26,694 nt of DNA from a virus: positions 1-26,694 of the IMG/VR virus record IMGVR_UViG_3300010885_066456, one strand, 5' to 3'. A model generated the notes under the pieces. That model had not been told where the DNA came from. It was given only the letters and a program-made list of their open reading frames with translations, and did not search any database. Positions 1 through 26,694 of the stretch are shown here, in pieces. The number at the start of each line of letters is the position of its first letter. The first letter of the stretch is position 1. Position numbers and translations under genes: made by a program.

Positions 1-161
1 CCAACCTCTCGCCCCTGGCTGATCAGCAGCGCCCGGTAGTGCCCCATCACCACCCCGAGGCTCCGATGCACCAGGCAGGAGCCACCGGAGCAGACGCGCC
101 ACAGGCGCTGCCCAGGCCGGCTGTCTGAGACCACCAAATGCACCTGACCGTCAATATCCAC
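1..161 (-). CDS. Partial phage protein of unknown function (3' end outside window)
   Basis: An open frame starts with GTG one base after the stop of the upstream tail-tube-like gene and runs off the left edge of the window, giving about 53 residues. The start reads MDIDGQVHLVV and the segment contains two cysteines (RVCSGGSCLVH). The tight spacing and shared strand suggest it continues the tail operon. I do not recognise the family, and its true length is unknown. Confidence 0.55.
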   Translation of the reverse strand, partial: MDIDGQVHLVVSDSRPGQRLWRVCSGGSCLVHRSLGVVMGHYRALLISQGREV

Positions 162-162
162 T

Positions 163-1029
163 TCAGGCGTTGTCGTAGATGGTGTGAACCTGGCCCAGCA
201 CCATCAGGCTGGCGCCGTACTTCACCAGAGCGCCTGCATCGCCCTCCTCTTGCTTGGAAGTGATTCGGCCGTAGCAGAGCTTCCTCTCAGTGGTGCCACC
301 AGGCCCGACCCGCAGATACTTAACGGCGAGCTTCTCGGCAACACCTAACTGACGAATGACCTCCATGATCTTGTGATCGACCGATTTATGCACGGTCATA
401 CCCTTAAAGGCGATGCTGGAGTCGGTATTGATTCCGATAGAGATTGAAGCGCCGCGGGTTACCTGATCGTGCGTGAGAACTTTCTCGTCCTGTTCCTGCG
501 TCGAGAGGGGGGCGCCGGTGACGTTGAGGAGCTGGATCGGCTTGCCGGTGCCATCCAAGGGATAAAGACCCGTGGTCACGGTGCCAGCGGCAACGGCGGC
601 CGAGGTGATATTGGCGCCGGTGAGGGCATAGCTCACGGTGAATGGGGAGGCGGTGGTAACCCCCGTCACGGTGAAGGTGCCATTGCAGCTCGCGAAGGGG
701 CTCGGGAGGGCGGCCACGGTGATCCGATCGCCCACGAGCACGCCAGCAGCGGCGTTGAGGGTCAGGGTCACCACGTTGGTGGCGAGCGCCGCATTGCTGA
801 CGGTGCGGACCACGCCGTTCACATTCAGCTGGAAGGTGGAGGCCTCCCCGCTGGTGCTCACAGCCCCGGCGCCGCTGATCGCGTTGGCGGCATTGAGCCA
901 GGCGCTGAGGTTCGCACCGTTGTTGGCGGCGGCGGCGGCAGCATCTTCCAGTGCCACGGATGCGAGTCGCATCGGGACGATGTAGTGCTGGATGTCCAGC
1001 GCGGCGGCGTAATCAACGGTCGAGGGCAT
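163..1029 (-). CDS. Putative tail tube / virion structural protein
   Basis: This encodes 288 residues. An alanine-rich N-terminus is followed by a Thr/Val/Ala-rich beta-type section (about 60-160) that resembles an inserted Ig-like or decoration domain. The C-terminal part (about 175-288) ends with GRITSKQEEGDAGALVKYGA followed by a beta-rich tail, a pattern reminiscent of phage tail tube subunits. The gene lies just downstream of the tail chaperone pair. That is unusual, because a tail tube gene normally precedes the chaperones. The late motif GGGAAAACT ends 25 nt before the ATG, inside the 3' end of the upstream gene. A different structural role, including capsid, cannot be excluded from sequence alone. 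Confidence 0.5.
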   Translation of the reverse strand: MPSTVDYAAALDIQHYIVPMRLASVALEDAAAAAANNGANLSAWLNAANAISGAGAVSTSGEASTFQLNVNGVVRTVSNAALATNVVTLTLNAAAGVLVGDRITVAALPSPFASCNGTFTVTGVTTASPFTVSYALTGANITSAAVAAGTVTTGLYPLDGTGKPIQLLNVTGAPLSTQEQDEKVLTHDQVTRGASISIGINTDSSIAFKGMTVHKSVDHKIMEVIRQLGVAEKLAVKYLRVGPGGTTERKLCYGRITSKQEEGDAGALVKYGASLMVLGQVHTIYDNA

Positions 1030-1046
1030 GGCCAGGGGGTGTTTCT

Positions 1047-2281
1047 CTACCTGGAGTTTTCCCGGCTCGCCAGCACCAGCACCGCGCCGGCCTGGGCAGC
1101 GGTAAACGATCGCCCCGGCACCGCATCGGTGGGCACCCGCAGGGCCACGACCTCGCCGGCCTCAGAGGCGAACTCCCGCACCCGGCCCGCGGCACTGGCC
1201 TGGGCCACGAGGAACCCGCCCCAGTGGTCTGCATCCACCCGATAGGGGGCTAGGAGGATCGCGTCCTCGGCCGCCCAACACAGCCGCGGCGGCGGGGTGA
1301 CGCCACGGCCCTGGGCCTCCAGATCGGCCAGCCATGGGCCGTTGAGCACGAACCCCGGCAGGAGGTTGCGCTCCAGCAGCTCCAGCAGGGCGGCGCCGGC
1401 CTCGCTCGGGGGGCGCGGCTTCTCGGCTACCTCCACCCAGAAGCAGAAGTCCCGGAGGCTGTAGGGCTCGGGCTGGGCTTCGCGATTGCGGTTGGTCTCG
1501 GCGAGGATCAGGGCGATTTGGGCGACGCCTTTCTCTTCCCGGTGAAGCCTTTCGCGTTCGGCGGCGTGGCCCGCCTGGAGGGCCTGGAGGACATAGCCGG
1601 CGGGGAGCTTCCCGAATCGCTCGCGGCTGAACTCAGGGGCTCCGGGCCAGAATCTGCGGCAGTCCCAGAAGGCTCGGGCCCAATCGGGTCGGTCGCAATC
1701 GAGCTGACCTCCTGCAACTTTCCCAGCGCCTCCTCCAGCGCCCGCATCTCGGCCGCCGGGTCCTGCTGCAGGCCGGCGCCGGCCCGCTCCTCCTCCTGCT
1801 CAAAGGCGTGGAGGATTCCCAGCAGGGGGCCGGGGAGCTTGCGGGTCTGCTCGTCGGACCAGGCGGGCTTGATCCGCTGCAAGATCACGGTGACGGCCCG
1901 GATCGTGACACGGTTGGTGATGGCCCTGGCTTCTTCCAGGAAGGGGCCGATGATCTCAGCGTGAACCACCTGCAGTGCCTGCTCCTCGGGGCTCATCCGG
2001 CCGGCTTTGGCGCCCTGTTCCTGCGCCAGGAGCCGGACAAGCAGGCCGTAGCACCAGTGGGCAGTGTGATCGGGGGCGGCCTGGCTGAGGGCCACCGCAG
2101 CGGCGGTGATCAGGCGATAAAGGGCGTTCTGTGGGTCAATCTCCCGGATCCCCTGCATCTCGTCCACAGTGAGGTAGCCCAGCCGGGGGACGGTCATTTC
2201 CCCGCCGTTCCATTCGATCGTGGCGGTGGCCTGCTCGGGGGCCTGGGGGGCGGTTTCCCAGGGGAGGAGATCAAAGGTCAT
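1047..2281 (-). CDS. Tail assembly chaperone, long form made by -1 frameshift (G-T type)
   Basis: A second open frame continues without a stop from the slippery site at 1718-1724 down to the stop at 1047. Slipping -1 on GGGAAAG after codon 188 would append 223 residues to the short chaperone, for about 411 in total. The added part looks strongly protein-like: it includes WARAFWDCRRFWPGAPEFSR, GKLPAGYVLQALQAGH and YSLRDFCFW, and ends LVLASRENSR. By contrast, the zero-frame tail over the same DNA is low-complexity Ser/Pro/Ala. No convincing independent start opens this frame; a GTG at 1436 would discard the well-formed upstream part. In lambda, gpG and gpGT made this way recruit the tape measure and tail tube during tail assembly. 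The frameshift itself is inferred. Confidence 0.72.
1055..1063 (-). promoter_or_regulatory. Late-gene upstream motif GGGAAAACT (copy 1)
   Basis: Minus-strand GGGAAAACT lies 25 nt before the ATG of the tail-tube-like gene, inside the last codons of the upstream frame. It is one of seven copies and has the longest spacing. It is a candidate one-element late promoter or translation signal. Confidence 0.6.
1508..2281 (-). CDS. Tail assembly chaperone, short form (G type)
   Basis: This encodes 257 residues, starting MTFDLLPWETAP at an ATG that overlaps the stop of the upstream tail-completion gene (ATGA). Residues 1-188 are well-formed and mainly helical, with YLTVDEMQGIREIDPQNALY near residue 40. 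The last 69 residues are a disordered Ser/Pro/Ala/Lys tail overlying the other frame. It is longer than lambda gpG (140 residues). The assignment rests on the canonical slippery heptamer, the overlapping -1 frame and the place in the tail region, not on a recognised domain. A generic phage protein with a dual-coding end is the alternative. Confidence 0.65.
   Translation of the reverse strand: MTFDLLPWETAPQAPEQATATIEWNGGEMTVPRLGYLTVDEMQGIREIDPQNALYRLITAAAVALSQAAPDHTAHWCYGLLVRLLAQEQGAKAGRMSPEEQALQVVHAEIIGPFLEEARAITNRVTIRAVTVILQRIKPAWSDEQTRKLPGPLLGILHAFEQEEERAGAGLQQDPAAEMRALEEALGKLQEVSSIATDPIGPEPSGTAADSGPEPLSSAASDSGSSPPAMSSRPSRRATPPNAKGFTGKRKASPKSP
1718..1724 (-). other. Programmed -1 ribosomal frameshift slippery site GGGAAAG
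   Basis: On the minus strand the bases read ..CT G GGA AAG TTG.. in the short-chaperone frame, giving the X XXY YYZ heptamer GGGAAAG. This is the same heptamer used in lambda G/GT. A -1 slip enters the frame that stays open to 1047. Confidence 0.75.
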
Positions 2282-2778
2282 TTCAGGCTGCGGAAGGCTT
2301 GGATGAATGATGCCCGGTATTGGGCCCGATAGTCATAGGGCTCGATGCCGGGAACTTTGATGGTCCCGATCACCGCCGAAGTCCAGGGCCGGGCGGGCAG
2401 GTTCACGAGGGGGCGGGTCCTGTCGCCCCAGGGATGGATGTTCGCGCCGTAGTGAACCGCCGTGGCATAGCCCACGGCCCATCGGAAGGTGCAGAGGTTG
2501 CCGCTGATCTGGAAGGAGTTGCTGGCCCGCAGGGTGCCGAGGTCCACGATGTTCCGGGGCGATCCCACCGGGCGGCCCCTGGTGCGGCTGCCATCGCGGC
2601 GGAAGGCGCCCCCGCGCATGGTCACCCGTGGCCAATCCCATGCCTTGGTGCCCAGCGCATCCTGAAAGGCGCTGTTCAGCTCGGGGAACACCACCCGCGC
2701 CGCCGCCTCTGATGCCCGCTGCGCCCTGGTGAGGGTGGCCGGGTTCACGCGCACCGTGGCCCTGGTGGTGACCCTCAC
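2278..2778 (-). CDS. Putative tail-completion / neck protein (HK97 gp10-like)
   Basis: This encodes 166 residues, basic overall, with an N-terminal helix (TRAQRASEAAARVVFPELN) and a beta-rich C-terminal half ending in PARPWTSAVIGT and YRASFIQAFRSL. A helix followed by a PARPW-like motif near the C-terminus is typical of HK97-gp10/virion-morphogenesis proteins that terminate or complete the tail. The gene overlaps the upstream gene by 4 nt and the chaperone start by 4 nt, so it is translationally coupled and lacks the late motif. The family assignment is by pattern only. Confidence 0.5.
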   Translation of the reverse strand: MRVTTRATVRVNPATLTRAQRASEAAARVVFPELNSAFQDALGTKAWDWPRVTMRGGAFRRDGSRTRGRPVGSPRNIVDLGTLRASNSFQISGNLCTFRWAVGYATAVHYGANIHPWGDRTRPLVNLPARPWTSAVIGTIKVPGIEPYDYRAQYRASFIQAFRSLK

Positions 2779-3245
2779 CGCCCTGCCGCGAAGGTGCCGG
2801 CGAACTCATCGCCTGCAGCGGCACGGATCACCGCATCAATCCCGCCGACACCGGAAAGGCTGGCGATCGTGACCCAGCCGCGCTCCGATTCGGTGGTGGC
2901 CGGCAGGCTGGCCAGGTCGCCCATGAACGCCTCCAGCTTCTCGCCGCGGGGGAGCCCCGTGGGCCTGAGGCCGGTATCGGTCCAACTCCAGGCGCCCCCC
3001 TCGTCCAGCCAGTTGGCGCCGGATGGCACCACGGCCCAGCGGGTGATGTTGCCCTCGATGCCGCCCGAGCCGATGGAGCGCCCGCCACTCTCCCGCTCGC
3101 CGCCGGGGTCCTGGGCCTCAGCAAAGGCCTCGATCACCACCAGATCAGTGGCCCGCTGCAGCCCCTCCCGCAGGCTGGTAGCCGCTGCGGTGGGGCGCCG
3201 CCAGAGGAGGCGAAGGTTGGCGAAGGGGGCGAAGGGGGTGGACAT
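2775..3245 (-). CDS. Putative head-tail connector or tail protein
   Basis: This encodes 156 residues, MSTPFAPFANLRLLWRRP at the start. The middle (about 70-130) is rich in Trp and Gly (WLDEGGAWSWTDTG), and the C-terminus GVGGIDAVIRAAAGDEF looks globular. It starts 3 nt after the stop of the basic 360-residue protein and overlaps the next gene by 4 nt. Its place between head and tail genes suggests head closure or tail terminator. I do not recognise a named family. Confidence 0.5.
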   Translation of the reverse strand: MSTPFAPFANLRLLWRRPTAAATSLREGLQRATDLVVIEAFAEAQDPGGERESGGRSIGSGGIEGNITRWAVVPSGANWLDEGGAWSWTDTGLRPTGLPRGEKLEAFMGDLASLPATTESERGWVTIASLSGVGGIDAVIRAAAGDEFAGTFAAGR

Positions 3246-3248
3246 GGG

Positions 3249-4331
3249 TTAGGGCTTGCGGGGATTCCTGAAGGTGAAGGCTTGCCCTTGTTTGTTCTGA
3301 TACAGAATCTCTCCGCCTTGCTTTTTAACCAGGGCAAGAGCCCTGTCAAAGGCTTCCAGCGTGTGAGCAATGATCCCCACGGTCCCAGCCCTTGGCCCCT
3401 TGCGGACTTGGATGCCTTCCTGGCCTGGAGATCTAGCCGTTCTGGGCTTGTAAATGGGTAGACCTAGCGCCTTTATGTCCGCAACTGCGCCAGATACATC
3501 TGATCGATTCCTTGTGGTTTCACCACGCCTTCTTACGCCATCCACAGAGAGTGGTCCGGCAACGCGGCCTAGACGCTTGCCAGGCTTGCCAGCTTCCTTG
3601 GCCAGCGCCCCCACCTCCAACCCCTTCGGCTTCGCCACCGTCCCCGCCACTCGGGCGGCCTTCACGCGCCTCGCCGGAGGCGCCGGAACCGTGCCGGTCA
3701 GAACCTGCTGGGAAGTGGCTGGCCTCAGGCCACGGCGAGCGCCCCGCTCCCGCTGGATGCGGCGGCTCAGTGCCTGCCGGTTGTCCTTGAGGCCTTGCTT
3801 TGCCTCGGCTGCGTTGGCGGTGCCTGGCTTGGCGTTGCTGAGCCGCCGCCGGGCCCCTCTCACCGCGCCCACGTACTCGCTGATCTTGCCGCGATCGGCT
3901 GTGGGCCCTGGCCGCATTGCGGGGCGATTGGGGCGAATCACCCTCACCGCTGACTTGGCCGATGCCACCGGCTTGGCCGCCCCCTTCCCGCCCTTCCGAA
4001 TCACCCCCGCCCGCGCCGCCATCCGCACCGTGGAGGCCGCCCGCACCTTCCCGAGCCGGTTGGCGCCCCTGGTGACGGCCCCTCTCTGCGCACGCAGGCT
4101 GAGCGATCCCCTCAGGCTGCGATCGGCGGGGTCCTTGGCGGCCAGCTTGGCGCGACTGCGGCGGAGGCTTCCGCGGGCCCCGAGAGTGCCGCCGGTGGCC
4201 TTGGGCCTGGCCGCTCGCCTGGTGGCCGGCGTGCTGCGCTTCGAGGGGGCGCCGCCGGGAGCCGAGGCGAAGCGCCCGCCGTTGTCGCGCACGTAGCTGG
4301 TGCGCTTGCCTCTGCTGCCGCCACGGGCCAT
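3249..4331 (-). CDS. Very basic phage protein with N-terminal RDxxGRFAS motif (360 aa)
   Basis: This encodes 360 residues, dominated by Arg, Lys, Ala and Gly. The N-terminus reads MARGGSRGKRTSYVRDNGGR followed by FAS. The same Y-x-R-D-x-x-G-R-F-A-S signature opens the 489-residue basic protein upstream. Both also share an internal AARxAGTxAKPxG segment, so they are related. The middle looks disordered and nucleic-acid-binding. Only the last about 55 residues (GIIAHTLEAFDRALALVKKQ onward) look folded. The late motif ends 22 nt before the ATG. A role in DNA condensation or as an internal virion protein is inferred. Confidence 0.6.
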   Translation of the reverse strand: MARGGSRGKRTSYVRDNGGRFASAPGGAPSKRSTPATRRAARPKATGGTLGARGSLRRSRAKLAAKDPADRSLRGSLSLRAQRGAVTRGANRLGKVRAASTVRMAARAGVIRKGGKGAAKPVASAKSAVRVIRPNRPAMRPGPTADRGKISEYVGAVRGARRRLSNAKPGTANAAEAKQGLKDNRQALSRRIQRERGARRGLRPATSQQVLTGTVPAPPARRVKAARVAGTVAKPKGLEVGALAKEAGKPGKRLGRVAGPLSVDGVRRRGETTRNRSDVSGAVADIKALGLPIYKPRTARSPGQEGIQVRKGPRAGTVGIIAHTLEAFDRALALVKKQGGEILYQNKQGQAFTFRNPRKP

Positions 4332-4353
4332 GGGATCGGGGTCTATTGCTCGC

Positions 4354-4362
4354 AGTTTTCCC
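4354..4362 (-). promoter_or_regulatory. Late-gene upstream motif GGGAAAACT (copy 2)
   Basis: Minus-strand CGGGAAAACTG lies 22 nt before the ATG at 4331. No good Shine-Dalgarno sequence lies between the motif and the start codon. Confidence 0.65.
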
Positions 4363-4374
4363 GTGGTCCTGGGC

Positions 4375-4494
4375 TCACTTCATCGGCTTAGCCTTCTTCC
4401 CGCCCTTGGCCTTCGCCTTGGGCTTGGCGGCCTTCTTGCCGGCCTTGGGCTTGGCTGGCATTCCACCGAAGTAGGGCATTCCACCTGCTGGCAT
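4375..4494 (-). CDS. Tiny lysine-rich, histone-H1-like protein (39 aa)
   Basis: This short gene encodes 39 residues: a start MPAGGMPYFGGMP followed by KPKAGKKAAKPKAKAKGGKK and a short tail ending KPMK. Twelve lysines and no acidic residues give it an H1-tail or protamine character, as in DNA-condensing peptides. It is supported as a real gene by the late motif 21 nt before its ATG and by its fit between the HNH gene and the basic 360-residue gene. A role in genome packaging or capsid interior is inferred. Its repeats also make a purely structural linker peptide possible. Confidence 0.6.
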   Translation of the reverse strand: MPAGGMPYFGGMPAKPKAGKKAAKPKAKAKGGKKAKPMK

Positions 4495-4515
4495 GGTCTG
4501 TGAGCGACTGCCTGC

Positions 4516-4524
4516 AGTTTTCCC
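4516..4524 (-). promoter_or_regulatory. Late-gene upstream motif GGGAAAACT (copy 3)
   Basis: Minus-strand GCGGGAAAACTG lies 21 nt before the ATG of the 39-residue lysine-rich gene. The spacer holds no clear ribosome binding site. Confidence 0.65.
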
Positions 4525-4552
4525 GCTGGACCCGCCAGACCACGCAAGCCGC

Positions 4553-4888
4553 TCACGCAGAAGCCTGCAGTGCCGGGGCGGCTGACGACACCAGCCAGGC
4601 CCTAATCTTCAACTCCCTATCAGCACAATAAAAGGGCTGTGATTGATACCACTGCCACACATCGCAGTGATTCTTAGAGCCATTGCAGGACGCACAAGCG
4701 GGGATCAGATTAGATCGCTCTGTCGTGCCACCCTTTACCTTCGGGACAACGTGATCAAGGGTGATCTTGTCAGGCTGGCAACCGCAATAGGCGCAACAAC
4801 CGCCCCACGCCTCAATAATTCCCCGCCTAAATCGATGTTTGGTGACACGTTTGGAAACAAGCTGGGATCCTTCAATTTGGTGAGACAC
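4553..4888 (-). CDS. HNH endonuclease, probably homing type
   Basis: This encodes 111 residues from a GTG start. The HNH core is complete: CAYCGC (C32, C35) and CASCNG (C65, C68) form the zinc site, LDHVVPK carries the catalytic D45-H46, and SNLIPAC and CNGSKN supply the later N residues. Such small free-standing HNH proteins cleave DNA and often behave as homing genes. It sits between two structural genes and has no late motif, unlike its neighbours, which fits later insertion. The frame stays open for a few codons upstream of the GTG, so the exact start is uncertain. Confidence 0.85.
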   Translation of the reverse strand: MSHQIEGSQLVSKRVTKHRFRRGIIEAWGGCCAYCGCQPDKITLDHVVPKVKGGTTERSNLIPACASCNGSKNHCDVWQWYQSQPFYCADRELKIRAWLVSSAAPALQASA

Positions 4889-4943
4889 GGGTTTGCCGTG
4901 AGGGTGTGCTAATCGGAGGTGCGGCGGGCAATGGCGCCCCTGC

Positions 4944-5453
4944 TCAGCTCCTCAGCAACATCCCCGCGCCGCTCATCCCCTGCGGGGCGATCCGGGGCAC
5001 GTTGAGGGCCGTGGCGATCCGGTTGATCAGCGCTTGGGTCCGCTCGTCCCGCTGCCCCTGTGCCGTGGCCCTGGCGCCGCCGCCGAAGCGGTAGCGGGCC
5101 TTCAGGAGGGAGGTGTCCCACGCCAGCTTGCCGGCCTGCTTCAGCTGCTCATCCCGCGTGGGCGAGGTGCCGGGGATCGGGCCTTCGTATTCCTCGGCGT
5201 TCCCGAGGTGCGCGATGCCCGCGTCAATCTCATCGGCCTGGATCTCCTCCAGGTTCACGATCTCGTCCAGCCACGCCTGGATCTGCGTCACGGTGCTGGG
5301 GCTGTGCGTGGCGACCGCGTTCATCTGCTGGGTCAACTCCACCAGGCTCCCCTCAGTGGCGGGCCAGCCGATGCAAGTCCTGATCAGGTCCCGATCGTTG
5401 CGCGTGCTGGTGGCCGTGGGGCGCCAGAGGGGGTCAGGGGCGAGGATCGTCAC
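4944..5453 (-). CDS. Putative head-tail adaptor / virion protein (169 aa)
   Basis: This encodes 169 residues from a GTG start. It is helical and mildly acidic in the middle (IQAWLDEIVNLEEIQADEID), with a later helix (TRDEQLKQAGKLAWDTSLLK) and a C-terminal helix (ERTQALINRIATALNVPRI). Size, helix content and position suit a gp6-like head-tail adaptor, but I do not recognise a family. The gene begins 8 nt after the stop of the 82-residue gene, and the late motif lies within that gene's last codons, 21 nt before the GTG. Confidence 0.55.
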   Translation of the reverse strand: MTILAPDPLWRPTATSTRNDRDLIRTCIGWPATEGSLVELTQQMNAVATHSPSTVTQIQAWLDEIVNLEEIQADEIDAGIAHLGNAEEYEGPIPGTSPTRDEQLKQAGKLAWDTSLLKARYRFGGGARATAQGQRDERTQALINRIATALNVPRIAPQGMSGAGMLLRS

Positions 5454-5461
5454 GGCGCGGG

Positions 5462-5710
5462 TCAGGCTGCCCTGAGTTTTCCCGCCGCCGGATCTTCCAG
5501 GCCCTTGCGGGCCCCATGAAGGGTGCCCAGCCAGTACCGGCCCTCGGGGTCCAGGTTGGCGGTCAGCAGCCGCAGGATCTGCTCCCCCTCCGGGTCATCG
5601 GCCACGGCTGTGAGCATCCGCAGGCCCTGCCGCGCTGCCGGGCCATCGCGGCGGAGCACGGCGACGCTGAGGCCCTGGAACAGGCGGAGCGTGGGGGAGC
5701 GGTCGGGCAT
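5462..5710 (-). CDS. Small late-region protein of unknown function (82 aa)
   Basis: This encodes 82 residues starting MPDRSPTLRLFQGLSVAV at 5710. The ATG was chosen because the late motif then lies 22 nt upstream, matching the other copies; a TTG at 5722 would add four residues. The protein is alpha-helical in character (DGPAARQGLRMLTAVADD, ILRLLTANLD) and ends in AAGKLRAA, where its last codons contain the motif of the next gene. It may be a small capsid-associated or connector protein, by position only. Confidence 0.5.
   Translation of the reverse strand: MPDRSPTLRLFQGLSVAVLRRDGPAARQGLRMLTAVADDPEGEQILRLLTANLDPEGRYWLGTLHGARKGLEDPAAGKLRAA
5475..5483 (-). promoter_or_regulatory. Late-gene upstream motif GGGAAAACT (copy 4)
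   Basis: Minus-strand GCGGGAAAACTC lies 21 nt before the GTG at 5453, inside the coding end of the upstream gene (codons for AGKL). Confidence 0.65.
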
Positions 5711-5732
5711 GGGGGCATTCAAGCCGTGCCTC

Positions 5733-5741
5733 AGTTTTCCC
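5733..5741 (-). promoter_or_regulatory. Late-gene upstream motif GGGAAAACT (copy 5)
   Basis: Minus-strand GCGGGAAAACTG lies 22 nt before the ATG at 5710, in the short gap after the small-gene cassette. Confidence 0.65.
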
Positions 5742-5765
5742 GCTACGGAGGGGGTGCCGGTCGAG

Positions 5766-6065
5766 TTACCTTCGGCCTTCTAAAACCGCCCGGTTGCGCA
5801 TTCGCGTGTAGTGGGCCAACGACCGCTCTTGATCCGATTGTCCAGCGTCAAGCTGCCGCACGCGATCACGGAGTAATCGGCGGCATTGCAATAACTTCTG
5901 AGCTACACACCATCTTTCATAACGGTTGCTGCGCTTAAGATTCAACGCTCGCGTGGCAAATTCAAAACCGCAGGACGGGCCAGACAGCGGGTCAAGTTGC
6001 ACTTGCCATACAACTTCACCATCACGAGAAAACTTGCAAACGGAAAACCTTGATTTTGCTGTCAT
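5766..6065 (-). CDS. Small accessory protein of unknown function (99 aa)
   Basis: This encodes 99 residues, basic (FEFATRALNLKRSNRYERW, LLRDRVRQLDAG). The beta-like start SRFSVCKFSRDGEVVWQVQL is followed by helices. The ATG overlaps the stop of the upstream gene (ATGA). Base composition is noticeably less GC-biased than the structural genes, which suits a transferred accessory cassette lying inside the late cluster. No family is recognised. Confidence 0.5.
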   Translation of the reverse strand: MTAKSRFSVCKFSRDGEVVWQVQLDPLSGPSCGFEFATRALNLKRSNRYERWCVAQKLLQCRRLLRDRVRQLDAGQSDQERSLAHYTRMRNRAVLEGRR

Positions 6066-6316
6066 TGATGATCCTCTGTTGATGGGTTGGCTGGTGCCCG
6101 CTTAGCTCTGAACCGGGCCACCCGTGCTGCTCGATTGGCCCGGCCTTCGGGGGTGAAGCGCTCCCAGCAGCGGGAGCAGTGGAGGCCGTGGCGCCCGTCG
6201 TGCGTGGTGGTGCAGCCGGGGCCGGCGCAGGTGACCTGCACTGCGGGGGGCAGAAGTCCGGCTTGGCGGAGCTTGAAGCGGCGCTGCCGATCGGCGGCGG
6301 TGGGGTCAGTAGGCAT
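6062..6316 (-). CDS. Small zinc-finger-like basic protein (84 aa)
   Basis: This encodes 84 residues starting MPTDPTAADRQRRFKLRQAG. A Cys/His cluster (TCAGPGC, then HGLHCSRCWERF) about 30-55 residues in suggests a zinc ribbon. An arginine-rich tail (RANRAARVARFRAKR) follows. The ATG at 6316 overlaps the end of the upstream gene by 11 nt; a start at 6415 would add a low-complexity Ala/Pro stretch and is less likely. It may bind nucleic acid. The family is not identified. Confidence 0.5.
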   Translation of the reverse strand: MPTDPTAADRQRRFKLRQAGLLPPAVQVTCAGPGCTTTHDGRHGLHCSRCWERFTPEGRANRAARVARFRAKRAPANPSTEDHQ

Positions 6317-6584
6317 AGCGACGGCGCCCCCTGGCGCGGCGCCCCCTGGCGCGGCGTGCGCGGCGCTTGCGGCCGATGGGACTGGCCCGCTTGGCTTCAA
6401 TAACGTATCGCGCAAACGGAATCAGACTTTCGTATGCGACATGAAAAGCCCGCCCAATAGCAAGGTAGTTATCGCTAAGGATCTTTGCGGCGTCATTCCA
6501 TTTTTTCAGAGATTCGCTATCTATAGTTGGATAGGGCATGGTTTTAGTGCTGTCCATGGCGGTGTGTGCGGTGGGGTCAAGCAT
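6306..6584 (-). CDS. Small protein with arginine-rich C-terminus (92 aa)
   Basis: This encodes 92 residues. The helical body (SESLKKWNDAAKILSDNYLA, HVAYESLIPFARYVIEAKRA) is followed by a tail of RRARGRRARGRRR type. The tail comes from a perfect 15-bp tandem duplication in the DNA. The ATG at 6584 overlaps the upstream gene by 8 nt. The tail may bind nucleic acid or may simply be a by-product of the repeat. No family is recognised. Confidence 0.5.
   Translation of the reverse strand: MLDPTAHTAMDSTKTMPYPTIDSESLKKWNDAAKILSDNYLAIGRAFHVAYESLIPFARYVIEAKRASPIGRKRRARRARGRRARGRRRYAY
6323..6352. repeat. Perfect 15-bp tandem repeat (two copies)
   Basis: GGCGCCCCCTGGCGC occurs twice back to back (6323-6337 and 6338-6352). 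It lies within the 3' end of the 92-residue gene and encodes its RRARG repeats on the minus strand. Confidence 0.85.
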
Positions 6585-6765
6585 CGTCAATCTCCACCAT
6601 GGCGGGCCAGTTGGGCATGTTCGGGTCGTAGGCGTCTTCAAGGGCCCGGCGGAGTTCGGCGCGGGTGACGGTGATAACACCCCCGTCGTGCGGAATGCAC
6701 CACTGGTGTTTATCACAGCCGATGGCGGTGGATTGCAAAAGGTCTTCAACGGTGGGGACAGTCAT
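6577..6765 (-). CDS. Small acidic protein of unknown function (62 aa)
   Basis: This encodes 62 residues: MTVPTVEDLLQSTAIG, then CDKHQWCIPHDGGVITVT and a helix RAELRRALEDAYDP. The Cys/His-containing middle could bind a metal but is too short to judge. It overlaps the next gene by 8 nt, which supports it as a member of the 5766-7017 cassette. Confidence 0.5.
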   Translation of the reverse strand: MTVPTVEDLLQSTAIGCDKHQWCIPHDGGVITVTRAELRRALEDAYDPNMPNWPAMVEIDDA

Positions 6766-6819
6766 GGCAGGTTATGCAGTGGGATGGGTTGCCGGACAGG
6801 CTCCGGCGGGCCGTGGGGG

Positions 6820-7017
6820 TCAGACGGCTAACGCTCGGCTGCAGTCTTCAATTTCCATTTGAAGTAGGTCGTCAAGAAAGCGGTCTTCTTTGTGGCGGCC
6901 CATAAAGTGATCAACATGAAACTGAGCGGCGACTTCAGGATGAGGGTCGTTCCGTTGTTGATAAATAGAAGCGATTACTCCGAAGAGTTTTTGAATTTGA
7001 GCTTCGCGGCTGGTCAT
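6820..7017 (-). CDS. Small helical protein of unknown function (65 aa)
   Basis: This encodes 65 residues starting MTSREAQIQKLFGVIASIYQ at 7017; an upstream GTG-type extension to 7122 looks less coding-like. It is Asp/Glu/His-rich in the middle (FHVDHFMGRHKEDRFLDDLL). It is the first gene of the small cassette after the basic 489-residue protein. The less GC-biased composition resembles the 99-residue gene. Confidence 0.5.
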   Translation of the reverse strand: MTSREAQIQKLFGVIASIYQQRNDPHPEVAAQFHVDHFMGRHKEDRFLDDLLQMEIEDCSRALAV

Positions 7018-7074
7018 GACTGGTTCGCTGGTTGAGAGGTGCGGAGAGGGCTGATCCCTCCCCTGAAACCTCAC

Positions 7075-7092
7075 GGTAACGCAACCGTTACC
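7075..7092. promoter_or_regulatory. Hairpin in the gap before the small-gene cassette
   Basis: GGTAACG-CAAC-CGTTACC is a perfect 7-bp inverted repeat with a 4-nt loop, without a T tract. The 157-bp gap 7018-7174 also holds the operator-like site at 7101-7113. Together they suggest a control region for the 5766-7017 cassette. Nothing else is visible in the gap. Confidence 0.45.
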
Positions 7093-7100
7093 CCTCGCCC

Positions 7101-7113
7101 GTGTCTGGACAGG
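7101..7113. promoter_or_regulatory. Operator-like half-palindrome (TGTCTGGACAGG)
   Basis: The site matches the recurring near-palindrome CTGTYCAGACAG (reverse-complement orientation). It lies 85-96 nt before the start of the 65-residue gene. Its function is inferred only from repetition at several intergenic places. Confidence 0.35.
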
Positions 7114-7174
7114 CCAGTTCACAAGCTGTAACGCAGGCGTTCCCTCAGAGGGGCAAGCCAGGCCGGGCAGCGCC

Positions 7175-8644
7175 TCAGAACCGGAACGCGGCCACGTCCT
7201 TGCCGCCGTTCGCCTTGATCAACTGCTCAAGCTGCCGCTTCCACGCCTTGGAGCCGCGGATCGGGCCGGGCTTGGATCGAGACCGGCGGATGCTGCCGCC
7301 ACCCAAGCGCTCCCCAACGGTGCGGAAGCGGCCGGCGCCGACACGCTCAACCCGGCCCGACAGGCTGAGTTGTGAGACCTTCGGGCGGCTGATCACGGTG
7401 CGCGGGGCGGAGTCGGCGAAACCACTGCGCTTACCCGCTGCCTCGTTGAAGCCCCGTTTTGCGGCGGTCGCCTTCCCGAGGGTGTTGGTGCGTGCCCGCT
7501 GTGCCCTGATGGCTTGCGCCTTGGTGCGGTAGGTGGTGCGGGTTGATCTTGCGATAGGGGCGGGCTTTCGCCCTTGAGGCTTGGCCATGGTTCCTGCAGG
7601 CCGGGCGGCATTGATCCGCTTAGGGGCAGACTTGGCCCTTGGCTGTGGCATCAACACGGGCTTAGGCCGAGGCTTTGCCTTGCCGGCGGGGCGGCTGCCC
7701 TGATACCACTCTGACGCCATTCGTACCGCCTCAGAGCTGCGCCTGTTTATGGCAGGATTTTGTCTGGCTGGATTGGGATTCCACCGGCTATACGGAGCCC
7801 TCGCCGCCGCTGCGATTTGGCCAAGCCTTTCTTGGGCTCTTTTGACTTGACCCGGCCTAACTAGACTTCGCTTTCCGCTTTGCGGCCTTGATTGATTCCC
7901 AATTCCACCTATAAAGTTGCCGTAGGCTTTCATCCGCTTCTGGTTGCCAAAAGCCTCCGAAAGTCCCTTTTTCAATTCCTCTCGCGTTTTCGCCTTTTGC
8001 CGTTTATGAAATCCGGCCAGACCAGATGCAAATGACGCAGCGTTTTCCCTGATTCTTGCCGCTCGCCTGGCCTTTGCGCCCGTCCTGCCTTCGCCAATTC
8101 TCTTGATCCGCTCCACATAGGCGTCGGCCTTTTGTTGCTTGGTCTGACGTTTTGGCTTGGTCGTTGGCTTGACCGGAGCGGCTGGCTTGGCCACGGGCTT
8201 AGCCCTGTCCTGCTTTGCAATCCGGCTCTGCGCCGCAAGCCTGCGCCTGGTCGCATTCTCCGCAACTGGAAAGTTGCCGCGTGCGATGGCTGCTTTATCA
8301 TAACGAGCTTGGTTCTTTTGAACCATTTTGCTCATGTAATTACTCACCTTCGCCTTGCTTACATCCGTCGCCCTAATCGCCCCGGAAGGAGACTGCCGCT
8401 TCTTCACTCGCTCCAGCACCGCCCCCCGCTGGTTCCCGGCGGCGGTCCTGAGGCGACCACCCCTCGCCGTGGCGCCGTTCTTGCCCACCCCGGTGATCTT
8501 GCCGCTGTTGTCCCTGGTGATCCGGTTCGTGCCCCGCTGCGCTCGCCGTGCGGCGGGCTTGGTCTTGGCGGTGGTGGTGCCCGTTGAGGCGAACCGCCCC
8601 CGGCCATCACGGGCATAGGTGCGACGGGCGGATCTTCGGGCCAT
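7175..8644 (-). CDS. Very basic phage protein with N-terminal RDxxGRFAS motif (489 aa)
   Basis: This encodes 489 residues, extremely rich in Arg, Lys and Ala with few acidic residues. It opens MARRSARRTYARDGRGRFAS, the same signature as the 360-residue basic protein, and carries the matching segment AARPAGTMAKPQG. The long middle is KPxKP-like and probably disordered. The C-terminus (RGSKAWKRQLEQLIKANGGK) is helical. It occupies the position after the MuF protein where a scaffold and capsid gene usually stand, but its strongly positive charge is unlike known scaffolds. A DNA-associated internal virion protein is my guess. The late motif ends 20 nt before the ATG. Confidence 0.6.
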   Translation of the reverse strand: MARRSARRTYARDGRGRFASTGTTTAKTKPAARRAQRGTNRITRDNSGKITGVGKNGATARGGRLRTAAGNQRGAVLERVKKRQSPSGAIRATDVSKAKVSNYMSKMVQKNQARYDKAAIARGNFPVAENATRRRLAAQSRIAKQDRAKPVAKPAAPVKPTTKPKRQTKQQKADAYVERIKRIGEGRTGAKARRAARIRENAASFASGLAGFHKRQKAKTREELKKGLSEAFGNQKRMKAYGNFIGGIGNQSRPQSGKRSLVRPGQVKRAQERLGQIAAAARAPYSRWNPNPARQNPAINRRSSEAVRMASEWYQGSRPAGKAKPRPKPVLMPQPRAKSAPKRINAARPAGTMAKPQGRKPAPIARSTRTTYRTKAQAIRAQRARTNTLGKATAAKRGFNEAAGKRSGFADSAPRTVISRPKVSQLSLSGRVERVGAGRFRTVGERLGGGSIRRSRSKPGPIRGSKAWKRQLEQLIKANGGKDVAAFRF

Positions 8645-8664
8645 GGCGCTGACGGTGCTACCGC

Positions 8665-8673
8665 AGTTTTCCC
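8665..8673 (-). promoter_or_regulatory. Late-gene upstream motif GGGAAAACT (copy 6)
   Basis: Minus-strand ACGGGAAAACTGC lies 20 nt before the ATG at 8644, in the 44-nt gap after the MuF gene. Confidence 0.65.
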
Positions 8674-8688
8674 GTCAGGGCTTCGGCT

Positions 8689-9780
8689 CTACCCCACCGG
8701 CACCGGCGCCCGCTCAATCCCTGGATACTGTCGCCGCTCGCTGGGAGATGGCTTGCGCACGGCCTCTTCGAGCACCTGGGAGGCGCGGGCGAAGGGCCAG
8801 CCCTTGTCGGGGCCACCCTTGGCGGCGGCGAACTCCTCGGCCACGGCCTTGCGCGAGCGCTCCCAGTAATTCTCCCGCAGCAGGGTGGCCCTGAGGGCGG
8901 GGTCTTTCTCTTCTACCGCCTCTGAAGATACTGGAGATAGGCTACATCTACATCTTGGATGAAGCGTGCCCACCATCTCATCGAGTCGGTAGATTCTACC
9001 GTGCCTGGAAGCGCAAACGGCGCACGTCCGCTCATCCTTTGTCGCGATCCACCTGGCATAGCCGAACCCATTGCGGGCCGCCGTTGCCTTCTGGGCGCCC
9101 ACGTAGGCGTTGGCCAGCTCCGATCGGGCGATCAGCTCTGCCCGCTGCTCCAGCCCCATGCGGTTGTTCAGCCCCTGCGGATCCTTGGCCCCCTGCAGGG
9201 CGGCCCTGATCTCCCGCTCGAGCACGCGGGGGCCCTTCCCGCGGCCGATGCCATCGGTGACGATGCGGGCGATGTTGTCCCTGAAGCTCTCCACCTCGCC
9301 CCGGATGTAGGCGCTGGCGGTGCTGGCAGCGGCCTCCACGGCGGCCCTGCTGGCACCCACGAACACCCCCTGTGCGGTCGCGTCAGGGTCGGCGGTCTGC
9401 GCGAGCTGCTGGCCCAGATCACCGCCGAGGGCCACCGCCTCGGCGAAGTCTTCTCGGTAGCGGTTCTGCAGCCACTGCAGCTCTCGATCGGAGGCGAAGG
9501 CCTGGGCGAGCTCCAGGAGCTTGCGGAACTTGGCCGAGCCATCGGCGATCGAATAGGACCCCGGCCGGCGGGTCACACCATCGGCGCTGGGCTGGTCCGG
9601 GAGACTGGGGTCCACGAACTGGCCGTAGTAGCGGCGCAGATCCCGCAGGGTGCGGGCCAGGGATCGGCGCAGGGCCGCCTTGGTGTTGGTGGTGGCCCGG
9701 TTGCCGATCGCGTCCAGGGCGGCGGCGTAGTCGTCGGCCAGCTGGAGCTGTTGGTCGCCGATGGTGACGGTGGGTGGCAT
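8689..9780 (-). CDS. Phage head morphogenesis protein, MuF type
   Basis: This encodes 363 residues. The N-terminal two thirds is helical. The diagnostic part lies at about 245-285: ERTCAVCASRHGRIY, then LHPRCRCSLSPV. This Cys-x-x-Cys plus HPxCxC pattern is typical of the Mu gpF / SPP1 gp7 head morphogenesis domain, a minor capsid protein that binds the portal. The ATG is 1 nt after the portal stop, so it is coupled to portal and has no late motif of its own. The length suits a stand-alone member of the family. Confidence 0.85.
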   Translation of the reverse strand: MPPTVTIGDQQLQLADDYAAALDAIGNRATTNTKAALRRSLARTLRDLRRYYGQFVDPSLPDQPSADGVTRRPGSYSIADGSAKFRKLLELAQAFASDRELQWLQNRYREDFAEAVALGGDLGQQLAQTADPDATAQGVFVGASRAAVEAAASTASAYIRGEVESFRDNIARIVTDGIGRGKGPRVLEREIRAALQGAKDPQGLNNRMGLEQRAELIARSELANAYVGAQKATAARNGFGYARWIATKDERTCAVCASRHGRIYRLDEMVGTLHPRCRCSLSPVSSEAVEEKDPALRATLLRENYWERSRKAVAEEFAAAKGGPDKGWPFARASQVLEEAVRKPSPSERRQYPGIERAPVPVG

Positions 9781-9781
9781 C

Positions 9782-11323
9782 TCAGCTCAGCGGCAGCCCC
9801 TGCGCGTCCACGTCATCCCCGGCCAGGTCGCTCGCCCCCGGCGCCGGCGGGTTCATCAGTGCCTGCTGCCGTTCATCCTCGGCGGCCAGATCGGCGGCCT
9901 CCTTCTTGCCATCGGCACCAGGGCGCAGCATCCCCCGCTTCTGCGCCAGGTGCGTGACCGTCTCGCGCATCAGGAGGCCCTTGTCGTAGAGGGTGCCGGC
10001 CAAGGTCAACAAGGCATCGTCCACGGGCTTGTCGGTGACCCCTGGCAGCAGGTCAAGGCCCGCGCCGGGCTGGGGCAGCTCGCCGGTGAAGGCCCCCCAG
10101 AGCTGGAAGAGGCTCTCCCAAGCGCTGCTCTTGCTCTCGGCCATCGCGGTGATAGTGGCCTGCAGCTGGGCCCCTTCCAGCTCGGCCTGGGTGGCGGTGC
10201 GCTCACCGCTGCCGCTGAACAAAAACGACAGGGTGCTGCGATCGATCAGCTTCTCGATCCCCTCCAGGTGGGTCAGGTGCTTGTCGAGGCTGCTGCCGGA
10301 GGGTTCGGCAAACTCCAGGCCCTCCCCGGATCCGGCGTTTGGGAACTCCACCACGCTGTTCGGCCCCAGCATCAGCGGCAGGGGCTCACCATTGGGCCCA
10401 GCCATCCGGCGCCCTTTCACCACGGCCACCGGCAGAGCACATCGGTGCAGCAGCTCCTTCAGGTCGGAGTATTCGCGGAACCAGTCAAGGGTGAGGTTCG
10501 CCAGGCTCAGCAGCGGCAGGCCGCCCTCCCCAAAGCCGTCGCGGCTGACGCCATACCAGGCCACCGGCGGGCTCTCCAGTGCCTCGCCCCTGGGCCCCGT
10601 GAAGGTGCCCTCCTGCGGGCGCCCGTCATCGTCGGTGGCCACCTTGATGATGAAGTTGGCCGAAGCCCCCTTGCCGCCGTTGCCGGTGATCTCCAGGAGG
10701 CGCCAGCTGCCGCCCTTCATCACCCGGTATCGGGGCTCCAGCTTGACGCCGTAATCCCAGTCTTCTACCTCGTGCCACTCCAGGATCGTGACCGCGATCG
10801 GCACCCGCCGGCCGCCCCGCTTGACGGTCCGCCAATTCAAAACGTTCCGGCGCTCGGCGGCTGAGAACGTGGGCCGGCGGCCTTGGGCCCGCTCCTGCGC
10901 CCTGCTCTCGGGCGTCCCCGGCGGTGCGTCGGCCATCAGCAGGCAGCCGCCGTCCCGGAGCACCAGGGCATCGGTGCCGAGGCCCCAAGCCTTCAGGCTG
11001 TTGCCCTCGCCATCGATGTCCTGGGCCGCGTCGAGGAGGCCCTGCTGCACCCCTCGCAGCTGGTAACGGCTCAGCACCCCCGCGAAGGCGCTCACGCCAT
11101 CCTTGAAAAAGCTCGGATAGCTGCTGCGCCCCACCCGCGCCTCATAGGCCTGCCGGGGTTCACCGGCCTCTTTTGGCAGGTGGCGCTTCTTTGCATCACC
11201 TCGCAGCAGGTCCCAGCAGTCAGCGACCAGATCGAGGTCGCGCATCACCTCCCGTAGCTTCGGGTGCTGGAACGACGGCAGATCGCCCTTATTGCTTGGG
11301 TGGCTGGTCTGCTGCTGCTGCAC
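9782..11323 (-). CDS. Phage portal protein (DUF4055-like)
   Basis: This encodes 513 residues from a GTG start. Recognisable features are FKDGVSAFAGVLSRYQLRGV near residue 75, LANLTLDWFREYSDLKELLH near 275, and a helical C-terminal half with LTHLEGIEKLIDRS, SGERTATQAELEGAQLQATI and SAWESLFQLWGAF. This order matches DUF4055-type portals, which form the dodecameric DNA gate and bind terminase. Terminase lies upstream and MuF directly downstream. The start overlaps the end of the sigma-factor gene, whose last codons carry the late motif 22 nt before the GTG. Confidence 0.85.
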   Translation of the reverse strand: MQQQQTSHPSNKGDLPSFQHPKLREVMRDLDLVADCWDLLRGDAKKRHLPKEAGEPRQAYEARVGRSSYPSFFKDGVSAFAGVLSRYQLRGVQQGLLDAAQDIDGEGNSLKAWGLGTDALVLRDGGCLLMADAPPGTPESRAQERAQGRRPTFSAAERRNVLNWRTVKRGGRRVPIAVTILEWHEVEDWDYGVKLEPRYRVMKGGSWRLLEITGNGGKGASANFIIKVATDDDGRPQEGTFTGPRGEALESPPVAWYGVSRDGFGEGGLPLLSLANLTLDWFREYSDLKELLHRCALPVAVVKGRRMAGPNGEPLPLMLGPNSVVEFPNAGSGEGLEFAEPSGSSLDKHLTHLEGIEKLIDRSTLSFLFSGSGERTATQAELEGAQLQATITAMAESKSSAWESLFQLWGAFTGELPQPGAGLDLLPGVTDKPVDDALLTLAGTLYDKGLLMRETVTHLAQKRGMLRPGADGKKEAADLAAEDERQQALMNPPAPGASDLAGDDVDAQGLPLS

Positions 11324-12260
11324 CGGTGCCTAGTCCTTCTGGCCCAGTTTTCCCGCTTGCGTGGGGGTCGTGACAGGCACCAAACAAATCCAACTGCTCC
11401 GCCACCTGCAGGATCTCAACCGGATCCGTGATGCGCCTCCCCGCCTTGCCCTCGGGGCCTCCAACCCCGTCAGGCACGACCAGGGCCAGGGCCTGCTGTT
11501 CTGGCGCCGGGTTCAGCCGCTCGCCCCAGATGATGCCCTCGGCATGCCTCAAGAACTGCCCGTGGGGCATCCGCGCCACCTGGCGCCGGGGCTGGGCATC
11601 CCAGGCCGTTTCGAGCATCTGCCGGTCCGCCCACCGCAGCGCGGCATGGGCCTCGTCCGCGATCCGCAGCGCCTCGTTTAGCTCGTCGTAGCTCTCGATC
11701 TCGTCCCACGGGTCAGGCTCACGGTTGGCATGGAGGGCCTCAGGGTCGAGGAGCCGCGTCGCCCCCTGCGCTTCGAGGATCGCCGTCACCTCCTCAGCCG
11801 CGAGTCCGGTAGTCTCCACCACGGCCGAAAGGGTGGCCCCATCGGCGGCCAGACGCCGCACCGTGGGCGCCACATCCCGCCAGCGATCGGGGAACTTCAC
11901 CCCGGAGCTGTGGCCCTTGTCCCGCAACCACTGCGCCATGGCCCCGCGGATGTAGGGCACCACGCACGTGCTCAGGGCAAAGGGGCGGTCGGTGGCTGGG
12001 TTGAGGCGCTCGGGGTCATACCGGCGGCAGCCGTTCAGCAGGCCCCTCGCGGCCACCAGGAACAGATCATCGAACGGCATCCGGGTGGACCGGGCCATCC
12101 GGTTGGCCATTGCCGTGGCAAGCATGAGGTTGTCGGCCGCCAACTGCTCGGACCATGCCGTAGGCGGCGGAAACCCGTTGAGCCGGTCCAGATCAGGACA
12201 CGGGTCAGGCCGGACCTTCTCGCTGCGGGCGGCCCTGAGGCGCCGGGTGGTGGTGGCCAT
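11289..12260 (-). CDS. Phage-encoded sigma-70 family factor without recognisable region 4
   Basis: This encodes 323 residues, starting MATTTRRLRAARSEK at 12260 (a TTG two codons earlier is less likely). Residues about 42-124 match sigma region 2: ADNLMLATAMANRM, DDLFLVAARGLLNGCRRYDP, FALSTCVVPYIRGAMAQWLR and GVKFP, corresponding to core binding and -10 recognition/melting. Residues about 126-164 look like region 3 (VRRLAADGATLSAVVETTGL, then EEVTAIL). The remaining about 160 residues show no canonical region 4 helix-turn-helix. Such a protein should direct RNA polymerase to phage promoters with little -35 contact, as T4 gp55 does. It lies between terminase and portal. An RNA polymerase sigma-like DNA-binding protein with another role remains possible. 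Confidence 0.75.
   Translation of the reverse strand: MATTTRRLRAARSEKVRPDPCPDLDRLNGFPPPTAWSEQLAADNLMLATAMANRMARSTRMPFDDLFLVAARGLLNGCRRYDPERLNPATDRPFALSTCVVPYIRGAMAQWLRDKGHSSGVKFPDRWRDVAPTVRRLAADGATLSAVVETTGLAAEEVTAILEAQGATRLLDPEALHANREPDPWDEIESYDELNEALRIADEAHAALRWADRQMLETAWDAQPRRQVARMPHGQFLRHAEGIIWGERLNPAPEQQALALVVPDGVGGPEGKAGRRITDPVEILQVAEQLDLFGACHDPHASGKTGPEGLGTGAAAADQPPKQ
11346..11354 (-). promoter_or_regulatory. Late-gene upstream motif GGGAAAACT (copy 7)
   Basis: Minus-strand GCGGGAAAACTGG lies 22 nt before the portal GTG and inside the sigma-factor coding end (codons for SGKTG). Confidence 0.65.
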
Positions 12261-12316
12261 GCTCAACTCACCGGATTTGGGCCTGTTTGTAGATCCATTG
12301 TCGCATCACTGAGCGC

Positions 12317-13900
12317 CTAGGCGCCATAGCCATAGCTCACTGTAGAGAAACTGATGGGACCAGAGCTGGAGAGATAGATCAAGAGCTGACTTGTGCTGTC
12401 CACAATGTCATCGAACGTTGCTGCGGGGAATTGCAACAACTGATCTTTGACCACATTGCTCCAGGGGGCAGAGCGAGGCAGGAACACCCGGCCGTTGTTG
12501 AACTCCACGCTGGCAGCATTGGCGCGGGATTCCTTGCCGCCCATGTCGCCGACCCCGGCGGCCACCACCTGATAGCCGTGGGCGCCCTGTGTGAGGGTCT
12601 TGATCACCGCAGCACCGTTGGCCTTCTTCTCTATCACCAGCTCCCCGAAGCGGTGCCGGGTGTGCATTGAGCGGATCATGCTCACCGTGGCGGGGAAGTC
12701 CAAGCGCTCGTTCACCAAGTCCAGCAGCCATGCGCCCTGGTTGGTCTGCCCCCACAGGGTCATCGCCACCATGTCGCTACCGGCGGTGTCGTCGAAGGTG
12801 CAATCAACCGACAGGATCCGGCGGATGAAGTGCGTCGGCAGCTCGGGATCATCGGGCTTGCCGGGCCAGGCCGGGCAGCCGTAGAACCGCATCCGATCCA
12901 GGAAGAAAACGGTCCCCTTCCCGGCGCTCGGCCGCTGCTGATAGATCGACTCCCAGTCCCGATCTGGCGTGTTGGCCTTCTTCCGCTTGATCCACCGCTC
13001 GTCAAAGCGGTCACGGTCCAGGGCCTCGCCGGGCTGGCGGTTGTCGGCTTCGCGGGTGACGGTGGCCGGTAGGGGCTTGATGTCGTTGGCGGCCACCGCC
13101 GCGATCGGCAGGGAGACGGCGTGCCAGCGCTCGCAGTCGTCCTCCATGCCCTCCTTCTCCAGTTCCAGGTTCTTGCTCAACAGGTAGCCGATCAGATCGG
13201 CCTCATGCCAGCGGGTGTGAACCACCACCACGCCGTTGCCGGGCTCCTCACGGGCGCTCAGCACCGAATCCCACCAGTTGTGGACCTGCCGGCGGAAAGC
13301 CGCTGACTCGGCCTCTTCCCTGCCCTTGATTGGGTCATCAATGAACAACCAGTGCCCTGGCTTGCCGGTGCCCTTGCCGATGCCTGCAGTCCAGATCGTT
13401 CCGATCCCATCGGCCGTGCCCCATTCCTCCTTCCCTGAGCGGGTGGGGCTCAACGGGCCACCACTGGCGGCGAAGTAATCGCGGGCATTCTCGGAGAACC
13501 CAACCGCAAGATCCTGGGTCTGGCAGCAGATACCCCCGGAGCGATCCGGGAACCGCCGCAGGCAGTAGCCGGGCAGAAACCGACTGAAGATTGTGGACTT
13601 CCAGTGCCTCGGGGGGAGCTCCACCATCAGCCGCGGCAGGTCGCCATCGGCGAAGCGCTGGCCAAGGGCGATCAGCCGTTCGGTGTGAGGCGTAAACGGG
13701 AAGCGCGGGAACGCATCAGCGATGTACTCCCGGAAGCTCTTGGTGTACGGCTCCACCGCCGCCGGAATTGCCGCCTCTGCGGCCCTGGCCTCCTGCACCT
13801 CCCGCATCGCGGGGAAGCCGCCCCAGTCGTGGTAGGCGGCGTGGTGGAGGAGGTTTAGGGGCACTAGGGGGCGGGGTTCAGTGACTACAAAGCCCGTCAT
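12317..13900 (-). CDS. Terminase large subunit
   Basis: This encodes 527 residues starting MTGFVVTEPRPLVPLN at 13900, overlapping the upstream gene by 23 nt. The ATPase domain has a Walker A variant PPRHWKST (96-103) and Walker B LFIDDP (185-190). The following VVVVHTRWHEADLIGYLL is the typical coupling region. The nuclease domain shows RILSVDCTFDD near 360 and FDDIVDSTSQLLIY near the C-terminus. This motor-nuclease packages DNA through the portal. The usual PPRHGKS glycine is replaced by Trp, an odd change in the P-loop. Length is normal for the family. Confidence 0.93.
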   Translation of the reverse strand: MTGFVVTEPRPLVPLNLLHHAAYHDWGGFPAMREVQEARAAEAAIPAAVEPYTKSFREYIADAFPRFPFTPHTERLIALGQRFADGDLPRLMVELPPRHWKSTIFSRFLPGYCLRRFPDRSGGICCQTQDLAVGFSENARDYFAASGGPLSPTRSGKEEWGTADGIGTIWTAGIGKGTGKPGHWLFIDDPIKGREEAESAAFRRQVHNWWDSVLSAREEPGNGVVVVHTRWHEADLIGYLLSKNLELEKEGMEDDCERWHAVSLPIAAVAANDIKPLPATVTREADNRQPGEALDRDRFDERWIKRKKANTPDRDWESIYQQRPSAGKGTVFFLDRMRFYGCPAWPGKPDDPELPTHFIRRILSVDCTFDDTAGSDMVAMTLWGQTNQGAWLLDLVNERLDFPATVSMIRSMHTRHRFGELVIEKKANGAAVIKTLTQGAHGYQVVAAGVGDMGGKESRANAASVEFNNGRVFLPRSAPWSNVVKDQLLQFPAATFDDIVDSTSQLLIYLSSSGPISFSTVSYGYGA

Positions 13901-14183
13901 CCCCGTAGCCGCAGATTTCCTCCGGGGTGCGGTCGTCAAGCACTGGGAGGGGCGGGCGATCCCGACCCCACTGACCAAACCCGATATGCAGCCACTGCCG
14001 GGGCTCGATCGTAAGCGGGGCGGGCCAGGTCTGGTGGGTTTCTACTCTCCCGCCCTCGGCCATGGTGCCTTTAATCACTTCGCCCGTTTCTGTATTGCAG
14101 GCCACCACGCCCAACACCAGGCGCCCCAAGCGGTCGCGCACGGTGGCGCCGTTGGGGTATTGCTCAGGTGTTTGCATTGGCAT
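13878..14183 (-). CDS. Paralogue of the neighbouring YPNGATV-domain protein (101 aa)
   Basis: This encodes 101 residues. It shares QYPNGATVxDRxGR, VxACNxETGEVI, GG and WPAPLTI in the same order with the 157-residue protein just upstream, so the two are tandem paralogues. The C-terminal extension ends DDRTPEEICGYGDDGLCSH and differs from its partner. The function is unknown. The region resembles small beta-strand accessory proteins found near terminase in some phages. Confidence 0.6.
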   Translation of the reverse strand: MPMQTPEQYPNGATVRDRLGRLVLGVVACNTETGEVIKGTMAEGGRVETHQTWPAPLTIEPRQWLHIGFGQWGRDRPPLPVLDDRTPEEICGYGDDGLCSH

Positions 14184-14186
14184 GGG

Positions 14187-14660
14187 TCAATCAATGGCGG
14201 GGATAATGTTGTGGCTCACTGAAGACACCGTATAGGAGCCGTTGAAGTGTTCATTGGGGCCAGTAATCCCTATCACTGTGACGGTATCACCTGGTAGCAC
14301 TTCCAGGACGCACCGGCACATCGGGTGCTTAGGTGGAGGTGGCGGGTTCGCCCTGATCGTCAGCGGCGCGGGCCAAAAGCCGTGGCGGCGGAGGAGTTCA
14401 CCGCCTACGACGGTCTCCCTTAACAGCCTTGGCCCAATCCGTAACCAATCAAATCGCCTTAGGTAAGTATAGGTAAAGGGATCTCGCACCCATAGCGCAT
14501 TAAACCAAGCCTTGGCGATCCATCCCACGGCGTAGGTGATCACCTCCCCAGTCTCCGGATTGCACGCGATCACGTTGCCAATTCTGCGCCCGGTGCGGTC
14601 GTAGACGGTGGCGCCGTTGGGGTACTGCTGGCGGAAGGCGGGGGTGGTGGCGTCAAGCAT
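14187..14660 (-). CDS. YPNGATV-domain protein with extra C-terminal beta domain (157 aa)
   Basis: This encodes 157 residues. Residues about 12-35 (QYPNGATVYDRTGRRIGNVI) and WPAPLTI near 95 match the 101-residue protein downstream. It has an added segment with CRCVLEVLPGDTVTVIGITG that looks like a small beta barrel. The gene ends 3 nt before its paralogue starts. Duplication followed by domain gain or loss is the likely history. The function is unknown. Confidence 0.6.
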   Translation of the reverse strand: MLDATTPAFRQQYPNGATVYDRTGRRIGNVIACNPETGEVITYAVGWIAKAWFNALWVRDPFTYTYLRRFDWLRIGPRLLRETVVGGELLRRHGFWPAPLTIRANPPPPPKHPMCRCVLEVLPGDTVTVIGITGPNEHFNGSYTVSSVSHNIIPAID

Positions 14661-14665
14661 GGGGG

Positions 14666-15001
14666 TTAGGGGAGTGGCTTGAAGGTGGTGTTGCGCTGAT
14701 TCCAGGCGGCGATGGCGGCAGCTTCGGCTTCCCGTGTGGCTTTTTCTCGTAACTCCTTGTACTCCTCATTACTATGGCCGACAACGCTAACTGGCGGATT
14801 TGTAGTATCGCCGTTTGGGGCAACAGAAACTGACCTAAGCATGCGTGCGGGATAGTTGACCTGCCGATAATCAACAAACGGCCCCCGTGCTTCACATAAA
14901 TCACAAGAAACAAAAACCCCGCCTACCGAGTCATCAATGCTGACTCTGGTGCTCCCGCAGAACGGGCAGGACAGGAGGTTGGGGGTGGTGGTGTCAGGCA
15001 T
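14666..15001 (-). CDS. Lar-like zinc-ribbon protein (possible restriction alleviation)
   Basis: This encodes 111 residues. LLSCPFCGSTRVSIDD followed by VSCDLCEARGP gives two CxxC pairs, and the C-terminus EAAAIAAWNQR completes the pattern of Lar/Rac-type restriction alleviation proteins (CPFCG ... CxxCxARGP ... AIxAWNxR). Known members modulate type I restriction-modification; many phage homologues are untested. It overlaps the upstream gene by 8 nt. Confidence 0.7.
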   Translation of the reverse strand: MPDTTTPNLLSCPFCGSTRVSIDDSVGGVFVSCDLCEARGPFVDYRQVNYPARMLRSVSVAPNGDTTNPPVSVVGHSNEEYKELREKATREAEAAAIAAWNQRNTTFKPLP

Positions 15002-15686
15002 TGGTGGCCTCCGAATGATCCAACACTAGAACGCGGCGCAATTCCAGCTTATGCGGGCCATCCTGGTTGTACTGTCGAAGGTAGTTACGGCCCTCTCGGG
15101 TTGCATCATTCAGTGTTGGCGCACTGCCTCCAGCCTGCTCGCAGTCGTCGCTATCGATGACCGAAAACTCATAACGGTCATTTAGCACCCCCTGCACCGC
15201 CGAGGCCACGGGGCCATCGTGGCAGCCGCTGAACCCAGGATGCGCCAGAAGCGCTTGAGCGAGCTGATGAGCCCAAGCCCGAGGACATCGGCACGGGTCC
15301 GCTTCCCTAATGACCTGGGCCAGCCTCAAGACGCGATCCGCCTCGGACTCAGGAAGTCCAGGTGATGCCGTGGCAGTAGCCCGAGGATCCGGCCCACCGC
15401 GCAGCACGTCAAGGTGCTGGTCTGGCGTCAGGCCGCCGGAGAAGTCGGGGTCATGCAGCGCGGCCAGGTCTACCGGTGTTGGCTTGGCGACGGGTGGCAG
15501 GAACCGGTCTGCCGCGATGGCGCGGGTTTGAGCCCAGGCCAACTGCTCGGTAGAATCCAGAGATTCCCATTGGTTTAACTTGTCAGCCTGCGCGTTCCAC
15601 TGCTCGCGCAGTTCGTTCTCTGAGAATGGGCCGGGTTCAACTTGTCCTGGATTGGAAGACAGGGCAATGAGGCGGGGGTCGGTCAT
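14994..15686 (-). CDS. Accessory protein of unknown function (230 aa)
   Basis: This encodes 230 residues starting MTDPRLIALSSNPGQVEPGP at 15686; a TTG at 15746 would extend it by 20 residues. A helical N-terminal part (NELREQWNAQADKLNQWESL) leads to a proline-rich middle, then a helix (ADRVLRLAQVIREADPCRCP) and a C-terminal part ending LRQYNQDGPHKLELRRVLVL. I do not recognise a family. It belongs to the early-side string of coupled small genes. Confidence 0.5.
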   Translation of the reverse strand: MTDPRLIALSSNPGQVEPGPFSENELREQWNAQADKLNQWESLDSTEQLAWAQTRAIAADRFLPPVAKPTPVDLAALHDPDFSGGLTPDQHLDVLRGGPDPRATATASPGLPESEADRVLRLAQVIREADPCRCPRAWAHQLAQALLAHPGFSGCHDGPVASAVQGVLNDRYEFSVIDSDDCEQAGGSAPTLNDATREGRNYLRQYNQDGPHKLELRRVLVLDHSEATNA

Positions 15687-15723
15687 CGGTGGTGGTGGCA
15701 AGTGGATTGGTCGTGTGGGGTCG

Positions 15724-16101
15724 TCAGCCGCATTCAATAGCAACATACTCAGCGGCTTCGGAGTCGCTTTTGGTTACCGGAAGTCCGTGGTAGCCGCGGT
15801 GCAATCTTCCACCTGGGGCGTATACGTGCCTCTCTTTGCAATAAAGCTGAAAGGCGCGGCTGCCTAGAATGACCTCAGTAGGCTCAAGATCCCTTTGCTG
15901 AACCTCGGCGAGAAGCTCGTCAATACGCTCGCTGACCAGCTTCCCAGATGACAACCTCTCGCCCTCATCGGCGGCTTTCAGTACCTCGCGGGCGTGATCC
16001 ATGGCAATGGCCAGCGGATCGCCCTCGGCTGGCTCCATCTCCCACCCATCAACAGCGTCGGCTAGCTGCTTCAGGGCGGAGCGAAAGTCGGGTTGGGTCA
16101 T
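15724..16101 (-). CDS. Accessory protein of unknown function (125 aa)
   Basis: This encodes 125 residues starting MTQPDFRSALKQLADAVDGW. The helical first half (MDHAREVLKAADEGERLSSG) is followed by a mixed C-terminal half with RAFQLYCKERHVYAPGGRLH. The ATG at 16101 overlaps the stop of the upstream gene (ATGA), which decided the start. No family is identified. Confidence 0.5.
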   Translation of the reverse strand: MTQPDFRSALKQLADAVDGWEMEPAEGDPLAIAMDHAREVLKAADEGERLSSGKLVSERIDELLAEVQQRDLEPTEVILGSRAFQLYCKERHVYAPGGRLHRGYHGLPVTKSDSEAAEYVAIECG

Positions 16102-16316
16102 GGGCGGCGAAAGCGTGCGGGCTTGCGGCGGTTGATGATGGCGCGGGCACGGGCGAGGGCCTGGCGTGGTGTAAGCCAGGGATTGCACTTGTCAGGCGGC
16201 TCAGGGCCGTCAGGCATCTTCCCCACGCCAGATCGCGCTGGCTCGCCCTCAGGCTTGATTCGAGGGAATAGGATCACCGCGAGGGGGAGGCGAGGCGGCG
16301 GAGATTGCTGGTGCAT
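16098..16316 (-). CDS. Small proline- and arginine-rich protein (72 aa)
   Basis: This encodes 72 residues: MHQQSPPPRLPLAVILFPRI at the start and LTPRQALARARAIINRRKPA near the end, with one likely C-terminal helix. It overlaps the next gene by 4 nt (ATGA). The upstream gap is about 50 nt. The function is unknown, and it is the weakest member of this gene string apart from the overlap evidence. Confidence 0.42.
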   Translation of the reverse strand: MHQQSPPPRLPLAVILFPRIKPEGEPARSGVGKMPDGPEPPDKCNPWLTPRQALARARAIINRRKPARFRRP

Positions 16317-16367
16317 GAGACCAAGGCAAAGGATGGTTGTTCTGTGGCTATCCTGACAGGGATTAGC

Positions 16368-16841
16368 TCATCCCGCACGCGGGTCATACAGCTCACATTC
16401 GGCTGCAAAGCCGGGGTTGCTGGCTTTCGCTTCCGGCACCCCGTCCTTACAGGGATCCGCTCCCCCACGCCAGCGGCTGCAGTCGACGCACGAGGGGCCA
16501 GTCCTGGCACGCTGCCGCGGGATCTCTGGCCAGAGCCCGGCGTGCGTGTCGCCGCGGCGGACCGCGCACACCGCTTCATGGGAGCAGTCCAGCTGCTTGG
16601 CCAGGCTGCAGCTGCTCAACTCCGACAGCAGGATCAGGAGCACCTCATCAGGGCGCAGCGGGCGGCGCTGCTTCTTCTTGGGTGGCGACTGGCTGCGTTC
16701 GCCCTCCCAGATCGTCCATCGATAATCACAGCTGTGGCACCGATACCGGCGGCGGCGGCGGCCATCTCGATTCAGTCGGGTGTCAGCCGTTCGGAAGCTG
16801 TGGCCGTAGCAACTGGGGCATTCGGTTGAGGGGTTGGTCAT
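16368..16841 (-). CDS. Zinc-ribbon and helix-turn-helix-like protein (157 aa)
   Basis: This encodes 157 residues starting MTNPSTECPSCYGHSFRTAD at 16841, which overlaps the upstream stop (ATGA). Residues about 8-50 form an NrdR/transposase-like zinc ribbon (CPSC ... YRCHSCDYRW) with an arginine run between. Residues about 70-110 (VLLILLSELSSCSLAKQLDC, SHEAVCAVRRGDTH) look like a helix-turn-helix. A third Cys cluster (SCVDCSRWRGG, CKDG, FAAECELY) ends the protein. A DNA-binding regulator is likely; its target is unknown. Confidence 0.55.
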   Translation of the reverse strand: MTNPSTECPSCYGHSFRTADTRLNRDGRRRRRYRCHSCDYRWTIWEGERSQSPPKKKQRRPLRPDEVLLILLSELSSCSLAKQLDCSHEAVCAVRRGDTHAGLWPEIPRQRARTGPSCVDCSRWRGGADPCKDGVPEAKASNPGFAAECELYDPRAG

Positions 16842-16966
16842 GGCTTGCGGCCTGGGCTGCTGCGGCGGCGGGCGCTGAACTCGCGCCAGTAGCCATCGCG
16901 GCAGAGGGACAGGAAGACCCATGTGAGGCCGGAGCCAGCGACAAGGCCAAACAAAAGATCACGCAT
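16838..16966 (-). CDS. Tiny membrane protein (42 aa)
   Basis: This encodes 42 residues: MRDLLFGLVAGSGLTWVFLS is one hydrophobic segment, followed by a basic tail (REFSARRRSSPGRKP). It is joined by overlaps on both sides (8 nt with the upstream gene, ATGA downstream). Topology with the basic tail in the cytoplasm is expected by the positive-inside rule. The function is unknown. Confidence 0.5.
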   Translation of the reverse strand: MRDLLFGLVAGSGLTWVFLSLCRDGYWREFSARRRSSPGRKP

Positions 16967-17381
16967 GGGCCTCCTCCTGCACGGTTTGCCCTGCCCCCGG
17001 CGCGTGGCACCCCACCCCGTCGAGCCAATCGGCCACCTGGGACGAATCCCCGGGGCGCTCCCTGAGAATGGCGGCCAGTTCGTGGGCGACGGCGGCGGAG
17101 TCCTGGCGACAGCGCCGGCAGATTTCGCCCGTGGCGCATGTGCCTGATGCTGGATCAATCAGTCGGCAGATCGCTAGGGCCATGCGATCGGCGGGGGTAG
17201 GATCAGCAACGACGGAGGCCGGTTCCCTGCTCTCGGGCACAGCCGGTCCATCGGTCTTCCATGGCAACCCAGCCTGAGGCGCCGGGATCGGTCGCCAAGG
17301 TCCGTTCTGGTGGTCGGCGCCCTGCCATTCATCGCCGCGCTGGCGGACGTAGCGGGGGAGGTCGGGGAGGCATTCAGGCAT
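16959..17381 (-). CDS. Accessory protein of unknown function with Cys cluster (140 aa)
   Basis: This encodes 140 residues starting MPECLPDLPRYVRQRGDEWQ at 17381, with 8 nt overlap to the upstream gene. The C-terminal half has a helix ADRMALAICRLIDPASGTCA, then EICRRCRQDSAAVAHELAAI and ADWLDGVGCHA. The CxxC and nearby cysteines might bind zinc. No family is recognised. Confidence 0.5.
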   Translation of the reverse strand: MPECLPDLPRYVRQRGDEWQGADHQNGPWRPIPAPQAGLPWKTDGPAVPESREPASVVADPTPADRMALAICRLIDPASGTCATGEICRRCRQDSAAVAHELAAILRERPGDSSQVADWLDGVGCHAPGAGQTVQEEAHA

Positions 17382-17592
17382 TGGGGGCCTCCAGCTCGGC
17401 GGCAATGCGCTCCAGGAGGTCCCCTGCAGCGAGAACACCCTCCGCAAACTTCGGGTGAGGGTTGTCGCCGATCAGGCATTCCGTTCGGTCTGAAGCGGCG
17501 CGGAGGGCGGCGGCAAGGGCCCTTCGGTGGTGACTGGTGGGGCGGAACGCATCCAGCACCGCCTGCGCGGCGGGGGAAAGTGGTTCGTTCAT
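17374..17592 (-). CDS. Small helical protein of cyanobacterial-prophage style (72 aa)
   Basis: This encodes 72 residues starting MNEPLSPAAQAVLDAFRPTS, then RALAAALRAASDRTECL and LLERIAAELEAPNA. The opening LSPAAQAVLDAF and the AAALRAA helix are a combination I associate with short proteins of unknown role in cyanobacterial phage gene strings. The true ATG at 17592 overlaps the stop of the tiny membrane-protein gene; the frame stays open much further upstream but that part is not coding-like. Confidence 0.55.
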   Translation of the reverse strand: MNEPLSPAAQAVLDAFRPTSHHRRALAAALRAASDRTECLIGDNPHPKFAEGVLAAGDLLERIAAELEAPNA

Positions 17593-17717
17593 GGTTTTGT
17601 GAACACAAACAGGGCAAGAAAAAGCAACGCAAGCCCGAATAACAGTGCAGACTGGAATATGTTGCTCACCGTGAAGGGAATCACGGCGCAAAGTAGATAG
17701 AGTTGCCTGTCGCTCAC
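17589..17717 (-). CDS. Tiny membrane protein (42 aa)
   Basis: This encodes 42 residues from a GTG: MSDRQLYLLCAVIPFTVSNI then SALLFGLALLFLALFVFTKP. One or two transmembrane segments fill nearly the whole chain. GTG overlaps the upstream stop (GTGA), and its own stop overlaps the next ATG (ATGA), which is strong evidence that this short frame is a gene. The function is unknown. Confidence 0.55.
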   Translation of the reverse strand: MSDRQLYLLCAVIPFTVSNIFQSALLFGLALLFLALFVFTKP

Positions 17718-18277
17718 GCCCCTGCCTCCCCGGCCTGAGGCAGTGGGATGTCGCAGGCGCGGACCCACACTTCTCCATTTGATTCTTCAAGAGGCATAAG
17801 CATCCATATAGCGTATTGATCTTTTTCGTTTTCCCCAGGGAGCCTGTATCCGTAACCCATCCAGCAAAAACCATCTTCGTCACAATCTCCCTTCCCCGGC
17901 AGCCGCTCACTCACCGCCACCGGCACCACCGCCGGGGCAGGCGCGGATTGCTGCTGGAGCAGGGTGGCGGCGCGGTCTACCTGGGCATCGGTGAGCTGAG
18001 TCCAGCGGTCTCGATTACGCAGCCGCGCCACCAACTCCCCCACTTCCCCCGGTCCCGGCGCTGGCAGGGTGGTGGAGCGTGCGGGCAGACCGTAGTCGAC
18101 CAGCATTGCGGCGGCCCGCTGCAGGAGATCGTAGGCTGATGATCCTGGCGAATGCAGGCCACATTCCTCGATTAGCAGGGCGCTCAGGTTCGCCGCCATC
18201 GTCTGATTAGTGGCCAAATCCTCCGGCGCTGGCGGGGCGGCGAAATGGCCCCAGCGGGAAAGGGCGGCGCCGATCAT
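17714..18277 (-). CDS. Protein with C-terminal SERLPG (DUF551-like) domain (187 aa)
   Basis: This encodes 187 residues from the ATG at 18277, overlapping the upstream stop (ATGA). The C-terminal about 75 residues carry VSERLPGKGDCDEDGFCWMG and EVWVRACDIPLPQAGEAGA, resembling the SERLP... and W...PLP pattern of DUF551-like small phage domains. The first half is helical (LSALLIEECGLHS, AYDLLQRAAAMLVDYGL). The frame remains open and coding-like for about 28 codons upstream (CEEHSFNCDDGESIEILHDM), so the true N-terminus may be longer or joined to the upstream gene by a frameshift. Confidence 0.55.
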   Translation of the reverse strand: MIGAALSRWGHFAAPPAPEDLATNQTMAANLSALLIEECGLHSPGSSAYDLLQRAAAMLVDYGLPARSTTLPAPGPGEVGELVARLRNRDRWTQLTDAQVDRAATLLQQQSAPAPAVVPVAVSERLPGKGDCDEDGFCWMGYGYRLPGENEKDQYAIWMLMPLEESNGEVWVRACDIPLPQAGEAGA

Positions 18278-18525
18278 GTCGTGCAAAATCTCGATTGATT
18301 CGCCGTCGTCACAGTTGAAACTGTGTTCCTCGCACAGATCGCCAATATCGGCAAGGCTCGACCCAGCGCAATCAGCCGGTCGAGCTTGCCCTGATGCTGC
18401 TGCGCAGCCTCCAGCGCTGCCACTCGCTCCAGAAGGTGCAGGAGCACCCGGTCGTAGTGGTTACCATCATCAGCAGCGCCCTGGCGCAGCCAGGCAAGGT
18501 CTTCAAGTGATAGTGGCTCAGACAT
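18274..18525 (-). CDS. Small helical protein, possibly frameshifted at its 3' end (83 aa)
   Basis: This encodes 83 residues starting MSEPLSLEDLAWLRQGAADD. Residues up to about 58 form convincing helices (YDRVLLHLLERVAALEAAQQ). The remainder (NTVSTVTTANQSRFCTT) reads like out-of-frame sequence with rarer codons, while the -1 frame over the same DNA reads like protein and runs into the next gene. Either the two are one gene broken by an indel, or the stop-start ATGA overlap is a genuine boundary. Confidence 0.5.
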   Translation of the reverse strand: MSEPLSLEDLAWLRQGAADDGNHYDRVLLHLLERVAALEAAQQHQGKLDRLIALGRALPILAICARNTVSTVTTANQSRFCTT

Positions 18526-18553
18526 CACAAAAGCACAAAAGATTTTTTATTCA

Positions 18554-18730
18554 TTAGCGAATACGCTGAACCGGACAAGGCGCCTGCCTCGCTGGGAAAA
18601 CAAGCAATGGCGCTAAAAGGATTGCCGCAAGTAAACCCACGGTGAAACCAGCAGCAAACCACGCTGTAGTAATGACCCTTCCATAAGATTTTGGAGGGTC
18701 AGCCAGGATCACAAAGGGGGGCTCCTTCAT
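18554..18730 (-). CDS. Small membrane protein (58 aa)
   Basis: This encodes 58 residues: a soluble start MKEPPFVILADPPKSYGRV, a single hydrophobic segment of about 23 residues (AWFAAGFTVGLLAAILLAPL onward), then a short basic tail ending PVQRIR. The ATG overlaps the upstream stop (ATGA). The function is unknown; this is the third short membrane protein of this gene string. Confidence 0.55.
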   Translation of the reverse strand: MKEPPFVILADPPKSYGRVITTAWFAAGFTVGLLAAILLAPLLVFPARQAPCPVQRIR

Positions 18731-18930
18731 TGCTTCTCCCGGAACAGGCGGCGCAACTCCACGGCGCTGGGGTGCCCCCAGGGGAGGGCGGAGCGCTGAA
18801 GCGTGGCCGCCGCCAATGCGAGATCAGGCGCGAGGCGTCGGCGTGGTGCGGGCCTGGGATCGGGCCTCGGGGGTGGTGGGGCGCAGGGCGCCATGGGTTC
18901 GCTAGTTGATGACTCGATAAGCATACCCAT
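18727..18930 (-). CDS. Small proline-rich protein (67 aa)
   Basis: This encodes 67 residues: MGMLIESSTSEPMAP, then a Pro/Arg-rich stretch (PPPPRPDPRPAPRRR) and a C-terminal helix (SAVELRRLFREKQ). The ATG overlaps the stop of the upstream 58-residue gene (TAATG), and the end overlaps the next ATG. The function is unknown. Confidence 0.45.
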   Translation of the reverse strand: MGMLIESSTSEPMAPCAPPPPRPDPRPAPRRRLAPDLALAAATLQRSALPWGHPSAVELRRLFREKQ

Positions 18931-19106
18931 TAACTGCCTGTCTGAACAGGGATTGACCCAGCCAATATCCGAGCCACCTCACGACCTTCCAAAACCCGGC
19001 CGTACCGGGCCTGCAGGAGCAGGCTCAGCGTGTACGGGTGCCGGCCGGGGTGCTCACGGGCGATGGTGGCCACCATCTCGGCGGGGGCGGCGGTGGGGGC
19101 GCTCAC
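18930..19106 (-). CDS. Small helical protein of unknown function (58 aa)
   Basis: This encodes 58 residues from a GTG that overlaps the stop of the terminase-small-like gene (GTGA). The sequence MSAPTAAPAEMVATIAREHP is followed by YTLSLLLQARYGRVLEGREV and ARILAGSIPVQTGS. The LLLQARYGRVLEGREVARIL part could be a helix-turn-helix-like element, but this is weak. Overlaps at both ends support it. Confidence 0.5.
   Translation of the reverse strand: MSAPTAAPAEMVATIAREHPGRHPYTLSLLLQARYGRVLEGREVARILAGSIPVQTGS
18937..18950. promoter_or_regulatory. Operator-like near-palindrome (CCTGTCTGAACAGG)
   Basis: This is a 14-bp near-perfect inverted repeat, the same motif family as CTGTYCAGACAG, 7 nt before the ATG at 18930 and inside the upstream coding end. 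It may control the genes below, or it may be a chance match. Confidence 0.35.
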
Positions 19107-19813
19107 GGCTGGCCCCTCTTGAGGTTGAAGGCTTCCTCAAGGATCTTGTGAACGCCGATCGCATCGCCCCAGTGCGTTCGTCCGCCGTTGGCGAGGGAGT
19201 GCATGGCCTCGCAGAGCTTGGCGTACTGGGGGATCAGATCCTTGATCGTGGTGGCCACCATCGTGGCCTCAGGGATCTGCATCTGTGCCCGCAGGCGGCC
19301 CCGAAGCTCAATGGATGCGCCCAGCTCGCTCTGGAGGGACTGCACCAAGGGGAACAGGCTGTAGGCCTGCATCGCCATGCCGTAGCCGATCGCGTCGTAG
19401 ACCTGCCGGTAGCGCGACAGGGCCTGAAGGTGCGTTTCGGCCAGGTCGTTGCTGAGCCCCAGACCGAGCACCTCGGGGTCCACGGCTTGGGCAGTGCTGG
19501 CCGGAGGAGGCGGAGGGGGTGGCGGCGGTGGCGGTGGCGGGGCTGCAGGGGATGGCGGTGCTTTGCTTGGCCCCTTTTGAGCCGGCGCCCGTTTGGTGAC
19601 GCCTCGGGATTGATCCCATGCACTGGCTCGGGCTTTCCAGTCGTATCTGGCGGCCATCTGGTTGATCGTTTGCCGTGAAACCCCTAGGACCTTGGCCAGG
19701 GCAGTCAGGCTTCGACCGGCCCCCATTTCCAGGTATTGCACGAATCGGTCGTAGGCCTCGGCGCTCTCGCTGCCGCCATTGGCGCCTTGGTTTTGATCCC
19801 AGATCGCAACCAA
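19103..19813 (-). CDS. Terminase small subunit-like DNA-binding protein with polyproline linker
   Basis: This encodes 236 residues from a TTG with AGAGG about 8 nt upstream; no ATG precedes the DNA-binding part. Residues about 33-65 form a helix-turn-helix (SLTALAKVLGVSRQTINQMA) followed by RYDWKARASAWD, a signature of small terminase and related phage DNA-packaging proteins. A Lys/Pro-rich linker with 13 consecutive prolines follows. The C-terminal half is helical (LPKVDxAIG-like AIGYGMAMQAYSLFPLVQSL). It starts the leftward gene string, about 5 kb upstream of the large terminase, which is an unusual separation. A transcription regulator is the alternative. Confidence 0.55.
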   Translation of the reverse strand: MVAIWDQNQGANGGSESAEAYDRFVQYLEMGAGRSLTALAKVLGVSRQTINQMAARYDWKARASAWDQSRGVTKRAPAQKGPSKAPPSPAAPPPPPPPPPPPPPASTAQAVDPEVLGLGLSNDLAETHLQALSRYRQVYDAIGYGMAMQAYSLFPLVQSLQSELGASIELRGRLRAQMQIPEATMVATTIKDLIPQYAKLCEAMHSLANGGRTHWGDAIGVHKILEEAFNLKRGQP

Positions 19814-20064
19814 GGGAACCTCTGTTCAGATCGGGATTCTAGGTGCCACAAGGCAAGGTGCAGGCAAGGTCAGGGGCAACAGGCAATGCGGCCCCATCGC
19901 GCCACCCCGATCCAGACAAGGGCCGGAGGCGGTAGGGTGACTCGTACCGGAGGCCCAGCAGCAGAAAACCCGACCTTGCGGCCGGGTCCTCCGTGATCGC
20001 CTCCCCCGAAGCTTGACCGGCAGAAAGGGGAGGGGATCAGTTATCTCCTACCTCTGAATTCTAC
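19814..20064. promoter_or_regulatory. Divergent control region between the leftward and rightward gene strings
   Basis: This 251-bp gap separates the two strands. On the minus strand a TAGAAT -10-like hexamer lies at 19836-19841, with TTGCCT about 20 nt further upstream (a long spacer). The nine-base AGGCAAGGT is repeated directly at 19851 and 19862. On the plus strand TTGACC (20013-20018) precedes AGTTAT with a poor spacer. Promoter calls are tentative. No gene is seen here. Confidence 0.4.
19822..19833. promoter_or_regulatory. Operator-like site (CTGTTCAGATCG)
   Basis: It matches the left part of the recurring CTGTYCAGACAG element. It lies between the TAGAAT hexamer and the TTG start of the leftward gene string, a natural place for a repressor site. 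Its function is inferred. Confidence 0.35.
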
Positions 20065-21228
20065 ATGACAAACGAGTACGCGGGGCAGATGCCCCCATTT
20101 ACGGCTCTGCCGAATTGGCTGAGGGGCAAGACCACCCCATTGGAGCTGGCGGTCATGTGGTGTCTGCAAAGCCACTTCCCGAACATTCACCCAGGCCTTG
20201 AGCTGCTGCACGAGGAGGCCGGGATGGCCAAGAGCACGCTCTGCTCAGTCCTCATAGGCCTTGAGCGTAAGGGCTGGGTCAGGCGCCAGCGGGCATTCCT
20301 GGAAAACGGGCGGAGCACTTCAACCCGCTATCGGCTGACGATCTGGGACACGCATTGGCAGGTTGAGGCCGAGCAGTCCGCCTGGAGTGTCCGGGAGGCG
20401 GACAGTACGGAGTGTCCGGGAGGCGGACAGTTGAAGGTGTCCGGGAGGCGGACAGTGAGTGTCCGGGAGGCGGACAGTGAGTGTCCGGGAGGCGGACAGG
20501 AAGTAGATAAATCTAAGAAGATTAATTCTAAGAAGGTTTTAGAACCCCCCTTACCCCCCGCTGCGCAGGGGGAGCGCCGGCCCGAGGCCGTCGCCGCTGG
20601 CCCGTGTCGTGATCGGGATGGATTCCTGATCTCGATCCCCGAGCCGCAACCCCAGGTCGCCCCGGAACCACCCCCCGAGGCACCGGCAGCCGTGCAGCCA
20701 CAGCCGCAGCAGCGGCCCCGCCCCGAACCACCGCCGAAGCCGGCGCCAGACCCTGAGGCGATCGTCCCGGTCAAGCCGCAGGCTCAGAAGCGCGAGACTG
20801 GGTTTAAGCCTGCTCACGAGGATGTTCCGGCGGCGCTGCTGCCGGTGGTTCGCGAACTGCTCGCGTTCTGGCCGGCGCGAAACCCGAAGGCCAAGCGGAC
20901 GCAGCGGGCCTGGGAGGGAATGCTCACCGAGGCCCAGAAAATCCAGGATCATCAGCAGGGCGGCACCGAGATCCTGCGGGAGCAGCTGCAGGAGGGCGCC
21001 GCGGCGAGGGTCTCCGGCCCTGGGTGGCTGGGGCTGAACTTCAACCGCTGGCAGCAATACGGCACCAAGGCCGGCACGCCGGTTATGGGCAGCGGCTTCA
21101 GGGGTCGCCTGACGCCTGAGCAATCGGCAGCGGAGGCCATCGCGTTCATCCGCAATCGAGACGCGAAGGCTGCCGCAGCGGCAGCGGCAACCACGCGGCA
21201 AGCAGTGCTCGTGGAGGTGCTGGCGTGA
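20065..21228 (+). CDS. Replication initiator-like winged-helix protein (lambda O-like role)
   Basis: This encodes 387 residues starting MTNEYAGQMPPFTALPNWLR. Residues about 25-95 form a winged helix (PLELAVMWCLQSHFPNIHPG, LLHEEAGMAKSTLCSVLIGL, ERKGWVRRQRAF), as in phage replication organisers. Residues about 108-145 are the translation of the iterons. Then comes a long Pro/Gln-rich linker, and a C-terminal part with ELLAFWPARNPKAKRTQRAW and GWLGLNFNRWQQYG that may contact a helicase loader. The gene heads the rightward operon that ends with a RusA resolvase. Nested iterons with an AT-rich tract strongly suggest it binds them to open the origin. Confidence 0.75.
   Translation: MTNEYAGQMPPFTALPNWLRGKTTPLELAVMWCLQSHFPNIHPGLELLHEEAGMAKSTLCSVLIGLERKGWVRRQRAFLENGRSTSTRYRLTIWDTHWQVEAEQSAWSVREADSTECPGGGQLKVSGRRTVSVREADSECPGGGQEVDKSKKINSKKVLEPPLPPAAQGERRPEAVAAGPCRDRDGFLISIPEPQPQVAPEPPPEAPAAVQPQPQQRPRPEPPPKPAPDPEAIVPVKPQAQKRETGFKPAHEDVPAALLPVVRELLAFWPARNPKAKRTQRAWEGMLTEAQKIQDHQQGGTEILREQLQEGAAARVSGPGWLGLNFNRWQQYGTKAGTPVMGSGFRGRLTPEQSAAEAIAFIRNRDAKAAAAAAATTRQAVLVEVLA
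20388..20499 (+). repeat. Five 18-bp iterons of a putative replication origin
   Basis: TGTCCGGGAGGCGGACAG occurs five times without change at 20388, 20413, 20438, 20460 and 20482 (start-to-start 25, 25, 22 and 22). Each copy is an imperfect palindrome (TGTCCG ... CGGACA). Every spacing equals 1 modulo 3, so successive copies are translated in different frames (VREAD, CPGGG, SGRR). This shows conservation of the DNA, not the peptide. Confidence 0.9.
20388..20545 (+). other. Putative phage replication origin (iterons plus AT-rich tract)
   Basis: The five iterons are followed at once by about 45 bp of AT-rich sequence (20500-20545, including GATAAATCTAAGAAG and TTAATTC) in an otherwise GC-rich gene. 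This matches the lambda ori plan, where iterons and an adjacent AT-rich unwinding element lie inside gene O. Confidence 0.75.
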
Positions 21229-21947
21229 TCACCCTCGAAGAATTTCAGGCGGCCATCACGAGCCTGCTGCAGCTCCTGCCGATGCAGCGACCTCTGACCC
21301 CGGCGGCCTTGGTGCTGGCTTGGGACACGTTCCCGGCCAGCGCGAAGCGGGATCTCACCGGGGAGGTGTTGCGGTTCTGCGTGGGTCAGCGGCTGATGGA
21401 TCCAGCGCCGCCGAAGGAGCTGGCGCCTCACCTGGCCCTGCTGCGGTACGCCTACCCGCTGGAGAACGACCGGCCAGCGACTGAGCGGCGGTTGCGGTCA
21501 GATCTGGCCGAGCGCATGGCGGCCCCCGACCACTTCCACGATCCAGCCCCGGTGCGGCATGAGCAGACCCCGCCTCCAGAGCGGCTGAGGCTCCCCGGTG
21601 GTGGCCGGCAGTGGCATCCGAGCCAGATGACCGCAGAGCAGCACGCGGCGCACCTGCGGGGTGTTGCGGCGGCGATGCAGCGCCTGCGGGACCGCGGCGA
21701 TACTGGCCGGGGCTGGAAGGCCGATGATTCGCGGCTGGCTCAGGGCCGGTGGTGGTTCCAGTGCTGCCTTGATGGCTTCTGGCCGCTGCAGGCCGATGAC
21801 GGGGGTATTGCCGGGGCGTGGATCCTGGCCAATGGCCGCCTGGCGGATGATCTGCTGCAGCAGGCCCAGAGCGCTCCGGGGTTGCTGCCACCGGCTGAGG
21901 TGGTGGTGGCCGAGCTGGTCGTCCAGAGGGTGAACCCATGGCGGTGA
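21225..21947 (+). CDS. Replication-module protein of unknown function (240 aa)
   Basis: This encodes 240 residues from a GTG overlapping the initiator stop (GTGA). The N-terminal about 90 residues are helical (MITLEEFQAAITSLLQLLPM, ALVLAWDTFPASAKRDLTGE), then a Pro/Arg linker and a C-terminal part with GRWWFQCCLDGFWPLQADDG. It takes the place of lambda P (helicase loader) in the operon, but I do not see Walker or other loader motifs. Function is unassigned. Confidence 0.5.
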   Translation: MITLEEFQAAITSLLQLLPMQRPLTPAALVLAWDTFPASAKRDLTGEVLRFCVGQRLMDPAPPKELAPHLALLRYAYPLENDRPATERRLRSDLAERMAAPDHFHDPAPVRHEQTPPPERLRLPGGGRQWHPSQMTAEQHAAHLRGVAAAMQRLRDRGDTGRGWKADDSRLAQGRWWFQCCLDGFWPLQADDGGIAGAWILANGRLADDLLQQAQSAPGLLPPAEVVVAELVVQRVNPWR

Positions 21948-22597
21948 CCACGCAAGACGGCTGGCTGGTTGGCGACGCAGTGCCCGAGCCTGCCGATGGC
22001 CTGTACTGGCATCCTGACCGGGGGATGCAGGTGCTGATGCCCGCCCGCGGGATCGTGGCGGCGGCCTTTCCCTCGCAGCCTGGGGCTCCAGAGCGCTGCC
22101 GCTTGTGCCGGGCGGCGATAGCCAGCCGCGCCCGGAGCTTGTGGGGCCCTGCTGCTACCGGAACGGCATGGGCGCCAACCTCCACGAGCTTCAACCCGGC
22201 CCGCCCGGCTGTGGAAGCCCTGGTGAACCATGGCTTCTGGAAGCGGATCGAGGTGGTGGGCTCCCTGCTGCACGTGGCGGTGCTCAGGCAGGAGGCGGCC
22301 ACCACCGTGGATCTTGCGGTGCGGTTCGATGACGGCGGCCTCGGGCTGCTGGCGATCTGGAGCGGCCCGGACGATCGGATTCACCCGCTGGCGCCATGGG
22401 CGGAACTGGGTGCCGCGGTGGCAGCCATGGCCGACAGCGGGATCCCGCTGGCCAAGGCGGTGGTGGTGTGGGTCAGTGCCGATGGTGCGGTGAAGCTGGA
22501 GGCTAGGGCAGCGGATGACGCCCTCGGCGCCTGGGTTGATGCCGTGGACATGGAGCGCACCCTGAGGCGCTACTCCCTGCAAGGGGGTGCAGCATGA
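21938..22597 (+). CDS. Replication-module protein of unknown function (219 aa)
   Basis: This encodes 219 residues, overlapping the upstream gene by 10 nt. CRLCRAA near residue 54 is a CxxC pair. A later part (VDLAVRFDDGGLGLLAIWSG) resembles the strand pair of PD-(D/E)XK nucleases, but the expected acidic-x-Lys is absent, so activity is doubtful. The neighbours (initiator, RusA) point to DNA replication or recombination. Confidence 0.5.
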   Translation: MAVTTQDGWLVGDAVPEPADGLYWHPDRGMQVLMPARGIVAAAFPSQPGAPERCRLCRAAIASRARSLWGPAATGTAWAPTSTSFNPARPAVEALVNHGFWKRIEVVGSLLHVAVLRQEAATTVDLAVRFDDGGLGLLAIWSGPDDRIHPLAPWAELGAAVAAMADSGIPLAKAVVVWVSADGAVKLEARAADDALGAWVDAVDMERTLRRYSLQGGAA

Positions 22598-23175
22598 TCG
22601 CCGCCAATGCCTGTCAGGACCGCCACCGGCGCCGGGGGGAATCGGCCACAGCGGGCCTTGAAGGGCTTCCCGGCGTGGAGGGCGCGGGAGAGGGACGGGA
22701 CGGCCTTACAGGGCCGCAGAGCGTCACCTTTCAGGTGGAGGGGATGGCGCCGGCTCCGCAAGGGAGCAAGACGCACGTGGGCAAGGGGGTGATGATCGAG
22801 TCCTGCCGCAATGTGAAGCCCTGGCGCGAGTTGGTGGCTCTTGAGGCCATCGCGGCGAAGGTGCCCCTGATGCGGGGGCCGGTGCGCATGTCGGTGGTGT
22901 TCCTGTTCCAGCGACCCGCTAACCACTACCGCGGGGACGGCACCCTCAAGCCCCTGAACGCATCTCTAGCCAGCGCCACCAGCGGTGAGGCTCCGCTCTT
23001 CCATTGCGTGAAGCCGGACCTGGACAAACTTGAGCGCTCGACCAAGGATGCCTTGAGCCGCTTGGCGTATGAGGACGACGCCAGAATTGTGGGCGGGAAT
23101 GGGGATAAGCGCTGGTGCGTCGGCGACGAGCGGCCGGGGGCGCTGATCACGGTGATTCCGCTGGGGGGAGGGTGA
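22594..23175 (+). CDS. rusA: RusA-type Holliday junction resolvase
   Basis: This encodes 193 residues. The RusA core starts near residue 42 (SVTFQVEGMAPAPQGSKTHV) and has the signature CVKPDLDKLERSTKDAL (138-154) followed by YEDDARIVGG (159-168). These supply the conserved Asp cluster and dimer contacts used to cut Holliday junctions. The usual family length is about 120 residues; here about 40 low-complexity residues precede the core, and a later start is possible. The ATG overlaps the upstream stop (ATGA). It closes the rightward replication operon. Confidence 0.85.
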   Translation: MIAANACQDRHRRRGESATAGLEGLPGVEGAGEGRDGLTGPQSVTFQVEGMAPAPQGSKTHVGKGVMIESCRNVKPWRELVALEAIAAKVPLMRGPVRMSVVFLFQRPANHYRGDGTLKPLNASLASATSGEAPLFHCVKPDLDKLERSTKDALSRLAYEDDARIVGGNGDKRWCVGDERPGALITVIPLGGG

Positions 23176-23251
23176 ATGGCCCTCTGCACAGAATCGGCCC
23201 CGAAGCCGGCCGCTGCAGCTCCGCCGCACCCACAGCCGCCGGTCTGACAGC

Positions 23252-23274
23252 AAAAAGGGCCCCATTGGGGCCCC
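23252..23274 (-). terminator. Intrinsic terminator of the leftward acidic-protein gene
   Basis: Read on the minus strand, GGGCCCC-AAT-GGGGCCC is followed by TTTTT. It lies about 30 bp downstream of the acidic-protein stop at 23304. Confidence 0.75.
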
Positions 23275-23284
23275 TGCGGCGTAC

Positions 23285-23300
23285 CTGCCGTTCAGACAGG
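23285..23300. promoter_or_regulatory. Operator-like site (CCGTTCAGACAG)
   Basis: It belongs to the recurring CTGTYCAGACAG family and lies in a longer inverted repeat (ACCTG ... CAGGT) between the terminator and the stop of the acidic gene. Its function is inferred. Confidence 0.3.
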
Positions 23301-23303
23301 TGA

Positions 23304-23639
23304 TCAGGCGGCTTGCGCCAGGTCCTCGCCCTCTTCGCCTTCGCCTTCCTCGGGGCCATCCCCGAAGTCAACGCCAGCCAGAATTTCGGAGGCGATCTGC
23401 AGGCGCTCCAGAGTGGCCACGGGGGCGGCCATCACAGGGGCGCCGATTTCGTCTCCCTCCTCCAGTTGTTCGCTCAGCTCGACGGTGACGGTGTGGACCG
23501 AGAACAGGGCCAGCTCAATGAAACCGGCAAGGTCAAGCAGCTCAGCGGCCAGGTCTAGAACCTCGGCTACGGCCTCAGACGGGCCCTCGTCCTCTTGGCC
23601 GTCGTCCAGGTCTTCAACAAAGGGAGTGGCTTCGGTCAT
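23304..23639 (-). CDS. Extremely acidic small protein, isolated on the opposite strand (111 aa)
   Basis: This encodes 111 residues, of which 31 are Asp or Glu, one is Arg and none is Lys. Acidic tracts lie at both ends (VEDLDDGQEDEG, GPEEGEGEEGED). A hydrophobic-acidic middle (EVLDLAAELLDLAGFIELAL) could fold as helices. The gene is alone on the minus strand between rightward genes, with an operator-like site upstream (23668-23680) and its own terminator. Strong negative charge resembles phage DNA-mimic anti-defence or inhibitor proteins, but no family is recognised, and a virion accessory or regulator is equally open. Confidence 0.6.
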   Translation of the reverse strand: MTEATPFVEDLDDGQEDEGPSEAVAEVLDLAAELLDLAGFIELALFSVHTVTVELSEQLEEGDEIGAPVMAAPVATLERLQIASEILAGVDFGDGPEEGEGEEGEDLAQAA

Positions 23640-23667
23640 GGGATCGGTGCTGGTCCCCCCAATTATG

Positions 23668-23680
23668 CCTGTCCAGACCC
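23668..23680. promoter_or_regulatory. Operator-like site (GCCTGTCCAGACC)
   Basis: Member of the CTGTYCAGACAG family, 29-41 nt upstream of the acidic-protein start. It is well placed to be a promoter-overlapping operator. Confidence 0.4.
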
Positions 23681-23682
23681 GA

Positions 23683-23823
23683 ATGGGCTACGCCATGGCC
23701 CTGGATTGCTTGCTTAACAACCCGCAATACCCGAGAATCAGGGCAGGAAGGGCGATCTCAGGGAAGCGTGGCCGCACCTGTTGCCAGTTACCCAATTCTG
23801 CCCCTATTGTTCTGTTGTGGTGA
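23683..23823 (+). CDS. Possible short rightward gene (46 aa), weak
   Basis: A frame of 46 residues starts MGYAMALDCLLNNPQYPRIR and ends PNSAPIVLLW. It is plausible as the first of the rightward small genes. However, an equally long frame lies opposite it and there is no clear ribosome binding site, so it may be chance. Confidence 0.28.
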   Translation: MGYAMALDCLLNNPQYPRIRAGRAISGKRGRTCCQLPNSAPIVLLW

Positions 23824-23909
23824 CGGCCTATATAGCCAGCCACGCAGCACACCGCTCCGGCGAGGCCTTGAGAGGCCCCAGAGCACTCCACCTCACTGCA
23901 TTGCGAACC

Positions 23910-24098
23910 ATGGCCTCCATCTCTTTCATCCTGTTCTGGGCCGCCGTGCCCCTATTGATCACCCTGGCGGTCGTCGCCTGGTTTCTTGAGACCGATCGCG
24001 AGCGGGCCCGCCGCTGGCACCGATCTGGGCTCAGCCAACGGCGCATAGCCGAGCGGCTGGGTTGCAAGCGCTGGAGGGTGCAGCAGCTGCTGGCCTGA
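23910..24098 (+). CDS. Small membrane protein with a C-terminal helix-turn-helix (62 aa)
   Basis: This encodes 62 residues. The N-terminal hydrophobic segment (MASISFILFWAAVPLLITLA, continuing VVAWFLE) is a clear transmembrane helix. The C-terminal 30 residues (WHRSGLSQRRIAERLGCKRW, then RVQQLL) match a helix-turn-helix of the resolvase/transposase type. A membrane-anchored DNA-binding peptide this short is unusual. The ATG was chosen as the only good start before the hydrophobic part. The function is unknown. Confidence 0.55.
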   Translation: MASISFILFWAAVPLLITLAVVAWFLETDRERARRWHRSGLSQRRIAERLGCKRWRVQQLLA

Positions 24099-24160
24099 TC
24101 CAGCACGGCCCGCCGGAGCCGCACCCAATCCTGCCACCGTCAACCAGCGAAACCCAACCC

Positions 24161-24310
24161 ATGGCCACGACCGAATACATCAAGACCCCGGCGACTGCTG
24201 CGGATTTTGGCCAGCGCCCCCGGCCTGAATGGATGACCGCTCCATGGGCGGGCCGCCCGCCAATCGAACTCCATATCTGGCGCCCGGTGCTCCCGAGCGC
24301 TAGGGGCTGA
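24161..24310 (+). CDS. Small protein of unknown function (49 aa)
   Basis: This encodes 49 residues starting MATTEYIKTPATAADFGQRP and ending ELHIWRPVLPSARG, with several Trp and Pro. It is the second of the small rightward genes before AbrB. No family is recognised. A short GC palindrome (24318-24330) follows but has no T tract. Confidence 0.42.
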   Translation: MATTEYIKTPATAADFGQRPRPEWMTAPWAGRPPIELHIWRPVLPSARG

Positions 24311-24364
24311 CCCTCACGCCCCGCCGGGGCTTGCCCGGTAACTCATCCCCACTGCGTCCCGCCC

Positions 24365-24565
24365 ATGGCCTACTCCTTCTTCCGCCGCGGCTCTTGCGTC
24401 TACTGGCACGAGGATCCCGCAACTCTGAAGCGTGCCCACCACCGCGCCGCCACTGATGAAGCCCAGCGGGGATTCAGCCAGCCAGGCCCGATTGAAACCA
24501 CGGACCTCCACCCCAGCCGCCTGACCGATCAAGGCGCCGCACAAGCCTGGCGGGTTGATGCCTGA
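24365..24565 (+). CDS. Small protein of unknown function (66 aa)
   Basis: This encodes 66 residues starting MAYSFFRRGSCVYWHEDPAT; the middle (LKRAHHRAATDEAQRGFSQP) is probably helical. It overlaps the next gene by 8 nt, which supports both. The function is unknown. Confidence 0.45.
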   Translation: MAYSFFRRGSCVYWHEDPATLKRAHHRAATDEAQRGFSQPGPIETTDLHPSRLTDQGAAQAWRVDA

Positions 24566-24725
24566 ACCCCTCCCCTACCGCGTCACCCTGCCCACTCCTG
24601 CCGGCCCGGTGACCCTCGATCTCGTGGCCACCAGCCGAGCCCACGCCATCGCCTCAGCCCAGGAACTCACCGGCCTAGGGCACCATGCCACCGTCGTGCG
24701 CTGCCGCCGCCTGGGGGATTGGTGA
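24558..24725 (+). CDS. Small protein of unknown function (55 aa)
   Basis: This encodes 55 residues: MPEPLPYRVTLPTPAGPVTL then DLVATSRAHAIASAQELTGL and a basic end (VVRCRRLGDW). The beta-then-helix layout and the overlap with the upstream gene make it a likely real gene. It resembles very short phage proteins that start with a strand pair and a helix, but I cannot name one. Confidence 0.5.
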   Translation: MPEPLPYRVTLPTPAGPVTLDLVATSRAHAIASAQELTGLGHHATVVRCRRLGDW

Positions 24726-24814
24726 TCGCCCATCTCTTCCGCCGCTGATCCGCTGCGCCAACCGGCTGCGTCGTCACCTGCTGGGCAGCATGAATTCGCC
24801 TGGCGGATTTTGTC

Positions 24815-24940
24815 TTGGAAGTTGACCTCGATTTATGGCCCCTGGTGGCGCCTTTGGTGCCACTGCTGGAGGAGCTGGAGCGCGTGGAAGCCTTGGCGGC
24901 AGAGGAGGAGCCCGCCGAAGACCACGAGCAGCCAGGGTGA
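24815..24940 (+). CDS. Possible short acidic protein (41 aa), start uncertain
   Basis: From a TTG, 41 residues read MEVDLDLWPLVAPLVPLLEE then LERVEALAAEEEPAEDHEQP. It is an amphipathic acidic helix that looks coding, but no ATG or GTG opens the frame. It ends directly before the AbrB promoter. Confidence 0.35.
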   Translation: MEVDLDLWPLVAPLVPLLEELERVEALAAEEEPAEDHEQPG

Positions 24941-24969
24941 TTGCCTGTTGCTTTAGTGCAGAGTAAGAT
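24941..24969 (+). promoter_or_regulatory. Sigma-70-type promoter of the AbrB-like gene
   Basis: TTGCCT (24941-24946) and TAAGAT (24964-24969) are separated by exactly 17 bp, 30 nt before the ATG. Both hexamers are reasonable matches to the standard consensus. Confidence 0.6.
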
Positions 24970-24998
24970 TAGTATTGCTTAGGCAATCTGATTCTGCA

Positions 24999-25412
24999 AT
25001 GACCGCAACCCTTCCTGCCCCCACTGCAACCGCAGCGCCTACCCCCCTGGTCGGCGCTGACCTTCTCGCCAAGGTCAAGGAGCTGGGCGATGCCTCAAAG
25101 AGCGATCTGGTCCGCTCCACCGGCTACGTCAGCACCAAGAAGGACGGCACCGAGCGCCTCAACTTCACCGCTTTTTACGAGGCCCTGCTGGAGGCCAAGG
25201 GCGTGGGCTTTGGCGGCGGCGACTCCACGGGCCCCGGCAAGCCCGGCCGCAAGCTGAGCTTCACCACCAAGGTGCAGTTCAACGGGAACCTGATGGTCGG
25301 CAAGGCCTACACCGCCATGCTCGGCCTGGAACCCGGCGACGAGTTCGAGATCAAACTGGGCCGCAAGCAGGTTCGCCTGGTGCCCATTGGCGCAGGCGAT
25401 AGCGACGACTGA
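24999..25412 (+). CDS. Cyanobacterial-type AbrB family regulator
   Basis: This encodes 137 residues starting MTATLPAPTATAAPTPLVGA. Residues about 20-68 (LLAKVKELGDASKSDLVRST, GYVSTKKDGTERLNF) match the conserved N-terminal part of cyAbrB proteins, and 86-129 (LSFTTKVQFNGNLMVGKAYT, LGLEPGDEFEIKLGRKQVRL) are the C-terminal AbrB-like DNA-binding region. In cyanobacteria these proteins regulate carbon/nitrogen and stress genes, and homologues occur in cyanophages. The gene has its own promoter and terminator, so it is a single-gene unit. It may act on host or phage promoters; which is unknown. Confidence 0.85.
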   Translation: MTATLPAPTATAAPTPLVGADLLAKVKELGDASKSDLVRSTGYVSTKKDGTERLNFTAFYEALLEAKGVGFGGGDSTGPGKPGRKLSFTTKVQFNGNLMVGKAYTAMLGLEPGDEFEIKLGRKQVRLVPIGAGDSDD

Positions 25413-25424
25413 GCCCCCGTCAAA

Positions 25425-25438
25425 CCCTGTCCAGACAG
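25425..25438. promoter_or_regulatory. Operator-like palindrome (CTGTCCAGACAG)
   Basis: This is the best copy of the recurring element: CTGTCCAGACAG is a near-perfect palindrome. It lies between the AbrB stop and its terminator, which is an odd position for an operator. Confidence 0.4.
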
Positions 25439-25442
25439 AAGC

Positions 25443-25470
25443 AAGGGAGGCCACAGTGCCTCCCTTTTTT
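25443..25470 (+). terminator. Intrinsic terminator of the AbrB-like gene
   Basis: AAGGGAGGC and GCCTCCCTT form a perfect 9-bp stem with a 6-nt loop, ending in TTTTTT, about 30 bp after the stop. Confidence 0.88.
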
Positions 25471-25508
25471 GTGGCTGCCCTGTAGAGTTGGTACGGTGGT
25501 TCGCCACC

Positions 25509-25552
25509 CAGAAAACCCCCGGTTGGCTTCGCTGGTTGACGGGGGTTTTCTG
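25509..25552. terminator. Long inverted repeat, possible bidirectional terminator
   Basis: CAGAAAACCCCCG (25509-25521) is perfectly complementary to CGGGGGTTTTCTG (25540-25552) around an 18-nt loop. An A tract on the left and a T tract on the right would serve both strands. It lies between AbrB and the next regulator, directly after another terminator, so an operator or attenuator for the downstream gene is also possible. Confidence 0.6.
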
Positions 25553-25625
25553 CTGTAATTTTGCGCCGGAATCTGCATTTGCTGTAGCCTTTCGGCGACG
25601 ATGCAGGAACGAACAGGCACAGACA

Positions 25626-26381
25626 ATGGCTCGATCCGATTACGCAAGCTCTGAATATGGCCTAGACCGCCTGGCGGGTGGGATCGCCGTTTTTAGCCGA
25701 GGGGTGCGGATGCTGCTGGCTCGGAACGGCCTCACGCACGAGCAGATGGTGAAGCTGAGCCAGTGGGCGAATCCCTGGGGGATGACATGGCTCTCCACCA
25801 GTCAGGTCAGCTATCTGCGCACCGGGCAACTCAAAAAAGCGGGCCCCCAGACGATCGACGCCTTGGCCCAGGTGAATCTGAGGCTTGCTCAGGCCGCTGG
25901 GATCAGCTGCCAAGCCGTAGACGATCTGCCCGATTTCGGCCCGCTCCCCAGCACCCTGGGACTACCCGCGGAACCGTTCTGCTTGCGCCATCCTGGGAGT
26001 CACGATCCCCTCGACGCAGGAGGGCTCTACCAAGTCTGGATCGGCCGCCTGGTGCCGGAGTCATTGGAAGAGGGTGGGATCTCCGACATGGAAGCCCGCC
26101 GCCTCTCGGCCAACCTCAGCCGCATCGTGCAGGCCTGGGCCCGCGACAGAAAGGTGACGTTCGGCGACGCCATGGAGCGGGCGCTGACCGCCTACGGGGT
26201 GACCGAGGAGAGGCGCCGGCAGCGCCTGCGGCATGTGGCCGTGGGCTTTGAGGTGTACTCCGGGGGCGATCTAGATCAGGAGTTGCCAGCCCTGGGGGCG
26301 ATGCTGGGGGCCTTGGATGGTGACGGGCCGATCGATCCGGCCGACGTGCGGGAGCGGCTTTACCGCCTCCCGAGAGACTGA
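25626..26381 (+). CDS. Putative DNA-binding regulator (251 aa)
   Basis: This encodes 251 residues starting MARSDYASSEYGLDRLAGGI. Residues about 20-85 resemble an XRE-like helix-turn-helix (VRMLLARNGLTHEQMVKLSQ, then WLSTSQVSYLRTGQLKKAGP). The rest contains LYQVWIGRLVPESLEEGG and helices such as RIVQAWARDRKVTFGDAMER. It stands next to AbrB in the usual place of a phage control gene, so a repressor or lysis-lysogeny regulator is plausible but unproven. The ATG at 25626 was preferred to upstream GTG starts, which would read through the inverted repeat. Confidence 0.55.
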   Translation: MARSDYASSEYGLDRLAGGIAVFSRGVRMLLARNGLTHEQMVKLSQWANPWGMTWLSTSQVSYLRTGQLKKAGPQTIDALAQVNLRLAQAAGISCQAVDDLPDFGPLPSTLGLPAEPFCLRHPGSHDPLDAGGLYQVWIGRLVPESLEEGGISDMEARRLSANLSRIVQAWARDRKVTFGDAMERALTAYGVTEERRRQRLRHVAVGFEVYSGGDLDQELPALGAMLGALDGDGPIDPADVRERLYRLPRD

Positions 26382-26587
26382 TCACGCTCGCTCAGCGTCT
26401 CCTCCATTCGCTCGTTGAGTGAGGCGCAGCGGGCGGCCGGGGAGAGCCCGCCGCGGGGCGAAAGTAGGCGCCGGCCATCGGGCAAGCAAACCTCGATCTC
26501 AACCGTGGGCCCCAGGCAGTAGTGAACGGCGCGAAGCCGCAGCTCAATCAAAGCCGCTTCTTGCTCAGAATCAATCAGGACTCGCAT
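26360..26587 (-). CDS. Small protein of unknown function, convergent (75 aa)
   Basis: This encodes 75 residues starting MRVLIDSEQEAALIELRLRA, with a beta part (GPTVEIEVCLPDGRRLLSPR) and a helical end (ASLNERMEETLSERDQSL). Its end overlaps the end of the 251-residue regulator by 22 nt on the other strand. The coding pattern is good, but the family is unknown. It is the only leftward gene at this end. Confidence 0.5.
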   Translation of the reverse strand: MRVLIDSEQEAALIELRLRAVHYCLGPTVEIEVCLPDGRRLLSPRGGLSPAARCASLNERMEETLSERDQSLGRR

Positions 26588-26694
26588 TGGGTCACCACGA
26601 CTGCGGGGGGGGGGGGGGGGGGCCAGTTAAAGAGGGAAGACAGAGCCGACACACAAAAGAAACAAAAAAACACAAGAAGAGGAGGGAGACGACA
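26588..26694. other. Low-complexity contig end, probably artefact
   Basis: A run of 18 G (26605-26622) is followed by about 70 bases of purine-rich, low-complexity sequence that does not resemble the rest of the window. This is typical of low-quality read ends from two-colour sequencing. No gene is seen. Confidence 0.7.

Follow-up and report, generated by a model that had tools for sequence, protein, structure and literature searches.

Does an open reading frame (ORF) of only 39 codons, short enough that gene callers may miss it, represent a genuine gene of the virus that carries it, and if so, what would its product do? The ORF lies in IMG/VR record IMGVR_UViG_3300010885_066456, of which positions 1 to 26,694 were analysed (26,694 nucleotides, hereafter the window). 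Read on the minus strand from 4494 to 4375, it encodes MPAGGMPYFGGMPAKPKAGKKAAKPKAKAKGGKKAKPMK, a peptide composed of 12 Lys, 8 Ala, 7 Gly, 6 Pro, 4 Met, one Phe and one Tyr, with no Asp or Glu. This composition agrees with the original prediction, made from the sequence alone, of a Lys/Ala/Pro peptide of 39 residues with 12 lysines and no acidic residue. The larger basic protein that was said to adjoin it is present as well, as a 360-aa protein whose gene starts 43 nt past the stop codon of the small gene. The features discussed below are listed in Table 1.

Table 1. Positions of genes and upstream motifs in the window.
Feature	Position	Strand	Remarks
156-aa gene	2775..3245	minus	downstream of the slot
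360-aa basic protein	3249..4331	minus	net +66; own motif; N-terminal YxRDxxGRFAS tag
CGGGAAAACT motif of 360-aa gene	4354..4363	minus	exact match; site 4363, start ATG 4331
39-aa Lys/Ala/Pro/Gly-rich protein gene (small gene)	4375..4494, including stop codon	minus	ATG to TGA ORF
CGGGAAAACT motif of small gene	4516..4525	minus	exact; starts 31 nt before ATG; site 4525, start ATG 4494
HNH endonuclease reading frame	4553..4951, stop to stop	minus	PF01844, E 1.1e-11; between neck and small genes
169-aa neck (head-tail) protein candidate	4944..5453	minus	GTG start; own motif 5475-5484
489-aa basic protein	7175..8644	minus	N-terminal YxRDxxGRFAS tag; own motif 8665-8674
Phage sigma factor	11289..12260	minus	phrog_36098, E 6.6e-15
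Exact CGGGAAAACT site	1064	minus	start ATG 1029
Exact CGGGAAAACT site	5484	minus	start GTG 5453
Exact CGGGAAAACT site	5742	minus	start ATG 5710
Exact CGGGAAAACT site	8674	minus	start ATG 8644
Exact CGGGAAAACT site	11355	minus	start GTG 11323

The motif CGGGAAAACT upstream of the small gene occurs in the window at eight sites with at most one mismatch, against 1.15 expected, a count reached by 0 of 100 shuffles. Seven of these sites are exact; they share the minus strand, and a start codon follows each of them at 30-35 nt. Among the genes so preceded, those for the portal protein and the 169-aa neck candidate have a GTG start, and the other five encode basic proteins of 489 and 360 aa, the 39-aa peptide, an 82-aa protein and a 288-aa tail protein. 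The claim that the small gene carries a late motif at the standard distance is thus borne out as far as the spacing is concerned, which is 31 nt before its ATG and 30-35 nt before the six other genes; this also places the small gene in the gene set that we defined by a motif 28-39 nt before the start. The eighth site (6025, one mismatch) lies on the plus strand and is followed by no ORF. A weaker GC..GCAG element is found downstream of the motif, the upstream side shows no comparable conservation, and no second conserved promoter box was seen around the CGGGAAAACT contexts. A partial inverted repeat, CTGC..GCAG, overlaps the motif end after each CGGGAAAACT in the window (e.g. 4517-4508, minus strand).

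The same arrangement extends to related viruses. Across loci of this phage group, named phages left out, 135 of 140 distinct 60-nt contexts of GGGAAAACT are followed, 28-39 nt further on, by the start of an ORF of at least 25 aa; the motif read backwards has 4 contexts in the same loci. A pattern scan for an extended form of the motif returned 25 stretches, which contributed further contexts to this count and nothing else. The 135 contexts lead into 55 RDxxGRF basic genes, 10 copies of the MPAGG gene, 10 tail genes and 60 others, proportions that reflect loci chosen for this phage group and are not genome-wide. By its placement, CGGGAAAACT behaves as a promoter- or translation-type element of a co-expressed gene set, and as it also precedes portal, neck, tail and basic-protein genes, the small gene is probably expressed late. 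We infer that the phage sigma factor encoded in the window is a candidate reader of CGGGAAAACT. A changed motif, CGGGAAACCT, precedes several genes in L048 (10349, 11522, 11693, 11824 and 12850) and is also found in L029 and L032, as if the element and its reader had shifted together in this lineage; CGGGAAAACT is retained at 7699 and 16118 of L048.

The small gene is intact in 23 contigs, including the window, which together encode 14 protein variants of 27-44 aa. The copies comprise 27, 35, 39, 40, 41, 42 or 44 codons, and the length changes left the frame unshifted, because every copy ends in PMK followed by the stop codon. The peptides share a conserved N-terminus, MP[AK]GG[MK]PY..., followed by a Lys/Ala/Pro tail, and acidic residues are absent from all variants. 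The tail is encoded by an imperfect 12-nt array of 2.9 copies, which would explain the drift in its length. Three diverged copies of 41-42 aa (L139, L143 and L144) read MPKGGMPYGGSKM(AP)MPKPAKGGKKAPAKAPAKGGKKAKPMK, and 29 of 37 aligned residues are common to a diverged copy and the window peptide. All 23 leaders contain GGGAAAACT, preceded by C except in L087, where it is T, and the motif lies 31, 32, 33, 34 or 35 nt before the ATG. Conservation of motif and frame in relatives had been proposed as a check, and frame-breaking changes as the observation that would count against the gene; the same frame, with the motif 31-35 nt upstream, is kept in 23 of 23 contigs.

Pooled pairwise comparison of 15 DNA variants from 21 contigs yielded a pN/pS of 0.292 (bootstrap 0.17-0.45) for the annotated frame, versus 1.82 and 0.89 for the other two sense frames and 1.76, 0.58 and 1.89 for the three antisense frames, of which antisense frame 1 (0.58) is also below 1. 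Before the diverged copy was added, the value was 0.247 versus 0.58-2.36 in other frames (14 variants, 20 contigs), and the diverged copy compared with the rest alone gave 0.43; L143 and L144 are part of the 23-contig count and stand outside the selection statistics. A set of 13 variants gave a bootstrap range of 0.09-0.53 and contained 5, 8 and 17 variable columns at the three codon positions (binomial p 0.007, kinship ignored). In the same set, pN/pS was 0.14 in the N-terminal part versus 0.32 in the tail, and of the 144 cells in columns with a Lys majority, 141 contained Lys and 3 Gly. All contigs carrying the small gene are kin, and the selection figures do not derive from independent events. 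Clear signs of selection appear confined to the annotated frame. A chance open frame within a GC-rich repeat, or an RNA or DNA element, would fit the repetitive sequence and the fact that the opposite strand is also open (57-aa ORF, 4330-4503), yet this explanation is scarcely credible in view of the frame-specific purifying selection and of a start, a stop and a motif that are conserved despite the length changes. Because of these same features, the small gene is almost certainly a genuine protein-coding gene.

The small gene and the 360-aa gene occupy a slot between the 169-aa gene and the 156-aa gene. Neither Pfam nor PHROGs yielded a match for the 169-aa protein at E<=1. Its predicted fold (mean pLDDT 69, pTM 0.57) is best matched by the cyanophage A-1(L) gp5 neck protein, with a Z of 8.8 over 104 residues and the next match at 5.2, a middling score of a kind that may mislead, above all for helical folds; Foldseek alone returned a weak match for the same model (E 0.82, probability 0.87). 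Judged from this model, the protein is likely, if not certain, to be a neck protein. The HNH frame that follows looks like a mobile insertion, because L063, L067 and similar contigs have no room for it at this position.

A survey of this slot covered 22 loci, 20 of them readable; some contigs are near-duplicates, meaning that the 20 slots are not 20 independent cases, and contigs seen in other comparisons (e.g. L055, L059, L064, L065 and L077) are not included. The small gene is present in 11 of the 22 slots (window, L006, L011, L023, L028, L056, L057, L058, L062, L063 and L067), and in 10 of these 11 the next one or two genes belong to the basic RDxxGRF type. L011 and L077 lack the 360-aa gene, and there the small gene is directly followed by the 156-aa gene. 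On the L023 contig, the neck gene is followed first by a non-basic gene encoding at least 245 aa and then by a diverged small gene and two basic genes; the motif-led non-basic ORF (20801-21535) contains ASDIHLD, DGNHE and NGHNHE stretches that resemble a metallophosphatase. Other loci contain different genes at this place. L053, L054 and L061 encode a 186-aa basic RDxxGRF protein in place of the small gene, L078 a 22-aa Lys-rich ORF without the motif (MSCGKPHGGKGSKGGKKGKPSR, starting MSCGKPH), and L041 a 70-aa ORF whose scanned part, the last 45 aa, matches DUF6496 (PF20106, E 3.9e-10). The slots of L026, L036, L046 and L048 contain a large basic gene only, and those of L029 and L032 are truncated where the contigs end, with the start of a basic RDxxGRF gene visible in L032. 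L029, L032 and L048 additionally encode another Lys-rich peptide of 26 aa (MNCGKPHTGKGMKGTKPGTKGTKKGK and variants) earlier in the block, where a variant of the motif lies 34-44 nt ahead of it. None of the 20 readable slots is without a strongly basic gene, the basic proteins having net charges of +47 to +125. As far as its distribution indicates, the small gene is an exchangeable accessory, and a dispensable one, because it is absent from relatives with a readable slot.

The large basic proteins form a family of their own. No Pfam or PHROGs family was found for the 360-aa protein at E<=1, and no relative in any named phage at E<=0.01. In 20 of 20 within-genome pairs, the YxRDxxGRFAS tag is more alike than the basic remainder (median 63% versus 27%). 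The strongly basic tagged proteins are encoded in multiple copies in the window, L028, L061 and L063, with up to four in one locus (L061).

The nearest named phages are S-CBS2, S-CRES1-3 and PSS2, which share 35-38% identity in the large terminase subunit (TerL) and 34-36% in the portal protein, and the order terminase then sigma factor is common to the window, S-CBS2, PSS2 and S-CRES3. Uncultured IMG/VR contigs are more closely related, with 48 loci identified through TerL and 16 through the 360-aa protein. One relative from a genome collection is a contig of the MAG 'Cyanobacteria bacterium REEB417', which is too little to name a host. By these gene comparisons, the phage is a distant relative of the cyanosiphoviruses S-CBS2 and PSS2. 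No named phage is close to region 3000-6500 by DNA, and the family scans made recognised no major capsid gene in the window; the gene annotated as 'major head protein' in S-CBS2 is distant from the portal gene. A 22-23-bp repeat (TGGAGTGTCCGGGAGGCGGACAG) is present in about five copies at 20383-20499 of the window, inside ORF 20065-21228, with a unit that is not a multiple of three; these repeats could be iterons. The examined parts of S-CBS2, PSS2 and S-CRES3 differ from the window in containing only isolated GGGAAAAC matches and, among their Lys-rich ORFs, none of the MPAGG type. Unannotated Lys-rich ORFs of 32 and 36 aa are nonetheless visible in PSS2 (L080, 30451-30549) and S-CBS2 (L082, 34225-34335), and small Lys-rich phage ORFs are thus a familiar kind.

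Neither Pfam nor PHROGs contains a family that the window peptide matches at E<=1, and the sole match among 10 small-gene variants scanned against PHROGs was phrog_38176 (E 3.2). Searches of named phages by tblastn, with the 39-aa peptide and with the first 24 aa of a similar peptide from L088, gave no match at E<=10, the low-complexity filter being able to mask such queries. Pattern scans were more productive. MPAGG[MK]PY retrieved 27 stretches, of which 19 are the small gene. The remainder include a 349-aa ORF in L098 and a 16-aa ORF in L100, neither of which is the small gene, and four matches in L096, L101, L105 and L109 judged to be coincidence, in that they are out-of-frame readings of CPTCQQEVN codons inside a 601-602-aa gene, which we take to be gp46/SbcC-like; the out-of-frame ORFs are Lys-rich, 29-31 aa long and preceded by AAGGAG. 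Lys-rich MPAGGKPYGK... peptides of 30 and 31 aa are encoded at 552 in L088 and at 40 in L092, with a GGAG-type ribosome site and ahead of a terminase-like module, in phages that differ in other respects, and may be convergent with the small gene. The 12 stretches matching MP.GGKPYG added L125-L128 (MPKGGKPYGTGKGGGKKK..., without the motif) and unrelated ORFs in L129 and L130. M.CGKPH gave 5 stretches, namely three 26-aa peptides (L131, L134 and L135) and two unrelated ORFs. MP.GGMPY gave 21, comprising 14 known copies, L098, the new copies L139, L143 and L144, and unrelated 30-aa ORFs without the motif in L140-L142. No title or abstract among the literature matches listed describes the small peptide or its motif, and the string CGGGAAAACTG occurs in 7 papers, none of which, by title, deals with phages of cyanobacteria. 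The small peptide is therefore new in having no Pfam or PHROGs family and no description among these matches, and its general kind is known.

Several known proteins resemble the small peptide in composition or context. The C-terminal tail of histone H1 and bacterial H1-like proteins are Lys/Ala/Pro-rich, devoid of acidic residues and probably disordered. The small peptide is alike in all three respects (K12 A8 P6, no Asp or Glu, probable disorder); unlike linker histones H1 and H5, it lacks a globular winged-helix domain, for which 39 aa leave no room, and it matches no Pfam family at E<=1. The original description of the peptide as histone-tail-like consequently holds for its Lys/Ala/Pro-rich, non-acidic composition, and the Pfam scan (E<=1) found no kinship to histones. 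Adenovirus mu and baculovirus P6.9 are short polycationic core peptides, and mu is encoded near larger basic virion proteins. The small peptide is likewise a short polycation encoded near larger basic proteins, but is rich in Lys rather than Arg and belongs to a different kind of virus. DUF6496 (PF20106) is linked to it by position, as the matching ORF fills the slot after the neck gene in L041, whereas the window peptide differs in sequence and gave no match at E<=1. The best precedent, by analogy, may be the T4 internal head proteins IPI-IPIII. According to the passages of PMC9026906 that deal with them, these are small basic proteins put into the prohead core, calculated at about 300 copies each, that bind DNA when salt is low and are targeted to the capsid by a short N-terminal sequence; mutants without them have been studied. 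They are about 8-20 kDa in size and cleaved in the prohead, whereas the small peptide has 39 aa, or about 4 kDa, and, in its window form, has no sequence match to a described phage family in PHROGs. With regard to the N-terminal targeting sequence, it is the N-terminal part of the small peptide that is most constrained (pN/pS 0.14).

As the upstream motif is common to the small gene and to head, neck and tail genes, a role in assembly is suggested. Short Lys/Ala/Pro/Gly-rich peptides without acidic residues are expected to be unstructured and to bind nucleic acid by charge. In the best reading, which we put forward tentatively, the small gene would be switched on together with the virion genes through CGGGAAAACT, presumably late, and its product would be a disordered polycation with a conserved N-terminus and a Lys/Ala/Pro tail, the length of which drifts as whole codons are gained and lost. 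The tail would bind DNA electrostatically and regardless of sequence, within or on the head or neck under assembly; docking of the peptide to a virion or assembly partner would be the task of the conserved N-terminus, in analogy to the T4 internal proteins. Working beside the larger basic proteins, which follow a similar plan of a conserved N-terminal tag and a diverging basic remainder, the peptide would be an optional DNA-charge-neutralising accessory and would neutralise or contact DNA, probably while the head is being filled, in the manner of the T4 internal proteins.

Alternatively, the peptide could act on protein, as a cement or assembly aid whose Gly/aromatic N-terminus binds the neck or capsid and whose Lys tail binds an acidic protein surface. 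The proximity of a neck-like gene and the strong constraint on the N-terminus agree with such a function, which we nevertheless consider unlikely: relatives exist that have the neck gene without the small gene, and refilling of the slot by other basic proteins points to charge, rather than a fitted interface, as the more important property. Patchy distribution is what would be expected of a small basic accessory for late host takeover, one that remains intracellular, where its targets would be the DNA of the host nucleoid, ribosomes or RNA. This is rather unlikely for a gene that shares its motif with virion genes and sits inside the head-tail block. Quite improbable is a by-product of a shuffling basic-gene family, translated and weakly selected without a specific role. 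The imperfect 12-nt tail array (2.9 copies), the presence/absence variation among relatives and the divergence of the adjoining basic genes are compatible with it, but a pN/pS of 0.29, the conserved N-terminus and the steady absence of acidic residues are not what it predicts, and two contigs keep the small gene without a large basic gene.

The preferred reading of a virion-associated, DNA-binding accessory can be extended to the slot as a whole. In this more doubtful proposal of a 'charge slot', every lineage would express some polycation between the neck and 156-aa genes, and which one would be free. MP[AK]GG peptides of 27-44 aa, the 22-aa MSCGKPH peptide, the DUF6496 protein and the 186-aa RDxxGRF protein would replace one another and, together with the N-tagged larger paralogues, make up a modular system that neutralises DNA in a protamine-like way and is brought into the head through N-terminal tags. 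At the level of gene discovery, a shared upstream motif combined with frame-specific selection can reveal a gene short enough to be skipped, and the orthologue set of the small gene can serve as a guide for proteomics. The charge slot, if true, would make it possible to test whether these cyanophages package their DNA with several interchangeable polycations.
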